Assembly: GCF_000518245.1 (NCBI RefSeq) | Contig: NZ_JADF01000020.1 | Coordinates: 1-64,000 of the forward strand | Reading direction: 5' to 3' | DNA length: 64,000 bases | DNA from: Brachyspira alvinipulli ATCC 51933 | GTDB lineage: Bacteria > Spirochaetota > Brachyspiria > Brachyspirales > Brachyspiraceae | Shown here: positions 1-64,000 of the stretch, one piece after another | Numbering within the stretch: the stretch's first letter is position 1 | Layout of the letters: each line of letters opens with the position of its first letter | Position numbers and translations under genes: made by a program | Notes under the pieces: generated by a model | What the model was told of the DNA's origin: nothing | Database searches by the model: none | What the model saw: the letters and a program-made list of their open reading frames with translations, nothing else

Positions 1-95
<95 letters not shown>

Positions 96-285
96 CGCAG
101 CTGTTTCATAAATAATCCCAACAATTTGTATTATAGTAAAATTATTTTTAAAAATCAATATAAAAATATAAAAGAAAAAAATTATACTAAATAAATTAAA
201 AATAAAGAATATTTTAACGATAAAAATGTAAGTTAGTTTAATAAAAATTATGGAAATATTATAAAAAATTCCTATTATTTATATT

Positions 286-858
286 ATGAAAAAAATTATA
301 CTTTTTATTTTTATTTTTACTAATTTAGTATTTTCTACCCCTTTATTTATTCAAGAAACTCCTATAAAAACATATATAAAAAATAGAATTTTAAAAGAGG
401 CTGAAAAAAAAGGAGATGAACAGACAATATATGAATTAACAAATGAAAATAAATTAATCATAACAAATAATAATATTATAACTAATAATACATTAATAAT
501 AACTAATGATATAGATTTTTCAAGATACAAAGAAAGAGGTTATGATATTACAATGGATGTACTTCCTAGATATTATACTGTAAGAAAAGGAGATACTCTT
601 TTTAAAATATCATCTTATACATTTATATATGGCGAAAAGAATTTTTGGACTATTATATATAATGCTAATAAAAATCTTATCAAAAACACTTCTTCTTTAC
701 CAATAGGATTAAAACTTTTTATACCAAGCATAAGGGGTGAAACTAGATATTGGACATATGAACCTAAATTAGAATATGTACCGTTTAAGATGAAGATGGA
801 TTTAACATCAAATATGTATCAGGATTATCCTTTTATTATAAAAACTAAAGATGATTAA
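286..858 (+). CDS. Secreted LysM-domain protein
   Basis: A 190-residue protein with an N-terminal signal peptide (residues 1-17: KKII followed by a Phe/Ile-rich core ending near FST). A LysM module spans about residues 96-147; its opening YYTVRKGDTLFKIS and closing GLKLFIP are typical. LysM binds the N-acetylglucosamine backbone of peptidoglycan, so the protein probably sits in the periplasm on the cell wall. Residues 45-80 are an Asn/Thr/Ile-rich linker. No catalytic domain is present, so a structural or wall-anchoring role is inferred. No clear Shine-Dalgarno sequence precedes the ATG at 286. The gene is single and faces the convergent phosphorylase gene across a shared terminator. Confidence 0.85.
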   Translation: MKKIILFIFIFTNLVFSTPLFIQETPIKTYIKNRILKEAEKKGDEQTIYELTNENKLIITNNNIITNNTLIITNDIDFSRYKERGYDITMDVLPRYYTVRKGDTLFKISSYTFIYGEKNFWTIIYNANKNLIKNTSSLPIGLKLFIPSIRGETRYWTYEPKLEYVPFKMKMDLTSNMYQDYPFIIKTKDD

Positions 859-893
859 AAAAGGGCTCTTACATTAAGTAAAAACCCTTTATT
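859..893. terminator. Bidirectional hairpin terminator
   Basis: AAAGGG at 860-865 pairs with CCCTTT at 885-890, with a smaller TTAC/GTAA pairing inside, between two convergent genes. A-rich and T-rich flanks allow use in both directions. Confidence 0.6.
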
Positions 894-908
894 AGTTATT
901 CCTTTATA

Positions 909-3470
909 TTAACCCCATATTATGAGTTTCATATCAAATTTATAACTTAAATCTTTATGATATGGATACATTCTTATAGCATAACCGCTTTGACCGCTGT
1001 TTGTACATTCTAAAACACCAGTGAAAGAATGTCTGCCGTTTCCTAAATCAGCAGAATGCTTCATCTCAACTACTATAGGATCTATAATCTCTTCTTTCAT
1101 GCTTAATTTTCCATTATAAATTTCAACTTTCACAGAATCAGGAGCTATATCCCCTAAATTAACTATAGTTTTTACTTCAAACTTACTTCCAACTTTCAAG
1201 CTTCTTGAAGGCATTTCTGATATTGTGTTTTCAAATGAAACTTTAGACCATTTTGAGAAAATATCCTGTTTCCATGACTTTAATGCTTTAGCTTTTGCAA
1301 ATTCATTTTCAGTCATATTAATATATCTCTTACTTGCATTGTTATAGAATTTATTAAAGTAATCAGCAACCATTCTATTAGTAGAGAATACAGGACAAAC
1401 TGTTTGCATACTCCATTTCATAGCAGCAACCCATTGTCTAGGTATATTATCTCTTCCTCTTTCATAGAATAGAGGTATTATTTCATTTTCTAATACATTA
1501 TAAAGAGCCTTACTTTCAACTTCATCTTGATATTCTAAATCGGTATACTCTTCTCTGTTACCAATAGGCCATCCATTTTGACCATCATAAGCTTCATCCC
1601 ACCATCCGTCTAATACACTGAAATTCAAACCTCCGTTTGGTGGAACTTTCATGCCGCTTGTACCGCTTGCTTCTAAAGGTCTTCTAGGGTTATTAAGCCA
1701 TACATCAACACCTTGAACCATATATCTAGCAACATTTATATCATAGTCTTCTAAGAATACTATATGATCTCTTAAATCTTCTCTACGGCATATTTCAGCA
1801 ATATTTCTTATTAACTCTTTACCGCCATTATCATGAGGGTGTGCTTTACCAGCAAAAATAATTTGTACAGGTCTTTCAGAATTAGTTATAATATTTTTTA
1901 ATCTCTCTAAATCTCTAAAAAGTAAAGTACCTCTTTTGTAAGTTGCAAATCTTCTTGCAAAACCTATTGTTAAAGCTTCAGGAGAAAGTATCTGATCTGC
2001 ATGTTCTATTTCGCTCTTTGTGAATCCTCTGTTTATAATTTGTGCTTTTAATCTCTCACGGCAGAAATCAATAAGTCTTTCTTTTCTTCTTTCATGAGTT
2101 CTCCAAAGTTCAGCATCAGGAATTTTCTGTACTCTTTCCCAAATATCATATTCTAAAGGCTTAGTTCTCCAACGAGGTCCTAAATATCTGTCAAGCAAGT
2201 TCTGCATATCAAAAGATATCCAGCTTAAAGTGTGAATACCATTAGTAATAGAATCTATAGGAAGTTCATTAACAGGAACACCTTTCCAAATATCTTTCCA
2301 CATAGCTCTTGATACATGTCCGTGAAGTTCACTAACTCCGTTATTTTCAGCAGATAAGTTCAAAGCAAGTACTGTCATACAGAAACTTTCTTTTTGATCA
2401 TCAGGATTGATTCTTCCAAGTCTTATAAACTCATCCATAGTCATATCTATATGTTTAACATAATCTGTGAAATATTTCTGAATCATATCTATAGGGAATA
2501 TATCATTTCCTGCAGGTACTGGGGTATGAGTTGTAAATATATTTGAACTATACACAACTTCTCTTGCAGCATTTTTATCTAAATGATTATTCTCCATTAA
2601 CTGTCTTATTCTCTCTAAAGAAAGGAAAGCACTATGACCTTCATTCATATGATAAATAGTAGGTTTAATTCCTAATTTATCTAATGCCTTAACACCTCCT
2701 ATACCAAGAAGTATTTCCTGCTGTATTCTAGTTTCTAAATTACCGCCGTAAAGCTGAGCAGTAATATCTCTGTCCTCTACACTATTTTCTTCTATGTTAG
2801 CATCTAAATAATAAAGCTCTATTCTTCCTACATTAGCTTTCCATATCTGTGCATAAACTTTTCTGCCAGGAAGATCAACATCAACCTTTAAAGTTTCGCC
2901 GTTTTTATCTAAAACTTTTTCTAAAGCTAAGTTAAAGAAATCATTTTCTATATCATATTCCTGCTGCCATCCATCAGCATTTAAATACTGTCTGAAATAT
3001 CCTTTTCTGTATAAAAGACCTACAGCTACTAAAGGCAAACCTAAATCGCTAGCAGATTTTAAATGATCACCAGATAATATACCAAGACCGCCTGAATAAT
3101 TAGGCAAAGATTCATGCAAACCATATTCAAAAGAGAAATATGCTATCTTTTCATTTTTTACTTTTACAGAATCGTCCAAATTATTATACCAAGTCTCCTG
3201 ATTCATGTATGTTTTAAACTCATCATAAACTTCGGCCAAGCTCATCATAGCAGCATCATCATGCAGCATAGCATCGAAACGTTCTTGAATTGACTCTCCT
3301 AACACTCTTATAGGATTATGATCTCTTTTGTCCCAATTATCAATATCAATAGTTCTCAATAAAGTTACCGCTTTTTGGTTCCAACACCACCAAAAATTTT
3401 TAGTAATTTCTATAAGTGGTTCTAATTCTTTTGGTACAGATGGCGAAACCATATACTTATTTAATTTCAT
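909..3470 (-). CDS. glgP: Alpha-glucan (glycogen) phosphorylase
   Basis: 853 residues, glycosyltransferase family GT35, short bacterial/archaeal subtype (TIGR02094) with the N-terminal domain of unknown function DUF3417 (FWWCWNQKA at about residue 26). It releases glucose-1-phosphate from alpha-1,4-glucan using pyridoxal phosphate. Visible motifs are GGLGILSGDHLKSA, FAGKAHPHD, and the cofactor site EASGTSGMK with the expected pyridoxal-phosphate lysine at Lys608. Length matches the subtype. The start is supported by AAGGCGG upstream of the ATG. The gene is monocistronic. It would serve glycogen or maltodextrin breakdown in the cytoplasm. Confidence 0.95.
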   Translation of the reverse strand: MKLNKYMVSPSVPKELEPLIEITKNFWWCWNQKAVTLLRTIDIDNWDKRDHNPIRVLGESIQERFDAMLHDDAAMMSLAEVYDEFKTYMNQETWYNNLDDSVKVKNEKIAYFSFEYGLHESLPNYSGGLGILSGDHLKSASDLGLPLVAVGLLYRKGYFRQYLNADGWQQEYDIENDFFNLALEKVLDKNGETLKVDVDLPGRKVYAQIWKANVGRIELYYLDANIEENSVEDRDITAQLYGGNLETRIQQEILLGIGGVKALDKLGIKPTIYHMNEGHSAFLSLERIRQLMENNHLDKNAAREVVYSSNIFTTHTPVPAGNDIFPIDMIQKYFTDYVKHIDMTMDEFIRLGRINPDDQKESFCMTVLALNLSAENNGVSELHGHVSRAMWKDIWKGVPVNELPIDSITNGIHTLSWISFDMQNLLDRYLGPRWRTKPLEYDIWERVQKIPDAELWRTHERRKERLIDFCRERLKAQIINRGFTKSEIEHADQILSPEALTIGFARRFATYKRGTLLFRDLERLKNIITNSERPVQIIFAGKAHPHDNGGKELIRNIAEICRREDLRDHIVFLEDYDINVARYMVQGVDVWLNNPRRPLEASGTSGMKVPPNGGLNFSVLDGWWDEAYDGQNGWPIGNREEYTDLEYQDEVESKALYNVLENEIIPLFYERGRDNIPRQWVAAMKWSMQTVCPVFSTNRMVADYFNKFYNNASKRYINMTENEFAKAKALKSWKQDIFSKWSKVSFENTISEMPSRSLKVGSKFEVKTIVNLGDIAPDSVKVEIYNGKLSMKEEIIDPIVVEMKHSADLGNGRHSFTGVLECTNSGQSGYAIRMYPYHKDLSYKFDMKLIIWG

Positions 3471-3635
3471 AAAATTACCGCCTTAAAAATTATTTTAGAT
3501 ATTTATTTTTATTGTATAATAAATATACAAGAAAATCAATGAATTTATTTATATTTATAGTGTTATATGTATTATATAATAATTATTATATGCATAGAAT
3601 TTAATTTATTATCTATAAAAATTTTATATTCATAA

Positions 3636-3663
3636 TTGACTTTTATTAATATTTCTATATAAT
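3636..3663 (+). promoter_or_regulatory. Sigma-70 promoter of aroF leader
   Basis: TTGACT at 3636-3641, a 16-base spacer, and TATAAT at 3658-3663. Transcription would begin near 3670, essentially at the start of the Phe-rich leader ORF (3672), and leave an untranslated leader of about 210 bases before aroF. Confidence 0.65.
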
Positions 3664-3671
3664 ATATTACT

Positions 3672-3755
3672 ATGAAAGATAAAATTTTAACAAACTCTAT
3701 TTACAGAAACAATTCTTTTTGCTTTCAATTCTTCTTTAACTTTTTTGGCGTTTAA
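3672..3755 (+). CDS. Phe-rich leader peptide of aroF
   Basis: A 27-codon ORF between promoter and aroF. Its last 13 codons read SFCFQFFFNFFGV, with seven Phe codons in a run of ten positions, then TAA at 3753-3755. This composition is the hallmark of a phenylalanine attenuator leader, comparable to the PheL peptide of enterobacteria. Immediately at the stop lies a GC-rich hairpin (3746-3762) that a ribosome finishing the peptide would cover. The predicted transcription start leaves almost no room for a Shine-Dalgarno site, so it may be translated from a leaderless message, or an upstream promoter may exist. No obvious U-tract terminator follows, so the mechanism (attenuation, RNA stability or translation) is open. 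Confidence 0.65.
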   Translation: MKDKILTNSIYRNNSFCFQFFFNFFGV

Positions 3756-3762
3756 GGCGCCA
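3746..3762 (+). promoter_or_regulatory. Hairpin at leader-peptide stop
   Basis: TGGCG (3746-3750) pairs with CGCCA (3758-3762) around a 7-base loop that contains the leader stop codon. It is the only GC-rich hairpin in the aroF leader. The rest of the 3471-3879 gap is AT-rich and shows no further gene. Confidence 0.55.
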
Positions 3763-3879
3763 GTATATTCTATAATTTCACAAACAAATAAACACTTATA
3801 AAATTAATTTTTTTATTACTAACTAATTTTTTCAAAAACGTAATTAACATAATATTTTAAATTAAGGAGATCAATAACT

Positions 3880-4923
3880 ATGATTATTGTAATGAAACCA
3901 AATGCTAAAGAAGAATATATAAATAATATAACAGACAGACTTATTAATGCAGGACTAGGTACAAATAAAATAGTAGGTGTTGACTGTACTGTTATAGGTA
4001 TAGTAGGAGATACTTCCAAAGTAGACAGAGAATTAATGTCAACTTTACCAGGTGTTGCAAGAGTTTTGAAAGTTCAAGAACCTTTCAAAAGAGCAAACAG
4101 GGCATTCAAAAAAGAAGATACAATTGTTGATGTAAGCGGGGTTAAAATCGGTGCAGGAAAACCCGTTATAATAGCAGGTCCTTGTTCTGTTGAAAGTGAG
4201 GAGCAAGTTATTAATATTGCTAAAAGTGTTAAAGCTGCTGGTGCTTCAATACTTAGAGGTGGAGCTTTCAAACCTAGAACTTCACCTTATGCTTTCCAAG
4301 GACTTGCACTTGACGGACTTAAAATATTAAAATTAGCAAAAGAAGAAGTAGGTATTCCTATAGTTAGTGAAATAGTTTCTATAAGACATTTAGAAGAATT
4401 TGAAAATACTGTTGATATGATACAAATCGGTGCTAGAAATATGCAGAACTTCGAGCTTTTAAAAGAAGTTGGAAAATTAAAAAAACCAATACTTTTAAAA
4501 AGAGGACTTGCTAATACTATGGAAGAATGGCTTATGAGTGCTGAGTATATACTTGATAAAGGAAACAGCGATGTTGTATTATGCGAACGCGGTATAAGAA
4601 CTTTTGAAACTTATACTAGAAATACTTTCGATGTTTCTGCTATACCTATGATAAAAAGAATGAGCCATTTGCCTGTAATAGGTGATCCTTCTCATGCAAG
4701 CGGTAAATCTTGGATGGCACTTCCTTTAACTCTTGCTGCTCTTGCTGCTGGTGCTGATGGTATGATAATAGAAGTACATAATGATCCTGAACATGCTTTA
4801 TGCGACGGAGCTCAGTCTATAAAACCTGATGTTTTCCAAGATATAATGGAATCTGTTAATATGATGTCTGATACTGTAAGCAAAATAAAAGAAAAACATA
4901 ATGGAAAAATATATACAAAATAA
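3880..4923 (+). CDS. aroF: DAHP synthase, class I-beta
   Basis: 347 residues. It condenses phosphoenolpyruvate and erythrose-4-phosphate to 3-deoxy-D-arabino-heptulosonate-7-phosphate, the first step of the shikimate pathway. The type is AroA-I-beta (TIGR01361): an N-terminal ferredoxin-like regulatory domain (about residues 1-70) fused to the KDO8PS-like barrel. Motifs are GPCSVES with metal-ligand Cys102, RGGAFKPRTSPY at 126-137, and PSHASGK near residue 272. A strong AAGGAG site supports this start. The Phe-rich leader upstream suggests control by Phe supply in addition to any feedback through the N-terminal domain. aroB follows after a terminator. Confidence 0.95.
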   Translation: MIIVMKPNAKEEYINNITDRLINAGLGTNKIVGVDCTVIGIVGDTSKVDRELMSTLPGVARVLKVQEPFKRANRAFKKEDTIVDVSGVKIGAGKPVIIAGPCSVESEEQVINIAKSVKAAGASILRGGAFKPRTSPYAFQGLALDGLKILKLAKEEVGIPIVSEIVSIRHLEEFENTVDMIQIGARNMQNFELLKEVGKLKKPILLKRGLANTMEEWLMSAEYILDKGNSDVVLCERGIRTFETYTRNTFDVSAIPMIKRMSHLPVIGDPSHASGKSWMALPLTLAALAAGADGMIIEVHNDPEHALCDGAQSIKPDVFQDIMESVNMMSDTVSKIKEKHNGKIYTK

Positions 4924-4936
4924 TTAATGAATTTAT

Positions 4937-4972
4937 AAAGGCGGATGGTTATAAATCTATTCGCCTTTTAAT
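4937..4972 (+). terminator. Terminator after aroF
   Basis: AAAGGCG (4937-4943) pairs with CGCCTTT (4962-4968) and runs into a T-rich tail. It lies 14 bases after aroF and 30 before aroB, so part of the transcription may read through. Confidence 0.7.
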
Positions 4973-4998
4973 TATATAAAAATTAAACGGATTATTTT

Positions 4999-6066
4999 AT
5001 GAATAAAGTAGAAGTAAGAATAAACAATAGTTTAAATACCCAAATAAATTATGATATTTTAGTTCAAAAAGGATTAATAAAAGATACTGGCAAATTAGTA
5101 AAAAATATACTAAGAGGAAAAAGAGCTTTAATTGTAACGGACGATATAGTTAATGAACTTTATACTAACATAGTTAAAGAAAGTTTAGAAAAAGAAAATA
5201 TTATAGTTTCTACATGCGTGTTAAAAAACGGAGAATCAAATAAAAACATAGAAAGCGTTATTAATATTTTTTCTTCATTAGCAAAAAATGAATTAAGCCG
5301 CAAAGATATTATAATTGCCTTAGGAGGCGGAGTTATAGGAGATATGGCTGGATATGCTGCTGCTGTTTGGATGCGTGGTATTGATTTTGTGCAAATACCT
5401 ACAACATTGCTTGCCTGTGTAGATTCTTCTGTGGGAGGAAAAACAGGCATAAACATAAAAGAAGGTAAGAATTTAGTAGGTGCTTTTCATAGTCCTAAAC
5501 TTGTTATAATAGACAGTGACACTTTACTATCTCTTCCAAAAAGAGAATTTAATGCTGGAATGGGTGAAGTTATTAAGCATGCATTTTTATTTGATGAAGA
5601 ACTTTTAAAATATATAGAAAATCATTATTATAATGGAAATGATTTAGATATGGATTTTGTGCTTAAAAGAAACTGCGAATTAAAAGCTCATATTGTGGAA
5701 ATAGATTATAAAGAACAGAAAGAAAGAATGTTTTTAAACTTTGGACATACTATAGGGCATAGTGTAGAAAATTCTGCAGGTTATGGAGTTTTACTTCATG
5801 GCGAGGCGGTTGCTATAGGTATGATTTTTGCTATAGAGTATGGTATTAAAAAAGGAATAACCAAAGATAAAAACATATTAGAAAGAGCTAAAAATATATT
5901 AACAAAAGTTCCTCTGCCTATTTCAATACCTGATAATGTAAATTTAAAAGAAGCGGTTAAACTTGATAAAAAAAGAACAAATGATAAAATCAATTTCGTA
6001 TTTTTAGAATCTATTGGAAAACCTTGTGTTGAAAAAGTGGGTATGGAGGATATTTTAGATGAATAA
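4999..6066 (+). CDS. aroB: 3-dehydroquinate synthase
   Basis: 355 residues; second step of the shikimate pathway, converting DAHP to 3-dehydroquinate with NAD+ and a divalent metal. The NAD-binding loop GGGVIGDMAG is at residues 109-118, followed by IPTTLLACVDSSVGGKTGIN. Expected metal ligands are Glu190 (GMGEVIKHA), His250 (GHTIGH) and His267 (LLHGEAVAIGM). Length is normal for the family. It lies directly downstream of aroF. Its last 8 bases overlap the start of a lipoprotein gene, whose ribosome site GGAGG lies inside aroB, so the two are probably translationally coupled. Confidence 0.96.
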   Translation: MNKVEVRINNSLNTQINYDILVQKGLIKDTGKLVKNILRGKRALIVTDDIVNELYTNIVKESLEKENIIVSTCVLKNGESNKNIESVINIFSSLAKNELSRKDIIIALGGGVIGDMAGYAAAVWMRGIDFVQIPTTLLACVDSSVGGKTGINIKEGKNLVGAFHSPKLVIIDSDTLLSLPKREFNAGMGEVIKHAFLFDEELLKYIENHYYNGNDLDMDFVLKRNCELKAHIVEIDYKEQKERMFLNFGHTIGHSVENSAGYGVLLHGEAVAIGMIFAIEYGIKKGITKDKNILERAKNILTKVPLPISIPDNVNLKEAVKLDKKRTNDKINFVFLESIGKPCVEKVGMEDILDE

Positions 6067-6751
6067 ATTTACTTTGGTTATGCTATTTTCTATTGTTATG
6101 CTAATATCATGTGCAAATAATAATTCTGATAATAAAAAATATAATACAGCAGAAACAAAATCAGATAAAAAAATAGAATATCTTGATACGAAATTTGAAG
6201 TAATAGATGTTGTTACAGTTGATATAGAAGATGATAATTATACCAATATAGATAAATATTTTATAGAAACTCTAAATGCTTATAAAGTACACAATACAGA
6301 TACAATTAATATAAATGGAAACAAATGTTATATTTCCAGTGTATATACTATTAATATTGATGATGAAAGTTTTTATGAAAAAAAAGATAGTGAGAATTAT
6401 ATTTATATAAGTTTATGGGAACTAAATAACAATAAGGCAAATTTTATTTCTGGTTTTTATCCTAATACTATAGGTTCTGAATGGGTAGGTGATATAATTT
6501 CTCATGTAAGTAATAATGTTCTTGAATTTGAAATAGAACGTTATTCAATGAGCCATTCATATATTAATAGTTATAGGTTTGATATAGTTGAAAGTAATAA
6601 TATAATTGATTTTTATCTTATTGATTTTTCAGAAAAAACTCCTGAGACAGATTCTGAAACAGGTGAAATATTAATGACTGAATACTTATTTGATCATGAT
6701 AATATTATAATGGATAATCTTGATAAGGATTACGGATATTACAATTTTTAA
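6059..6751 (+). CDS. Lipoprotein of unknown function
   Basis: 230 residues. The lipobox LISC gives lipidated Cys18 after a short hydrophobic signal; the mature N-terminus is Asn/Lys/Ser-rich. The rest is acidic and Tyr/Asn-rich with motifs such as YISSVYTINIDDE and YIYISLWELNNNKA that resemble alternating beta strands. No known domain is recognised. It overlaps aroB by 8 bases, with its ribosome site inside aroB. A second, decayed copy lies at 7123-7744 and preserves the C-terminal pattern, so the whole length was once under selection. Location (inner or outer membrane) cannot be told from sequence. Confidence 0.8.
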   Translation: MNKFTLVMLFSIVMLISCANNNSDNKKYNTAETKSDKKIEYLDTKFEVIDVVTVDIEDDNYTNIDKYFIETLNAYKVHNTDTININGNKCYISSVYTINIDDESFYEKKDSENYIYISLWELNNNKANFISGFYPNTIGSEWVGDIISHVSNNVLEFEIERYSMSHSYINSYRFDIVESNNIIDFYLIDFSEKTPETDSETGEILMTEYLFDHDNIIMDNLDKDYGYYNF

Positions 6752-7122
6752 TTAAAGAGTAATAAAAATTAAATTTGCTTAATAAAGAAACTATGCCAAA
6801 ATTAGTTTTCTATTTTTAGATAAAATACAGATATTACAAGATATAAAGTTAAAACACTTGCATTTTTAGTTCTTTTTGCGGCTGGAAAAGAACAACAAAA
6901 AAATTACAAAATTAAAAATTATTCCTTTTTAATTTAAAACACATCATTTATTTTCTGTAATAATAAGCAATCAGACGCATATATAGAGAGGATTATACAT
7001 AATATTATTATATGCTGTGCGGCTTGCCTACACGAAGTATACCAGAATATATAGACAAATACTTGACAAACTTAAAATTTTTTAGTATTTTTTTGGAAAA
7101 CTGAGTATGGAAAATATTTTAA
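6752..7122. other. Intergenic region with repeat fragments
   Basis: No gene is visible. A hairpin GTTCTTTT (from about 6870) with AAAAGAAC encloses TGCGGCTGG, and a GC-richer patch around 7015-7045 (CTGTGCGGCTTGCCTACAC) resembles the GC-rich island at 50.5-50.7 kb. The last ~30 bases copy the 3' end of aroB, the left edge of the tandem duplication. Confidence 0.5.
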
Positions 7123-7744
7123 ATGAATAAATTTACTTTGGCACTTATACTTTCTATCGTTATGCTGTATTATGTGCTGCTAATATAAAAATAAAGGTGA
7201 TAGATACTGCTTCAGTTGATATAAAAAATAATAATTACGCTAATATAGATAAATATGTTATGGAAACTTTAGATGCTTATAAAGTATATACAAATAAATA
7301 TCATGATATAATTAACATAAATGGAAATAAATATTATATTTCTAGTGTATGTACTATTAATATTGATGATGAAAAACAATATATGGAGGATTATATTTAT
7401 ATAAGTATATGGAAATTAAATAATAATAAGGCAGATTTTGTTTCTGGTTTTTATCCCATTAGTGCATCTTCAGAAATAGATTATATATATTCTAATATTA
7501 CTAATAATATGCTTGAATTTGAAATAGCTCGTTATTCTACTAGCTATCAATATGTTATTATTATAAATTTAATATAGTTGAAAATAATAATACAATTAAT
7601 TTTTATCTTACTAACTTTTCAGAAGAAACTTCTGAGCGGAATTATGATACAGAAGAAATATTAGATGTTGAATATATATTTGAACATGACAATGTTAATA
7701 TGAATGATCTTGGTAAAGCAGGTTATGGATATTATAATATTTAA
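7123..7744 (+). pseudogene. Decayed copy of the lipoprotein gene
   Basis: This is a tandem duplicate of the 6059 lipoprotein gene. It starts MNKFTLALILSIVML, then a one-base frameshift near 7167 leads into VLCAAN (the former lipobox) and a reading frame that stays open to 7577. A second frameshift near 7560-7570 leads to the third piece (FNIVENNNTINFYLTNFSEE... ending YGYYNI at 7744). The three pieces in order match the intact paralogue over its whole length. The ~30 bases before it, with TATGGAAAATATTTTAAATG, copy the 3' end of aroB, so the duplication took in the aroB tail. It has no lipidation signal in frame and is very likely inactive. Confidence 0.85.
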
Positions 7745-7757
7745 TTAATAAATAATT

Positions 7758-7795
7758 AAGAGGCATTAACTTTTTATAAGCTAATGCCTCTTCAT
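7758..7795. terminator. Bidirectional terminator
   Basis: AAGAGGCATTA (7758-7768) pairs perfectly with TAATGCCTCTT (7782-7792). It separates the plus-strand pseudogene from the convergent flavodoxin gene. Confidence 0.85.
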
Positions 7796-7815
7796 TATTA
7801 GGATTTATTAATTGT

Positions 7816-8247
7816 TTATGCTTTCATCAATGCTTCACCTAAACCTACGCATTCATTTACAATAGAATCATCCGGAGTAAGATTTGCAATTAAACCATCT
7901 TTAACTAAAGATGCCCCAGCAGAATTTACATCATCTTGCCAACTTCTCATCCACTCTCCATCTCCCCAATCATAAGAGCCAAATAAAGCAACTTTCTTTC
8001 CAGATAAGTTTCCTCTTATAGAATCATAAAAAGGCTGGAACTCTGATTCTTCCAACACTTCATCACCCATAGCAGGACAACCCAATGCTAATTTAGAATA
8101 ATTATCTATACTACTGCTGTCAAATCCTGATACACTGAATATATCCGCATTTCCGCCTGCATTTTCTACTCCTTTTTTTACATTTTGAGCCATAATTTCA
8201 GTATTACCTGTACCACTCCAATATATTATTGCTATTTTATCACTCAT
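7816..8247 (-). CDS. Short-chain flavodoxin
   Basis: 143 residues, a cytoplasmic FMN-binding low-potential electron carrier. The phosphate-binding loop WSGTGNTE is at residues 10-17 and the second FMN loop GSYDWGDGEWM begins at about residue 90. GGAGGTAAT precedes the ATG. It is the second gene of an operon, 26 bases after the DUF3793 gene; this pairing is common in anaerobes and often tied to iron or redox status. Confidence 0.93.
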   Translation of the reverse strand: MSDKIAIIYWSGTGNTEIMAQNVKKGVENAGGNADIFSVSGFDSSSIDNYSKLALGCPAMGDEVLEESEFQPFYDSIRGNLSGKKVALFGSYDWGDGEWMRSWQDDVNSAGASLVKDGLIANLTPDDSIVNECVGLGEALMKA

Positions 8248-8273
8248 ATTATTACCTCCAATTATTTAATATT

Positions 8274-8855
8274 TTAACTGAATATATATTGTTTTCTATA
8301 ATTATCATAATCATCCATTATTTCAAGAATATCCTTTCCATTTTGAAATGTATTCATATAAAAATTTCTGCATTTATTATAACTATCAAAAATTTTTATG
8401 GCTTCGTTTTTATTATGATATACTTTCCAATAACCTGTATAAAGACTATTTTTACCATAATTATTAATAAAGCCGTATATGTCCATAAGCGGATATCCTA
8501 AAAATATACCTATTTCATGAGGAAATGTTTTTGAATACTGCATTCTGTTTTTTAAAAGCTCTATATTTTTATATATATTTTTTGAGCTGTATCCGTAGCA
8601 TTCTAAAAAACTAAAAATATCATCATTAAAAATATAACTCTTAAGCCTATTTCTATTATAAACATAAACTATAACTTTGGAATCATAATCCTTTATTATA
8701 GATACATTTATACCTCTGCTGCTTAGAATTTTATTATAAGATGATATTTTTTTATATACTTCATATATAGACTTATATTGATAGGTGAATATATTAGCTA
8801 TTTTTATACCTGATAAAGTAGGTGCACAGTGATTAATAATTAATTCATCAAACAT
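8274..8855 (-). CDS. DUF3793 family protein
   Basis: 193 residues. The signatures CAPTLSGIKIANIF (residues 10-23) and FPHEIGIFLGYPLMDIYGFI (about 112-131), then GYWKVY, are those of DUF3793, a family of unknown biochemical function found beside flavodoxins and iron-uptake genes. It is soluble with no signal peptide. It is transcribed first in a two-gene operon with flavodoxin from a consensus promoter whose -10 lies in a palindrome (8871-8888), suggesting repression by a dimeric regulator such as a Fur/PerR or MarR type; which one cannot be decided here. Confidence 0.85.
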   Translation of the reverse strand: MFDELIINHCAPTLSGIKIANIFTYQYKSIYEVYKKISSYNKILSSRGINVSIIKDYDSKVIVYVYNRNRLKSYIFNDDIFSFLECYGYSSKNIYKNIELLKNRMQYSKTFPHEIGIFLGYPLMDIYGFINNYGKNSLYTGYWKVYHNKNEAIKIFDSYNKCRNFYMNTFQNGKDILEIMDDYDNYRKQYIFS

Positions 8856-8870
8856 ATATATACCTCTTAT

Positions 8871-8908
8871 TGTTAGAGTATTCTAACATATATATTTTAG
8901 AATGTCAA
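8871..8908 (-). promoter_or_regulatory. Promoter with overlapping operator palindrome
   Basis: Reading the minus strand: TTGACA (8908-8903), a 17-base spacer, TAGAAT (8885-8880), a near-perfect sigma-70 promoter for DUF3793-flavodoxin. The palindrome TGTTAGA-GTAT-TCTAACA (8871-8888) covers the -10 hexamer and start region, where a bound repressor would block transcription. Confidence 0.75.
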
Positions 8909-8981
8909 CACAATTTGTTATATTAATCTAACTTTTTAGTGAAAAAATTGATAAATTCAAAACATTTAAAATAATATTAAA

Positions 8982-9395
8982 TTATCTTATAGAAGTTTTA
9001 ACTTCAGCAACAAATGTAGAATCTTGATTATCTTTAACTGTTACTTTTGCATCGTAAATTCCAGAAGGAAGATATTTACCATTTTTATCCAACCCAGACC
9101 ATATACATGCTGCTGTTGTTTCATTAGGAAGTACATTAGTTAATGTCTTAGTATCCATTAAATCCCCACTTTGAGAATATATTTCCAATTTAGCATCAAT
9201 AATCTTACCGCTATTTATAGAAACTTTATATATAGTATATTCCTTAGCTGGAGCAAACGGATTTGGATAATTATAAAACTCTGAAATGTTAGAGCTAGGT
9301 TTATTAGGCGAGCATGAAATATAAAGGAAAGCTAAAAGAAGCAATATAAATATATTTCTTTTAGCTCTCCATATTTTTAAGAAACTATTTATCAT
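8982..9395 (-). CDS. Lipoprotein with FlgD-like Ig fold
   Basis: 137 residues. Hydrophobic signal to residue 25, lipobox YISC with lipidated Cys28. The rest resembles a single FlgD-type Ig-like beta-sandwich: YNYPNPFAP near 41-49, then IWSGLDKNGKYLPSGIYDAKVTVKD, the usual signature of that fold (also seen in C-terminal domains of secreted proteins). It follows the PTS-IIA/zinc-ribbon gene by 22 bases and is probably cotranscribed. Function unknown; it may be a surface or flagella-related protein. Confidence 0.75.
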   Translation of the reverse strand: MINSFLKIWRAKRNIFILLLLAFLYISCSPNKPSSNISEFYNYPNPFAPAKEYTIYKVSINSGKIIDAKLEIYSQSGDLMDTKTLTNVLPNETTAACIWSGLDKNGKYLPSGIYDAKVTVKDNQDSTFVAEVKTSIR

Positions 9396-9417
9396 TAAAT
9401 AACTTACTTTCCATTAA

Positions 9418-10236
9418 TTAGTCAGTAGTGAATAATATTCTTCCGCAATGGAAACACATTATAATCTGATTTTGTCTTCTAACTTCATTAACAGTCATTT
9501 TAGGTATAGCTACATTACAAGCACTGCATTTATAGTTTTCTATTTTAGCTAAAGCCTCGCCTTTATTTTCTTTAATTCTTTTATAGTTTTCTAATACGGC
9601 AACATCAATTTTGCTTAATATAGTATCTTTATACTTTTTGTACTCTTCTAAAACAACATCTGATTTTTGCTGAGAGTGAGTAGAACTGTAAAGCTCATAA
9701 GCTTTAATTTGTATTTCAGCTCTTTCAAGCTCTATTAAGAATTTTATCTGTTTTTCAGCCTCAAATTTTTCATCTAATTTCTTGAAAGATTCTAAAACAC
9801 TTGAAAGTTCATCATAGCTTTTTGTAGCCATAACTTTATCAAGTATTTCTTTTTGGTTTACTAAGAAGAAAATCTGAGAAAGATTTAAAAGATAATCTTG
9901 AGGGTTATCAAGATCAGAAAGTATAGCAAATACAAGTTTAACTGGACTTTTCTCATCAGAATCTGAGTCATAGTTAATCTCATCTTTTAAAAATCCTACA
10001 AATATGTCTGTTTTACCATAATTTTGAATTCTTCCATGCGGTACAGCAACACCATTACCAATATTAGTTGTGTATTCATCTTCACGTTTTTTGAATGCAT
10101 CAAATATAGCATCTGCTGAAGCAGAAGCAACCGGTGCAATTTTTTCACTTAACGCTCTAAAAAGTGATTCTTTATCCTTTGATTCCAAGTTCTCAAATAC
10201 ATGTTCTTTTGTAATTTTGTCAATTATTTTGAGCAT
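9418..10236 (-). CDS. PTS EIIA domain fused to zinc ribbon
   Basis: 272 residues. Residues 5-150 are an EIIA domain of the fructose/nitrogen (PtsN) family with the phosphorylatable His67 in GNGVAVPHGRIQ. Residues 150-235 are helical and Lys/Glu-rich. The C-terminus is a four-Cys zinc ribbon: CSAC at 237-240 and CFHC at 261-264, close to the C-terminal ribbon of the COG1579 coiled-coil proteins. There is no EIIB or EIIC partner nearby, so a regulatory rather than transport role is inferred: the phosphorylation state of His67 could control a nucleic-acid or protein contact made by the ribbon. GGAGATT precedes the ATG. Confidence 0.85.
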   Translation of the reverse strand: MLKIIDKITKEHVFENLESKDKESLFRALSEKIAPVASASADAIFDAFKKREDEYTTNIGNGVAVPHGRIQNYGKTDIFVGFLKDEINYDSDSDEKSPVKLVFAILSDLDNPQDYLLNLSQIFFLVNQKEILDKVMATKSYDELSSVLESFKKLDEKFEAEKQIKFLIELERAEIQIKAYELYSSTHSQQKSDVVLEEYKKYKDTILSKIDVAVLENYKRIKENKGEALAKIENYKCSACNVAIPKMTVNEVRRQNQIIMCFHCGRILFTTD

Positions 10237-10322
10237 ACAATCTCCTAATTTTATACATATTAAATTATTATATTATAGTATATAAAAAATATCAACTTTA
10301 TTTTTTATATACAAGCCAAATT

Positions 10323-12410
10323 TCATTCTCCGTTACCAAGCAAAGCATTTCTTTCCTCTATCACTTTATCAGCTAAAGGACCTGTAAGTTCTTGATAATG
10401 AGAATGTTCCATTTCAAAAGTACCTCTTCCAGATGTAGATGCTTTCATTTCTATAGAATATGTAAGCATTTCGGAAAGCGGAACCTCTGCCTTAATCATT
10501 TGTACTGTATTTGATGCTGCCTCCATACCTAAAATTTTTCCTCTTTTTCCGGTAAGTTCATTCATTATAGAACCAGTAAACTCTTCTGGAACATAAACTG
10601 TAACTTTCATAACAGGCTCTAATAATACGGGGCTTGCATTCTTAAATGCTTCTTTTGCCGCCATAGAACCAGCTATTCTAAATGACAATTCATTAGAGTC
10701 TACATCATGGTATTTACCGTCAAAAAGTCTAACTTTAATATCAACCATAGGATATTTTCCTAAAGGACCTTGCGCCATAGCATCCTGTATACCCTTTTCT
10801 ACACCAGGTATATACTGCTTAGGAATAGCTCCTCCAAATATATCATTAACAAATTCATATCCGCCGTCACGTGGAAGAGGCTCTACTTCTAAATGTACCT
10901 CACCAAATTGACCGCTTCCTCCTGATTGTTTCTTATGTCTGTATTGAGCTTGTGCTTTCTTTCTTATAGTTTCTCTGTAAGCTACTCTAGGAACACTTTG
11001 TTCTATTTCTGCTTTAGTAAGAGACACTACCCTATCCAATGCCAATTTAACTTGCAAATCTCCCATAGCTTTTATGATAGTTTCTTTGGTTTCACTGTCA
11101 AATTCAACATGGAAAGTTAAATCTTCCTGAGATATAGTATCCAATACCTCTAATGCCTTAATATCATTTTTAAGTATTTTTATAGCTGTAAAATATATAG
11201 GCTGAGGTATTTTTAAAGGAGCAAATTGGAAAGGAGAACTAGGGGTACTTATTGTATCTGCAGTTCTGCAGTCAGATAGTTTTGCCAAAACTCCTATATC
11301 TCCTGCTGTAATTGTATCTGCTTCAATTTGTTTCTTTCCTCTAGCCATGTATATGTGAGAAACTTTTTCTTTTTTACCTGTTCTTGAATTATATATTTCA
11401 TCTCCGCTTTTTATAGTACCGGAACGAACTTTAAAGAAAGATATTCTTCCTGCATATTGATCTATTGTAGTTTTAAATACTAATGCTGCGAAAGGATCAT
11501 CTCCTAATATAGTTCTCTCTGCTTCTTCGCCAGTTATAGGGTTTTTACCATTTGTTGCAGGAACATAAGAAGGAGAAGGCATATATCTTATTATAGTATC
11601 AAGTACAGCTCCCATTCCTATATCTCTAATAGAAGTACCAAAAAGAATAGGAACAACTTTATATTGAAGTATAGATTTTGTTAATGCCTCTATATATTCT
11701 TCATCAGTAAACTTTCCTCCTTCCAAAAATCTTTCAGTAAGAGTATCGTCCACTTCACAAACTAATTCTTTTAATCTATCGCGTGTAGCTCTGTATTCAT
11801 CATAATATTCTTCTGGAATTTCTGCCTCTATTATTTTTCCATTTTCATCTCTAAAGAAAGCTTTATGATAAATAACATCTATTATACCTTTAAAATCTTT
11901 ACCATTACCCATAGGAATTTGTATAGGTACTACAGGTGGTTCTTTAAAGTTATTTTCTATTTTTTCTAATAAAGCTTTATGATCAACCATTTCTTTATCT
12001 ATTTTATTAACAAATATAATTCTAGGTCTTTTAAAACTATTAGCCATTTGCCAATGTTTTTCTGTTTCTATTTGTATTCCAAATTCAGCATCTATCACAA
12101 CAATACAAGATTCTGCTACTCTTAAAGCTGGTGTAATCTCTCCACTAAAATCACCCGACCCAGGAATGTCCAGCAAATTAATTTTATGATCTTTCCATTC
12201 AATAAAACTCAAAGAAGTACGTATAGACATTTTTTGCTTAATTTCTTCGTCTGTGTAATCGCTGACTGTAGTACCTCTCTCAATTTCACCTTTCTTATCT
12301 ATAGATTTAGATCTAAAAAGTAAGGCCTCATTTAAAGTTGTTTTCCCGCTTCCAACATGCCCTAATATGGCAACATTACGGATACTTTCTGGGTTATAAA
12401 TTTTTCCCAT
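10323..12410 (-). CDS. Elongation factor G-like GTPase
   Basis: About 695 residues. Translational GTPase of the EF-G family, the EF-G-like paralogue group rather than the main fusA product. GTPase motifs: P-loop GHVGSGKT, G3 DIPGSGDF (a departure from the usual DTPGHVDF), and NKID. Domains II-V follow, with the domain IV/V pattern YRHKKQSGGSGQFGEVHLEVEP. I place the start at the second ATG (12410): the ribosome site AAAGGAGG ends only 2 bases before the first ATG (12416) but 8 before the second. The role is probably accessory (ribosome recycling or rescue); it is not next to ribosomal protein genes. Confidence 0.88.
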   Translation of the reverse strand: MGKIYNPESIRNVAILGHVGSGKTTLNEALLFRSKSIDKKGEIERGTTVSDYTDEEIKQKMSIRTSLSFIEWKDHKINLLDIPGSGDFSGEITPALRVAESCIVVIDAEFGIQIETEKHWQMANSFKRPRIIFVNKIDKEMVDHKALLEKIENNFKEPPVVPIQIPMGNGKDFKGIIDVIYHKAFFRDENGKIIEAEIPEEYYDEYRATRDRLKELVCEVDDTLTERFLEGGKFTDEEYIEALTKSILQYKVVPILFGTSIRDIGMGAVLDTIIRYMPSPSYVPATNGKNPITGEEAERTILGDDPFAALVFKTTIDQYAGRISFFKVRSGTIKSGDEIYNSRTGKKEKVSHIYMARGKKQIEADTITAGDIGVLAKLSDCRTADTISTPSSPFQFAPLKIPQPIYFTAIKILKNDIKALEVLDTISQEDLTFHVEFDSETKETIIKAMGDLQVKLALDRVVSLTKAEIEQSVPRVAYRETIRKKAQAQYRHKKQSGGSGQFGEVHLEVEPLPRDGGYEFVNDIFGGAIPKQYIPGVEKGIQDAMAQGPLGKYPMVDIKVRLFDGKYHDVDSNELSFRIAGSMAAKEAFKNASPVLLEPVMKVTVYVPEEFTGSIMNELTGKRGKILGMEAASNTVQMIKAEVPLSEMLTYSIEMKASTSGRGTFEMEHSHYQELTGPLADKVIEERNALLGNGE

Positions 12411-12849
12411 AGACATTCCTCCTTTGATAACAGGTAATTATTTTGTGATATAATAGAGTATTTATTATATTATTGGATTTGTTTCTAAAGAAGCTTAAAG
12501 AATAAGCTGTTTCATAGAAAACTAAGTAATGCATGATAATTTAAGTATAGTAAAAAAAACATCAAAAATCAAATTTTATATATACTTTTTACTACAAATA
12601 ATAATTTCATATCATTAATAAATAATTTTAAATTTATAAATTAATTAGAAATCAAATCTATTGCCAGTATAAATAAAACAATTTTTATTATAGTTAAAAA
12701 ATATAAAAACAAAACAAATCCAATATATGAGTAAATAAATTTGTTTACTAAAATTACTACTTCAAAGCAATTAAAAGATAAAAATTCAAATTATAAATCA
12801 ACAATATATTTTTACGTAGAGCTCAAGTCAAACTCTATGGGCATAACAA
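12411..12849. other. AT-rich intergenic region
   Basis: No gene seen. Near 12507 the sequence CTGTTTCATA followed by TATAGTAAAA and ATCAAAAATCAA echoes the stretch at 102-160 near the window start, suggesting a short dispersed repeat. The rest is featureless AT-rich DNA. Confidence 0.4.
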
Positions 12850-13220
12850 ATGATGGAAAATAAACATAGTGAAACAATAAAAGCTAATGATTTCCTTAAT
12901 ATTGTTGTATATTCTAATGCTAATAAAGATATGCTTTCAAAAAATGTGCAGTATCAAATATAAATTTAGAAGATACATGGAGAAATGTTTTAAATGATAA
13001 TTCTAAATTTATGATAATAGATAATAAAAAACTAATTGAGGCATTATAAACATTGTTAGAATTAATAGAATATGATGGTATAGATTATAAAAAAATTGTT
13101 TTTGATATAGATGTTCCTCGTTTTATAGCTAATATATTAAGACATTATAAAGAAAAAGTAAAAAATAAAATAATTAATGAACTCAATGATTTTTTAACTT
13201 ATTTGAAAACTAGATATTAA
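12850..13220 (+). pseudogene. Broken small gene, unknown family
   Basis: An ATG at 12850 opens a frame (MMENKHSETIKANDFLNIVV...) that ends at a TAA near 12962. A one-base shift continues with VSNINLEDTWRNVLNDNSKF, then an internal TAA after LIEAL, then a clean run LLELIEYDGIDYKKIVFDID to the TAA at 13218-13220. The pieces together would give a protein of about 120 residues. No family is recognised. It is followed by a strong terminator, which supports a formerly expressed gene. Confidence 0.65.
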
Positions 13221-13221
13221 T

Positions 13222-13265
13222 AAAAGCATACTAATATGCATTATAAATATTAGTATGCTTTTTAT
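13222..13265. terminator. Strong bidirectional terminator
   Basis: AAAAGCATACTAATAT (13222-13237) pairs with ATATTAGTATGCTTTT (13247-13262), a 16-bp perfect stem between convergent units. Confidence 0.85.
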
Positions 13266-13268
13266 AAT

Positions 13269-14160
13269 TTAGAAATTTTTTATTTTTAATTCATTACAGA
13301 AATCTTTAAATTGATTTAAGTCTAGTACAAACTGATTGAATAATGCATATCCCATAAATGAGGACACAGCAAATTTAATTTCTATATTTTGTAATTTCTT
13401 TTGTGTTTTTACTGCTTCTTCATATATTCTATAAGTTAGTTCGCTTCTAGGATTCATATCGGCAAACAAAATAATATATTCTGTTTTTTCATCTAATTTT
13501 TTGATATCATCTGCATTTTTCTCTGCTCCGCTGCTTAAATTTATTAATCCTAGTTCCTTTAATTCTGTAAATTGAATCAGTGTTTGTTTTTTTTAAATCC
13601 TCAAGATGAGAATGTCCGTCTAAATATAAGATATCATTAAAATGTTTATCCATATTATCAAAAGCATTTTTACCATATTTCATTTCTACTATACTCAATT
13701 GACATTTACTAATATCTTTACGATCAGTCCATTTAAAACCAACTATATCAAATCGGCATTCTTTCATATCAGAATCTATACTTTCAACATCAACAAAATA
13801 ATAATCTGACTCTAATGCTAATTTAGATTTTGTATTTGTTCTAACAATAAGCTGTTGGAATTCTTTTTCTGTTTGGAATTTACTTATATTTGTATCAATT
13901 AAATTTTTTAATAGTCCTATATTATTAATCCAATCATATATACTAGATATAGTTAATGAAGAATTTACAAGATATGCCTTATTATAAATTGACTTATCTA
14001 CTCCAATACCATCTTCAAATTTTAAAATACTTACGCCTCTATAATAAACATTAATATAATTGTTTCTTATACAAAATAACAAAGTATCATCTTTTTTTAC
14101 TATATCAACAATTTTTATTAAATCACAATTTTTTATAAAACTACCACTTAATTTTCTCAT
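13269..14160 (-). pseudogene. Frameshifted PD-(D/E)XK-like protein gene
   Basis: Two ORFs in different frames form one gene. The first (13507-14160, 217 residues, starting MRKLSGSF) contains RFDIVGFKW followed by LSIVEMKYG, an Asp then Glu-x-Lys arrangement like the PD-(D/E)XK nuclease core. At a run of eight A on the coding strand (T8 at 13587-13594) the frame breaks; a one-base shift restores LIQFTELKELGLINLSSGAE and runs on through FADMNPRSELTYRIYEE to the stop at 13269, giving about 295 residues. The break at a homopolymer could be real decay, slippage-based on/off switching, or a sequencing error. It sits just downstream of metK behind a terminator. The nuclease reading is tentative. Confidence 0.7.
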
Positions 14161-14179
14161 ATTGTTTACATCCTTAACA

Positions 14180-14215
14180 AAAGGCTTGCTAATATTTCAA
14201 TATTAACAAGCCTTG
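14180..14215 (-). terminator. Terminator of metK
   Basis: AAGGCTTG (14181-14188) pairs with CAAGCCTT (14207-14214); on the minus strand it is followed by TTTTG, consistent with the end of the metK transcript. Confidence 0.75.
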
Positions 14216-14243
14216 AATGTTTAAAACTATATTAAATAATTAA

Positions 14244-15428
14244 TTATTTAGCATTAGAAAATAAATGTTTAAGATCTGTTTTCTCCCAAGTAAACTCTGG
14301 AAGTTCTCTTCCAAAGTGTCCATATGCTGTAGTTTTTTCATATATAGGTCTTCTTAAATCCAAAGTTTTGATTATACCTGCAGGAGTTAAATCAATTTGT
14401 TTAGTAATGATAGCTGCTAATACTTCATCATGAACTTTGCAAGTACCAAAAGTATTAACATATACTGATAAAGGTTCAGGTACTCCGATAGCATAAGCAA
14501 ATTGTACTAAAGCTCTATCAGCTATTCCAGAAGCAACAATGTTTTTAGCAACATATCTAGCCATATAGCAAGCACTTCTGTCTACTTTTGTAGGGTCTTT
14601 ACCAGAGAAAGCACCGCCTCCATGTGCACCATGTCCGCCGTAGCTGTCTACTATGATTTTTCTTCCTGTTAATCCGCAGTCTCCCATAGGTCCGCCTACT
14701 ACAAATGAACCTGTTGGGTTAATATAATATTTTGTGTTTGCATCAAGCATATTAGGAGGACATATTTCATTAATGACATGTTTTTTAATATCTGCTTCTA
14801 TTTGCTTGTGCTCAACACCGGCAGCATGCTGAGTAGAAATAACAACAGCTTCTATTCTAGCAGCTTTACCATCTTTATATTCAACAGTAACCTGACTTTT
14901 ACCATCTGGTCTCAAATAGTCAACTATTTTATCTTTTCTAACCTTTGTTAAACGTTCTGCCAATCTATGAGCTAAATGTATAGTTAAAGGCATAAATGTT
15001 TCAGTTTCATTTATAGCATAACCGAACATTATACCTTGGTCACCTGCACCTTCAGAAACATTTGATGATTCAGAATTAAATAATCCCTTACCAGCACTTA
15101 CTCCCATATCTATATCTGGGGATTGTTCTGCAATAGCTTCCATAACTGCACAAGTATCAGCGTCAAATCCCATATCGCTGCTTGTATATCCTATTCGCCT
15201 TACGGTATCTCTAGCGATTTTTTGATAATCCAATCTAGCTTTTGTAGTAATTTCTCCAGCAATAATAAGCATTCCTGTTTTCGCTAAAGTCTCGCACGCA
15301 ACTCTAGAATTAGGATCTTGTTTTAAACATTCGTCTAAGACTGCATCGCTTACAGCATCGCAAATCTTATCAGGATGGCCTTCTGTTACCGACTCAGAAG
15401 AGAAGTGATAATTTTTTATCTCAGCCAT
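14244..15428 (-). CDS. metK: S-adenosylmethionine synthase
   Basis: 394 residues, full length. It makes S-adenosylmethionine from methionine and ATP. Signatures include the N-terminal [27 protein letters not shown], and the glycine-rich loop [32 protein letters not shown] precedes the ATG. Monocistronic; the 115-base upstream gap shows no recognisable SAM riboswitch. Confidence 0.97.
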
Positions 15429-15544
15429 AGTTTTACCTCTTTTTTAAAATATAATTAAGCAATTGTATATTAATTAACATAAATAGTCAAGAAAATATTT
15501 AATAATTATTATGATTTAGTATAAATATCTATGAAATAATAAAT

Positions 15545-16531
15545 CTAAGGTATTATTAAAAATCTAGTTGTAGAAAGTATAATACTAAGACAAATACAAA
15601 TTAAAGCCATTATTATAAAAGGCTTATAAAGTTCTTTGTATTGAATTAAGTCATCATCTAATATTGGTTTTTTCTCTATTCTGTCTATTGTGTTATAAAC
15701 ATTATCTAATGCTGAACTTGTTTTAGCATTAAAATATTTTCCTCCAGTAATAGATGCTATTTCTATTAAACTTTTTTCATTCAATGTAAAATCTGCCCTT
15801 ATTCTTCTGCGTCCGTAATTAGGATCATCATAAGTAACCCAAGCATGACTTCCATTAGCATCACCTATTCCTATTGTATATACTTTTATACTAAAATTTG
15901 ACGCTATTTCAGAAGCTAATTTAGGATCTATTTCTCCGGAATTATTTTCACCGTCTGTAAGAAGTATAATAATCTTTTCATTGTCATCTTTAACGCTTCT
16001 AAGCATATCAACAGCCGTAGCAATACCAAGTCCTATTGAAGTTGAACCCTCTTCATCTATCTCTATTTTATTTATTTCTTCCTCCAAAGATGTATAATCA
16101 AAAGTTGCAGGAGACAGCACAGAAGCACGCAAAGCAAATGATACTAAACTAATTTTATCAAAATTTCTCTTTTTTATAAAATCTATCATAGTTTTTTTGG
16201 AAGCTTCAAGTCTTGTAGGAGCCATATCTTCAGCCATCATAGAAGGAGAAACGTCTACTACAAGTGAAATATAAATACCCTCCCCATTGATATCTGATAA
16301 ATGGGAAATTTTAGCAGGACGGGCTAAACCTATAATAGAAAATGCAAGTGCCAAAATAATAAGTGCAAATGGTATATCTTTTACATAATATCTTGATTTT
16401 AATACATTAGACATACTTACTCTAGGATGTTTTACAGAATAAGAATGATTCTTTCTAGTTTGTATATATAAAAATATTATAATAGGCAGAGTTAACAGCA
16501 AGAATAAAAATTTCGGAGATACAAAAGTCAT
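15545..16531 (-). CDS. BatA-like VWA membrane protein
   Basis: 328 residues. Transmembrane segments at about 7-24, 53-72 and 302-321 surround a von Willebrand factor A domain. The metal site is complete: DVSPSM (Asp93, Ser95, Ser97), a downstream Thr and LLTDGEN. The RPA motif after the second membrane segment (GLARPAKIS) is typical of aerotolerance BatA proteins. The family usually occurs with MoxR, DUF58 and BatB/BatC genes; none is adjacent, so this is an isolated member. Likely role: envelope-associated assembly or stress tolerance. It lies upstream of metK and is probably transcribed separately. Confidence 0.88.
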   Translation of the reverse strand: MTFVSPKFLFLLLTLPIIIFLYIQTRKNHSYSVKHPRVSMSNVLKSRYYVKDIPFALIILALAFSIIGLARPAKISHLSDINGEGIYISLVVDVSPSMMAEDMAPTRLEASKKTMIDFIKKRNFDKISLVSFALRASVLSPATFDYTSLEEEINKIEIDEEGSTSIGLGIATAVDMLRSVKDDNEKIIILLTDGENNSGEIDPKLASEIASNFSIKVYTIGIGDANGSHAWVTYDDPNYGRRRIRADFTLNEKSLIEIASITGGKYFNAKTSSALDNVYNTIDRIEKKPILDDDLIQYKELYKPFIIMALICICLSIILSTTRFLIIP

Positions 16532-16664
16532 TTACACATTTTCCTAATCATAATTTATTATTAAAACACAAAAAACAATATAAAGTAATATTTAGTCAAT
16601 CATTATACTAAAATACAAATAAAAGTAAAGTATTAAATTATTAACTTTATTAGCTGTATAACAT

Positions 16665-17669
16665 TTATTTAAATAAACTATCTATTATAGAAACAGCCTT
16701 TTTAAATCTTAACTGATAATCACCGTTTATAGAATGATATTTTATATTCAAACTATTAAGTATATCTTTTATCTTATTACTGTATTTTACTCTGTCATTT
16801 TTTATAACTTCGCTTCTGTCGCCGTCTTGAACAAAATCAACATCAGGCTCTAAGAATAATATCAAATCGTATTTATTTATATGTATAATAGCTTTTGCAA
16901 GCCTTTCATTATCAATAATATTTTCATCTTCTAAAAAATGCATATAAAAATTTGTAATTATAGCATCAGTATCAATAAATAATATTTTATTGCTATACTC
17001 TATTGCTTTAATTTCATTTAATTTATGAGTAAGAAGTATTTCAGTAAAATCTTCTGAAAGCATAAGCAAATCAGTACCTGACTTTTCAGATAATCCTCTG
17101 CCTGCTTCTTCTATATAATTGGTATTATAATAATTTGCTAAATTAATTGTGAGAGTAGATTTTCCTGTGCTTTCGCTTCCTAATAATAAAACTTTTTTTG
17201 TATAATAAGGCTTTACTATATTAGGCAGATAATCCCAATACTTATAAACATTCTCTCTGATTTTTGATGAGCTTATTTCATTTCTTTCTATGAATATTAA
17301 CTTTGAATCTTTATAGTGTCTAGTATAAAATGAATCTCTATTCTTATAATCATCTCCGCAAAATACAGCATCAATTTTTTCCCCTATAGCATTTTTTATT
17401 TTTATAGAATCTGCTTCCCATAAATCTTCTGTATATTCTTCTTTTGTTTTTGCTTCATCTTCTATAAATATAATTTTCACATTTCCAATATGCTTTGTTA
17501 ATTGATAAAGCCAGCGGTATCTTATTTTTTTACCAATTTCATTTCTGTTATTTCCTACAGCCAAAACAATATAAAGTTTTTTGCATTGATTGGCAGCTTC
17601 TATTATGCATCTTACATGTCCAAGATGAAGAGGATTAAAAGAACCTCCGTACATTCCTACATTATACAT
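16665..17669 (-). CDS. nadR: NadR-type NMN adenylyltransferase / NR kinase
   Basis: 334 residues, two enzymes in one chain. Residues 1-150 are a nucleotidyltransferase: GGSFNPLHLGH at 8-18 and SSSKIRE near 133-139. Residues 158-334 are a ribosylnicotinamide kinase with P-loop GSESTGKST at 164-172. Together they convert nicotinamide riboside to NMN and NAD+. The N-terminal repressor helix-turn-helix of the enterobacterial protein is absent. The gene starts 12 bases after pnuC, the matching riboside transporter, so the two form a salvage operon. Confidence 0.93.
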   Translation of the reverse strand: MYNVGMYGGSFNPLHLGHVRCIIEAANQCKKLYIVLAVGNNRNEIGKKIRYRWLYQLTKHIGNVKIIFIEDEAKTKEEYTEDLWEADSIKIKNAIGEKIDAVFCGDDYKNRDSFYTRHYKDSKLIFIERNEISSSKIRENVYKYWDYLPNIVKPYYTKKVLLLGSESTGKSTLTINLANYYNTNYIEEAGRGLSEKSGTDLLMLSEDFTEILLTHKLNEIKAIEYSNKILFIDTDAIITNFYMHFLEDENIIDNERLAKAIIHINKYDLILFLEPDVDFVQDGDRSEVIKNDRVKYSNKIKDILNSLNIKYHSINGDYQLRFKKAVSIIDSLFK

Positions 17670-17681
17670 AAAAACTCCAAA

Positions 17682-18368
17682 TTATTTTTGTAAATTAGCT
17701 TCTTTATACCATTTTATAAGCATAAACAAAGCATTAACCAAATAAACACTCCACATAAGCAAAGTTGCTATATTATCGCCTCCGCTTGAAAAATTAATAT
17801 ACCATATAGAAATATTTAAAATGTTTACCAGTATCCACATTATCCATTGCTCAGAGCATCTTTTAATGCATAGTATCTGTGCTGTTATTGCAAAAACTGT
17901 ACTTGCACTATCAACAAATGGAAGAGAGCCTCCTAATTTTTTTAATACAAGTCCGTAAACAAATATTGAAGCAAAAGACAAAGCAAATATTATAATTTTG
18001 TATTTATTATTTAATTTTGTTTTTATAACTTCGCTGTTTTCTTTATTTAAATTTCTGCTCCATAATATAAATCCCGCTATATTCATAGGTATATAATAGA
18101 AGACATTTAACATAAACTCGCCGTAATATTTAGCATTAAAAGCAATATATGAATAAAGAATAGTATTAACCATTCCAAATATATATGAAGATAATTTTCC
18201 TTTTCCTGTGAGTATTACACATAATATTCCGCTTATTGATGATACTATACCGATAACATTTTCCTTCCAATATATAGAAAGCGACAATATTATACCGCCT
18301 GCAATTATAATCCATAGAATCTCTATTAATTTCCAATTTTGAAGTTCATTTTTTATAAAGTTTTTCAT
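17682..18368 (-). CDS. pnuC: PnuC nicotinamide riboside transporter
   Basis: 228 residues, an inner-membrane protein with about seven hydrophobic segments. The family pattern is visible in GKGKLSSYIFGMVNTILYSYIA and in CSEQWIMWILVNILNISIWY. PnuC passes nicotinamide riboside down its gradient and depends on NadR kinase for trapping, which agrees with nadR directly downstream. No NAD-type riboswitch is evident in the short upstream region. The neighbouring unknown gene at 18485 is divergent. Confidence 0.93.
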   Translation of the reverse strand: MKNFIKNELQNWKLIEILWIIIAGGIILSLSIYWKENVIGIVSSISGILCVILTGKGKLSSYIFGMVNTILYSYIAFNAKYYGEFMLNVFYYIPMNIAGFILWSRNLNKENSEVIKTKLNNKYKIIIFALSFASIFVYGLVLKKLGGSLPFVDSASTVFAITAQILCIKRCSEQWIMWILVNILNISIWYINFSSGGDNIATLLMWSVYLVNALFMLIKWYKEANLQK

Positions 18369-18484
18369 AACAATATTTTTTTAAATAATTTTTGTTAGTT
18401 ATTTTATATTTATAGTATATAAAGTCAATAATTGCTAAAATAATATTTATACTATAGAATGATATAAAATTTTTAGGTTTTATA

Positions 18485-19027
18485 ATGGATTCTAGTAAGA
18501 ATAAAAAATTTAATATAAATTATAATAATAGAAGATATATAATTGAAAAATACAATATATCTTCAAAATATGATTCATACGAAAGTAATATAAATAAACG
18601 CTATGATGATTATTATATTCTTCATTCTCTAGAAAATATAGTAAAAAAGATTAATTCTATAAAAGAAAATAACAATACAGAAGTATTATTAATATCAAAA
18701 AATTCAGGAAAGCCCGCACAATTAAAAAAAGGAAAATATAAATATATAAAAATAGAGTTTAAAGAAAATTTAAGCTATAAAGAAATAGATTATGGTTATA
18801 CAGATGATATTTATTTATTTTTAGATGAAAATAAAATTTGCTTTTTTGAAATAGGAGTATTTTTAGAATTATATAATAATTTAAAATCTTATGAACAATT
18901 TAGACATACCTATATATATGAAATAATTAATAAAATAATAAGTCCTTACAAATTAATGTATGATAATTACAGCTTTTTAAATAAAGAAAAAAATTATAAA
19001 TATATTATAAAAGATATAAAATTTTGA
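18485..19027 (+). CDS. Unknown protein, possibly N-terminal part of broken gene
   Basis: 180 residues, very Lys/Asn/Tyr-rich, no known domain. Its beginning (FNINYNNRRYIIEKYNI) resembles the beginning of the broken gene at 20538 (FINGRKYTLPKYSL). The next ORF (19068) is in another frame and its frame is open a little upstream of its start (NFELIIKEREIERLKK), so this ORF and the next may be two halves of one frameshifted protein. No convincing ribosome site. Function unknown. Confidence 0.5.
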   Translation: MDSSKNKKFNINYNNRRYIIEKYNISSKYDSYESNINKRYDDYYILHSLENIVKKINSIKENNNTEVLLISKNSGKPAQLKKGKYKYIKIEFKENLSYKEIDYGYTDDIYLFLDENKICFFEIGVFLELYNNLKSYEQFRHTYIYEIINKIISPYKLMYDNYSFLNKEKNYKYIIKDIKF

Positions 19028-19067
19028 ACTTATAATCAAAGAGAGAGAAATTGAAAGATTAAAGAAA

Positions 19068-20198
19068 GTGATGCAAGAATATTTTGATAACAATAAAAAA
19101 ACTGCTTCAATTCTTCCTTCATATAGATTAAATAAAGAAGATAAGCAAAAAGATACTAGATATTATACATTAGAAAGTTTAATAGTTTTAGATGAAATAT
19201 TGAGAATATATAAAGATATAAAAAGTACAGATTTTGTATTTATCAGAAATATAAGCTATTTAGATGATACTGAAGAGATAGCAAAAGAGATATTTAATTT
19301 TGATAAAATACTTAAATTAGAGATGTACATTAGAAGCGAAAAATATATAAAAGAAACTTGTTTAGATATAAGCTATGATAAAGAAAGACAAAAAGAAATA
19401 AAGAAAATAGATATAAAAAATATATTTAATAATTTTGAAAATATACAAATAAAAGACTTAGAGAATATAATATTTTATTTGTATGATACAATACTTAATT
19501 TAATAAGAGATAATAAGAACTACAATATAAAAGAAGATGAACAGTTACAAAAAGGCATTTTATACTATGACAGTGTTTTTCATTACTTACAATATTTTAT
19601 AGGTTATTTATTTAATAAAGAAATTATAAATGAAGAAGAGTATGTAAAAATAATAGAGCTTTACATTCATAAATATAATACACTTAGAAATCATAATATT
19701 TATAAGTTTTACAAATTTTATTTAAATAATGAAACAGCAAAAAAGTATAATATAGAAAATTACGGTATGATTAATTATTATGTTTACTATTATCAAGATG
19801 AAGAAAAAATAATTAAAAGATATTCAATATATGATTATAAAGATATATACATTTATTATTATAAGTTTATATTGACAAGTATATATTTCAATATAGCAGA
19901 ATATCTTAAAAATGAAAAAGAAGAAAATACAAAGACTAATATAGAAATTTCATGTAAACTCTATAAAATAAAAAATGATATTAGAAATTTTTTTGTAATG
20001 CTTAATAATTTATATTTTATTGATATTATTGATTATGAAGAGTATAAAAAATATAATTGCTATCAATTTGAAGAATTAATAAATTATATTTTAGATTTGG
20101 TTAAAGATAAAGAAACATTTATAGATATAGAAGAAAACATAAAAGAATTTGAAGTCTATAAATTAATAAAAAGAAATAGAATCAATAAAAGAGGATAA
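19068..20198 (+). CDS. MerR-like protein, C-terminus frameshifted
   Basis: 376 residues as read; start GTG 19068 or ATG 19071. Residues ~17-50 (ILPSYRLNKEDKQKD then TRYYTLESLIVLDEIL) resemble the wing and second helix of a MerR-type DNA-binding domain and match the paralogous pseudogene at 20538. The remainder is helical and Lys/Glu-rich with no known domain. Near 20165-20175 a one-base shift would replace the stop with KEIESIKEDNYIYDQRKL and continue to 20343, so the C-terminus appears truncated by a frameshift. Probably a decaying gene. Confidence 0.5.
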   Translation: MMQEYFDNNKKTASILPSYRLNKEDKQKDTRYYTLESLIVLDEILRIYKDIKSTDFVFIRNISYLDDTEEIAKEIFNFDKILKLEMYIRSEKYIKETCLDISYDKERQKEIKKIDIKNIFNNFENIQIKDLENIIFYLYDTILNLIRDNKNYNIKEDEQLQKGILYYDSVFHYLQYFIGYLFNKEIINEEEYVKIIELYIHKYNTLRNHNIYKFYKFYLNNETAKKYNIENYGMINYYVYYYQDEEKIIKRYSIYDYKDIYIYYYKFILTSIYFNIAEYLKNEKEENTKTNIEISCKLYKIKNDIRNFFVMLNNLYFIDIIDYEEYKKYNCYQFEELINYILDLVKDKETFIDIEENIKEFEVYKLIKRNRINKRG

Positions 20199-20343
20199 TT
20201 ATATATATGATCAGCGTAAATTATTTTATTCATTTTTAGAAGAAGAATATAAATTAAGCTGTGAAGAGATAGAAGATATAATAAAAAAAATCAATAATTT
20301 CTATGATATATACAAACAAATAGAAATTCCTATAAAAAATTGA
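20199..20343 (+). pseudogene. Out-of-frame C-terminal extension
   Basis: Frame +1 relative to the preceding ORF reads YDQRKLFYSFLEEEYKLSCE and on to a TGA at 20341-20343, with natural composition and no start of its own. It is read as the lost C-terminus of the 19068 gene. The gap that follows (20344-20537) holds no gene. Confidence 0.5.
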
Positions 20344-20420
20344 AAAAAATTCTTAATTTAACTTCAATTGACATCCATATAAATACATCAAATTAGAAAA
20401 AAATTAAAACTGTTAGTATG

Positions 20421-20435
20421 TAACCATACTTAGGT
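20421..20435. repeat. 15-bp repeat, left copy
   Basis: TAACCATACTTAGGT occurs here and again at 21275-21289, on either side of the broken gene 20538-21277. Here it overlaps the palindrome AGTATG-TAAC-CATACT. Confidence 0.7.
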
Positions 20436-20537
20436 ATAAAAAAATATAATTAATAATGTTTAATGAAGTGTATAATATAATTTACTTTTTAATGAAGCTC
20501 TTTAAAAATTAAACAATATTATTAGGAATTTATAAAT

Positions 20538-21277
20538 ATGGCTAAAAGAGATGAAAATAATAATATAGATGAGAATGCTAAAAGAAATATAAATGCTGTT
20601 GAGATAAAATATTTTATAAATGGCAGAAAATATACGCTTCCAAAATATTCTTTAGTAAATAAAAAAAATTAATATCTATAGGAGAGTTTTTAAAACTTTT
20701 AGAAAAAAATGACATAAAAAATATGAGTATTAATTTACTTAGAGAATAGGATAATAAAGAACTTCTTCCGGCATACAGAGTTGAAAAAGGCATGATCAGA
20801 ACAGAAAGCAGATATTATATAGATGAACATATTGATATTGTAAAAGAAATAATGAATCTTAAATCTTATGGTTTGGAGATAAGAGAAATAGAAAAAATTA
20901 TTTTTGAAAATAAATCTTTTGAAATACTTTTTTTATCTAAAATTATAAAAAATAAAGAAACATTATCAAGGGCAAAATTGATAATGAATAATATAAAACA
21001 AATGGAAAATAAATTAGTAATTTCTATTTGCAGTGAAATAAAAACTATTTTTAATATTAACGATTATGATTTTAAAGAAACTTTTAATAATCAATATTTA
21101 ATCAGCATACTAAATGATTATAAAAAAACTAATTTAGATAAAGAAAATACAAGCATATTATTATTATCTTTAATACTGTTAAGTTTATACGATTCTTATG
21201 ATAATGATGTTTTTGATATAAAAAAATTTTCTGAACAGTTTTACATGATTATTGGTGAAAATAAAAATCATACCTAA
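20538..21277 (+). pseudogene. Broken MerR-like regulator gene
   Basis: ATG 20538 opens MAKRDENNNIDENAKRNINA and reads to a TAA after an A7 run near 20665. A one-base shift continues with LISIGEFLKLLEKNDIKN, meets an in-frame TAG near 20750, then continues ELLPAYRVEKGMIRTESRYY to 21277. Joined, residues ISIGEF...LLPAYR...RYYIDEHIDIVKEI...GLEIREIEKII match the MerR-family layout (helix-turn-helix, LLPP-R-wing, third helix). The C-terminal ~90 residues are helical and unknown. It is a paralogue of the 18485-20343 locus. One frameshift and one nonsense codon make it very likely inactive. Confidence 0.75.
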
Positions 21278-21289
21278 CCATACTTAGGT
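21275..21289. repeat. 15-bp repeat, right copy
   Basis: TAACCATACTTAGGT again; here it is part of the hairpin ACCTAA-CCATAC-TTAGGT at the very end of the broken MerR-like gene. Confidence 0.7.
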
Positions 21290-21426
21290 GCAAACTTTAT
21301 CAATTAATAACATTGAATAAAGAAGAAATATATTTAAGCTAGATATATAGATAAACATTTGATAACTTCTTAAAGATTAAAAAATCTTTAATTGTTATAA
21401 ATAAAAAAATTAATAAGGGGTTTTTT

Positions 21427-22150
21427 ATGAAACACTTGAAAAAAATTATTTTCACAGCTGTATTAGCAGCAGCATTAAGCACATCGGCATTTGCAGCAAG
21501 CGGATTTGAGTTCATACTCAATGTACCATTAGGACTAAGCATTGGATTTCCTAAAATACCAGAAGGGACACCTAAAGATATTATTAAAAGCGGGGTTGGT
21601 TTTGATGCAGGAGTTACAACTCAATTAGGTTATATGATTTGAATAACTGATGGTTTAGGAATTAGTATATTGGGTGAAATAGGATATGCACATGATACTT
21701 TTGCTTATTCTATAGACGGTTATGCTATGACTGGTATGTCTGGAGCACCTAGATTTAATATATCTCAATCTTTTGAAAGTATACAAATAGGCTTGCTTCC
21801 TAAATTTAATATTGGAGCATTTGCAATAGGTATAGGCGGAGGAGTAAAAATTCCTATGGCTACAACTTTAAGCGTAAAATATGGTGATACAAAAGGTGAA
21901 TCTCAAACATATGGTGTTGATATTATAGGAAATATGTATTCTACAGCATTAATAGGATAATATAAAAGGTACTTTCGACTATTCTATATTCTTTACAGAT
22001 AAAATAGCTTTGAATATAGGTTTATATTTAGGTTATGATTTTATGCCTAAAGTAGCTACAGACGGAAGTATGAGTGGTACACCTTTTGTTGATGGTGGTA
22101 CTTTTGATATAGGTTTACAGTTAGGATTTAAATTCGGACCAAAAGCATAA
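21427..22150 (+). pseudogene. Broken outer-membrane beta-barrel gene
   Basis: Strong ribosome site AAGGGG and a textbook signal peptide (MKHLKKIIFTAVLAAALSTS, cleavage after AFA). The frame hits TGA at about 21640 after QLGYMI (a Trp codon changed to stop would fit), resumes ITDGLGISILGEIGYAHDTF, and breaks again at 21958 after STALIG; a one-base shift restores KGTFDYSIFFTDKIALNIGL and ends at GLQLGFKFGPKA before TAA at 22148-22150. The alternating Gly/aromatic/hydrophobic pattern and terminal strand ending in Phe-x-Phe suggest an outer-membrane barrel. Joined length is about 240 residues. Terminator follows. Confidence 0.75.
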
Positions 22151-22199
22151 TTAATTTTAACAAAATAGCTGTTTAAATAAAACAATCATATTTAAAAAT

Positions 22200-22232
22200 C
22201 CTGTCTTAATAGTTTATTAAGGCAGGTTTTTT
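22200..22232 (+). terminator. Rho-independent terminator
   Basis: CCTGTCTTAAT (22200-22210) pairs with ATTAAGGCAGG (22216-22226), then T6. It ends the broken outer-membrane protein gene. Confidence 0.85.
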
Positions 22233-22249
22233 ATTTTTAAAAGACTTAC

Positions 22250-22475
22250 TTTACCACGCGTTAAACTAGTTCTAAAAATAAATTTTGCTAACAATAAAAC
22301 TAAACTATAAATTTTTAGTTCTGCTTACCGCGTGATGTTAATGTTCGCAAATTTAAAAAAACACTTGGGCGGGTGTGCTTTTACTAATTAAGCAATAAAA
22401 ATAAATAAGACGTTTATTACAGAATAAAGCTTTAAACTTTAAAGGGCGGGGCTTGTAAAATAATTATTTTGACAT
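22250..22475. repeat. Dispersed intergenic repeat, copy A
   Basis: Non-coding stretch with GC-rich words in AT-rich DNA: TTACCACGCGTTAAA, TTACCGCGTGATGTTAA, CACTTGGGCGGGTGTG, AATTAAGC and TTTAAAGGGCGGGGC. The same words occur in the same order and strand at 50275-50480. No ORF. Function unknown. Confidence 0.65.
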
Positions 22476-22519
22476 AAGCATCTTTTTTTGCTATAGTATT
22501 AAATTAGGAGTTTTCATTT

Positions 22520-23557
22520 ATGGAATTATATCAGGAAAAATTAATAAACGCTTTAAAAATGTATCAAAATGACTTTTATAATATGGTTACCTCCTTTTAT
22601 AATAATAAAGACAATTTTGACAGTTTAATAAAAAAATATTCATGTGATACAGAAGATGATGTTGATAAAAATTATCTATTAAGGGCAAGATTATCTTTTT
22701 CTATTTTGTTTTATACAAATTTAAAAGGATTAAAAAAAGACGCGGTAAAAAATATAATAATTTATCTATTTGAAGAAGAGATAAAAGACAGAAAAACTTC
22801 AAAATATAAAGGCATAGGAATAGCATTAGAAGTTTTAACATTCCTGCTTAATCAGTATAATAAAGATAATAAAGAACTATTTGAAAAAGCAAAAAATGCA
22901 AACAGCGATTGTTCTATTGGTTATGATGATAATGTACGTTTTGAAATGAATATAGAAAATTTAAATATTTACTATGCAATAGAATATTCTTTAGAATTAG
23001 GATTTAAAGATTTATATTATGAATTAATAAATATATGGAAATCTAGTATAAAACAATGGGATAGAATAAATTTAGAAAGATTGAGAGATTTTGAAATTAA
23101 AGTGGGAAATAAAGAAGGAGAACTTGAGGCAAATAAACAATTATACTGCATAACTAAAGAAGCCTATGAAAAAAGCAGACAGAATCCTGCATTAATAAAA
23201 AAAAATTTATTTTATTTTATTTCATATTTAAGCAATTATATAGAAAATCTTATTATGGTTGCTAATTATGATGAAGCTTTGAATATTATTATTTCAAATA
23301 TAGATGATATAAAAAATGCTAATAATAAGGCCTTTTACAATATACATGCAGGAATATCAATAGTGGATAGTTCATTAAAAATTATTATAAATACAGAATA
23401 TAATGATAAAATTAATATATTATGGGAATTTGTAAAAATAGCATTAACTAATGAGCATTTGCCGTATTCTAAATATATTTATGAGAACTGTATAAAATGT
23501 GCTGAAAAAATGAATGATGAAGAGATTAAAAATAAGGTATTAAAAGATATTAAATAA
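22520..23557 (+). CDS. Helical protein of unknown function
   Basis: 345 residues, soluble, no signal peptide, almost entirely helical and suggestive of alpha-solenoid (TPR-like) packing, for example NLIMVANYDEALNIIISNID near residue 240. No TPR consensus is complete enough to name. AGGAG precedes the ATG. The gene is single, downstream of the dispersed repeat and convergent with purD. Function not recognised. Confidence 0.7.
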   Translation: MELYQEKLINALKMYQNDFYNMVTSFYNNKDNFDSLIKKYSCDTEDDVDKNYLLRARLSFSILFYTNLKGLKKDAVKNIIIYLFEEEIKDRKTSKYKGIGIALEVLTFLLNQYNKDNKELFEKAKNANSDCSIGYDDNVRFEMNIENLNIYYAIEYSLELGFKDLYYELINIWKSSIKQWDRINLERLRDFEIKVGNKEGELEANKQLYCITKEAYEKSRQNPALIKKNLFYFISYLSNYIENLIMVANYDEALNIIISNIDDIKNANNKAFYNIHAGISIVDSSLKIIINTEYNDKINILWEFVKIALTNEHLPYSKYIYENCIKCAEKMNDEEIKNKVLKDIK

Positions 23558-23599
23558 AATTATATTAATATATCTTTTAATACCCAAAATTATAAATGC

Positions 23600-24853
23600 T
23601 TATTTTATCAAGCCTATATCTTTTCTATAGTATTTATCTTTAAAATCTATTTTTTCTATATCCGCATAAGTAAGTTTTCTAGCCTCTTCCAAACTGTCAG
23701 CAACATTAACAACATTTAGAACGCGTCCTCCGTCAGTAATAATATTGTTGTTTTCATCCAATTTTGCACCGGCAATAAAACACTTTCCATTAATTTTATC
23801 AATGCCTTCTATTTTATAGCCTTTATTGTAAGAAGCAGGGTATCCGCCTGAAGCCATTACTACACAGCATGCGTGTTTATTTTTCCATTTAATATTTAAA
23901 TTAGATAAATCTCTTTTCATTGCTGATTCTATAATAGATAAATAATCTGTTTCCAGAAGCTGAAGCACAGCTTGAGTTTCTGGGTCTCCCATTCTTACAT
24001 TATATTCAAGCAAGTATACGCCTTTTTTAGTAATCATAAGCCCGAAAAATATAATTCCTGCAAATGACATTTTTTCTGCTTTTATTCCTTTAAGTGTAGG
24101 TTCTAATATATCTTTAATAAATAATTCTTCTGCCTCTTTTGTGTAATAAGGATTAGGAGATATAACCCCCATTCCTCCTGTATTATTTCCTGTATCATTA
24201 TCCCCTACTTTTTTATGATCCTTAGCTGATATGAAAGGTATTATAACATTGCTGTCTGTAACTGAAAGTATTGAAGCTTCAACTCCTTCTAAAAATTCTT
24301 CTATTACAACTTCATCTCCAGCTTCTTTAAAAACTTTTTTTACCATTATATCTTCTATAGCATTTTTAGCTTCTTTTTTATCTTGACATATTACAACACC
24401 TTTACCCAAAGCAAGTCCGCTAGCCTTTACAACTATAGGATAACTGCATTTTTCTAAATATTTATCAGCTTCATTATAATCATTAAACACTTCATATTCT
24501 GCTGTTTTTATACCATACTTTTTCATAAAACTTTTAGAATAAGCTTTAGAACCTTCAAGTATAGCAGCCTGTTTATTAGGTCCGAATATTTTAAGTCCGT
24601 TTTCTTCAAACTTATCAACTATTCCATATACAAGCATCTCTTCGCTTCCTACAATAGTTAAATCTATACCTTCCTTTTTAGCAAAATTAAGTATTTCATC
24701 TATTGTAGAAATTTTAACATTTTCGCATTTGTTTTCTTTTGCTGTACCTGCATTCCCTGAAGCACAGTATATTTTTGAAACTTTTTCATTCTTACTTAAA
24801 TTATGACAAATAGCATGCTCTCTTGCACCTGAACCTATAACAAGTATTTTCAT
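23600..24853 (-). CDS. purD: Phosphoribosylamine-glycine ligase
   Basis: 417 residues, GAR synthetase, second step of purine synthesis: ligates glycine to 5-phosphoribosylamine with ATP. N-terminal GSGAREHAI and the ATP-grasp loop KASGLALGKGVVIC are typical, as is NTGGMGVISP and the metal region LLEYNVRMGDPETQ. Full length. It stands alone here; purC and purE lie about 9 kb away on the same strand. Confidence 0.96.
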   Translation of the reverse strand: MKILVIGSGAREHAICHNLSKNEKVSKIYCASGNAGTAKENKCENVKISTIDEILNFAKKEGIDLTIVGSEEMLVYGIVDKFEENGLKIFGPNKQAAILEGSKAYSKSFMKKYGIKTAEYEVFNDYNEADKYLEKCSYPIVVKASGLALGKGVVICQDKKEAKNAIEDIMVKKVFKEAGDEVVIEEFLEGVEASILSVTDSNVIIPFISAKDHKKVGDNDTGNNTGGMGVISPNPYYTKEAEELFIKDILEPTLKGIKAEKMSFAGIIFFGLMITKKGVYLLEYNVRMGDPETQAVLQLLETDYLSIIESAMKRDLSNLNIKWKNKHACCVVMASGGYPASYNKGYKIEGIDKINGKCFIAGAKLDENNNIITDGGRVLNVVNVADSLEEARKLTYADIEKIDFKDKYYRKDIGLIK

Positions 24854-24990
24854 ATTTTTATCCTTTAACTATATTTAATAACTTTAATTATAAATAAATT
24901 TTTACTCGCTCAATATAATAAAAAAACATAAACAGTAATAATTTGCTGCTTAATTTATATCAAACATTATACTAAAAATATAATACTTTG

Positions 24991-26847
24991 TCAAAAAGAT
25001 AATTCTTTGTTTATTTTGATTAATGCACGTTCTATTATGTAATGGTTAAAATCAATACTATCTTTCATAGCTTCATATAATTTAAAAGAATTTACTATGG
25101 CTTTATTCATAGTTTCATCTTTAAACTCAAAACCTTCTGTGATGGTCTTGATAGTTTTCTGCATTGTAATGCCTAAAAATTCATTCACTTTACTTATATG
25201 AAGTATTTTCATATCTGCCTCATCTAATTTTGAAATAAGTTTATCTACTTTTCTGTGCCTTGATAGCTCATCATTAATTGTATGACATAAATTAATTGCA
25301 TCTTCAACATAAGGCTTTAATGATATTATTTCTTTATCAATTTTTATTAACCCATTTTTTAAATTTTCTAGTATTTTTATTTTGTCTTCTGTATTTCTAT
25401 CATATTTATCAGTTTCTATATTAATATTATCAAATTTATCAATTAGTTCCTGAAGTGCAATATTCTCCATTGCTTTTATTATAACACCGCCCTCTGTTGC
25501 GTTATAAAATTTTATTTTACTGTTATTAGCACATTGAGCTTCATACCAATTTCTGTACATATCAAATCTTGAATCAGTAAATACACTATCACCATAAATA
25601 TTTTTTTCTTCTCTTAAATTTCCAGAAACAAGCACTTTATATATTCTGCTGTCATAAGAATCTAATTTCCCTATTTCAGTAAAGAAATTTTCTTCATGGT
25701 AGCTTCCTTTTATATGCGTCTGATGATTAGGAAATGACAAATCCAAACCAACCATTATTATAGGATTAGCACCTATTCTAATGGCAAAATCATAAGCAGC
25801 AGTAGATACACTTCCGCCCATAGTAATCTCACCTCTTTCACCTAAAGGCTTCATAAAATATTTAGCAAGAGGAAATATAGACCCTATAAAATATTTAGCA
25901 CCATTGAATGATGATATAGCTTCATGATCAACAGATGACTCTGCAATAAGTATAGTATCTTCAAAATAAATATTTCTAAAATATTTTGAATTTTTTTTCT
26001 GCGGGTCAATAGTAATAACAAAATGAGGTGATATTCCATGTGATGATAAAGGCTTCATTGCCGTATCAACAGCTATTATAATTGCCTTATTTTTCATCTC
26101 TTTTAATTTTCTAATATTCTTTTCAAGAGAAGGACCGGCTGATACTATAACAGCAGGTATATTATTATATTTATTAAAAAATCTATTAACTCCGTAATGA
26201 GTTGCAATTTCTACTGCATTAGAAGCTATATTATAAGTCCAAAGTTTATCAAATCTTGAAATAGTATTTATATTTATAATTTTTTTATCTACTACTGAAA
26301 GAACCTTGCTTTGATAATATACAGCCTCATCAGGGAACAAAGATGCATAAGACCTAGTAATAAAAAATTTTACCTTTTTTGTTGTTGTTATAGATATAAA
26401 CTTCTCTATATCCTCATCATCATTTCCGCCTATAAAGAAAGTTATTTTATTATCTTCAAGTATTTTGTCTAATCTAAAATTATCTATTAAAGAGTTAAAA
26501 AAATTTATATCAGGCTCAATCACAGCAACAGAAACATTTAATTTTCTAACAGCATTAATCAAATATCCTCCGCCTATACCAAATATGAATACCAAATCCA
26601 AATCTTCATCATTTTCAATTTCTTTTATTAAAGTATTGGCTTCTTTTACCGGATCATAAGCACTATGAAGAAGTATCTGTTTTCCGTTTTTTAAAACTTT
26701 TGCCGAAGGTTTTTGGGATTTTGTTTCTATTACCTGTAAAGTTATATCCGATTGTTTAGCATTTTCAAGCATATTAATAAAGTCATAAGGGTATGCTTTA
26801 ATATTTTTATTTATAGATTCTAAATTTATTTTTTTTATTTCATTCAT
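24991..26847 (-). CDS. MAF/DUF115 glycosyltransferase-like protein
   Basis: 618 residues. The central domain (about residues 225-400) has VIVSAGPSLEKN, AVDTAMKPLSSHGISPHF and MVGLDLSFPNHQTH, the signatures of the MAF_flag10/DUF115 (MptE-like) family. In flagellated bacteria these motility-associated factors attach nonulosonic acids such as pseudaminic or legionaminic acid to flagellin. An additional N-terminal Rossmann-like region (LVFIFGIGGGYLINAV) and a helical C-terminus complete the chain. A role in flagellin glycosylation is inferred from family and organism; no flagellin gene is next to it. ispA lies upstream on the same strand. Confidence 0.85.
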   Translation of the reverse strand: MNEIKKINLESINKNIKAYPYDFINMLENAKQSDITLQVIETKSQKPSAKVLKNGKQILLHSAYDPVKEANTLIKEIENDEDLDLVFIFGIGGGYLINAVRKLNVSVAVIEPDINFFNSLIDNFRLDKILEDNKITFFIGGNDDEDIEKFISITTTKKVKFFITRSYASLFPDEAVYYQSKVLSVVDKKIININTISRFDKLWTYNIASNAVEIATHYGVNRFFNKYNNIPAVIVSAGPSLEKNIRKLKEMKNKAIIIAVDTAMKPLSSHGISPHFVITIDPQKKNSKYFRNIYFEDTILIAESSVDHEAISSFNGAKYFIGSIFPLAKYFMKPLGERGEITMGGSVSTAAYDFAIRIGANPIIMVGLDLSFPNHQTHIKGSYHEENFFTEIGKLDSYDSRIYKVLVSGNLREEKNIYGDSVFTDSRFDMYRNWYEAQCANNSKIKFYNATEGGVIIKAMENIALQELIDKFDNINIETDKYDRNTEDKIKILENLKNGLIKIDKEIISLKPYVEDAINLCHTINDELSRHRKVDKLISKLDEADMKILHISKVNEFLGITMQKTIKTITEGFEFKDETMNKAIVNSFKLYEAMKDSIDFNHYIIERALIKINKELSF

Positions 26848-26960
26848 AATATTATTTCATAATTTTTAATTTTCTTTTTGTTATCGGAGAGTTACAAAAA
26901 GAATTTAATCATTTGATTTTGCATAGTAATTTAAATATATGATGAAATTATTGTAAAATT

Positions 26961-27851
26961 TTATGATTTTCTTTCTATTATATAATTTGCTAATTCTATT
27001 AAAATATTCTTAGCTTCACTATCTTTATAAGGCTTTAAATATTCAATAGATTTTTCAATTACTTTTTTGGCTTCTTCTTTTGCACCTTCAAGTCCGAAGT
27101 GCTTAACGTAAGTAAGTTTTCCTTCTTTTTCATCTTTACCAACAGTTTTACCCAAAGTTTCATTATCAGAAATAACATCAAGTATGTCATCTTGTATTTG
27201 GAATGCAAGTCCTATAGCTTCACCATATTTTGTTATATTTTCTATATCATGTTCATTTGTATTTTCAGATGCTATGGCTCCTAATCTTATGGCTCCTCTA
27301 ATCATAGCACCTGTTTTTTTAGCATGAAGTATCTTTAGCATATCAAAATTGATTTCTTTTTCTTCATAATATAAATCTATAAACTGCCCCATAACCATTC
27401 CACTTATTCCAGCTGCATAACTTAATTCAAAAAATAATTGTCTTAAAGTACTATCTTTAACATCTGCCTTTGAAAGTAATTGAAATGCATGAGTTAAAAG
27501 CCCATCTCCTACAAGTATAGCATTAGCTTCACCGTACTTTACATGAGTAGTAGGTTTTCCTCTTCTTAAATCATCATTATCCATAGCAGGCAAATCATCA
27601 TGAACTAAAGAATATGTATGTATAAGCTCCAATGCTACAGCAGGTATTAAAGCCTTTTTATAATCACCATTAAAAAGTTCGCATGCCAAACATGTAAGTA
27701 TCGGTCTTAATCTTTTACCACCTGCATACAATGGATATTTAAGCATTTCTATGAAACTATTTTCTAATTCTATAGTGCTTTTATCAAATACATTATCAAT
27801 AGTTTTATTGATTTCTTCTAGTCTTATATTCATATATTCTTTTAAATTCAT
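26961..27851 (-). CDS. ispA: Polyprenyl (farnesyl/geranylgeranyl) diphosphate synthase
   Basis: 296 residues, a short-chain trans-prenyltransferase that builds C15/C20 diphosphates from IPP and allylic primers. First Asp-rich motif DDLPAMD at 85-91 with RRGKPTTH after it; second motif in FQIQDDILD. GGKRLRP at 44-50 binds the diphosphate. The two-residue insert in the first Asp motif (DDxxxxD) is that of bacterial FPP synthase type. Single gene with a 113-base gap to the MAF gene. Confidence 0.93.
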   Translation of the reverse strand: MNLKEYMNIRLEEINKTIDNVFDKSTIELENSFIEMLKYPLYAGGKRLRPILTCLACELFNGDYKKALIPAVALELIHTYSLVHDDLPAMDNDDLRRGKPTTHVKYGEANAILVGDGLLTHAFQLLSKADVKDSTLRQLFFELSYAAGISGMVMGQFIDLYYEEKEINFDMLKILHAKKTGAMIRGAIRLGAIASENTNEHDIENITKYGEAIGLAFQIQDDILDVISDNETLGKTVGKDEKEGKLTYVKHFGLEGAKEEAKKVIEKSIEYLKPYKDSEAKNILIELANYIIERKS

Positions 27852-28201
27852 TATTTTGCCCCATTATAACGATTTTCTTCTATTATAGAGTAATAAGTAA
27901 AAATGTAAAGAATAAAAATTAATTAATCATTTATAATAATAAACTGTATTAATCTTCATAATTACTATTAATATAACTGAATATTTTTCTATTCCTTAAC
28001 GAATTATTTAATATGTACAAAATGTTTTATGTCAAGTATATAATAAATTCATATAAATATAGCTGATATGTTAATGAAAATTATCAATACACTTGTTTTT
28101 TATCTGAACTCTAATAATATAGAATGCATATAATTTTTCTTATGTTATTTTTATTTTTTGCCGATAAAGAATTATAGTAGTATTTTTTAAGGTAATGACG
28201 T
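27852..28201. other. Divergent AT-rich intergenic region
   Basis: No gene seen in 350 bases between the divergent ispA and 28202 genes. It must hold promoters for both, but no hexamer pair stands out from the AT-rich background. Confidence 0.4.
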
Positions 28202-29593
28202 ATGAAATATAGAATATTATTACTTTTATTTATAATTATTAACTGTTCTAATGTATTTGCTCAAAATGCCAACTTTTTAGATACAATTATGTTAGATCAA
28301 GTAAAAAGAGTTTATCCAGATGATAATGTAGTGGCTCCATCCAGTTATACTATCAGCATGAACTTTGATTTAAATAGATATAGACTAAATGAACCTATAA
28401 CTATGGAAATAAAGATATATGCCAAAAAAGGTACTGTAAGTTTTACAAACTCTGTTAATCCTTTTAATAATTATAGCTTTACAGTATATGATAATTACAA
28501 TAATCCTGTAGTATCATCAGATAATTATACTCTTTGGAAATATAAAAATGAAAGAACTTTAGACTCTTCTAAAGATAGAGTTGTAACTCTTAATGAAGGT
28601 GAAAGTTATTCATATTATGTAGATTTGAATAATTGGTTCTATTTTAATAAAACAGGAAGATACAGAATAGAATGTAGCTTTAACCCTATGCCTGAAATAA
28701 GCGATAACTTCTCAATGAAAGCAGATACTGCATATTTCTTGATAGATGAAGCTAGAGTATATCAGCAAAATAATTCTGCTATACCAAATAACAATAATTT
28801 GATTACAACTAATCAAAATACAATGAAGGCTCTTTATCCTAATGATATTATTTCTAATACTTTATTAGCTATGAAAAATAAAGATTGGACTAATTATTTT
28901 ACTTATATGCATATGCCTTCTATTATAAGTATAAGCCAAAGATATTCTGAAATATACAGAAGTAATTACAGCAATACATATCTTGAAGATTTTACTGATA
29001 CAGGAGTGCGTCAAAAAGCTAGAAATTTAAGTTTTGAAGCATTTTTAAGAGATCAATTCTCTGATACTATTAGTCCTAATATGCTAAGAACTAATTTTGG
29101 AAATAATTTCTTGAATAATTTAGAAATGGCATATAAATCTAGTAATATAAGAGAATTAGCTATAAGATTTGATATTCTTTACAGAACTTCTTTACCTGAA
29201 GATAGAAAATTATTATTTGAGGAATTCAAAAAATACCTAATCTCTGCTTATGACAGAAAAGTAAGAAATGAATTTACGGCAGAATTACAGAGAAATATTG
29301 TATCTACAAAGGATCCTCAGTTAAAAACACATTATACAATGGTTCTTAATATGATTAAAAATGAATATAATCCAGCTATAACATATACTTTACTTAATTA
29401 TAGTATTGATAAAATTACTATAGTTGAAGAGTATGGTTTGCCTAGAGCAGAAGTAGAAACTAGATTATATCACAGATATTTTAATGCTGATACTGGAGAT
29501 GTTTATGATCCTGTTGTAAAAAGAGTATTTATCTTAAGACAAATGGGACAATATTGGTATATAGTAAATTACTATGATAGTGTTGTAAATTAA
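28202..29593 (+). CDS. Exported protein of unknown function
   Basis: 463 residues. Signal peptide 1-20 ending NVFAQN suggests export by signal peptidase I (a Cys at residue 15 makes lipidation a weak alternative). Residues ~48-180 look like a beta-sandwich (SYTISMNFDLNRYRLNEPIT, then VDLNNWFYFNKTGRYRIECS, a pattern seen in Ig-like domains). Residues 210-400 are helical, and the C-terminus (RVFILRQMGQYWYIVNYYDS) resembles the last strand of an NTF2/SnoaL-like fold. No firm family. Own terminator downstream, so monocistronic. Confidence 0.75.
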   Translation: MKYRILLLLFIIINCSNVFAQNANFLDTIMLDQVKRVYPDDNVVAPSSYTISMNFDLNRYRLNEPITMEIKIYAKKGTVSFTNSVNPFNNYSFTVYDNYNNPVVSSDNYTLWKYKNERTLDSSKDRVVTLNEGESYSYYVDLNNWFYFNKTGRYRIECSFNPMPEISDNFSMKADTAYFLIDEARVYQQNNSAIPNNNNLITTNQNTMKALYPNDIISNTLLAMKNKDWTNYFTYMHMPSIISISQRYSEIYRSNYSNTYLEDFTDTGVRQKARNLSFEAFLRDQFSDTISPNMLRTNFGNNFLNNLEMAYKSSNIRELAIRFDILYRTSLPEDRKLLFEEFKKYLISAYDRKVRNEFTAELQRNIVSTKDPQLKTHYTMVLNMIKNEYNPAITYTLLNYSIDKITIVEEYGLPRAEVETRLYHRYFNADTGDVYDPVVKRVFILRQMGQYWYIVNYYDSVVN

Positions 29594-29617
29594 TTAACAT
29601 GTAGAAGTATAGTATTT

Positions 29618-29668
29618 AAAGAGGTGGGAAAAAATATATATGCTTTCTCACTTCTTTTATTTTTTTTA
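29618..29668 (+). terminator. Rho-independent terminator
   Basis: AAAGAGGTGGGAAA (29618-29631) pairs, with two G-T wobbles, with TTTCTCACTTCTTT (29644-29657), then a T-rich tail. Confidence 0.8.
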
Positions 29669-29742
29669 ACTAATTATTGATTTTTAAAAATATATTTATA
29701 AATTTATATATTATTCACTTATTAATATTTTAGAGGTCTTAA

Positions 29743-31566
29743 ATGTTTGATAGAAAAAAAATAACTTTAATGATGAAATTCATACTTCCTTTTGCAGTCT
29801 TTTTAGCCATAATGTATTTTACCATATTTTTTATCTATAAAAATATTTATATGAATTCCTTTATTGAGAGCAAATCTTTCAAAGCCATAAGTGTGCATGA
29901 TTTAATAGAATCAAAATTAAATAAAGTCAATAATGTAATGAATATATTAGATTCTTACCTCAAAATACCTGATTTGCCATACAGATATTTTGGGGATGCT
30001 ATAACAAATATATCCAAATTAAGCGATGATTATTTAAATATATATTTTGGAGAAACAATACCATACCCTATAGGTGGAATATTTATAAATTCTTTAGAGC
30101 CATTCCCATTAGATTATGACCAAACTTCCAGAGGATGGTATAAGGCTGCTATTTCTGACAATAAAATACATATAACAGATCCTTATGTTGATTTTGCAAC
30201 ATCTAAAATATGTATTACATTTGCCAAAGCAGTATATACAAATAATAATAATCTAAAAGGTGTAGTAGCTATAGATTTCGCAAAAATGGATGATATAGTT
30301 CAAAATATAATATATGAAGAAAATGTTAATTTAGTAACATCAAATGGAATGTTTATTAATAATACTGATACAAATAAAATTTTAAATGAAAATTCCAAAA
30401 TATTTAATGAAACTCTTTTTCCAAATATAAAAAATTATATAGAAACAGGAAAAAATTATACAAATATATCAAAAAATAATTGGTATATGGTTAAAAAGTT
30501 AGAAACTGTCCCATGGAGCATTGTATTAAGCGGTGATTTATCATATATAAAATCACAGCTTGCAACACTTATGATAATATTATTCATAGTCTTGGCTGTT
30601 ATACTCATACTTGAAGCAATATTAGTTGTTATAATAGTAAATCCTATATCATTATCACTAGAACATGCTATAGAAAATATAAAACTTATGAATGACGGAT
30701 ATTTTAATAGCCATTTCAATGAAAAAATGTTGTTAAAAAAAGACCAAACAGCCGATTTATACAAAAATATAAAAAGTATGCAGGATAATATAGGAAAAAT
30801 AGTATACAATTTAAAAGAAAATATAAACCATATAAATACATCTGTTGAAATAATAGCTAGCGGGAGTACAAATCTTTCTGACAGAACAAACTCTCAAGCT
30901 GCTTCATTAGAAGAATTATCTGCTTCAAGTGAAAATTTATCAAATTCTTTGAAAAATACATGTATAAATACTGAAACTGCTAAAAATATGAGTTTAGAGG
31001 TAGCTAATTATACATTAACAGGAGTTGATGCTGTAAATATAATTTCCAGCAATATGAATGAAATATCACAATCAAGTAAAAAAATATCAGAAATAACTAA
31101 ACTTATACAATCTATAGCGTTTCAAACTAATATATTAGCTCTTAATGCATCTGTGGAGGCAGCAAGAGCAGGAGATCAAGGAAGAGGATTCGCTGTTGTT
31201 GCTAGTGAAGTTCGTTCTTTAGCTCAAACAGTTAATGAAGCGGCTAACAACATAACTAATATAGTTGATGATACTATTAATAAAATAGAACATGGTAATG
31301 AATCTGTTAAACATTCTACAGAAATTCTGCAGCAAATTTCTTCTTCAGCACAAGAAGTAGTAAATATTTTAACAGATATCAATACAACAACTGCTAAAGA
31401 ACAAGATAGTATAATTCAAATAAATGAGGCTATAAGATCATTAAACAATATAACTCAAGAAAACTCATCTATAGCAGAAAATAGTGCTGATTCAAGCAAT
31501 GAGGTTAAGGAAATGACAGAAAATATAGTTAATGATATTAATTACTTTAAATTTGATAATAAATAA
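29743..31566 (+). CDS. Methyl-accepting chemotaxis protein, Cache type
   Basis: 607 residues. Membrane segment 1 at about 11-32, an extracytoplasmic sensor about 33-268 with Cache-like features ([20 protein letters not shown]), membrane segment 2 at about 270-297, HAMP linker, then the cytoplasmic signalling coiled coil. The hairpin tip that binds CheA/CheW is clear: [20 protein letters not shown] from about residue 458. It senses small ligands and controls flagellar rotation. AGAGG precedes the start. Ligand unknown. Confidence 0.93.
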
Positions 31567-31665
31567 GAATTTATTATTATACACTATTGCAAAAATAGCA
31601 TATTTATAATATAATATATTCTTACTTATATATTTATATAATTTTACTTAATGGAGAAGCAAAAA

Positions 31666-31869
31666 ATGAAAAAAGATATACATCCGCAATATTTTGAAAC
31701 AGATGTAAACTGTGCTTGTGGTGCTAATTTCAAAATACATTCAGTACAAAAAAGTTTACACGTTGATATTTGCCATAACTGTCACCCTTTCTTTACTGGT
31801 AAGCAGAAAATTCTTGATACTGCTGGTAGAGTTGATAAATTTAAAAAGCGTTATGGCTTGAAAAAGTAA
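31666..31869 (+). CDS. rpmE: 50S ribosomal protein L31
   Basis: 67 residues from ATG 31666. The in-frame ATG at 31651 is less likely because GGAGAAG at 31654-31660 is the ribosome site of the second ATG, and L31 proteins begin MKKDIHP. Zinc-type L31: Cys pairs in NCACGANF and ICHNCHPF, then the family ending [12 protein letters not shown]. Monocistronic. Confidence 0.95.
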
Positions 31870-32014
31870 TTTTTTTATATTTGTTTTAAGTCTATAAATG
31901 TTATTCTATAACTTTATAGACTTAAATATTCCTTTTAATTATTTATTCTATAAAATCTTTTATATAAATACATCTAAAAAATAATTTCAATCTATAATCA
32001 ATAGGAGTTTTTTT

Positions 32015-32716
32015 ATGAAATTCATTATAGAAAACAAGGTATTTGAAACTTTAAATAGCCTTTGTGTAGCTGTAATAGTAGCTAAAGGAATAGATAATAC
32101 TAAAAAAAATGATGAAATTTCTGCCATGCTTAAAGAAAGTATTTCAAATGCTGAAAAAGAATTTGAAAATATAAAAATAAAAGAAAGTAATTATATAAAA
32201 TGTTACAGAGATGCTTTTCAAAAACTTAATATAAATCCTAATAAATTTATGTGTTCAATAGAAGCATTACTTACAAGGATTTCAAAAAAGAAAGGTATGC
32301 CTGAAATTAATGCTGTTGTTGATTTGGTTAATGCTGTCTCTATAAAATATAAATTACCTATGGGAGCACATGATTTAGATTCTATGGAAGAAGATTTTTA
32401 TATTAGATATTCAACAAATAATGATACTTTTCTGCCATTTGGAGAAACTAATATTGAAAAACTTGATAAAGACGAATTGGTTTATGCTTCTTCTAATGAT
32501 ATAAGAACTAGAAGATGGATATGGAGACAAAGCGAGCATGGAAAAATTATTGAAAGTTCTAAAAATATAATATTCCCTATAGATGCATTTGTTGGAATTA
32601 ATGATGATACTGCAATTAAAGCTAGAGAAGAACTAAGTAATTTACTTTCAAAATTTTTTAATTGTAATATTACAACCGGAATAATAGATTCAAAAAATAA
32701 TTATATAGAATTTTAA
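32015..32716 (+). CDS. B3/B4 domain protein
   Basis: 233 residues. The B3/B4 domain, otherwise part of phenylalanyl-tRNA synthetase beta chain, makes up the whole protein (COG3382): AVVDLVNAVSIKYKLPMGAHD and DIRTRRWIWRQSEHGKI are the typical stretches. Stand-alone members may edit or bind aminoacyl-tRNA or act on aromatic metabolites; activity is not established. AGGAG precedes the ATG. It shares a bidirectional terminator with convergent purC. Confidence 0.88.
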   Translation: MKFIIENKVFETLNSLCVAVIVAKGIDNTKKNDEISAMLKESISNAEKEFENIKIKESNYIKCYRDAFQKLNINPNKFMCSIEALLTRISKKKGMPEINAVVDLVNAVSIKYKLPMGAHDLDSMEEDFYIRYSTNNDTFLPFGETNIEKLDKDELVYASSNDIRTRRWIWRQSEHGKIIESSKNIIFPIDAFVGINDDTAIKAREELSNLLSKFFNCNITTGIIDSKNNYIEF

Positions 32717-32729
32717 TTTATAAAAATAA

Positions 32730-32760
32730 AAAAGACTTTGCCAAATAGCAAAGTCTTATA
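32730..32760. terminator. Bidirectional terminator
   Basis: AAGACTTTGC (32732-32741) pairs with GCAAAGTCTT (32748-32757), with A- and T-rich flanks, between two convergent genes. Confidence 0.9.
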
Positions 32761-32778
32761 AAATTATAATATATAATA

Positions 32779-33495
32779 TTATAGATTGTTAAGTCTATTT
32801 AATACCTCTATATAAGCTTCTTCAATAGATCCTAAATCTCTTCTAAATCTGTCTTTATCCAATTTTTTTCCAGTTTCTTTATCCCAGAATCTGCAAGTAT
32901 CTGGAGTAATCTCATCTGCTAAAAGTATTTCACCTTTTGAGTTTTTACCAAATTCAACTTTAAAATCAACTAAAGTAATTCCTATTTTATCTAAAGCATC
33001 CTTTAATAGATTATTAACTTTTGAAGTTACTTCATAAATATATTTTAACTCATCATAAGTAGCAAGTTTCAAAGCAACAGCATGATGATCATTTATTAAA
33101 GGGTCGCCATATTCATCATTTTTATAACAAATTTCAAATATAGTATTAGGAGGAACTGTACCCTCTTCTATACCAAGTCTTTTAGCCATAGAACCAGCAA
33201 TCAAATTTCTAACTATAACTTCTAAAGGAAATATTTGTACTTTTTGACAAAGCTGTTCTCTATCATTTAATTTTTCTATAAAATGTGTTTTAATTCCATT
33301 TTTTTCAAGCATTTTAAAAAGTAATGAAGTAATTTCATTATTCATAACGCCTTTATCTTTAATAGAACCTTTTTTCTCACCATTGAAAGCTGTAGCATCA
33401 TCTTTATAATATACAATGATTTGATCAGCATTATCAGTAGCATAAACTTTTTTAGCTTTTCCCTCATATATCATTTCTTTTTTTTCTTTAGACAT
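32779..33495 (-). CDS. purC: SAICAR synthase
   Basis: 238 residues. Joins aspartate to CAIR in purine synthesis with ATP. Begins [13 protein letters not shown], with [33 protein letters not shown], and [18 protein letters not shown] precedes the ATG. purE, which makes its substrate, lies 110 bases upstream on the same strand. Confidence 0.97.
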
Positions 33496-33605
33496 CGTTA
33501 ACTCCTATTTATTCAAAACTCATAATAAATTAATAATTATTTAATTTACCGAATTATTATATATCTTTTTTAATTATTTTACTATATTTTAAAAATATTT
33601 ATATT

Positions 33606-34094
33606 CTAAATATCAAACTCTATAGGCTTGTCATTATCAGCAATAAAATCTTCTTTCATCTTTTTTCTGTACTCTATCAATTTATTTTTTATGTCAGAGT
33701 ATTTTAAAGCAAGCATCTCAACCGCAAGCATTCCGGCATTATAAGAATTATTTATACCTACTGTAGCAACTGTTATAGGTTTAGGCATTTGTACTATAGA
33801 AAGCAAAGCATCCATTCCATCAAGATTACTTGCACTAATAGGAACCCCTATAACAGGAAGTATTGTCTTTGAAGCTATTACCCCAGGTAAATGAGCAGCA
33901 AGTCCAGCACCAGCTATTATCACTTCAAAATTATTATTTTCAATATCTTTAATTGTTTTTTCAAGATGTTCAGGCACTCTATGAGCAGAAAGTACAAATG
34001 CTTTATATTCTATTCCAAATTCTTTTAAGCAGGAAGCAGCACCTTTCATCTTATCAGTATCAGATCTGCTTCCAAATATTATAGCAACTTTCAT
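33606..34094 (-). CDS. purE: N5-CAIR mutase
   Basis: 162 residues. Class I PurE, converts N5-CAIR to CAIR. GSRSDTDKMK near the N-terminus, SAHRVPEHL with the catalytic His, and AGAGLAAHLPGVIASKT are all present. TAGGAG precedes the ATG. No purK is seen in the window. Upstream neighbour of purC. Confidence 0.96.
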   Translation of the reverse strand: MKVAIIFGSRSDTDKMKGAASCLKEFGIEYKAFVLSAHRVPEHLEKTIKDIENNNFEVIIAGAGLAAHLPGVIASKTILPVIGVPISASNLDGMDALLSIVQMPKPITVATVGINNSYNAGMLAVEMLALKYSDIKNKLIEYRKKMKEDFIADNDKPIEFDI

Positions 34095-34169
34095 GTTTTC
34101 TCCTAATAATAAATTTTGAATATATTATAAACAAAAATATATTATAGTGCAAACATAATAGCTTAATAA

Positions 34170-34334
34170 CTATTTTTTTATAATATGATCTATAGATTTA
34201 GTATCCTTACTTCCGCATTTAGGACACTTCGGTTTAAAAACTAACATGCTAATAATAGAAAGTCTTTTCCTAGAACTAAACATTTTACCACATGAATTAC
34301 ACATATACATAAAAGGCGGATTAAATGGAAGCAT
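34170..34334 (-). CDS. Small zinc-ribbon protein
   Basis: A 54-residue protein. Two Cys pairs, CNSC at 12-15 and CPKC at 37-40, frame a basic middle (SSRKRLS); the layout resembles small FmdB-like zinc ribbons. AGGAG sits 8 bases before the ATG, which supports real translation. No partner is evident; it lies upstream of purE by 75 bases on the same strand. Function unknown. Confidence 0.75.
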   Translation of the reverse strand: MLPFNPPFMYMCNSCGKMFSSRKRLSIISMLVFKPKCPKCGSKDTKSIDHIIKK

Positions 34335-34425
34335 AATAAAACTCCTAATTTATTTTTTATATATTAATATAATAGTATGTATATGTGACATTTTTTGTCA
34401 TTACAATAAAAAATTATCGGTTTTT

Positions 34426-34806
34426 TTACTTTCTTGTATAAATACCTGTAAAACCTATACCTATTCCAGCCATTTCATTAAATCCATCTTCTGATACATG
34501 TAAAGTGTTTTCATCTTCTATCTGTATAGTTAATGTATAGTCCTCTGATTCATATTTCATAACATTATCTTCTTCATAATAATAAACTACATAATCTAAT
34601 TCAGCCATATTACCTCTAAATGATACAGCCAAACCTTTAACATAAAATTCAAAAGGACTCTTTAATATAAGTTCTATTTCAGCACCATCACTTCTTACAA
34701 AAGTACCTACTAAATCATCTGCTGGAACTGACATAATAGCTTTTTGAGAATAAGCAATAGAATATAAGTATATAAAAGAAATTAATATTATAACAACTTT
34801 TTTCAT
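34426..34806 (-). CDS. Small exported protein
   Basis: 126 residues with a signal peptide (MKKVVIILISFIYLYSIAYS, cleavage before QKA). The mature part is a small acidic, likely all-beta domain (DDLVGTFVRSDGAEIELILK ... GFTGIYTRK) of the kind seen in lipocalin-like or DUF-type bacterial periplasmic proteins. No family assigned. Separated from the chemoreceptor upstream by a strong terminator. Confidence 0.7.
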   Translation of the reverse strand: MKKVVIILISFIYLYSIAYSQKAIMSVPADDLVGTFVRSDGAEIELILKSPFEFYVKGLAVSFRGNMAELDYVVYYYEEDNVMKYESEDYTLTIQIEDENTLHVSEDGFNEMAGIGIGFTGIYTRK

Positions 34807-34834
34807 AATTTAACCTTAAATATAAAAATATCAA

Positions 34835-34868
34835 AACAATAGCTATATAATTATATATAGCTATTGTT
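34835..34868. terminator. Perfect palindromic terminator
   Basis: AACAATAGCTATATA (34835-34849) and TATATAGCTATTGTT (34854-34868) form a 15-bp perfect stem with a 4-base loop after the chemoreceptor gene. Confidence 0.75.
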
Positions 34869-34892
34869 CAAATTGTCAACTTTATTATTTTA

Positions 34893-36554
34893 TTAAACTT
34901 TGAAGAAATGCATTAATTCAACAAGTTCTCTAGCTTGACCCATTAATGCTTCAGAAGATGCCGTAGCTTCTTCTACCAAAGAAGCATTTTGCTGAGTAGA
35001 CTGATCCATTTGTGAAACAGCAATATTAACTTGATCAACTCCAGCTTGCTGCTCCACTGCCATAGCACTGATATCCTGCATAATCTTAGAAGTATCCTCT
35101 ATCTTCTGTTCAATATCCATAAATATATCTTTAGATTTTCTCGCTGTTTCAGTTGCTATTTTTATTTTTTCATTAGAATCGGCAATAAGAGCGGTAATAT
35201 CTTTAACAGATGACTGGCTGGTTTGTGCCAAATTTCTAACTTCACTAGCAACAACGGCAAATCCTTTACCTTGTTCTCCCGCACGTGCTGCCTCTACTGC
35301 AGCATTAAGTGCTAATATATTAGTTTGGAAAGCAATATTTTCTATTATTTTAATAATATCTGTAATTTTATTACTAGCTTCAAATACAAGTTCTATATTA
35401 TTTGTAGTAGCTTCTATTATATCGCCAGCCTCTTGAACTGACTTTTCAGAATCCTGCATCATTCTATTTCCTCTTACAGAATTATCAGCAGAAGATTTTA
35501 TTGTAGAAGCAATTTGCTCCATAGAAGAAGCTGTTTCTTCCAAATGAGAGGCCTGCATTTCTGTTCTAGTAGATAAATCTGTATTACCCTGTGCTATTTC
35601 TGTAGCAGCCTCAGATATTTCTCTAGAACTTTCTAATACTTTAGATATAATCTCTCTTAAATGTATTACCATATTGTGAAAACTGCGTAACAACAATACA
35701 AATTCATTATTGCCTTTAAGTTTACTTTCATCTATTTCTACAGTCAAATTACCATTAGATATTTCAGAAGCTAAATGTACACATAAATGTAAATGCTTTC
35801 CTATATTTTTTCCTAAAGAAGCTAAGAAAGCTACAACAGATAATCCAACAATAAATAAACATATAAAAAATAAAATAGTATCATTTCTTACTTCTTTAGC
35901 AGCTTTTTGTAAATTTAAAGCATTATCTGATTCTAACTTATCAAAAAATTGATTAATAGGAGACATTATTTCTGAAACTTTTTCCTCATAAGCTTTTCCA
36001 TTAACAAGTTCTATTGCTTCCAATTGCCTTGCTTTATATTCATCTGGTATAGTTCCATCTGGATTTCTAGGAATACTTTTCATTAATTCCATAGCCTGAA
36101 TTTCTAAATTTACTAATTCTTCTGATCTGCTTTTTGATAGAGCAAGATAATCAAACATATCCTTAGAAAAATTTAAATCTTTCATAACATTTGAATAAGA
36201 TTTGGTTTCTCCGTCAGAAGAAGGTTTTTTACCGCTTCCCAAATAAATAGACCAATATATACCTCTATCGTAATTTATAGGTGTAGGTTTTGTTCCTCCA
36301 GATATCGCTATACAATCATTATATGCCTGTTCATATTTAGCATCTCCAGTAGCTACAAAACTCCTAACAAACTGTGTCAAAAATGCCGAATTTTGCTGAT
36401 ACTGTCTAGCTATGGCTGAAGATTTTATGGTATGCTGATAAATATTACTATACTCCGTAACACTTCTTACTATTCTAATTTGAAGATATATTAACAAAAC
36501 TGTAACTAAAAAAGCGTAAATACCAAATATAATAAACCTAGTCCTTATTTTCAT
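34893..36554 (-). CDS. Methyl-accepting chemotaxis protein
   Basis: About 553 residues. I choose ATG 36554 ([15 protein letters not shown]) because TTGGAG lies 10 bases before it; the in-frame ATG at 36587 has no ribosome site. Membrane segment 1 follows the start, a helical periplasmic sensor region comes next, membrane segment 2 is near [20 protein letters not shown], then HAMP and the signalling domain with the hairpin tip [20 protein letters not shown]. Methylation helices and CheW/CheA tip are complete. Ligand unknown. Confidence 0.92.
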
Positions 36555-36761
36555 AATAAACATCTCCAATAAAATAGTTATTACCATAATTTTCGGAATT
36601 ATATAGTACTTAATTTATAAAAAATACAAAATAATTCTTTAACCCTATTTTAAATATAATAAAAAAATATAGATTTACGAATATAAAAATAAAAAATACT
36701 TGAATAATATTGATAATAAACTTAAAATACATTACTATAAAAAATAATTATTAGGATATAT

Positions 36762-37949
36762 ATGAATAATCAAATAGAGCAAATAAGAATAGGATTGGCT
36801 AATATAGTAATATTTAGAGATATATTAAAAACAAAAGTTATAAAAAAATTAATAAAATTTTTAGATATCTATAATGATAATAATAAAATAAAAATTTTAG
36901 ATTATTATTCTGAGTTTTTATATGAATTATTTAAATATAATAACACAATATCAGATTATATGTTAGAACAAATATTCAAAGATGATAATATATATGTAAA
37001 TAAATATATAAAAAATGAAAATATAAGCACTACATTAGAAAAAACGTTAAAAAATGAATTAGATTTTTTTGAATTTCTTTCATCATTTGATTTCAATAAT
37101 TTATTCAAAAAAGAAGAATATTCAAACAATATAGCACAATTAGAAAATAAAAGTATAAATTTTTATAGTGTTTATAAAGACCATATAAATAATATTAACA
37201 AAAAAGGATATGGAATATTCTATAAAAATAATATGTTTACTCTTGATGATAAAAAAAATATAATACCTGCCAAACATCAAGATATGCAAAACATAAAACA
37301 ATTATATGGTTATGAAAGGGAAAGAAGTAAAATTATAACAAATACTAAAAGTTTACTTGAAGGAAAGAAAGCTAATAATGTACTATTGTATGGAGATGCC
37401 GGAACTGGAAAAAGCAGTACTATAAAAGCAATAGCAAATATGTTTAAAGATGATGGATTAAGACTTATAGAAGTTAAAAAAAGTCAATTATCATTTATAA
37501 CAGATATAATAGAAAATTTAAGTTATAGTCCATTAAAATTTATAATATTTATAGATGATCTTACATTCTCCTCAAATGATGATACTTTTTCATATTTAAA
37601 AGCAGTACTTGAAGGAGGGGTTAATTCTTTTCCAACAAATGTAGTAGTTTATGTTACTTCTAATTACAGACATTTAATAAAAGAAAATTTTAATGACAGA
37701 ACAGGCGATGATATTCATGTAGAAGATACTATTCAGCAAATTATGAGTTTAACTAATAGATTTGGAATAATAATAACTTTCCAAAGACCTGATAAAGACT
37801 TATTTATAGATATTGTCTTGTCATATGCTGAATATAATAATATACAAATGGACAAAGAAGAACTTATAAAACAAGCAGAGAGTTATGCTATAAGAAGTGC
37901 TGGAAGAAGTCCAAGAGTAGCAAAGCAGTTTATAGAAACATTATTATAG
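36762..37949 (+). CDS. DUF815 family AAA+ ATPase
   Basis: 395 residues. C-terminal half is a AAA+ module of the DUF815 family: Walker A GDAGTGKSS from residue 211, Walker B FIIFIDDLTF, then LKAVLEGGVNSFPTNVVVYV, sensor TSNYRHLI and RSAGRSPRVAKQF. The N-terminal 160 residues are helical and unique. DUF815 proteins are cytoplasmic ATPases of unknown target. Weak ribosome site. Single gene. Confidence 0.88.
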   Translation: MNNQIEQIRIGLANIVIFRDILKTKVIKKLIKFLDIYNDNNKIKILDYYSEFLYELFKYNNTISDYMLEQIFKDDNIYVNKYIKNENISTTLEKTLKNELDFFEFLSSFDFNNLFKKEEYSNNIAQLENKSINFYSVYKDHINNINKKGYGIFYKNNMFTLDDKKNIIPAKHQDMQNIKQLYGYERERSKIITNTKSLLEGKKANNVLLYGDAGTGKSSTIKAIANMFKDDGLRLIEVKKSQLSFITDIIENLSYSPLKFIIFIDDLTFSSNDDTFSYLKAVLEGGVNSFPTNVVVYVTSNYRHLIKENFNDRTGDDIHVEDTIQQIMSLTNRFGIIITFQRPDKDLFIDIVLSYAEYNNIQMDKEELIKQAESYAIRSAGRSPRVAKQFIETLL

Positions 37950-38012
37950 TTTTAATTTAAAATATCAAAAAATGTGGCTGATAATAATTTATTAAATTCT
38001 ATTGATGAAAAA

Positions 38013-39629
38013 TTATAATTCTTTTTTATATAAACTAAATAATTCATTTGTATAAATCAATTTAGAATTATCATCAAATATAAACTCGCTGCTATTATCA
38101 TCAAATTTTGGCTTATTTGGTGTACTATACCAATAATATAATGATAAATTATGATGAGGTATAATTTTTATATTATTATCATCTTTTGCATACAAATTAG
38201 AATTAGTATTTTCTGTTATTAAATATTCTATTTTATAATTTTGATTAGTATAAGTATTTTCTTCTTTGGTTAAAAATAGATTCATAGCATAATTAAAAAT
38301 ATTTCTTGAATATAATGTAAATGACTCTCCATTAGCATCTTTGGCCATATTCTTTACTATATCATAACTAAGTCTTTGCTTTTTACCTATCATAGAAAAA
38401 TATTCATTTTGTTTATAATAATGCCAAGGAACAGCAAGTATATGAATAAACATAAATATTATTAAAAACATAAATAATTTACTTTTTTTATTATACAAAT
38501 AATTAACAAATAACAGTATAGTAAAAAATGATAAAGCATACATAGAAAAATGATAAACATATCCGCCGCCTTTACCTTTTAATATCATAGGGCAAAGTAT
38601 AGCAACAGGTATATATAAGAAATAGAAGAATAATACTTCTTTTAATATTGGATAATCTTTAGATAAATCTTTCTTACATAAAAAGATAATAGAATATACA
38701 AAAGAAGCAATTACTATAACATGAGAAATTATTATAACAATTATCATTATAGGACTGAATGCTCCCCAATAAGTTAATGCTGTTTTTACATCAAATTTAT
38801 TTAATGTAAAAGTTGGAAATATAATTTGAGCATAAATTTGAGGGAAACGTTTATAAAATGGTACAGTATAGCCTTTTGATAAATTAATCATTTTTAAGGA
38901 ATTATTAAATCCATTTTGAATTTCCACTATTAAATACGGCAAATACAATAAAAATGATATAAACACTCCTAAAGCTAAATATTTAAAATATTTTTTAGAA
39001 TAATTTCTTTTAATGATTAAATACACTAATAATGTAGGTACTATACCATAATATACCGCAAAATGAAATTGCCCCATAATAGCAAGTACTGGAAATAAAA
39101 GTGCAGCAAAAATTTTTGAATATTTTTCATCTCTTAAATACTCAACAAAAAACATACAGAAAATAAATGAAAACATAACAACTGGGTTAGGATTAGTAAA
39201 TGAAGTTGTAGCTTCAAATAAAATACAGTTAACAGCCATAAACGATGTCATAATTACAGCCGAAATAAAACCAAATCTAAAATAAATCCAAATTAAAAAT
39301 ATAAATAAAACTAATAAATATATACTTACATCTATAATTCTAGCTATATAATAATTTTCTCCGGATAAATTAAATAATAATAAAAATTTTGAATAAAATC
39401 CTGCTCCTGGAACTCTTGCTATATCATCAACTAGAAGTCCGCTTGTAACTAATCTTGCCCCTGTATGCGGAATATATTTATTGTCATAAGCCATTCTCAT
39501 ATCATAAAAATGCTGTTCATTATCATTAGACAAAAAAGAATTTCTTTGAAAATAAAAATTAGATACTATACTTATAATAATAGATATTACAATTAAAGAT
39601 AAAAAAATTATTTTTGAGTTTTTAACCAT
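38013..39629 (-). CDS. GT-C-like membrane protein, copy 3
   Basis: 538 residues, about ten membrane segments. Shares with its two upstream neighbours the first extracytoplasmic loop (HFYDM, GARL, VPGAGFYS), the segment MGQFHFAVYYGIVPT, and GVFISFLLYLPYLIVEIQ. The arrangement, with an acidic motif in the first loop and a soluble C-terminal part, resembles GT-C glycosyltransferases (GT39/ArnT type), which use lipid-linked sugars. Substrate unknown. Fifteen bases separate it from the preceding copy. This copy is the most divergent of the three. Confidence 0.75.
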   Translation of the reverse strand: MVKNSKIIFLSLIVISIIISIVSNFYFQRNSFLSNDNEQHFYDMRMAYDNKYIPHTGARLVTSGLLVDDIARVPGAGFYSKFLLLFNLSGENYYIARIIDVSIYLLVLFIFLIWIYFRFGFISAVIMTSFMAVNCILFEATTSFTNPNPVVMFSFIFCMFFVEYLRDEKYSKIFAALLFPVLAIMGQFHFAVYYGIVPTLLVYLIIKRNYSKKYFKYLALGVFISFLLYLPYLIVEIQNGFNNSLKMINLSKGYTVPFYKRFPQIYAQIIFPTFTLNKFDVKTALTYWGAFSPIMIIVIIISHVIVIASFVYSIIFLCKKDLSKDYPILKEVLFFYFLYIPVAILCPMILKGKGGGYVYHFSMYALSFFTILLFVNYLYNKKSKLFMFLIIFMFIHILAVPWHYYKQNEYFSMIGKKQRLSYDIVKNMAKDANGESFTLYSRNIFNYAMNLFLTKEENTYTNQNYKIEYLITENTNSNLYAKDDNNIKIIPHHNLSLYYWYSTPNKPKFDDNSSEFIFDDNSKLIYTNELFSLYKKEL

Positions 39630-39644
39630 AAAATAAATACTCCA

Positions 39645-41219
39645 TTATTGCTCATAAAACTTATATATACTGAAACCTTTGGTATTAGTTAAAAAAGCAG
39701 CTTTATTTTCTATAACATATTTCATATCATTAGCATTTCTATTTGAATCCCAATTCTTCTCAACTATATTATCTTTAATTATATAGATTAATTTAGCATC
39801 ATCTGAATATTTAAGTTTATTATCTGGAAAGTATGTATTAAAAATATCCTTATGCTGTCCTTTAAGAACACCTGAAAAAGAATCATAAATTTTTATATAA
39901 TTTCCATTTGAATCATTTTCTATAATATTAAGCAAATTAGCAAAACTGCTGTAATTTCTAGGCTCTTCAAATAATTTCCAATATCTAATTAATTCTCCAG
40001 ACATAGCAAATAAGTTTAATAATAATATGATTACTGTTATATTAAAATATTTTCTGCTATTTTTTAATTTATCTTCATTTTGAATAAAGAATAATAAAAT
40101 AGGAGTAAATGAAATCGAATAAGCAGAATATAGATAATGAAACGTTCCAGATTTAGATCTAAACACTATAAAACTAATAATAGTTACAGGGATGAATAAA
40201 AATAATATAAAAATTAATTCTTTTAATATAGACTCTTTGTTATTAGAAGTATGTTTTCTTTTTAGTAAAAATATGAAAGATCTTATAAAGACAAAAGCAG
40301 AAAAAAGAATACTTATAAAAAGAAAGATTAAACCGTAAAAATATATAGGCTTGCTGAACCAATAATATATAATAGAACCTGTTCTAGTACCAAATAAAGC
40401 GGATATTTCATTTGTAGGAAATAATATTAAAGCATAAATTTGAGGAAAAGGTATAGAAGAAAGATCTCCTCTCATATTCATAGCGTATTGAACATTTAAA
40501 AAACCTGTTTTAATTTCATGTAAAAGATATGGCAAATATAATAAGAAAGATATAAAAACTCCTGCCGTCCAAAATAATATATATTTTTTAGTTCTTTTAA
40601 ATCTTATTATTAAATATACTATTAATGTTGGAATCATAGCAAAAAAAGTTACCATATGACCTTGAGCCATTAATGCAAGTATTGGAAATATTATAACAGC
40701 TGAAATTTTTGTAATTTTTTCACTATTATTTTTATCCAAATATTCATATAAAAAAATAAATAATAATAAACTGAATACTAAAGTAACATTAGGGTTCCAA
40801 AAATCTGTCATAGCCATTATTAAATAACCATTAAGCATTATAATTGGACTCATCATAGATAAAACAAAAAGCCCAAATTTTTTATACAGCCAAAACATAA
40901 ATATAAATAAAATTATTAAGTTGAAAATAAGATTAATAATTTTAGCATTATATAAGTTCTCATTACCTATACCATAAAATAAAACATAAAGTATATAATA
41001 AAAACCTCCTGGTACTTTCGGACTAGTTACAGCATCAGTACTTATAAATCTAGCTCCCATTGTTGGGAATTCTTTATTCTCATAATATTTTTTCATATCA
41101 TAAAAATGAGATTCCTGATCCTTACCTATAAACCTTTTATCTACTGCATAAAAAGAAATGGATATACATACTATTACAGATATAATTATTAACAATAATG
41201 AATATTTATATAATTTCAT
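39645..41219 (-). CDS. GT-C-like membrane protein, copy 2
   Basis: 524 residues, about ten membrane segments, clearly paralogous to copies 1 and 3 (ESHFYDMKKYY, MGARFI, VPGGFYYILYVLFYGIGNEN, MAQGHMVTFFAMIPT, GVFISFLLYLPYL). Middle gene of the triplicate; 12 bases after copy 1. Likely a cell-envelope glycosyltransferase; reaction not determined. Confidence 0.75.
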   Translation of the reverse strand: MKLYKYSLLLIIISVIVCISISFYAVDKRFIGKDQESHFYDMKKYYENKEFPTMGARFISTDAVTSPKVPGGFYYILYVLFYGIGNENLYNAKIINLIFNLIILFIFMFWLYKKFGLFVLSMMSPIIMLNGYLIMAMTDFWNPNVTLVFSLLLFIFLYEYLDKNNSEKITKISAVIIFPILALMAQGHMVTFFAMIPTLIVYLIIRFKRTKKYILFWTAGVFISFLLYLPYLLHEIKTGFLNVQYAMNMRGDLSSIPFPQIYALILFPTNEISALFGTRTGSIIYYWFSKPIYFYGLIFLFISILFSAFVFIRSFIFLLKRKHTSNNKESILKELIFILFLFIPVTIISFIVFRSKSGTFHYLYSAYSISFTPILLFFIQNEDKLKNSRKYFNITVIILLLNLFAMSGELIRYWKLFEEPRNYSSFANLLNIIENDSNGNYIKIYDSFSGVLKGQHKDIFNTYFPDNKLKYSDDAKLIYIIKDNIVEKNWDSNRNANDMKYVIENKAAFLTNTKGFSIYKFYEQ

Positions 41220-41231
41220 ATTTATCCTTTT

Positions 41232-42857
41232 TTAATCTATTCCTGTAAAAGGCTTATCATTATTATATTTATATACTAACAAAGCAGAATTACTATATAA
41301 TAATTTAGCATTATTGTTAAAATATATCATATAATTAGATACTGTTTCTTTATTTTGCGATAATGCAACTATATTATCAAATACAAAATAAATATTAGTA
41401 GAATTTTCATTTTGTTTCCATACATTATTAGTAAAAAAAGTAATAGCAATATCTCTATACATATTATTATGAGCATAAATACCTATAACATTAGCGTCAG
41501 AATATTTAGAATCATTACAAATAGTTTTTGCAACATTTTCCATAGCCTGTAAATTTCTAGGTTCTTCATAATATTTTATATATATAGTATTTTGAATATA
41601 AAGTACGAGCAAATTAATGAAAAGCAAAGAAGAAATTATATAAAAAATCTTTTTACTTGATTTTAATTTATAATCATATTGAACAAAAAATAATATTATA
41701 GGCAAATATGATATGGCAAACATAGAATATAAATAATGTATAACACCTGATTTTGAATGTGATAAAATATTGACAATTATTGTAACAGGTATAAATAGCA
41801 AAAATATTAACAACATATTAAGAATAACTTTTTCATTATTAGATTTAGCTTCATAATTTCTATTAAAGAAGAAATACAATGCTCTAATAAAACAAAAAAT
41901 AGAAAAAATCAAACTAAGAAATAAAAAAGCTACACCTAATATTGTAAAAGGATATTTATTCCAATAATAAATAATTGCATTTATACCGCTTCCATAAGAC
42001 ATAGATATTTCATTGGTTGGATATAGCAATAAGGCATATATTTGAGGAAAAGGGAAAGAAGAAAATGAATCTCTAATGGACATAGCCATTTTTAAATTGC
42101 TAAAATTAGATTGTATTTCTGATATTAAATATGGCAGATATAACAGAAAAGATATAAATACTCCTAAAGACCAGTAAAGTATATATTTTAATGTACGTTT
42201 ATATTTAATAATCAAATAAACTATAACGGTAGGAATCATTGAAAAAAAAGTAAAAAAATGTCCTTGTCCCATTACTGCAAGTATTGGAAATGTAAATACT
42301 GCTGATAATTTTACAATGTTTTTTCTTTTTTCATTATCTTCTTCATCATCTATATATTCAAATAATACTATAAATAACAAGAAACTAAATATTAATGTTA
42401 TATGCTGATTTAAAAAATCACTTATTGCCAATATAACATCATATACATTACATAAAATTAAAGATGATATAAACGAAGTTATCATAATTCCAAAACGTTT
42501 ATAAAACCAAAAAAGAAATAAATATATTATTATTAAATTGAATATTAAATTAATAACTCTAGTAATAAAATAATTTTCACCAGATATTTTATAAAATAAG
42601 GTGTAAAATATATAGTAAGCACCACCAGGTACTCTTGGAATATTGTCTGCTTCATCGACTATTTCACTTGGCATAAATCTAGCACCTGTAGTCGGTAATT
42701 TACCAGAATCATACCATTTTTTCATATCATAAAAATGCGGTGCCTGATCTGTTCTTACAAATCTTTTAGGCATAATATAATAATCTATGCAGAAATTTAT
42801 AATAAAAGAGGATATTAATAAAACTATTGGTATTAATATATTTTTATTAAAATTCAT
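41232..42857 (-). CDS. GT-C-like membrane protein, copy 1
   Basis: 541 residues, about ten membrane segments. First gene of the triplicate, with HFYDMKKWYDSGKLPTTGAR, IPRVPGGAYYIFYTLFYKIS, MGQGHFFTFFSMIPT and GVFISFLLYLPYLISEIQ. AAGG precedes its ATG. It begins only 13 bases after oppF, so the triplicate is probably read from the opp promoter. A link between peptide uptake and envelope glycan modification is not established; the placement may be incidental. Confidence 0.75.
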   Translation of the reverse strand: MNFNKNILIPIVLLISSFIINFCIDYYIMPKRFVRTDQAPHFYDMKKWYDSGKLPTTGARFMPSEIVDEADNIPRVPGGAYYIFYTLFYKISGENYFITRVINLIFNLIIIYLFLFWFYKRFGIMITSFISSLILCNVYDVILAISDFLNQHITLIFSFLLFIVLFEYIDDEEDNEKRKNIVKLSAVFTFPILAVMGQGHFFTFFSMIPTVIVYLIIKYKRTLKYILYWSLGVFISFLLYLPYLISEIQSNFSNLKMAMSIRDSFSSFPFPQIYALLLYPTNEISMSYGSGINAIIYYWNKYPFTILGVAFLFLSLIFSIFCFIRALYFFFNRNYEAKSNNEKVILNMLLIFLLFIPVTIIVNILSHSKSGVIHYLYSMFAISYLPIILFFVQYDYKLKSSKKIFYIISSLLFINLLVLYIQNTIYIKYYEEPRNLQAMENVAKTICNDSKYSDANVIGIYAHNNMYRDIAITFFTNNVWKQNENSTNIYFVFDNIVALSQNKETVSNYMIYFNNNAKLLYSNSALLVYKYNNDKPFTGID

Positions 42858-42870
42858 AAATAAACCTTAT

Positions 42871-43833
42871 TTATACCAAATGACAAGCACAATAATGTCC
42901 GTTTTCAACCTCTCTAAATTCTGGAGCTTTCTCTGCACAAATAGCCTCTGCCTTAGGACATCTTGTTCTAAATTTACATCCTGAAGGAGGATTAATAGGA
43001 GAAGGTATTTCACCTGAAAGTATTATACGCTGTTTTGTTTTAGCAATTGAAGGCTCTGATATTGGTATTGCTGAAATTAAAGACTGAGTATAAGGATGCA
43101 GAGATTTTGTATATAATGATTCACTATCTGTAAGCTCTACAATATTTCCTAAATACATAACACCTATTCTTTTAGATATTTGACGCACTACTGCCAAATC
43201 ATGAGCAATAAATAAATAAGTAAGCTTCATATCCTGCTGCATATCATAAAGCATATTAATAATTTGAGCCTGAATGGATACATCTAATGCAGATACTGGC
43301 TCATCGCATACTATAAACTCAGGATTAACTGCTAAAGCTCTAGCTATACCTATACGCTGCCTCTGTCCGCCTGAGAATTCATGAGGATATCTTTGTGCCT
43401 GCTCAGCATTAAGTCCTACAAGTTTAAGAAGATTTATTATTTTTTCTCTTCTTTCATCTTTTGTAGAATAAAGTTTATGAACATCGAGTGCCTCACCTAT
43501 TATGTCTTCAACTGTCATACGTGGATTAAGAGAAGCATAAGGGTCTTGGAAAATTATCTGCATCTTTTTGGCATAACTTCTGTAATTTGATGCATTAACT
43601 TCTTCACCATCAAAAAATATCTTACCGCTTGTAGGCTTATAAAGATGAAGCAGAGTTCTTCCAAGTGTTGTTTTACCGCTTCCGGATTCTCCAACAAGTC
43701 CGAATGTTTCTCCTTTATTGATAGTAAAAGATACACCATCAACAGCTTTTACTGTTTGTATGCTTCTTCCAAAGAATCCGCCTTTTATCTTAAAATGTTG
43801 TTTTAAATCTTGTATTTCTATTAAAGGTTTCAT
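42871..43833 (-). CDS. oppF: Oligopeptide ABC transporter ATPase OppF
   Basis: 320 residues. ABC ATPase with Walker [10 protein letters not shown], signature [15 protein letters not shown], Walker [11 protein letters not shown], and the C-terminal Cys cluster typical of Opp/Dpp ATPases ([14 protein letters not shown]), which can bind an iron-sulfur cluster. Fourth gene of oppBCDF. It powers import together with OppD. Confidence 0.94.
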
Positions 43834-43862
43834 AAAAACTCTCTTTACTCATTAATACTTTA

Positions 43863-44846
43863 TTATTTAGGCATCTGATGCAGCCAGCAAGCTGAAAAAT
43901 GCCCTTTCTCAAATTCTGTTATAGGAGGCTTATTATCAATACATACCTTCATACACTCTTCACATCTTGTACTGAAAGGACATCCTGCTTTCATATTAAG
44001 CAAGTCAATAGGAGTTCCTTCTATAGGTATTAATCTGTCCTGCTTTATATCAATACGAGGAAGAGATTTCAAAAGTCCTAATGTATAAGGATGTTTAGGG
44101 CGTTCAAATATATCAAATACCGTTCCTCTTTCTACTATTCCGCCGCCATACATAACTATAATATCATCGGCCATATCTGCCACAATACCAAAGTCATGCG
44201 TAATAAGAATAACTGCCATATTGATTTTTTTCTGTATATCTTTTATAAGTTCAAGTATCTGTGCTTGTATAGTAACATCAAGTGCTGTTGTAGGCTCATC
44301 AGCTATAAGTATTTTAGGATCTCCTGCAAGTGCCATTGCTATCATTATACGCTGACGCATACCTCCTGAAAGTTCATGCGGATATTGATTTATTCTTCTT
44401 CTAGGTTCATTAATACCAACTAAAGTTAAAAGCTCAACTATTCTTTCAATTGCAGCTGTTTTGCTAATCTTTTGATGCGTAGTTAATGCCTCCATAAGCT
44501 GATTGCCTATAGTATATACCGGATTAAGACAAGTCATAGGATCTTGGAAAATCATTGATATTTCATTTCCTCTAATCTTTTTCTTTTCATGCTCAGAAAG
44601 TTTAAGCAAATCCTTACCCTCAAAAAGTATCTCACCATTCATAACTTTTCCAGGCTCATCAATAAGCCCCATAATGGAATATGCTGAAACACTTTTTCCG
44701 CTTCCGGATTCTCCAACTATACCCAAAACTTTAGATTTATTTAGTTTATAAGAAATATTATTAACTGCCTTAACTTCTCCAAGAGGAGTAAAGAAAGACA
44801 CACTTAAATTTTTAACTTCTAATAAATTACTGGTATTATTTTCCAT
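43863..44846 (-). CDS. oppD: Oligopeptide ABC transporter ATPase OppD
   Basis: 327 residues. Walker A GESGSGKSV, signature LSGGMRQRIMIAMAL, Walker B IADEPTTALD, and C-terminal Cys motif CPFSTRCEECMKVC. Pairs with OppF as the second nucleotide-binding subunit. 30 bases from oppF. Confidence 0.94.
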   Translation of the reverse strand: MENNTSNLLEVKNLSVSFFTPLGEVKAVNNISYKLNKSKVLGIVGESGSGKSVSAYSIMGLIDEPGKVMNGEILFEGKDLLKLSEHEKKKIRGNEISMIFQDPMTCLNPVYTIGNQLMEALTTHQKISKTAAIERIVELLTLVGINEPRRRINQYPHELSGGMRQRIMIAMALAGDPKILIADEPTTALDVTIQAQILELIKDIQKKINMAVILITHDFGIVADMADDIIVMYGGGIVERGTVFDIFERPKHPYTLGLLKSLPRIDIKQDRLIPIEGTPIDLLNMKAGCPFSTRCEECMKVCIDNKPPITEFEKGHFSACWLHQMPK

Positions 44847-44879
44847 GAAAATATCCCCTTTTACAACCTTATATTAAAA

Positions 44880-45869
44880 TTATCTATTTTTCATTCTAGG
44901 GTCTAAAGCATCTCTTAAACCATCGCCTACCAAATTAAAGCAAAGAATTATAATACTTATTAAAGCAGCTGGAAAAAGCAATTGATAAGGATAAGAATAA
45001 ACACCGCTTACTGCATTGGAAGTTAAAGAACCAAGTGAAACCATAGGAGCACTAACTCCCAAACCTAAGAAACTTAAAAATGCCTCAACAAATATAGCAT
45101 TAGGTATTTGAACCATTGCTGAAACTATTATTGCTCCCATTGCATTAGGTATTAAATGCTTGAAAATTATTCTTCTGTGAGAAGTACCTAAAGCTCTGGC
45201 TGCTGTTATAAACTCCTGACCTTTTAATGCTAAAATCTGCCCTCTTGTCATTCTAGCCATATTAGTCCAATAAAGAAGAGATATAACTATAAATATACTG
45301 AAAAGTCCAGGACCTAAAAGCCCTATTCCTCTTAATGACTCATTTTGTAAAAACAGCTTATCCATAGGTGCTTTCAATACAACAGATAATAATACAACTA
45401 CTAAAAGTGTAGGAACTGCACTTATTATGTCAACTATACGCATCATTATATTATCAAGCATTCCGCCGAAATATCCTGATATAGAACCGTAAACTATACC
45501 AATAATAACAACTAAAGTAGCAGATACTATACCTATTAAAAGAGATATTCTAGCTCCTATCATACATCTTACAAGCAAATCTCTTCCTAAAGTGTCAGTA
45601 CCGAATGGATGCTCTAATGTAGGAAGACTATTTTCCACACCTCTGTTTATTTGTGCATATCCATATTCAGATATCATAGGTATAATTATAGAAAGAACTG
45701 CTATAATAGCTATTATAATAATAGAAACTAAAGCAACTCTGTTTTTCTTGAATCTTCTGTATGCATCCTGCCAATAAGTTACACTTTCCCTTTTAACTTC
45801 AGCAGATGCTTTCTCTTCTTCTGTAGCTTTTACAAATAATGATTTATCTAAACTTTGCATATTTTCCAT
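44880..45869 (-). CDS. oppC: Oligopeptide ABC transporter permease OppC
   Basis: 329 residues. N-terminal cytoplasmic tail, one leading membrane segment, the N-terminal OppC domain (FKKNRVALVSIIIIAIIAVL), and the six-helix permease core with the EAA loop (EFITAARALGTSHRRIIFKH). Forms the inner-membrane pore with OppB. Confidence 0.94.
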   Translation of the reverse strand: MENMQSLDKSLFVKATEEEKASAEVKRESVTYWQDAYRRFKKNRVALVSIIIIAIIAVLSIIIPMISEYGYAQINRGVENSLPTLEHPFGTDTLGRDLLVRCMIGARISLLIGIVSATLVVIIGIVYGSISGYFGGMLDNIMMRIVDIISAVPTLLVVVLLSVVLKAPMDKLFLQNESLRGIGLLGPGLFSIFIVISLLYWTNMARMTRGQILALKGQEFITAARALGTSHRRIIFKHLIPNAMGAIIVSAMVQIPNAIFVEAFLSFLGLGVSAPMVSLGSLTSNAVSGVYSYPYQLLFPAALISIIILCFNLVGDGLRDALDPRMKNR

Positions 45870-45887
45870 TTAAGCCGCCTTTATACC

Positions 45888-46808
45888 TTAATCTTGTATT
45901 TTTATTCTAGGGTCTATAATACCATAAGACAAGTCAACTAAAAAATTCATAGCTATTAAAAAAGCACCATAAAATATTGTAACACCCAATATTGTAGGAT
46001 AATCTCTTTGAGTTATGCTTTCTACAAAATATCTTCCAAGTCCAGGTATATTAAATATTTTCTCAACTACGAATGAACCTGTAAGAATAGCAGCAGCTAA
46101 AGGTCCTATATATGTAACTATTGGTATAATAGCATTTCTTAAAGCATGTTTAAATATTATTATACCTCTTGATATTCCTTTCGCTCTTGCTGTTTTTATA
46201 TAATCTTGGTGAATAACATCAAGCATAGAACTTCTCATAAGTCTAGCCATAAAGCTTAGGGAACTGAAAGATAAAGCAAATCCCGGCATTATATATTGAG
46301 CAAATGAATCAAAACCATAAGCTGGAAGAAGTTTTAACTGTACTGAAAACACTATAATAGAAACTGTAGCAACAACAAAACTAGGAACTGCTATACCTAA
46401 AGTAGCGGCAACCATTACTGCCCTATCTACAACCTTACCATGTCTTAATGCAGCAACTATACCGAACAAAACCCCTATAGTAGTAGAAATAAACATACTA
46501 AATATACCAAGTCTAAAGGATACCGGGAAAGCTCTTATTATAGTGCCTGAAACAGACTGACCTATCTTTGTAAGAGAAGTACCCAAATCTCCTTTAATAG
46601 CATTTTTTAAATAATTACCATACTGTACTATAAGAGGTTTATCTAAACCATACTTCTTATTTAAATTTTCTAATGCCACAGCACTTAACGGCTTTTCCCC
46701 AACAAATGGTCCGCCCGGAACAGTGTGCATCAAAAAGAAAGTTATAGTCACTATAACAAATAATGTTAAAAGTGAAATTAATAATCTTCTAACAACATAA
46801 GAAAACAT
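45888..46808 (-). CDS. oppB: Oligopeptide ABC transporter permease OppB
   Basis: 306 residues, first gene of the operon. Starts MFSYVVRRLLISLLTLFVIV; EAA loop is DYIKTARAKGISRGIIIFKH. AAGGGT precedes the ATG. No substrate-binding oppA gene is present before or after the operon in this window, so the binding protein must be encoded elsewhere or one of several shared receptors is used. Confidence 0.94.
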   Translation of the reverse strand: MFSYVVRRLLISLLTLFVIVTITFFLMHTVPGGPFVGEKPLSAVALENLNKKYGLDKPLIVQYGNYLKNAIKGDLGTSLTKIGQSVSGTIIRAFPVSFRLGIFSMFISTTIGVLFGIVAALRHGKVVDRAVMVAATLGIAVPSFVVATVSIIVFSVQLKLLPAYGFDSFAQYIMPGFALSFSSLSFMARLMRSSMLDVIHQDYIKTARAKGISRGIIIFKHALRNAIIPIVTYIGPLAAAILTGSFVVEKIFNIPGLGRYFVESITQRDYPTILGVTIFYGAFLIAMNFLVDLSYGIIDPRIKIQD

Positions 46809-46856
46809 AAGAAATACCCTTCATTTTAAAAAAATTAAAATTATTATTGACAGTAT

Positions 46857-46885
46857 ATTATCTAATAAAAATTAACTTTTGTCAA
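46857..46885 (-). promoter_or_regulatory. Promoter of oppBCDF
   Basis: On the minus strand TTGACA (46885-46880), 17-base spacer, GATAAT (46862-46857). It lies 50 bases before oppB and is the only strong promoter seen for the seven-gene opp-GT cluster. Confidence 0.7.
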
Positions 46886-46963
46886 ACTTTAAATGCTTTT
46901 AATTTTTACACAAATTTATTCAATGTCAAAAAATATATACCCCACCTATATATTTTTATAATA

Positions 46964-47000
46964 AAGGCATATACAGAAAAAATAAATCTGTATAAGCCTT
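46964..47000 (-). terminator. Terminator of mgtA
   Basis: AAGGC (46964-46968) with TATACAGA pairs with TCTGTATA and GCCTT (46996-47000), an interrupted 13-bp stem directly downstream of mgtA. Confidence 0.75.
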
Positions 47001-47011
47001 ATTAACTATTA

Positions 47012-49726
47012 TTATAATAATTCACCAAATTTCCTAATATATACTTTCTTTAATAATGTAACTAATAATATATAAGCAAATATGCAAGGAACTAAAAATA
47101 TAAAATAAGTTTTAGGCAATGATACAAAACCTAAATGATGTCCTAAATTTGTAAACGGCACTATAGACAAAATTATAATGCTTGAAAAAGTTAATAAAAA
47201 TACTTGTTTTGATGGTCTGCTTTCTATAAAAGGAATTTTAGCAGTTCTTATCATATATATAACCAAAACTTGTGTGCATATAGATTCTATAAACCAGCCT
47301 GATTGGAACATAGAAGTATACATTGTTTTTATATTAGCTAAATCGGCACCATTATAATAATTGTCTAATTTATTATATAATATTCCATTAGAAACAAATA
47401 ATGGACAGAAAACAAAGTACATTATTAAATAAGTGCTCCAATCAAATATAGAACTTACAGGCCCCATCCAGCACATAAAGTTTCCTATACTTGAAGCGTC
47501 CCATTTTCTTGGAAGTTTTAAAAATTCTTTATCAACATTATCCCAAGGTATTGAAGTGCAGCTTAAATCATATATTAAATTTAATATGATCAAATGCACA
47601 CTTTGCATTGGTATGAATGGCAATAGTATAGAAGCCATTAATACAGAAAACATATTTCCAAAATTTGATGAAGCAGTTATTTTTATATACTTTATCATAT
47701 TGGCATAAGTTTTTCTTCCTTCTATTATACCTTTTTCTAATACAGTTAAATCCTTTTCTAATAGTATTATATCAGCAGCTTCTTTAGCTATATCAAAAGC
47801 ACTGTCAACTGAAATGGATATATCTGCCATTTTCATAGCAAGCACATCATTAATACCATCACCCATAAAGCCAACAGTATTATCATCATCTTTTAATACG
47901 GATACTATTCTTGATTTTTGATGAGGATAAAGTTTAGCGAATATATTAGCTTTTTTAGCTTTTATTTTTAATTCATCATCATTTAATTTATCAATTTCAT
48001 TTCCAAGCAAAATGCCGTTTATATTTATTCCTAATTTGTTACATACATTAATAGTTGTTTTTTCATTATCTCCTGTAAGTATTTTTACATCAACACCATA
48101 TTCATTTAATTTTTTTATAGCTTCGTAAGATGATTCTTTTGGAGGATCCAAGAATGCTAAATATCCTACTAATACCATTTCATTTTCTAACTTCTTAATT
48201 TGTTCTAAATCTTGTAATTGATTTTCATTATTTATTTCTATATCTTTTACAGCTAATGCTATTACTCTCATTCCTTTATCATTTAAAGAATTGATTTTTT
48301 TATTTAATTCTTGTTTTTGTAATTCTGTTATTTTTGATATTTTTTCATCATCATAAACATAAGAACAAATTGAAATCATCTCTTCAAAGGCGCCTTTAGT
48401 TATCATTTTCATATTATTGTTTTCTTTTAATAATATGCTTAATCTTCTTCTTATAAAATCAAAAGGAATTTCATTTATTTTTGTGTAATTTTCTAATGCT
48501 TCATTATTAAAGTTTTTTTCATTATGTTCTATATATTCAATAATAGCATTATCCAAAACATTTCTATAACCATTTTGAAAATAGCTATTTAAATAAGCTA
48601 AATCTAAAACATTTTTATTTTCATTTCCATTGATATCAAAATAATGCTTCAATGAAATTTTATCCATAGTTAAAGTGCCTGTTTTATCAGTGCATAATAT
48701 ATTCATAGCACCAAAACTTTGTATGGAGTTAAGATTTTTTATTATAGTTTTTTGTTTTGACATAGATACTGCCCCTTTTGCCAAGCATGCACTTACAATC
48801 ATAGGGAGCATTTCTGGTGTCAAACCTACTGCGATTGATATAGCAAATAATAATGCTTCTATCCAATTTCCTTTTGTAAATCCATTAATAAAAAATACAA
48901 CAGGAGTCATTATAGACATAAATCTTATCAATAGCCAAGATACAGAATTTATTCCTTTAGTGAAGCTTGTATCTATTTCATTTATATTTGAAAGTTCATT
49001 TGCGATATCTCCTAAAAATGCATCTTTTCCGATATTGATTACTATACCTTTAGCATCTCCGCTTATTACATTAGAACCCATAAAAACAATATTTGAATAA
49101 TCTGTTACTGATTCTAATTCTTCATTACATACAGAATTATTTTTTTCTAAAGGCTCGCTTTCTCCTGTTAATACTGATTGAGAAACTGTCAAGTTATTTG
49201 ATTCTATTATTCTTATATCAGCAGGTATTATATTGCCGGCATTAATAAAAATTATATCGCCTACTGTTAGCTTTTCACTATTTATTTCTTTTTTGATATT
49301 TTCTCTCAAAACTATGCTTGAAGATTTTATCATATTAAGAAGTTTTTCTGATGCATTATCTGATTTATATTCCTGAATGAATCTTATTAATCCTGATACT
49401 GTTATCATTGTAGAAATGATTATTACTGTCAAAAAAGAAATTTCTTCGTTCTTGAAAAAAGGTATTAATATATCTGTAAAAATGGAAATAACAGCCAAAG
49501 CAAATAATATTAAAGTAAATGGATTTATAAAACCTTCTGCTATTCTTTTGAAAATAGTTTTTTTATTTTTATGAGGTATTTTATTTAATCCGTATTCTTT
49601 TAATCTTTTATCTGCTTCTTTTTCTGATATGCCTTCTAATGATGAATTAAATACTTCTAGTACTTTATCAGTATTATTTAATGCTGAAAAAATTAATTTG
49701 TTTTTGTTTTCTAGTATTTTTTTCAT
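47012..49726 (-). CDS. mgtA: Mg2+-importing P-type ATPase
   Basis: About 904 residues, P3B-type ATPase. The phosphorylated Asp in DKTGTLTMD lies near residue 347, with the dephosphorylation motif TGES, hinge motif GDGINDVLAMK and ten membrane segments. It imports Mg2+ under limitation. I place the start at ATG 49726 (MKKILENKNK) because GGAG lies 9 bases before it; the in-frame ATG at 49756 has none. The C-terminus has the P3B pattern FIPMQSVHLIILNLIYDLSC. Its message begins about 470 bases upstream and carries a leader ORF and hairpins, so expression is probably controlled after initiation. Confidence 0.93.
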   Translation of the reverse strand: MKKILENKNKLIFSALNNTDKVLEVFNSSLEGISEKEADKRLKEYGLNKIPHKNKKTIFKRIAEGFINPFTLILFALAVISIFTDILIPFFKNEEISFLTVIIISTMITVSGLIRFIQEYKSDNASEKLLNMIKSSSIVLRENIKKEINSEKLTVGDIIFINAGNIIPADIRIIESNNLTVSQSVLTGESEPLEKNNSVCNEELESVTDYSNIVFMGSNVISGDAKGIVINIGKDAFLGDIANELSNINEIDTSFTKGINSVSWLLIRFMSIMTPVVFFINGFTKGNWIEALLFAISIAVGLTPEMLPMIVSACLAKGAVSMSKQKTIIKNLNSIQSFGAMNILCTDKTGTLTMDKISLKHYFDINGNENKNVLDLAYLNSYFQNGYRNVLDNAIIEYIEHNEKNFNNEALENYTKINEIPFDFIRRRLSILLKENNNMKMITKGAFEEMISICSYVYDDEKISKITELQKQELNKKINSLNDKGMRVIALAVKDIEINNENQLQDLEQIKKLENEMVLVGYLAFLDPPKESSYEAIKKLNEYGVDVKILTGDNEKTTINVCNKLGININGILLGNEIDKLNDDELKIKAKKANIFAKLYPHQKSRIVSVLKDDDNTVGFMGDGINDVLAMKMADISISVDSAFDIAKEAADIILLEKDLTVLEKGIIEGRKTYANMIKYIKITASSNFGNMFSVLMASILLPFIPMQSVHLIILNLIYDLSCTSIPWDNVDKEFLKLPRKWDASSIGNFMCWMGPVSSIFDWSTYLIMYFVFCPLFVSNGILYNKLDNYYNGADLANIKTMYTSMFQSGWFIESICTQVLVIYMIRTAKIPFIESRPSKQVFLLTFSSIIILSIVPFTNLGHHLGFVSLPKTYFIFLVPCIFAYILLVTLLKKVYIRKFGELL

Positions 49727-50080
49727 GATATCAACTCCAATAAATAATATTTTCAAAACGATTTTTTATTATCTTTAATATTACTAATATAAGTTTATAT
49801 ATAAATTATGTTAGTAATTTTTGAAGCAATAAACGAGCAGCTAATAACTTTAGTTGTCAGCTATATTAAAAATAAAAAATCGAGCGTCTATAAGCTAAAA
49901 GCTGATAGAGATTTTAAAGCGAGATTTTTTATATATAATAATAAGTTTATCGCTGGCAATAATAAATTTATTACTAAATAAAATATTAATACTGTTATTT
50001 ACAAAATATAAAATAACAAATCAAAAAACCAAAAACGGTTTTATAATTTTTAGTGTATGAATTTAATTATAGAAAATATA
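49727..50080 (-). promoter_or_regulatory. Structured mgtA leader RNA
   Basis: The untranslated part of the mgtA message between leader ORF and gene. In transcript order: a terminator-like AAAACC-GTTTTT-GGTTTTTT at about 50025-50045; a stem TAATAAATTTAT / ATAAACTTATTA around 49945-49985; then AAAAAATC paired with GATTTTTT around 49875-49935 with AGCTTTTAGCT in its loop. I do not see the conserved words of the known M-box (ykoK) Mg2+ riboswitch. An attenuator controlled by the leader ORF or by Mg2+ is inferred. Confidence 0.5.
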
Positions 50081-50158
50081 TTAATTGAAGCGACATATCA
50101 GGTAGACGATTCTTTTGAAGCTGAGTAGTGAGCGAGAATAGAAATTTTTGTTTAGCAT
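50081..50158 (-). CDS. Leader peptide upstream of mgtA
   Basis: A 25-codon ORF with a near-perfect ribosome site, AAGGAGG 7 bases before ATG 50158. It starts MLNKNFYSRSLLSFKRIVYL and ends CRFN. It begins about 36 bases after the predicted transcription start, at the head of the long mgtA leader. Positionally it matches MgtL-type leader peptides that couple translation to mgtA expression, although the sequence is not Pro-rich like the enterobacterial one. It is basic and moderately hydrophobic, so a small membrane regulator is an alternative. Confidence 0.65.
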   Translation of the reverse strand: MLNKNFYSRSLLSFKRIVYLICRFN

Positions 50159-50200
50159 AGCACCGCCTCCTTATAATGATATAGATTTTTAATTTTTGCG

Positions 50201-50229
50201 AATATAGCATAATATAGAAAAATTGTCAA
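50201..50229 (-). promoter_or_regulatory. Promoter of mgtA transcript
   Basis: On the minus strand TTGACA (50229-50224), a 17-base spacer, TATATT (50206-50201). It lies about 470 bases before the mgtA start codon. Confidence 0.75.
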
Positions 50230-50274
50230 CACAAAAATATAATTAGTTTAATTTTTTTTAATTTATCATCTATA

Positions 50275-50480
50275 CCATCGCACGTAGAATGAAACTAAAA
50301 ATATTAATTTATTTATAATTCAAATTTTATTTATATTATAAATTTAGTTTACCGTGCGTTAAATATATTTTAAAATTAATTTAAACTTGGGTGGGCGTTA
50401 AAAATTATAATTAAGCTATAAAGTTAATTGGGTTAACATTCAAAATGAAATTTCAAATTTTAAAGGGCGGGCATGTAATT
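50275..50480. repeat. Dispersed intergenic repeat, copy B
   Basis: Same GC-rich words as at 22250-22475 and in the same order: ATCGCACGTAGAATG, TTACCGTGCGTTAAA, AACTTGGGTGGGCGT, AATTAAGC and TTTTAAAGGGCGGGC. Non-coding. The sequence between the words is free to vary, which is unlike an insertion sequence and more like a structured or protein-binding element. Confidence 0.65.
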
Positions 50481-50504
50481 AATGTCTTTATTTATTTTTA
50501 TCAA

Positions 50505-50685
50505 CTTTTCCCGCAGCACACCGCAGGCGGACTTCGTCAAATATAGTCCTTCGCCTAAAGCGGGCTGTGCCTGCTTCTTTGTGTCACCACCGAGTAGGTG
50601 CCTTGCCTACGGCACGCAAAGCGTCGGCAAAAGAAGCGGGGTCTTGAGAAGCACACAGCGTGGTGGGCAAAGCCACAGATATTAA
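50505..50685. repeat. GC-rich island
   Basis: About 180 bases of GC-rich sequence in a very AT-rich region, with internal hairpins such as GTAGG-TGCCTTG-CCTAC. A plus-strand frame is open through it, but it has a composition unlike any gene here and no ribosome site. Fragments of similar sequence occur around 7015-7045. I read it as a dispersed GC-rich repeat, nature unknown. Confidence 0.6.
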
Positions 50686-50740
50686 AATAAAAATATAAAT
50701 TTATTTTAACAAAATATAGTTGTTTGGTTATATTACAACT

Positions 50741-52003
50741 TCATTTCAAACCATATTCTTCTTTAGTACGTTTTACGTTTTCTCTGGCACATTCACTGCT
50801 TGGATCTAATTTTAAAGCCTTCTTATAATCTTTTAATGCCTCTTCATAAAGACCTAAATTTTCCTTAGTAAGGCCTCTGTTATTATAAGCATCTGCATAA
50901 TCAGGTTTTAATTTTATAGCCTTATCAAAATCTTCTATAACTTCTTCATAAAGACCTAAATTATCTTTGGCATTTCCCCTATTATTATAGGCAAAAGCAT
51001 AATTAGGATCTAATTTTATAGCTTTATCATAATCTTTAATAGCTTCTTCATAAAGCTCTAAATTATATTTTGTATTACCTCTGTTATTATAAGCATCTGT
51101 ATTATCAGGTTTTAATTTTATAGCCTTATTAAAATCTTCTATAGCTTCTTCATAAAGTCCTAAATTATCTTTGGCATTTCCCCTACTATTATATGCAAGA
51201 GCATAATTAGGATTTAATTTTATAGCTTTATCATAATCTTTAATAGCTTCTTCATAAAGTCCTAAATTATCTTTGGCAATTCCCCTATTATTATATGCAA
51301 GAGCATAATTAGGATTTAATTTTATAGCTTTGCTAAAATCTTTTATAGCTTCTTTAGAAAATCCCAACTCATCTTCTAATAATCCTTTATTATTATAAGC
51401 ATCAAATAAATTAGGATCTATTGATAAAGCTTTATCAAAATCTTTTATAGCTTCTTCTAAAAGTCCTAAATCACTTTTAAGAAGTCCTCTGTTATAATAA
51501 GCATATGTATAATCAGTTCTTAACTCTATAGCCTTATCATATTCTTCTATAGCTTCTTTTAAAAGTCCAAGTTTAGTTTTGGCAATAGCTTTGTTATAAT
51601 AAGCATCTGCCATATTAGGGTTTAACTTTATAGCTTCATCATAATATTTTATAGCTTCTGCATATTCTCCATTAGCACTTTTATAAATACCTTTAGAATT
51701 ATAATCATGATAATCAGTAAGATTGTTTAAACGATCAATATCAACTTCTTTATTATTGTCAACTATATTTGTAAAACTGACTATAAAATTTTGTTTATCT
51801 GACATTATTTTATTTAATTCTTCATTAAAAGTTTTTGCTTTGTCATTAAAATCATCAAAATCAGAATAATTTTCTGCATCAATATTATTTAAAAAATCAT
51901 TAAATTCTTCTACACATTTATTTAATTCTTTTTGCAAATTCTCTAATTTATTTTTAGATTCTTTTAAATGTTGTCCGAATAGAAAATTAGTCATTGTTGG
52001 CAT
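50741..52003 (-). CDS. TPR-repeat protein
   Basis: 420 residues. Residues 1-95 are helical/coiled; residues ~97-402 hold nine consecutive 34-residue tetratricopeptide repeats with consensus AYNNRGIAKDNLGLYEEAIK and ending KAIKLNPN. Several repeats are nearly identical, so copy number can change by recombination. No signal peptide; a cytoplasmic protein-binding scaffold is likely. AGGAG precedes ATG 52003. It is the last gene before the mobile element. Confidence 0.92.
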   Translation of the reverse strand: MPTMTNFLFGQHLKESKNKLENLQKELNKCVEEFNDFLNNIDAENYSDFDDFNDKAKTFNEELNKIMSDKQNFIVSFTNIVDNNKEVDIDRLNNLTDYHDYNSKGIYKSANGEYAEAIKYYDEAIKLNPNMADAYYNKAIAKTKLGLLKEAIEEYDKAIELRTDYTYAYYNRGLLKSDLGLLEEAIKDFDKALSIDPNLFDAYNNKGLLEDELGFSKEAIKDFSKAIKLNPNYALAYNNRGIAKDNLGLYEEAIKDYDKAIKLNPNYALAYNSRGNAKDNLGLYEEAIEDFNKAIKLKPDNTDAYNNRGNTKYNLELYEEAIKDYDKAIKLDPNYAFAYNNRGNAKDNLGLYEEVIEDFDKAIKLKPDYADAYNNRGLTKENLGLYEEALKDYKKALKLDPSSECARENVKRTKEEYGLK

Positions 52004-52170
52004 TTTTAACTCCTATAACTATTTAATATTAATATACAAGTTACAATTTTGTATATGATGCAATTATACCATAGTATATACTGAAAATTTTTAATTTTAA
52101 CGAATTTTCTAAGACTATGGAAAGCGGTACGAGTTTTAGAATCTTCTCTCAAAATACAAATCGACAAATT

Positions 52171-52206
52171 AAAAAATCTAGTATGCGTAAAAAGCATACT
52201 AGATTT
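52171..52206 (-). terminator. Perfect hairpin at element edge
   Basis: AAATCTAGTATGC (52174-52186) and GCATACTAGATTT (52194-52206) form a 13-bp stem. On the minus strand it is followed by T6, so it would terminate leftward transcription. No leftward gene lies to its right before 58.5 kb, so it may end a small antisense RNA from the replication-gene leader or insulate the element. Confidence 0.6.
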
Positions 52207-52279
52207 AAAACAACAACAATCCTCAAAAATATCGAAAATAATTGCAACTAAAAAGTTATGCTTGACTTTTTTAGATAAA

Positions 52280-52299
52280 GAACAGAGTTTATTTCATCA
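52280..52299 (+). promoter_or_regulatory. Lone match to the cassette box
   Basis: GAACAGAGTTTATTTCATCA, nearly the same as GAACAGAGTTATTGTCATCA in the five repeats at 61.7-63.9 kb. It lies downstream of TTGACT (52262-52267) in the leader of the replication operon, which suggests a shared regulator or promoter type. Confidence 0.5.
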
Positions 52300-52441
52300 A
52301 TTAGCGTTCCTGCTAAAAAATATCAAAAATAAATGCAGTCAAAATTTATTTAAATCATTTAGGCAGTTCTTTGCATTAATAATTTTTATCACTGCAGAAG
52401 GAGGAATATTTGTAAAAAAATACAATTACGGAGGCAGTTTA

Positions 52442-52492
52442 ATGTTAGTACGAAAATTGACTTATAAAAAAATATTAGGCGGTAGAGAATAA
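52442..52492 (+). CDS. 16-codon leader ORF of replication operon
   Basis: MLVRKLTYKKILGGRE, preceded by GGAGG 7 bases before the ATG and ending in TAATG that overlaps the next start. A second GGAGG lies 30 bases further upstream in the same open frame without a usual start codon. Likely a translational-coupling leader for the initiator gene. Confidence 0.5.
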   Translation: MLVRKLTYKKILGGRE

Positions 52493-53403
52493 TGGCAGAG
52501 TTAGAAAAGTTTTCGGCACTTTACGGAAAAATAGATTATCCTGCAGATTTGTTAACAACACCTTTTGAAGTGCTTGAATATAGAACTAGACTAGGATTAA
52601 CAACAAGCGAGTTTGAGTTTATATGCTGGATATTTCATTTAGTAAATAAAGATTTTAATGAAATTAGAGATAAAGATATCAGCAGAAGATGCACAAGACA
52701 AAGAAAAAGCCTGCAGGCAAAAGGCTATTTAAAAATAAAAATAGCAAGAACATATAAAGACAAACGATGTATAAAAGTAGGATTAGTATATGACTTTACT
52801 AATTTGAAAAATAAAATTGAAGAGCTGAAAGAAGAAGATAAAAAACTTCAGGAACTCGAAGCTCCTGTTACTGTGATATATGATGAGCCTAGTTTGTTTA
52901 ATGAAGATGTGGACGAAAGCCCAATATATCCTGCAAAACTTTTAACAGATCATAAAGAGATAAAAGAGCTTCAGATGCAAAGTGAGTTTTTAGAAAAGTT
53001 TAAAAAATTGTATGAAGAATTATTGCTTGAAAAATTAGATTATTCAGTGAGAGCAAGATATAAAAAAGAGTTATTAAATATTTTTAAGGATAGAATAAAT
53101 AACAATATTGATGATATTTTAGAAACTGTAAAAATAAGATTTTTAAAACTTAAAAAATCAAACTCATTAGGAAGTCGGCCATCTTTAAAACTTCAGGATT
53201 TAACAAAGTATGCTCTATTAGAAACACAGGAAGAAAAACAAAATAATACAAACAAAGAAAATAAAACTCAAAGCAAAGAAACACAGGAAACAAAAAAGAT
53301 ATCAATACCAAGCGGAATTGATAAACTTAATTATTTATTAAAAATTATAGAAGAAGGAGGAAACCTAGATGATGCGTATTCACAAATTGCCAATTGCGGA
53401 TAG
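52492..53403 (+). CDS. Replication initiator-like protein
   Basis: 303 residues. The N-terminal ~100 residues look like a winged helix (TRLGLTTSEFEFICWIFHLV ... RQRKSLQAKGYLKIKIA), the type found in phage and plasmid replication proteins. Residues 105-245 are helical; 250-275 is a Gln/Lys/Thr-rich linker; the last 25 residues could bind the downstream loader. It overlaps that DnaC-like gene by 35 bases. The pair forms an initiator-plus-loader module as in DnaD/DnaI-type phage systems. The exact family is not certain. Confidence 0.65.
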   Translation: MAELEKFSALYGKIDYPADLLTTPFEVLEYRTRLGLTTSEFEFICWIFHLVNKDFNEIRDKDISRRCTRQRKSLQAKGYLKIKIARTYKDKRCIKVGLVYDFTNLKNKIEELKEEDKKLQELEAPVTVIYDEPSLFNEDVDESPIYPAKLLTDHKEIKELQMQSEFLEKFKKLYEELLLEKLDYSVRARYKKELLNIFKDRINNNIDDILETVKIRFLKLKKSNSLGSRPSLKLQDLTKYALLETQEEKQNNTNKENKTQSKETQETKKISIPSGIDKLNYLLKIIEEGGNLDDAYSQIANCG

Positions 53404-54220
53404 CAGTTACTGTCTGCAAAGCTATAAAAAATATTTGGAAGAATTAAAATCAAAAGCAAGGGACGGAAAAGATCCAAAGTGTACTAAATGCGACAACTAC
53501 GGATTTTTAAAAGTTTCAGATGATTTAAGTTTTTCAGGGAGAAGATACAGCCTACCAACTATGTGCGACTGTGTCAGCGATGAAAAAACTAAAATATCAG
53601 AAAAGATAGAAAGAATTGAGAGCATTATCAAAACATATAATTTAGTATTCGGTACATTGGACAATGAAATGACTTTGGATATTTTTGCAGAAAGATTTAA
53701 TCAAACTGAGCTGATTAATTCTATAAAAAAATATCTGAATGTAGGAAGTACAATGTCATTATATTTCAGAGGTAAAAGCGGAACAGGCAAAACTACAATG
53801 CTTAAAATGTTATGGCAGATATACGCTATTAATAATATAAAAGTAATGTATATGAAAGCAAGCCATTTTGAAGATTTATATAAAAACTTATTTAATCAAA
53901 ATGCTAAGGATAAAGATATGAAAGCTACTATTGATAAAAAAATAGATAATGCCAAAAATGCAGATATTATTATGATAGATGATATTGACAGCGTAGGTTT
54001 TCATTATGCTATAGATGGATACTATAAAATATTTGACAATATCAGAAGCGGAGAAAAAACAGTTATTCTTACATCAAATAAAAGCTATGATGATCTCTTA
54101 AAAAGTTTAAATAAAAAAACAGATGCTGAATATATAAAAGGCAGACTTACAAGCCGTCTTCTAAACTTAAAAGTAGTAGATATAGAAATGCAGAAGTCTA
54201 AAGAATTAATAACTGCTTAA
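53369..54220 (+). CDS. DnaC/IstB-like helicase loader
   Basis: 283 residues. An N-terminal zinc finger (CTKCDNYG and CDC) precedes a AAA+ domain: Walker A GKSGTGKT at 135-142, Walker B DIIMIDDID, sensor-1 TSNKSYDD, arginine-finger region GRLTSRLLN. This layout is that of DnaC/DnaI helicase loaders. AAGGAGG precedes the ATG. It loads the replicative helicase onto the element's origin, so the element probably replicates or once did. Confidence 0.85.
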   Translation: MMRIHKLPIADSSYCLQSYKKYLEELKSKARDGKDPKCTKCDNYGFLKVSDDLSFSGRRYSLPTMCDCVSDEKTKISEKIERIESIIKTYNLVFGTLDNEMTLDIFAERFNQTELINSIKKYLNVGSTMSLYFRGKSGTGKTTMLKMLWQIYAINNIKVMYMKASHFEDLYKNLFNQNAKDKDMKATIDKKIDNAKNADIIMIDDIDSVGFHYAIDGYYKIFDNIRSGEKTVILTSNKSYDDLLKSLNKKTDAEYIKGRLTSRLLNLKVVDIEMQKSKELITA

Positions 54221-54278
54221 ATAGTCAAAATGTTATTTTGGTTATTTTTATAGGATTTTATTAAAAGAGGAAGTTTAT

Positions 54279-54542
54279 ATGCTTAAAATATTAACAGATG
54301 ATAGTTTATTTCTTATTGAAAAACCTATCCGCATATATAAAGATAATATTGAGAATAATCAATTAGTAATAGAAAGATATCATTTAATTATTGAAGATGA
54401 TAAAAAAAATAAAATGCTTATTTTATCTTCAGATTGTTTAGATACTATTGATAGAGCATATGAAGAACTTTGTAATAAAATCATCTATAGAGATAATAAT
54501 ATAAAAACAGATTTATTTTTTAATTTTACAAATTATAAATAA
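54279..54542 (+). CDS. Small protein of unknown function
   Basis: 87 residues, acidic, mixed alpha/beta pattern (YKDNIENNQLVIERYHLIIE), no known family. AGAGGAAG precedes the ATG. Part of the element operon. Confidence 0.7.
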   Translation: MLKILTDDSLFLIEKPIRIYKDNIENNQLVIERYHLIIEDDKKNKMLILSSDCLDTIDRAYEELCNKIIYRDNNIKTDLFFNFTNYK

Positions 54543-54553
54543 GGAGATAAAAA

Positions 54554-54832
54554 ATGATATTTTTAGAAAAATTGCGTGAACATTATGTTTGTACAAAAAT
54601 AGCTATTTTAGAAGTTGTATCAAATAAAATAGCTGAACAATATCCTGTATTAAAAGATGATATGGAGATTAAAAGAAATAGATTAGAAATTAATAATGAT
54701 TTATGCAACTGCTATATAGATTTAGAAGATGGAGCATTTAAAATATGTATAGATGGACAGACTCCGTACTGCTATGAAGATTTTGAATCAGTGTTAACTG
54801 ATATAGAAGATGAGATAGCTAATAATGAATAA
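54554..54832 (+). CDS. Small acidic protein of unknown function
   Basis: 92 residues, about pH-acidic, with CNCYIDLEDGAFKICIDGQ in the middle. AAGGAG precedes the ATG, 11 bases after the previous gene. No family recognised. Confidence 0.7.
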   Translation: MIFLEKLREHYVCTKIAILEVVSNKIAEQYPVLKDDMEIKRNRLEINNDLCNCYIDLEDGAFKICIDGQTPYCYEDFESVLTDIEDEIANNE

Positions 54833-54844
54833 TGTTATATTAAT

Positions 54845-54869
54845 AAGTTGTCAACAGTGTTGATCACTT
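54845..54869. promoter_or_regulatory. 25-bp imperfect palindrome
   Basis: AAGTTGTCAACA-G-TGTTGATCACTT: 10 of 12 arm positions pair, with a perfect TCAACA-G-TGTTGA core. It lies in the only gap of note inside the operon, 30 bases before the HNH gene. Likely an operator or part of an origin. Confidence 0.55.
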
Positions 54870-54898
54870 GTAAATAAAATGTTTGTAAAAGAGTGTTT

Positions 54899-55171
54899 AT
54901 GATAAGAAGTGATGATAAAGCATATAGAAAATACAAAAGCAAGAAGTGGCGTGCATTGAGAGAAAGTTTTTTAAAAGAAAATCCGCTTTGTAAAAACTTC
55001 GCTGAGTGCCATAATTTTGCTGAACATATAGATCATATAAAAAGAGTAGAAAGTGAAGATGATCCGCTCTTTTATGATAAAAATAACCTGCAGGCTTTAT
55101 GCAAAAGCTGCCATTCCAGAAAAACAGCAAAAGAAGATGGAGCTTTTGGAAATAAGAAAAAAGATTATTAG
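54899..55171 (+). CDS. HNH endonuclease
   Basis: About 90 residues. HNH core: zinc Cys in CKNFAEC and LCKSCHSRKT, catalytic EHIDHI, and Asn in NNLQALC. ATG 54899 is favoured over the in-frame GTG 54893 because AAAAGAG is best placed for it. Such small HNH proteins are common in phages, where they nick or cut DNA near packaging or replication genes. Confidence 0.87.
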   Translation: MIRSDDKAYRKYKSKKWRALRESFLKENPLCKNFAECHNFAEHIDHIKRVESEDDPLFYDKNNLQALCKSCHSRKTAKEDGAFGNKKKDY

Positions 55172-55180
55172 GATATACTT

Positions 55181-55420
55181 ATGAATATAAAAACAAATAA
55201 TCAAAAACAATATATACATATAGAACGAGATAATAAAGAAAAACATATTATTATTGATACTAAAAATATTAGCATCGAAGATACAATTTATTTATTAACT
55301 GAGTTTATATACTTTGTAACTAATAAAGAAAACATACCTTCAGATAAATTTGCAAATCTAATAAAAGATGCAGTAAAACTTAAAATGAAATTAGAAAATA
55401 AAAAAGGAAATGAACAATGA
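55181..55420 (+). CDS. Small protein of unknown function
   Basis: 79 residues. Begins with a beta-rich NNQKQYIHIERDNKEKHIII, then a helical C-terminus rich in Lys. Overlaps the next gene by four bases (ATGA), so translationally coupled. No family recognised. Confidence 0.65.
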   Translation: MNIKTNNQKQYIHIERDNKEKHIIIDTKNISIEDTIYLLTEFIYFVTNKENIPSDKFANLIKDAVKLKMKLENKKGNEQ

Positions 55421-56286
55421 GAGAGCTGCATGTTATAGAAGATGAAGGAGTTTTTGGTATAACTTTTAAGTCGGACAATAAAGAAGAGGCTAATACTGTT
55501 ATGAGGGCTATACAGAGGTTTATATCAAAAGTTAGTAAAAAAGAAATAAAAGAAAATATTGATGACAACAGTAAATCTTCTGAAAAAGACTATTCAAGAT
55601 GTCCTATAGATGGTCCTAGTAAAGGTGTATATTTAAATCTATTCAGCAATGACAAGTTAATTGAACTGTACAATAATGATGAGCTAGAGCAAGGGTATAA
55701 AGATTATATAAAAAATGAATTAAATAGCAGAGGTATTTTTGATTTAAGTATGACTAAATCAGAAAATAATGAAACATCAAAAAAAATAGAACTTGAAAAT
55801 AAAATAAAAGCTATAACAAACGGCAGAGCATACAATGAACTTACAGACGAAGAACTTGAAAAAATAATTCCATTAGATAAAGAATTATCTGCTTTCTATA
55901 ATACTACAGAAACTGCAAAACATATTTTACAAGGCAGAAAGTTTAATCATAGCCGTGAACTTGAAAATAAAATAACACAAGGAAGAAGGCTATCAGAACT
56001 TACTCTTGAAGAATTGAAAGAATTAGAAAAAGTAACAATGCTTGAACATTACAGAAAAGATATAAGAAAAGAAATTGATAAAAGAGAAAATAAATATTTT
56101 GAAGAAACATTAGAAGAGGATAATGGAATAATATCTTTCGGTGAAGATGATTCAAATTATAGAATAGATGAAGAGGATGAAGAAGATCCATTAAGTGTAG
56201 ATACAGATAATATTAATAATTGGGATTTTGATGCAGATGGTGATAAAGTGGATAGCGAAGGCAATAAAATGCTTTTTGATTATTAG
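55417..56286 (+). CDS. Acidic protein of unknown function
   Basis: 289 residues. The first 45 residues resemble a small domain; the middle holds two similar helical segments (LENKIKAITNGRAYNELTDE and LENKITQGRRLSELTLEE), i.e. an internal repeat of about 50 residues. The last 55 are strongly acidic (EEDEEDPLSVD, DNINNWDFDADGDKVD), which could mimic DNA or bind metal. No family recognised. Confidence 0.65.
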   Translation: MRELHVIEDEGVFGITFKSDNKEEANTVMRAIQRFISKVSKKEIKENIDDNSKSSEKDYSRCPIDGPSKGVYLNLFSNDKLIELYNNDELEQGYKDYIKNELNSRGIFDLSMTKSENNETSKKIELENKIKAITNGRAYNELTDEELEKIIPLDKELSAFYNTTETAKHILQGRKFNHSRELENKITQGRRLSELTLEELKELEKVTMLEHYRKDIRKEIDKRENKYFEETLEEDNGIISFGEDDSNYRIDEEDEEDPLSVDTDNINNWDFDADGDKVDSEGNKMLFDY

Positions 56287-56321
56287 TTTATAAATGAATA
56301 ACAATTAAGGAGATAAATTAA

Positions 56322-56432
56322 ATGAAAGGAAAGATAAGAAAACAATTAAAAATAATATCAGGTCAAAAAATAAACCTAAATATTAAAGCAATAAAAAATT
56401 TAACAGAACACCAGAAAAAAGTAGGGAAATGA
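56322..56432 (+). CDS. Small basic protein
   Basis: 36 residues, strongly basic (MKGKIRKQLKIISGQKINLN). AAGGAG lies 9 bases before the ATG and the stop overlaps the next start as ATGA. No family; a nucleic-acid contact is possible. Confidence 0.6.
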   Translation: MKGKIRKQLKIISGQKINLNIKAIKNLTEHQKKVGK

Positions 56433-56653
56433 TTAAGGCTATTATTAATTATAATGATGTAAATGATGAGTTCAGAAGAATGAATGATATTTTAGGAGTA
56501 TTAAAATATAGATATAAAAATATTAATGTTAGTTATAAAAAACTAAAAAAGAAAAATGAACTGTTTGTAACCATAAATAATGAAAGATTAGACTGCAATC
56601 ATAGTTTAGAGTTTTATATGCAGGCAGTAGAAAATATATTAAATAAGGTTTAA
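56429..56653 (+). CDS. Small protein of unknown function
   Basis: 74 residues, alpha/beta, basic middle (NVSYKKLKKKNELFVTINNE). Coupled to the previous gene through ATGA. No family recognised. Confidence 0.65.
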   Translation: MIKAIINYNDVNDEFRRMNDILGVLKYRYKNINVSYKKLKKKNELFVTINNERLDCNHSLEFYMQAVENILNKV

Positions 56654-56656
56654 AAA

Positions 56657-56950
56657 ATGCTGAGTAAAAATAAAATACTATTAAGACAAAAAATAAAAAG
56701 TGTATTAAAAAATATGCTGCCGTTTAATGAATTAGACTTTAACATTCATTTTGATAGAGATTACAAACAATTAAAATATATAGACTTATATATGTGTAAT
56801 GAGTATATAAGAATAAAAAAAGGAACTAAGCTTGAAAATATATCTGATAAAAATAATAAAATAAGAAAATGTTTAAAAGATATATATAAAGAGTTTGAAG
56901 AAGAAATACAGAACTTATTTGATAGGAGTTATTATGACTTTGAAGAATAA
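56657..56950 (+). CDS. Small protein of unknown function
   Basis: 97 residues; basic first half, acidic C-terminus (YKEFEEEIQNLFDRSYYDFE). Three bases after its neighbour, overlapping the next gene by 17. No family recognised. Confidence 0.65.
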   Translation: MLSKNKILLRQKIKSVLKNMLPFNELDFNIHFDRDYKQLKYIDLYMCNEYIRIKKGTKLENISDKNNKIRKCLKDIYKEFEEEIQNLFDRSYYDFEE

Positions 56951-57173
56951 AGCTAATAAATATAAAGCTATTTATAAACGAATAAAAAGGCGTGTTAGAT
57001 ATGATTGGCATAAAAAGGTAAGTTATAAAAATCAAACAGATGTTATAGCAAGATTAAAAATATTCATAAAAGTTGGTAAAAAATATCAATGTTTATTATT
57101 CAAGAGAGTTTCAAAACTTCCTAGAAAATTAGCTTATGAAAATTATTATAGTAAGGTAGAGATATATAAATGA
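56934..57173 (+). CDS. Small basic protein
   Basis: 79 residues from ATG 56934 (MTLKNKANKYKAIYKRIKRR); AGGAG lies 5 bases before it, while the in-frame ATG at 56895 has none. Very basic, Tyr/Lys-rich throughout. Probably nucleic-acid binding. Its stop overlaps the next start as ATGA. Confidence 0.65.
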   Translation: MTLKNKANKYKAIYKRIKRRVRYDWHKKVSYKNQTDVIARLKIFIKVGKKYQCLLFKRVSKLPRKLAYENYYSKVEIYK

Positions 57174-57337
57174 TTGTTTATCAAATCGGTTCTATAATTT
57201 TTACAATATTCGGATTAATGTCCATTTATATAAGTATCACATCAAAAAATGAAATCGCTAAGGCTTTTTATTTACTTTGTTTCTTTTTATCGAATATAAC
57301 AGCTTTGCTTTGTGATATAGTAATAAAATTAAATTAG
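57170..57337 (+). CDS. Small membrane protein
   Basis: 55 residues with two hydrophobic segments, IIFTIFGLMSIYISI (9-23) and AFYLLCFFLSNITALLCDIV (32-51). Holin-like in size and topology but no family assigned. Coupled to the previous gene through ATGA. Confidence 0.6.
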   Translation: MIVYQIGSIIFTIFGLMSIYISITSKNEIAKAFYLLCFFLSNITALLCDIVIKLN

Positions 57338-57407
57338 GAGTTATAAAAGTTTATATTCTTTTCTATATATAAGGGCTTTTGCCTTTAATTTATGGAAAGG
57401 TATAAAT

Positions 57408-58355
57408 ATGTCTTCTAAAAAAAAGAATGAATTAATATTAAAAAGGAATAATATAATAAGCCAAGAGCAAGCAGAACTTCTTTACAAACAAGCTAACTAC
57501 TTAAATATACTTGACTATATGAAAGAAGAGCAGCTTATTAAACAGATAGATTATGAAACAGAGAAAGAAAACTTTTTTAAGCAATGTTCAAAAACAAAAA
57601 GCAATCACACAAAAAGACAGTATAAAAACGGACTTAATAAACTAGAGGAATACTGTAAAATGAATAATAAGAATATTTTATTTATTAAAGCAAGAGAAGC
57701 TGATGATTTTATAACAGAAGTTAATTCTAGTGAGCTTTCTAATTTAAGTGTACGTGCATTAGTTTCTTCCTGTTCCTCTTTCTTTTCATTTTTAGAAAGA
57801 AGATATCCATTTATGAAAAATCCTTTTCGAGGTACAAAAACTCGTCCGCCTGTGAAAAATAAAAAACGTTTGGAAGTACCAACTAAAAAAGAAATTGAAT
57901 TAATAATTAAAGATGTATCAGATCCGCTTATAAAAGTGGCCATCATTTTTATAATGGAATGCGGTGTGCGTGTTGGTGCTTTATCTAATTTAGAAATTAG
58001 AAACAATCCCACAGGGACACATTCGTGTAAATATTATTCTTATTCAAAAGGAAAAGAAATAAGCTGGAAAGTTACTGACAAAGTTATTAAATTATTAAAA
58101 CAGAATAATCTCTCTTTTAATAATCCTTTCAAAAATAAAAGTTCTGAAGTAATAAGAAACATCTTTTATAGAAGTTCAAAGCGTTTATATGAACAAGGCA
58201 AAATAAAAGCTGCCTACTCTATACACGATATAAGGCATTATTTTGCTGTTACTCTATACAAACAAACCAAAGACATAGAACTTATTAGACAGGCATTAAA
58301 TCATAGTAGTATAGCTATAACAGGAATATACTTAAAAAGTTTGGAGGTAGAATAA
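57408..58355 (+). CDS. Tyrosine recombinase (integrase)
   Basis: 315 residues. N-terminal SAM-like DNA-binding domain (about 50-140) and catalytic domain with the full set: Arg188 (CGVRVGALS), His273 and Arg276 (HDIRHYF), His299 (LNHSS), Tyr308 (TGIYLK). It carries out site-specific strand exchange: integration/excision of this element or inversion of a segment. Two copies of a palindromic site flank the neighbouring GHKL gene, the nearer one 130 bases from this gene. Its stop overlaps the next start as TAATG. Confidence 0.93.
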   Translation: MSSKKKNELILKRNNIISQEQAELLYKQANYLNILDYMKEEQLIKQIDYETEKENFFKQCSKTKSNHTKRQYKNGLNKLEEYCKMNNKNILFIKAREADDFITEVNSSELSNLSVRALVSSCSSFFSFLERRYPFMKNPFRGTKTRPPVKNKKRLEVPTKKEIELIIKDVSDPLIKVAIIFIMECGVRVGALSNLEIRNNPTGTHSCKYYSYSKGKEISWKVTDKVIKLLKQNNLSFNNPFKNKSSEVIRNIFYRSSKRLYEQGKIKAAYSIHDIRHYFAVTLYKQTKDIELIRQALNHSSIAITGIYLKSLEVE

Positions 58356-58483
58356 TGAAAAAAAGATTAATAGTTTGCAGATTCAAATATAAAGAATATA
58401 AACTACTAAAAAGATTAGCTAAAGAAAATAATATGAGCGTACGTAAGTATATAAAAAAACTTATTTTAGAATATAGTAAATAA
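58355..58483 (+). CDS. 42-aa ribbon-helix-helix protein
   Basis: A short beta strand (RLIVCRFKY) and two helices (YKLLKRLAKENN, SVRKYIKKLILEY) fit a minimal ribbon-helix-helix fold as in Arc or CopG. It is coupled to the recombinase by TAATG and likely acts as a directionality factor or autoregulator, with the palindrome at 58486 immediately after its stop a natural target. Confidence 0.65.
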   Translation: MKKRLIVCRFKYKEYKLLKRLAKENNMSVRKYIKKLILEYSK

Positions 58484-58485
58484 AC

Positions 58486-58508
58486 TGTTGCGATAATTTG
58501 TGTTATCG
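58486..58508. promoter_or_regulatory. Palindromic site, left copy
   Basis: TGTTGCGATAAT (58486-58497), TTGTG, TTATCG (58503-58508); CGATAA and TTATCG form the inner palindrome. The inverted partner is at 60606-60628. It could be a recombinase core site, a ribbon-helix-helix operator, or the hairpin ending the recombinase operon. Confidence 0.65.
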
Positions 58509-58544
58509 AAATTATAATTAATATTGTAAAACAAGAATGCATAA

Positions 58545-60572
58545 CTAGTTTTTATTATTTATAATTGTCAATTTAGATTTTATATTCTTAAAGTCTAAAT
58601 TTGGGTATTTTGTATCTAAATTATTAAATATATAATCGTCTATGACTTTTAATTCATTTCCCATATAAGTTAATTTATCTCTATTAATTTTTATTAAATC
58701 AATCCATTGCATAATCCATATTTCTATATTGTTATCATTAAATGTAAAAGTTGGTTCTTTTAATTTTATAGTATTTTTTAATTTGTTATTTATACTTGAA
58801 CCAATTAATATTAATTTAAATTTAACATCAGTTTTAGATATTTTATTAGATTCATTTATAAGATTAGCATAATCTTGTATTTGTTCAACTTCTTTATATC
58901 CTATATGAAGAGATGGTCTTTTCAATTCCACAATTAATACTTCATGTCTATTAGTATATTTAAAATCAACCCAAAAAAACAGATCAGTTATTTTTTTTAT
59001 TTCATTTTTTATTGTTATTTCATCTGCTTCATTTGTATTTTTAATAATATTGTTTCTTAAGTCAATTAAATTATTACCAAGATTTTTATCACTTTTCAAT
59101 ATGGTATTATGACTATATTCTTCTCCAAATATCCATAGTTCTTTTTCTACAATTTTATGCAATTCTTGTCTTTCTAATATATATTTAGATATATCATCAG
59201 CATAGTTTATTTTTTCTAAAAAATCTAAAAAACACATTTTAGAAGCTACATCATCAGCAAAAGGAATGATTTTATCTAATTCTGTTTTATCTACCAAATC
59301 ATTAAATCTTTCAATTAGATCTTTTGGTAAAATACTAATATTGTTAATAATTTTCATAAAATTTGGATTTTCTATACATCCATTTAATAATGGATAAATT
59401 ATTTTAATAAGATCCTTATTTTTATTAGATAATAACTTATATTTTTGTTCTATTGAGTATGCTATTTGAATAAAAGCATATTCTTTACTTTTAGAAGAAC
59501 TTTCTTCATTTTTATACGGATAATTATCATCTTTTATTAATTTAGATTTGAAATCAAAATATTCTTGATATTGTTCTAGAAAAAAATTTTCTATATCTAT
59601 CCTTACTTTATCTAAAAAATTTTTTATATTAATATCAATATCATTAAAATCCATATTTTCAAAAATATCTAAATTATCATCTATATATTGCGAATCAACA
59701 TATATATGCCAACTTATTTTTGCTTTTCCTTTATAAGGTATATCAATTTCTATTTCAAAATAATTTAATATATTTTTAACACCGTTATTTTCTGTTCTTA
59801 TACAAATCGTTTTATTTTCCTTATTATTTTTTGATTTATGTTCTATAATATCATACTGAATGGAGTAATTATTATATTCACTATTAAATTGTTTTCTAGA
59901 TAATTGATAATCTTCTGCATTAACTTTTTTTTCATTAACAAAAAAAGAAATATTTTTATCAAGCATTTCTACAGGATAAGTAGTAAACAATGATAAACCT
60001 ATATTTTCTATTTTTAATGCATTATTAATTTTATGTTTTCTTTTATTATAGTTTATATCTTCTTCTGTAATCATATCTTTAATTTCTATTAAAAAATATG
60101 TGTCTTCTTTTGAATCAAAAATATCATGAAATATTTCTACTTCTTTATCTATATATCCAAGTTGAAGCTCATCTAGTTTTAATGTACAGTAGGTTTTTGT
60201 ATATTTTTCTAAAGTTTTATCGTATGAAATCGTTTCAAAATATACTGTTTTACCAAATTGAAAAACAGAAAATCTTCCAGTACCTTTCCCTTTAGGTTTT
60301 ATGTCTGTAGCTATTTCTAATATTTTTTTTGGAAAATCACTAAATGATACTCCAACACCATCATCTCTAATCGATAAAAAAGATATACTATCCTTTATTA
60401 ATTCATTAGGAGAATTAGATTCCATATTCAATTCTATAATTTTTGCTGATGCTTGGATAGAATTATTTATAAGTTCACATAATGCTAAAAAAGTATTGTT
60501 TTTATCTATTAAAGCACTTGTTATTAATCTTCCATTTACTTTTATTAATTTACTTTCTTTTTTTACAGACAT
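58545..60572 (-). CDS. GHKL ATPase fused to PD-(D/E)XK nuclease
   Basis: 675 residues, no signal peptide. N-terminal GHKL (HSP90/MORC/histidine-kinase-type) ATP-binding domain: N-box ALCELINNSIQAS (Glu33, Asn37), G1 loop DDGVG (Asp70, Gly72, Gly74), G2 loop GKGTGR at 95-100. The middle is a helical region. C-terminal domain: VDF with Asp536, then LIVELKRPS with Glu549 and Lys551, then QIQDYANL: the PD-(D/E)XK nuclease core as in DUF4263/Shedu-type proteins. An ATP-gated nuclease is inferred, most likely an anti-phage or anti-plasmid defence gene carried as cargo. AGGA precedes the ATG. Inverted palindromic sites flank the gene on both sides. Confidence 0.8.
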   Translation of the reverse strand: MSVKKESKLIKVNGRLITSALIDKNNTFLALCELINNSIQASAKIIELNMESNSPNELIKDSISFLSIRDDGVGVSFSDFPKKILEIATDIKPKGKGTGRFSVFQFGKTVYFETISYDKTLEKYTKTYCTLKLDELQLGYIDKEVEIFHDIFDSKEDTYFLIEIKDMITEEDINYNKRKHKINNALKIENIGLSLFTTYPVEMLDKNISFFVNEKKVNAEDYQLSRKQFNSEYNNYSIQYDIIEHKSKNNKENKTICIRTENNGVKNILNYFEIEIDIPYKGKAKISWHIYVDSQYIDDNLDIFENMDFNDIDINIKNFLDKVRIDIENFFLEQYQEYFDFKSKLIKDDNYPYKNEESSSKSKEYAFIQIAYSIEQKYKLLSNKNKDLIKIIYPLLNGCIENPNFMKIINNISILPKDLIERFNDLVDKTELDKIIPFADDVASKMCFLDFLEKINYADDISKYILERQELHKIVEKELWIFGEEYSHNTILKSDKNLGNNLIDLRNNIIKNTNEADEITIKNEIKKITDLFFWVDFKYTNRHEVLIVELKRPSLHIGYKEVEQIQDYANLINESNKISKTDVKFKLILIGSSINNKLKNTIKLKEPTFTFNDNNIEIWIMQWIDLIKINRDKLTYMGNELKVIDDYIFNNLDTKYPNLDFKNIKSKLTIINNKN

Positions 60573-60605
60573 AATTAATTCCTAATATTTATATATAATG
60601 TATTA

Positions 60606-60628
60606 CGATAACCTTTATTATCGCAACA
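60606..60628. promoter_or_regulatory. Palindromic site, right copy
   Basis: Inverted relative to the left copy: on the minus strand TGTTGCGATAAT, AAAGG, TTATCG, 18 of 23 positions matching. It lies in the 71-base gap upstream of the GHKL gene, where it would overlap that gene's promoter. Confidence 0.65.
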
Positions 60629-60643
60629 CCTATAATCAATAAA

Positions 60644-60844
60644 TTATATATTTAATTCTTTTAATACAGCATCTCTAATATATTGAGATACACTGACATT
60701 GTTCTGTTCTGCTTTTTCTTTTATTAGGAGCTGTTCTTTTTCACTAACACGCATATATAATTTAATGTCAAGCCTATCTTCTGTCTTTCTTTTTGGTCCA
60801 GAGTTAGCTCTAGCCCCTCCCCAGCTATTTTTTTTATTATCCAT
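60644..60844 (-). CDS. Ribbon-helix-helix DNA-binding protein
   Basis: 66 residues. WGGARANSGPKRK at 8-20 is an AT-hook-like basic arm found in plasmid mobilisation and control proteins; then a ribbon-helix-helix: IKLYMRVSEKEQLLIKEKAE and SVSQYIRDAVLKEL. Its start overlaps the end of the second small peptide by eight bases (ATGGATAA). Probably represses this operon or acts in mobilisation. Confidence 0.75.
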   Translation of the reverse strand: MDNKKNSWGGARANSGPKRKTEDRLDIKLYMRVSEKEQLLIKEKAEQNNVSVSQYIRDAVLKELNI

Positions 60845-60935
60845 TATTATGACCTCTTTTCAATAAAAGAACTAATACTACTATATTAAGTGATAATGAT
60901 ACTACAGATAATATTGCATTTACAGTTGTTAACAT
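60837..60935 (-). CDS. 32-aa hydrophobic peptide
   Basis: One membrane segment (AILSVVSLSLNIVVLVLLLK), then a short basic end. AAAGGAG lies 9 bases before ATG 60935, and the stop overlaps the next start. The size and charge pattern match small membrane toxins, but no family motif is clear. Confidence 0.6.
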   Translation of the reverse strand: MLTTVNAILSVVSLSLNIVVLVLLLKRGHNNG

Positions 60936-61047
60936 CTTGACAACTCCTTTATAATGTATATAATATTAACTATGGAAGTCAGGAGCCAAGTCGGCTAACT
61001 TAGCTCCCTTTCGTGACTAATAAAAATTATTTTTTAATTTTTATTAG
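60926..61047 (+). ncRNA. Candidate antisense RNA of the toxin gene
   Basis: On the plus strand TTGTTA (60926-60931), an 18-base spacer, TATAAT (60950-60955). The transcript would include the 10-bp hairpin 60982-61007 (GGAGC...GCTCC) and end at the perfect 13-bp stem CTAATAAAAATTA / TAATTTTTATTAG (61017-61047), covering the 3' end of the toxin ORF, as in TxpA/RatA-type systems. Confidence 0.5.
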
Positions 61048-61113
61048 TTTAACCACAATTACGATAAGAGTCACGATATCAATAATTGTAGCTATGAAAG
61101 TTAAGACTTCCAT
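61027..61113 (-). CDS. Type I toxin-like hydrophobic peptide
   Basis: 28 residues: MEVLTFIATIIDIVTLIVIV then VKLIKIKK. One membrane helix and a Lys-rich tail, close to the putative holin-like toxin (Hol_Tox/BsrG-like) pattern. GAAGGAGG lies 6 bases before the ATG; the promoter is consensus. The 14 bases around the start codon (61105-61118) are complementary to the same message 3' of the ORF (60967-60980), with one G-U pair, which would hide the start in the full-length RNA. This is the design of type I toxin messages. Confidence 0.75.
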   Translation of the reverse strand: MEVLTFIATIIDIVTLIVIVVKLIKIKK

Positions 61114-61146
61114 AATTACCTCCTTCATTTCTTTAGGATTGATTAT

Positions 61147-61174
61147 ATTATACTACAATCTTGAAAATTGTCAA
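61147..61174 (-). promoter_or_regulatory. Consensus promoter of toxin operon
   Basis: On the minus strand TTGACA (61174-61169), a 16-base spacer, TATAAT (61152-61147): both hexamers perfect. Transcription would start about 27 bases before the toxin start codon. Confidence 0.85.
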
Positions 61175-61194
61175 TACTATTCAAGTAGTAAATA

Positions 61195-61347
61195 ATAATT
61201 TATTTTAATTTTTTTCTTATCTGAATTATAACTGATTTATATTCAATTGGCTGGGGGTGGGGAAAATCTCTGTGGGCTTTTACTCGGTGCAACGAGTGGG
61301 GAGTCTTTTATGCATGGCGATAACTTTTTTATTAGGGGGTATCAATA
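61195..61347. other. G-rich intergenic patch
   Basis: Between the toxin promoter and the 3' end of the coiled-coil gene. It holds GGCTGGGGGTGGGG and a hairpin ACTCG-GTGCAA-CGAGT at about 61284-61300. On the minus strand this forms the 3' end region of the coiled-coil gene. No gene is convincing. Confidence 0.4.
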
Positions 61348-61617
61348 TCATTTTTCTAATTCTTTAATTTTATTTTCTAATTCATCAATTCTTTTTACAG
61401 TTTCTTCTAATTCTTCCACTCTTTTCTTTAATTTCTGCATTTCACTGCCTTTTTCTTCGTATTCTTTTTTAGCTTTTGCAACACAAGCCTGCACAAAACC
61501 ACCAAATGTAGAATTAGAATAATTTAGAGGATCTGCTTTAGCTTTTTCAACCATTTTTACAATCCATCTATATATATCTTGATTAAAATTAATAGTTATA
61601 CCATTCCTAGAATCCAT
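61348..61617 (-). CDS. Small coiled-coil protein
   Basis: 89 residues. N-terminal half resembles a DNA-binding ribbon/helix region (GITINFNQDIYRWIVKMVEK); the C-terminal 40 residues are a regular Glu/Lys coiled coil (KLKKRVEELEETVKRIDELE). AAGGAG precedes the ATG. Divergent from the cassette array. Possibly a partition or regulatory protein of the element. Confidence 0.65.
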   Translation of the reverse strand: MDSRNGITINFNQDIYRWIVKMVEKAKADPLNYSNSTFGGFVQACVAKAKKEYEEKGSEMQKLKKRVEELEETVKRIDELENKIKELEK

Positions 61618-61703
61618 TAATATTCTCCTTTTTTGAATTATATTATTTATTTATAAAAAGTTATAAAAATAACCAATTTAACAATTTGGCAATTTAAAAG
61701 TCT

Positions 61704-61796
61704 GAAAAATAACTTTTTGCGGAAAAGAACTTGCTATCTTTTGGAACAGAGTTATTGTCATCACATAAATAATTAATTAAAAAAGGTAATCAAAAA
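61704..61796 (+). repeat. Cassette promoter repeat, unit 1
   Basis: First and most divergent unit: CTTTTTGCGGAAAAGAAC, then TTGCTA - 16 bases - TATTGT, the box GAACAGAGTTATTGTCATCA (61744-61763), CACATAAATAATTAA and a weak AAAGG ribosome site. Confidence 0.85.
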
Positions 61797-62108
61797 ATGA
61801 ATCAAGAAGTAATCAAAAATGTAGAGCTTATATTAAATAAATTATTAGAGACAGAGCATTTAACAATAGAAGTTCTTAGTAATCAAATAAAAATATTTGC
61901 ATACGGAAAACACATAGCAGATTTTTCAGTATCTTATGGAAGTTATTATAACTTAAAATCCTATACACCAACTGAAAATTGCATAGGTGATTCTGACATA
62001 GCGGATAGAGATGTATATGCAGACTTATTATTATTAATATCAAAAATGTTAAGAACAAATAACTATACTAATATAATGAAAATATTAGAAACTCTTATAA
62101 GTAAATAA
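61797..62108 (+). CDS. Cassette 1 gene A, unknown
   Basis: 103 residues, acidic, alpha/beta (KIFAYGKHIADFSVSYGSYY), no family recognised. Followed 13 bases later by a second gene, the only cassette seen with two genes. Confidence 0.75.
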   Translation: MNQEVIKNVELILNKLLETEHLTIEVLSNQIKIFAYGKHIADFSVSYGSYYNLKSYTPTENCIGDSDIADRDVYADLLLLISKMLRTNNYTNIMKILETLISK

Positions 62109-62121
62109 ATGGAGGTTATAT

Positions 62122-62355
62122 ATGCAAGATAAAATAACAACATTAGAAGATGCCAAAAAAAAATTAGGTCATAATTTATTAATATTAGAAAACAAAAACA
62201 GTATTATAGTATTTGATAGAGAGAAATATGCTTTATATAAAAAAAATGTGAACTGTATAATTTTTACTAAAGAAGGGAAATTTAAATATTATTCAAGTAT
62301 GACTAACGATTTAAGATTACGTAAAAGATTATATGAACAGCTGTTAAAGAAGTGA
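62122..62355 (+). CDS. Cassette 1 gene B, unknown
   Basis: 77 residues, basic, with IIVFDREKYALYKKNVNCII. GGAGG precedes the ATG. Not related to the other cassette proteins by eye. Confidence 0.7.
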   Translation: MQDKITTLEDAKKKLGHNLLILENKNSIIVFDREKYALYKKNVNCIIFTKEGKFKYYSSMTNDLRLRKRLYEQLLKK

Positions 62356-62374
62356 TAAAGAAAAATAATTTTTG

Positions 62375-62402
62375 TAGGGCTGTTTTAACAGCCCTATTTT
62401 TT
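62375..62402 (+). terminator. Cassette 1 terminator
   Basis: TAGGGCTGTT paired with AACAGCCCTA, then T6. Confidence 0.88.
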
Positions 62403-62523
62403 CCTTAATTTTTAAAAAATAAGTGAGAAAAAATTATAGTTTCGCAGGAAAAGAACTTGCTATCTTTTGGAACAGAGTTATTGTCATCACATAAATAAAT
62501 AATTAAAAAAGAGGTAATTAAAA
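62401..62523 (+). repeat. Cassette promoter repeat, unit 2
   Basis: CCTTAATTTT spacer, TAGTTTCGCAGGAAAAGAAC, TTGCTA - 16 - TATTGT, the common box, and GAGGTAATTA ribosome site. Confidence 0.92.
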
Positions 62524-62823
62524 ATGATTAATTTTAGTTTGAATGATATAAAAGAAGGATTAAAAGAATACTACTCAGAAAAAGCAGCTGAATTATTAGC
62601 AGAACATTTGGTAGTAAAAGAGCAAGGAGCAAGTTTACCAATTTTAGCTTCATTAAATGAAAATGATGAATATGAAGTATCTATAGGCTATGATCTTATT
62701 AAAGATGTTTATCAAGAGTTTGATACAGAGGGCTTTATTAAATATTTAGAAGAAAATGAAAATCTGTATGGTGATAATATATTAATTAGTGATGATAATT
62801 TAGTAATATGCTATATAGAATAA
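62524..62823 (+). CDS. Cassette 2 gene, unknown acidic protein
   Basis: 99 residues, strongly acidic. FSLNDI near the start and DLIKDVYQEFDTEGFIKYLE near the end match the cassette 3 protein (FTLDSI, QVILNVFKEFTTKEFIDFVK), so the two are distant paralogues. Function unknown. Confidence 0.75.
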   Translation: MINFSLNDIKEGLKEYYSEKAAELLAEHLVVKEQGASLPILASLNENDEYEVSIGYDLIKDVYQEFDTEGFIKYLEENENLYGDNILISDDNLVICYIE

Positions 62824-62846
62824 TAATATAATTATTATATTAAATG

Positions 62847-62871
62847 AGGGGCATTAATCCCCTTATTTTTT
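62847..62871 (+). terminator. Cassette 2 terminator
   Basis: AGGGG (62847-62851) paired with CCCCT (62859-62863), then a T-rich tail. Confidence 0.82.
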
Positions 62872-62990
62872 GCCTTAATTTTAAGAAATAAATGTGAAAA
62901 AATTATAGTTTCGCAGGAAAAGAACTTGCTATCTTTTGGAACAGAGTTATTGTCATCACATAAATAAATAATTAAAAAGAGGTAAATAAA
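62871..62990 (+). repeat. Cassette promoter repeat, unit 3
   Basis: 120 bases, identical to unit 5 over the spacer and box (GCCTTAATTTTAAGAAATAA, TTTCGCAGGAAAAGAAC, common box, AGAGGTAA). Confidence 0.92.
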
Positions 62991-63308
62991 ATGACAACTT
63001 TTACATTAGATAGTATTGCTAAAAAAATATTAGAAAACACTAATTTTTCTAAAAATTCATCTGAGACAATAGCTAATTTTATAATAGAAGATGATTGCTT
63101 TACACTTGAAGAAGATTTTTTTTCAAGGGTATATGATAAAGAAAAAAAAGAACTTATAATTGATGTTGATATACAAGTAATATTAAATGTATTTAAAGAG
63201 TTCACTACTAAAGAATTTATAGATTTTGTTAAAGATAAAAAGAATAAGTTTGATAAGAATAAAATAATGAAAAAAGGAGCTAATTATATATTGTATAGAA
63301 TGTTTTAA
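62991..63308 (+). CDS. Cassette 3 gene, paralogue of cassette 2
   Basis: 105 residues; similar to the cassette 2 protein at both ends but divergent in the middle. Charged, no membrane segment, no Cys pair. Function unknown. Confidence 0.75.
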   Translation: MTTFTLDSIAKKILENTNFSKNSSETIANFIIEDDCFTLEEDFFSRVYDKEKKELIIDVDIQVILNVFKEFTTKEFIDFVKDKKNKFDKNKIMKKGANYILYRMF

Positions 63309-63313
63309 TATCA

Positions 63314-63350
63314 AAAAATAAGGGGCTTTAAAGCCCCTTATTTTTTTGCC
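63314..63350 (+). terminator. Cassette 3 terminator
   Basis: AAAAAATAAGGGGCTTT (63314-63330) and its exact complement (63331-63347): a 17-bp palindrome with no unpaired centre in the DNA, then T-rich. Confidence 0.9.
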
Positions 63351-63460
63351 TTAATTTTAGTAAATAAGTAAGAAAAAAATAACTTTTTTCGGAAAAGAAG
63401 TTGCTATCTTTTGGAACAGAGTTATTGTCATCACATAAATAATTAAAAGAGGTAATTACA
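63347..63460 (+). repeat. Cassette promoter repeat, unit 4
   Basis: Variant with CTTTTTTCGGAAAAGAAG before TTGCTA, closer to unit 1 in this part but the same downstream box and ribosome site. Confidence 0.9.
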
Positions 63461-63763
63461 ATGGATAAAAAAGAAATATTAAAAAACATAGAAGAAGATA
63501 TGCTCATTATTATAGAAGTTCAAAAGAACAGCAGTGATGATTTATTCTTAAAGGGATTTTTAATTGATAATTTGTATGATATAGCAGATAATGAAAATGC
63601 ATTTTATAAAGAAGAGTTAAATGAACACGTAAAATATTGTAATTCTTGTAATTATTATTATTTTACTATTATAGATAATGATGATGTGGATAGAATAAAA
63701 GGTGATGTAGTAAGGTTACCAAACGATTATATGACAGCAGTACATTTATTTAAACTTCTTTAA
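63461..63763 (+). CDS. Cassette 4 gene, unknown acidic protein
   Basis: 100 residues, acidic; includes HVKYCNSCNYYYFTIIDNDD with one Cys pair. Not visibly related to the other cassette proteins. AGAGGTAATTACA precedes the ATG. Confidence 0.75.
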   Translation: MDKKEILKNIEEDMLIIIEVQKNSSDDLFLKGFLIDNLYDIADNENAFYKEELNEHVKYCNSCNYYYFTIIDNDDVDRIKGDVVRLPNDYMTAVHLFKLL

Positions 63764-63782
63764 TATTATATTTAATTGTATA

Positions 63783-63808
63783 AAGGGGCATTAAAGCCCC
63801 TTATTTTT
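63783..63808 (+). terminator. Cassette 4 terminator
   Basis: AAGGGGC (63783-63789) paired with GCCCCTT (63796-63802), then ATTTTTGCC. Confidence 0.88.
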
Positions 63809-63925
63809 GCCTTAATTTTAAGAAATAAATGTGAAAAAATTATAGTTTCGCAGGAAAAGAACTTGCTATCTTTTGGAACAGAGTTATTGTCATCACATAA
63901 ATAATTAAAAAAGAGGTAATTAAAA
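63808..63925 (+). repeat. Cassette promoter repeat, unit 5
   Basis: 118 bases nearly identical to unit 3; ends AAGAGGTAATTAAAA before the next gene. Confidence 0.92.
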
Positions 63926-64000
63926 ATGATTCAATTAGAAAGATATTTTAGAATATACGGTGAGGCAACTAAGGCATTAAGAGAATGCAAATATGAAAAT
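63926..64000 (+). CDS. Cassette 5 gene, cut by window edge
   Basis: The first 25 codons only, starting MIQLERYFRIYGEATKALRE. The start and ribosome site follow the pattern of the other cassettes. It runs off the right edge. Confidence 0.7.
   Translation, partial: MIQLERYFRIYGEATKALRECKYEN

Follow-up and report, generated by a model that had tools for sequence, protein, structure and literature searches.

The paraMORC3 proteins, as defined by Iyer et al. 2008, carry a GHKL domain, an S5 domain and a C-terminal RE-fold domain with an E-D-ExK motif; they are spread widely but sporadically, are reported as prevalent among Proteobacteria and Bacteroidetes and include some stand-alone members, and mismatch repair was raised as a role for the versions in non-R-M contexts (PMC2292703). 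VcSduA, from the WASA lineage of V. cholerae, joins a GHKL domain to a PD-(D/E)xK Shedu nuclease and was assigned to type I-D by its authors; it was shown in 2025 to defend cells from T1-like Drexlerviridae and from vibriophage X29, the substitutions E27A and K557A abolish defence, so that both active sites are needed, and the cultures bearing it were robustly protected at all tested MOIs, in a non-abortive manner (PMC12137116). The same system has been reviewed (PMC12409362).

Here we analyzed a window of 64,000 nucleotides (positions 1 to 64,000 of contig NZ_JADF01000020.1 of Brachyspira alvinipulli ATCC 51933), in which a gene at 58545..60572 on the minus strand encodes a protein of 675 aa from an ATG start. 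With a probability of about 0.85, judged from sequence comparison and structural models, this protein acts alone as an anti-phage nuclease of the VcSduA/paraMORC3 kind and is carried as exchangeable cargo of a Brachyspira prophage. It shares the GHKL, S5 and RE-fold domains and the E-D-ExK motif of paraMORC3 and differs from the described distribution of that group as a member from a Spirochaetota prophage. Like VcSduA, it unites an N-terminal GHKL ATPase and a C-terminal PD-(D/E)xK nuclease in one protein, encoded by a single gene on a mobile island, and its E33 and K551 stand at positions comparable to E27 and K557 of VcSduA and are likely their counterparts; unlike VcSduA, it is found in a Brachyspira prophage, where an RNA module and the gene of a putative small regulator precede it. 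Compared by architecture, residues and published description, the protein fits VcSduA and type I-D, which was reportedly defined by Gu 2025, and a feature of that type, the N-terminal GHKL ATPase as a regulatory domain, is predicted in it as well. Therefore, the kind is already known and the member is newly found, and a preliminary description of this DNA, which saw no clearly matching named system, was wrong on this point, since both paraMORC3 (PMC2292703) and VcSduA (PMC12137116) match. GHKL-Shedu nucleases would thus extend to spirochaete prophages.

The GHKL/S5 half

In an ORF check, 58545-60572 was open on the minus strand only, the plus strand being full of stops; the single 675-residue chain of the preliminary description therefore stands as one open frame, with its strand corrected to minus. 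The fusion of a GHKL ATPase to a PD-(D/E)XK nuclease that it described was likewise borne out, by Pfam and by residues conserved in 124 homologues. HATPase_c_3 (GHKL) matched residues 29-148 (60129..60488, minus strand) with a Pfam E of 7.5e-10, which exceeds the gathering cut-off, and this region holds the N-box E33/N37, D70-D-G72-V-G74 and G97-T-G99-R100. Among the 124 aligned homologues, E33, N37, D70, G72, G74, K92, G97, G99 and R100 were invariant or missing in a single row, so that the N-box, DDGVG and GKGTG loops are intact, as first read.

The full-length AlphaFold2 model (80-sequence alignment) had a pLDDT of 79.7 and a pTM of 0.58, and when it was compared with the PDB, residues 11-345 (59538..60542, minus strand) resembled the GHKL + S5/transducer module of MORC3, MORC4, MORC2 and TRAP1, the best match being MORC3 5ix2 (Z 17.4, 278 residues, rmsd 4.2, spanning residues 11-338). 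An S5-type domain is thus predicted after the GHKL domain. The full-length family profile, searched against PDB sequences, matched in the GHKL half only. The ATPase module is shared with MORC2/3/4, MutL, GyrB and TRAP1, whereas these have other C-terminal parts and none has a Shedu-type nuclease. Membership of the MZA system was considered and rejected: the NCBIfam and PADLOC searches gave only a weak local match to the GHKL part of MzaB (E ~0.01 over 55-58 residues), which at 14.1 bits over 55 residues is far under the family cut-off of 850 bits (NF041932).

The nuclease half

Conservation, profile match and predicted fold place a Shedu-like PD-(D/E)XK nuclease domain at about residues 455-640 (58653..59210, minus strand). 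E467, W480, D530, E549, K551, Q564 and Y568 were invariant or missing in one row of the same alignment, and the E-D-ExK set of E467, D530, E549 and K551 was present in 123 of the 124 homologues. D536, E549 and K551 had been proposed as the nuclease residues; E549 and K551 hold, but the column of D536 varies (E 49, A 19, Q 17, others), and the conserved position that we read as the catalytic Asp is D530 in 'ITDLFF', followed by E549-L-K551 (codons on the minus strand at 58983-58985 for D530, 58926-58928 for E549 and 58920-58922 for K551). Since the ATPase and nuclease residues are near-invariant over 124 homologues from several phyla, the observation of two domains is not due to chance; at the level of sequence, each of the two active sites has its full set of residues and is under constraint.

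The AlphaFold2 model of the C-terminal part (residues 410-675, 86 sequences) reached a pLDDT of 84.8 and a pTM of 0.83. When VIA-align 2 was run on candidate chains proposed by Foldseek, the Shedu entries 8ps4, 8ps5, 8ti9 and 8ti8 took ranks 1-4 (Z 10.2, 10.1, 9.1 and 9.0), and behind them came the nickase BspD6I (Z 8.8) and FokI (Z 7.7), the nickase rows lying within 1.4 Z. Foldseek itself gave no match below E 0.001 for the nuclease domain alone, its best being an archaeal repair endonuclease at 1.6e-3; because these E-values are weak, we base the Shedu assignment on the structural Z combined with profile comparison. In hhalign, the nuclease profile of the family matched SduA_C with a probability of 92.7 and an E of 4.3e-7, with the D, ExK and Q aligned, compared with 60.1 and 8.6e-5 when HSDR_N_2 served as a generic control and 35.5 and 3.9e-4 when that control was matched to SduA_C. 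These comparisons indicate that the C-terminal nuclease is homologous to SduA_C/DUF4263. It resembles canonical Shedu SduA (8ti8/8ti9, 8ps4/8ps5) in predicted nuclease fold and in the order of the catalytic D, ExK and Q, and differs in that its regulatory half is a MORC-like ATPase and in that Pfam SduA_C is blind to its nuclease.

Indeed, Pfam SduA_C (PF14082) had no match at E<=1 on the 675-aa protein, and the PADLOC and NCBIfam models did not recognise it as Shedu. In single-sequence searches of 13 relatives, PADLOC SduA matched one (E 0.02) and Pfam HSDR_N_2 matched all 13 (best 3.1e-6); the nuclease profile had no match in the PDB by sequence. It appears, then, that single-sequence models miss a nuclease domain that profile comparison detects, and that the current annotation libraries (Pfam, NCBIfam, PADLOC) overlook GHKL-Shedu nucleases. 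Of the checks suggested in the preliminary description, the search with defence-system models and DUF4263 was thus negative with the library models and positive in the profile-profile comparison with SduA_C, and structure prediction gave a MORC-like N-terminal and a Shedu-like C-terminal half.

Homologues and their neighbours

Relatives were gathered from Brachyspira genomes, plasmids, phages, genome contigs and viral contigs, 124 members forming the conservation alignment. Scanning the genome contigs with the single 675-aa sequence found no relatives, and scanning them with the family alignment found 277. Among 100 related genomes the distribution was patchy, with the GHKL-nuclease in four, all of one genus. 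The family tree has two deep clades (support 100), which are open to experimental comparison. The clade of the 675-aa protein, with an 'NN' N-box, consists, beside other spirochaetes, mostly of Bacteroidota, to which are added a Geobacter, one planctomycete and some others; the second clade, with a 'WN' N-box, includes Pseudomonadota, Actinomycetota, Bacillota, Planctomycetota and some Bacteroidota. The E-to-K spacing is 518-525 in the former and about 494-518 in the latter, and that of VcSduA, at 530, is nearer the clade of the 675-aa protein, which is a weak hint of affinity.

At 121 loci with 1196 neighbouring ORFs, no partner gene was conserved, and therefore the GHKL-nuclease probably works alone; the recurrent neighbours, judged by eye, were mostly phage structural, conjugation-like and recombinase genes. 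Homologues were found on plasmids, phages and other mobile elements, for example near drt2 (Drt2) and R-M genes on a Psychrobacter plasmid and among the tail genes of Pasteurella phages. At four Bacteroidota loci (L065, L074, L077 and L087) the homologue lies just downstream of a common row of conjugation-like genes, an arrangement that suggests carriage as cargo by a conjugative element. On the Phaeobacter plasmid pGal_E78 (L012 945-7858) the homologue overlaps a type ISP restriction enzyme gene by 4 bp, possibly as an operon, and on the Paracoccus plasmid pBEN two ORFs resembling HamA (DUF1837) and a HamB-type helicase were recognised by eye directly downstream of it (L014 8983-9936 and 9921-13565).

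An exchangeable cargo slot in Brachyspira prophages

The terminase small and large subunit (TerS, TerL), portal, protease and capsid genes were recognised by eye just past the window on the same contig, and a tyrosine integrase gene (57408..58355, plus strand) adjoins the nuclease gene at the convergent end of the cargo slot; the mobile element proposed earlier is thus a prophage. The slot from TerL to the integrase covers 58352-64000 of the window and extends to 64734 of the contig (C11), with others at L021, L024, L165-L174 and L177-L183, and searches with each protein found the integrase and TerL pair in most Brachyspira genomes.

We read 19 slots of 3.5-10 kb in Brachyspira and identified their cargo by PADLOC and Pfam. 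The cargo was IetAS in G010 (3e-204, 8.7e-124), ABC-3C components in G019 and G022, PDC-M30 with DUF5131 in G005, a C5 methyltransferase paired with GmrSD_N in G024 and, judged by sequence, also in G017, a C5 methyltransferase without GmrSD_N in G023, DUF488 in G000-C5 (by sequence also G011), the GHKL-nuclease with DUF3800 in G007, and the GHKL-nuclease with a protein giving a borderline NERD match in G016 (three copies, one with stops); G004 and G019b had little or no cargo. Judged by this content, the slot is where related Brachyspira prophages exchange their defence systems, and it offers a handle for finding more Brachyspira defence genes.

Proposed mode of action and alternatives

In the mode of action that we propose, the GHKL + S5 half would dimerise on ATP and form a clamp that closes around DNA or around a phage product bound to DNA. 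This closure would position the C-terminal PD-(D/E)XK domains (E467, D530, E549, K551) so that they cut invading DNA in a metal-dependent way, and hydrolysis of the ATP would reopen and reset the clamp. The clamp-nuclease reading and the guess at a defence role in the preliminary description are supported; clamp closure on DNA, the trigger and the direct cutting of phage DNA are what we infer for this protein. The residue map (E33; D530, E549, K551) points directly to mutants for studying the gating of a nuclease by a MORC-type clamp, an issue common to eukaryotic MORCs.

Several PD-(D/E)XK defence effectors act by abortive infection, and the gene adjoins a predicted toxin-antitoxin-like module (described below), both of which would suit an effector that, once triggered, cuts host and phage DNA and kills the cell. 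We regard this as unlikely, because the protection by VcSduA at all tested MOIs argues for direct restriction (PMC12137116). The plan of MutL, also a GHKL domain with a nuclease, recalls a repair or mismatch-type protein serving the phage's own DNA metabolism, for which speak the suggestion of Iyer 2008 for non-R-M contexts (PMC2292703) and the homologues among the tail genes of Pasteurella phages; this is very improbable given the patchy distribution in 4/100 related genomes of a single genus, the place of the GHKL-nuclease among the many defence cargos that are exchanged there, in the prophage slot, and a nuclease of the Shedu type, to which the phage-restricting VcSduA belongs.

The nuclease might also be a generic PD-(D/E)XK domain outside Shedu (e.g., HSDR_N/Vsr/FokI-like) that works with the GHKL ATPase as part of an R-M system. 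HSDR_N_2 was matched by 13/13 members in the single-sequence searches, nucleases of the FokI/BspD6I type follow closely in fold rank (Z 8.8), and some homologues abut R-M genes. However, the SduA_C profile match (E 4.3e-7) beats the HSDR_N_2 control (8.6e-5), Shedu entries head the fold list, and neither a methylase nor any other partner is conserved, so that we give this explanation a small chance and prefer the stand-alone nuclease of the VcSduA/paraMORC3 kind.

The head of the slot

A gene for a small basic protein of 66 aa (60644..60844, minus strand) lies 71 nt upstream of the nuclease gene and likely encodes a putative regulator of the ribbon-helix-helix type. The protein is identical in three genomes (the window, G006 and G005; copies at L004 3611-3811, minus strand, and G005:C3:4733-4930) with differing cargo downstream, and has homologues in 17 of the 26 genomes of the genus. 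The G006 nuclease is merely 36-38% identical to the 675-aa protein, though the upstream 66-aa gene is identical, which fits an exchange of cargo behind a head that stays the same.

A 32-aa hydrophobic peptide (60837..60935, minus strand) overlaps the start of the small regulator gene, and 60962..61141 (minus strand) holds a conserved structured RNA module of ~180 nt with a small hydrophobic peptide (probable start 61113, MEVLTFIATIIDIVTLIVIVVKLIKIKK). A perfect sigma-70 promoter, TTGACA-16-TATAAT (61147..61174, minus strand), is directed at the peptide, small regulator and nuclease genes, and another (60937..60964, plus strand) faces it, with a predicted antisense RNA. Most slots contain a single such pair upstream of the small gene, the two perfect consensus promoters lying on opposite strands and pointing at each other across 228-258 bp (window 60937-61174; L021 8329-8567; L024 10399-10638; L165-L173, L177, L180, L118-L120), and between them lie the small hydrophobic peptide and the conserved RNA, whose start region is paired to its 3' part.

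The fold z of the RNA module was -8.7 in the window and -7.6 and -9.3 in two further copies, and compensatory changes were seen in 13 of 30 consensus pairs over 12 sequences, not all of them independent because these sequences are related. A covariance model found 31 places in 18 of the 26 Brachyspira genomes, including the 12 model-building sequences, whose matches are built in, and under stricter filters it found none in the 172 further Spirochaetota genomes; Rfam had no match for the module. Some weaker matches lie in slots lacking a perfect promoter pair (G004, G009, G019b), which means that the module and the cargo do not strictly go together.

The RNA module may be akin to Hok/AapA-type toxin mRNAs with antisense RNA, and the head module resembles, as a candidate, a type I toxin-antitoxin system or an antisense-controlled leader. 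Further, we put forward tentatively, at somewhat less than even odds, that this is a dedicated defence slot, in which a conserved head (facing promoters, peptide/folded mRNA, predicted antisense RNA and small regulator) controls the following cassette or addicts the host to it, the GHKL-Shedu nuclease being one exchangeable cargo. The slot and its RNA head were less expected than the nuclease itself. In addition, beside the prophage, at 50741-52003 of the window (minus strand), we observed a gene for a 420-aa protein made up largely of TPR-like repeats with near-identical units.

Follow-up and report, generated by a model that had tools for sequence, protein, structure and literature searches.

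The right end of the 64,000-nucleotide stretch of Brachyspira alvinipulli DNA analysed here (the window) carries a row of small genes behind copies of one nearly invariant control sequence, and we put at roughly 70% the probability that it represents an accessory module of Brachyspira temperate phages of the following kind. Between a conserved GC-rich element and the gene for the large terminase subunit, the module contains the divergent gene c3 and a succession of cassettes with one or two genes each. A cassette starts with a control block, continues with a small orphan gene and in most cases closes with a terminator. Comparison of the arrays shows that cassettes are lost, duplicated and newly combined, chiefly within the block, while their order stays unchanged. 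Homologous recombination between prophages or co-infecting phages would mediate the exchange, and crossovers between co-oriented repeats would delete, duplicate and convert cassettes but preserve their order. The core of the block would act as a promoter read with a dedicated phage factor, with c3 as the best regulator candidate, and the products may be accessory proteins acting on the host, competing phages or host defences. Of these inferences, the one on the promoter is the strongest, that on c3 is weaker, and that on what the products do is the weakest.

Layout of the array and its genes

The contig is 70.7 kb long and the window covers its left 64 kb; the array lies near the right end of the window, within a Brachyspira prophage. 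Five units of control block, gene and hairpin are located inside the window, as counted in the initial annotation, and extension to the right, which that annotation had proposed, revealed a sixth core 232 bases after the window end (Table 1). The elements TTGCTA-16-TATTGT, a box GAACAGAGTTATTGTCATCA, CACATAAATAA and a Shine-Dalgarno sequence are present in all five window units, and each of these units does end in its own GC hairpin with a T-tract. The reported near-identity of the control DNA of units 3 and 5 was also confirmed: the two blocks agree throughout the core and at 59 of the 60 positions upstream of it, and unit 2 is close as well. The one-gene cassette implied by the initial annotation applies to units 2 to 5, but unit 1 has two genes. 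Likewise, the products do differ as suggested and belong to several unrelated families, but they are not all unrelated because units 2 and 3 hold distant paralogues of one family. The description of the products as small and acidic fits six proteins (pI 4.05–6.35) but not that of the second gene of unit 1 (pI 9.8).

Table 1 Features of the module in the window and just beyond its right edge.
Feature	Position	Strand	Remarks
GC-rich non-coding element (ACCCCCTAATAAAAAA...GACTCCCCACTCGTTGCACC...)	61236-61345	.	left border of c3 and array module; highly conserved
c3, 89 aa, candidate regulator	61348-61617	-	divergent from array; N-terminal strand/helix/helix pattern and C-terminal coiled coil
Leader, c3 to first core	61618-61730	.	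type I of three leader types; same types precede other first genes in other prophages
Unit 1 core of control block	61731-61760	+	model R1, 67.2 bits
A1, unit 1 first gene, 103 aa	61797-62108	+	orthologue in G004 with codon-position bias; no Pfam, PHROG or PADLOC family
A2, unit 1 second gene, 77 aa, basic	62122-62355	+	orthologues in G004, G023, V3103
Unit 1 terminator	62374-62397	+	hairpin and T-tract
Unit 2 core of control block	62457-62486	+	block model match
beta1, unit 2 gene, 99 aa, pI 4.05	62524-62823	+	beta family; AlphaFold2 model, without fold match
Unit 2 terminator	62842-62868	+	terminator search
Unit 3 core of control block	62926-62955	+	block model match
beta2, unit 3 gene, 105 aa	62991-63308	+	distant paralogue of beta1, about 20% identical
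Unit 3 terminator	63315-63344	+	terminator search
Unit 4 core of control block	63401-63430	+	block model match
D, unit 4 gene, 100 aa	63461-63763	+	window array only; no relative among array genes, no confident family
Unit 4 terminator	63783-63802	+	terminator search
Unit 5 core of control block	63863-63892	+	block model match
gamma1, unit 5 gene, 69 aa, TPR-like helical hairpin	63926-64000, runs on to contig position 64135	+
Unit 6 core	contig 64232-64261, beyond window		then delta1 gene at 64296-64670

Clustering of the cassette genes gave the families delta (with A1 and epsilon weakly attached), beta, gamma, A2 and D; on weak evidence, epsilon and A1 may be distant delta relatives. These few small orphan families are seen only in the arrays, apart from delta, which otherwise occurs only as remnants. 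Specifically, genus-wide profile searches found beta and gamma genes near the block only, and a delta-protein scan of the genome contigs found relatives in named Brachyspira, Brachyspira innocens among them. The delta remnants away from arrays include a fragment in G009, where a broken delta gene follows directly on leader I. Of the three codon positions, the second generally varies least, as expected of coding genes.

The control block and the neighbouring gene c3

The control block consists of a variable arm, a nearly invariant bipartite core of 30 nt (TTGCTATCTTT-N4-ACAGAGTTATTGTCA), an A-rich leader and a ribosome site. The genus-wide profile search suggested in the initial annotation was carried out with a 50-nt block model and yielded 43 copies, all with E values of about 1e-11 or lower, from 11 of the 26 Brachyspira genomes, which is far beyond chance; the scores drop from 45 bits for the last copies to 18.8 bits for the next match. 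No further copies were found elsewhere in the source genome, and with filters off nothing besides block copies scored above 7.9 bits in five 20-kb loci. A near-match to the box at 52280 (5.7 bits, E 1.9) was set aside as chance. A core-pattern scan of a viral sequence collection matched 11 stretches. Eight IMG/VR prophage contigs carry copies beyond those of the genomes, and three of these contigs match arrays already in the genome set.

Among the 50 tabulated copies, core substitutions outside the central four bases number five in total. Between genes of the same family in different arrays, the 26 other core positions are 99.2% identical, compared with 86.8% for third codon positions and 61% for the central four bases, and this comparison indicates that selection, and not homogenisation alone, keeps the core alike. 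The arm, covering 60 nt upstream of the core, averages 75–82% identity.

The promoter reading of the initial annotation holds in that its hexamers recur in every window unit, but only 8 of their 12 positions agree with the sigma-70 consensus. Sigma-70-like sites occur in the region at chance level (28 versus 30 expected), and a promoter scan of the region did not pick up the core. The core is probably a promoter dependent on a dedicated phage factor; we propose such a factor because 26 of the 30 core positions are nearly invariant, including those of the spacer, while the match to sigma-70 is poor. Terminator-like sites numbered 11 in 3.5 kb versus 0.2 in shuffles, and across arrays 29 of 39 spacers contain a terminator versus 0 in shuffles, with a clear one missing from about a quarter of the spacers.

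The gene c3 flanks every array whose left flank is in the available sequence, and the aligned members are 80–92% identical to c3 of the window. It is absent jointly with the array from G016 and from the second prophages of G019 and G005. In these array-free sister prophages the GC-rich element abuts the terminase stop directly, and c3 and the array thus act as one insertion with an empty site. The GC-rich element itself, a candidate packaging (cos/pac) site, occurs in 13 of the 14 array flanks that were inspected and lies right beside terL in the array-free prophages; no conserved RNA fold was found in it. The AlphaFold2 model of c3 contains two helices at low confidence (pTM 0.36) and has no PDB fold match, the strand/helix/helix pattern was read by eye, and Pfam returned a coiled coil only and no RHH family. 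Judged from sequence, c3 would be the best candidate for a regulator of the core. A second prophage of G000 (C5, L176), located about 5–10 kb from the end of its contig, has the GC-rich element and a c3 that is truncated, and where the array would be it carries a methylase-like gene.

The units could also be ordinary prophage morons, i.e. lysogenic conversion genes read from constitutive host promoters, with c3 unrelated to them. A promoter and a terminator of its own for each unit is the moron arrangement, and a defence-like accessory slot lies nearby. We nevertheless consider this reading unlikely, since such conservation, extending into the -35/-10 spacer, would be unexpected for a constitutive sigma-70 promoter, and c3 is a constant companion that is missing only together with the array. 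Somewhat less probable still is that the core acts at the RNA level, as an antitermination signal (a nut/put-like site) or a translation enhancer in one long transcript that passes the hairpins. The poor sigma-70 match combined with strong conservation over 30 nt would suit an RNA signal, and the two-gene units without a block before the second gene show that co-transcription occurs or is tolerated. Against this, the core shows no evident conserved hairpin, the matches of Rfam to the array all stayed below threshold, the core is located at promoter distance (about 65 nt in each unit) from the start codon and directly after a terminator, and the single-cassette arrays of G005 and G017 retain the block.

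Several more specific candidates were rejected. A LexA-like reading of GAAC...GTT was dropped as the bases before ACAGAG vary, and the symmetry of the half-sites TCTTT-N4-AMAGA as an operator is short and, with 4 of 5 pairs and many centres to choose from, not significant. A 246-aa protein that by eye has the look of a divergent sigma factor is encoded upstream of the integrase in four prophages (L049, L121, L125, and L052); it was discarded as the dedicated factor, as PF04542 did not match and the gene was not seen in the sequenced part of several array prophages, including G000 and G019.

Order and exchange of cassettes

The comparison covers sixteen prophage arrays from one genus, a modest sample in which contig ends truncate some arrays. 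G023 counted for little in the junction tallies because its assembly has an Illumina adapter beside the array block. This adapter, AGATCGGAAGAGCGTC, adjoins the block at L041 near 9330 and likely reflects a misassembly.

The cassettes follow one canonical order: A1+A2, beta3, beta4, beta1, beta2, D, gamma2, gamma3, gamma4, gamma1, delta1, and delta2, of which each prophage carries a subset. Only 1 of 109 order relations is inconsistent, versus a mean of 28 and a minimum of 15 in within-array shuffles, and this single case is due to a duplicate in G004. The shuffled order between strains that the initial annotation anticipated is therefore not observed; only the subset of cassettes varies.

The connections between leaders, cassettes and their neighbours do vary. 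Leader type I precedes A1, beta1, gamma3 or A2, type II precedes A1, beta3, beta1 or gamma3, and type III precedes A2, gamma4 or delta1. Similarly, delta1 follows five different genes and gamma4 four, and the joins are always at the block. In V3103 and V4716 the leader and core are identical at 159 of 161 positions and the sequences then diverge, the next gene of V4716 being the unit 2 gene of V3103; exactly one cassette of V3103 is missing from V4716. Units 4 and 5 of G004 are one cassette in nearly identical duplicate with different flanks. In addition, block arms of one array resemble each other more than they do those of other arrays (p=0.001), gene family having a smaller effect (p=0.017), and among the tabulated copies the arm TTATAGTTTCGCAGG is found in window units 2, 3, and 5 only.

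These observations agree with the initial proposal that cassettes are exchanged through homologous recombination within the conserved control DNA, and recombination at the block is the process they suggest. The same genes in the same order in every relative had been named there as evidence against exchange. That order is indeed kept, but cassettes of several unrelated families have been gained, lost and re-joined. Because the re-joined junctions, the loss, the duplication and the homogenised arms are all at the block while the order is fixed, the comparison supports exchange but not free shuffling. The delta genes at L046 and L048 (G007 and G022) have a delta1-like start and a delta2-like continuation near the 5' end, which on weak grounds suggests that they are fusions formed by recombination inside the gene and not in the block.

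Tandem duplication of a single gene family, with copies that diverged in place and blocks alike by descent without exchange, would explain the fixed order in all arrays, the adjacency of paralogues (beta1–4, gamma1–4, and delta1–2) and the fresh tandem duplicate in G004. The array does hold old paralogous duplications as well. As an account of the whole array we consider this improbable, since the block is common to at least four families without detectable similarity, its arms track the array more than the gene family, and leader/gene combinations differ at the block, so that the junction table already largely refutes it. Movement of cassettes by a site-specific recombinase with the core as its site, as in integrons, is very improbable: the bipartite core around a variable centre has the general outline of a recombinase core site and a tyrosine recombinase gene is located 3.4 kb leftwards (57408-58355), but that recombinase matches phage integrases of the ordinary kind (phrog_1) and not an integron integrase, no significant inverted arms of the attC type were found when the core was read from the alignment, the order is fixed with all cassettes in the same direction, and the sequence shared in the duplicate and the deletion extends past the core, the trace expected of homologous recombination.

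Prophage setting, products and related systems

The array is carried by a temperate phage with an integrase. From their translations, we take the genes just outside the window to encode the large and small terminase subunits, a DNA methylase, portal, protease and capsid; the methylase is also supported by a database search. At L039 (731-2937), both terminase genes oppose the portal, protease and capsid genes, with the methylase gene between them. To the left of the array is a variable slot, which contains IetAS in G010, GmrSD-type and HEPN genes in G017, Abi_alpha in G007, a DUF2326 ATPase in G022 and, in the window, a 675-aa GHKL ATPase (58545-60572, minus strand). Two short hydrophobic peptides of 28–33 aa (60837-60935 and 61027-61128, minus strand) are conserved beside the GC-rich element, and the second is located behind a perfect TTGACA-16-TATAAT. 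They are possibly type I toxin-like or small membrane proteins.

No confident family was found for the cassette products in Pfam, PHROG or PADLOC, and a PDB sequence search gave no confident match, with gamma resembling one TPR hairpin. The confident AlphaFold2 model for the beta family (beta1; pLDDT 87, pTM 0.77) did not match any fold among PDB and viral structures. No similarity to a known anti-CRISPR or anti-defence inhibitor was found in Pfam, PHROGs, PADLOC, PDB sequences or the beta folds. The defence-like slot beside the array lends circumstantial support to a candidate anti-defence role of the products. We hold as a tentative and rather unlikely possibility that the whole is a phage cassette bank, in which c3 regulates the cassettes via the 30-nt core as operator-promoter, the same DNA provides the homology for swapping, and the products are anti-defence proteins with new folds; such a bank would lie between the packaging site and the terminase gene, and therefore at one end of the virion DNA.

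PeSL (promoter early stem-loop) elements, reportedly described by Arbiol et al. in 2010 and Comeau et al. in 2014, are said to be mobile regulatory cassettes of T4-type phages. The comparison with PeSL made in the initial annotation is a fair functional analogy: in both, conserved promoter-like and stem-loop DNA lies between small variable genes, and genes are gained and lost by recombination there. In the array, the stem-loop part would be the terminator of the 29 spacers, and the promoter part the core with its 8 of 12 sigma-70 positions. Gene gain and loss at this composite is seen in the junctions, the V3103/V4716 loss, the G004 duplicate and the leader exchange, whereas shuffling of the order is not (1 of 109). 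The array also differs in belonging to a temperate spirochaete phage with an integrase and not to a T4-type myovirus, in having no T4-type early promoter but a core unlike a strong sigma-70 early promoter, and in forming one compact array of fixed place and order with a dedicated neighbour gene, c3. Because of the fixed order and the different phage and promoter types, we do not class it as PeSL. Promoter-terminator cassettes that mediate gene exchange are already known, and the array would by analogy be a variant that works like the PeSL system.

Other systems share single traits with the module. In the archaeal virus HGTV-1, PeSL-like motifs with a promoter-like part and an inverted repeat precede many ORFs and a role in exchange was proposed, but they are spread over the left part of the virus genome and there is no accessory array with an empty site (PMC3950731). 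The start-associated sequences SAS and ESAS of Cluster K mycobacteriophages, conserved upstream of genes of different families, are a looser parallel: they are 13-nt sequences at gene starts, dispersed in the genome and without terminator-bounded cassettes (PMC3203893). Prophage morons and accessory loci, as described in passages of PMC7067206, are extra genes with their own expression signals. The insertion of c3 and the array between phage genes, absent at the same site in sister prophages, resembles them, while a multi-unit array under one nearly invariant control sequence differs from what those passages describe. According to passages of PMC9122126, defence hotspots of P2/P4-type phages are fixed-position slots for variable genes bordered by conserved phage genes; in the present prophages the defence-like slot is the neighbouring region, and the array is without a known defence gene. 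The searched passages of the Brachyspira prophage literature, including those of PMC3163572, contain no mention of the array.

The module is a compact comparative case of accessory gene assembly in temperate phages, combining one control sequence, several unrelated orphan families in variable subsets but unchanging order, an empty site and a partner gene. It makes testable the long-standing question of whether phages retain shared control DNA for its regulatory role or because it gives recombination a handle. Furthermore, its small orphan families, from poorly studied gut spirochaetes of pigs, birds and humans, are candidates for anti-defence or lysogeny screens.

One of the array-free genomes, G016, carries the terminase in three near-identical copies. 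Three pM prophages of B. murdochii are reported in a passage of PMC3163572, and the three copies would fit these prophages.
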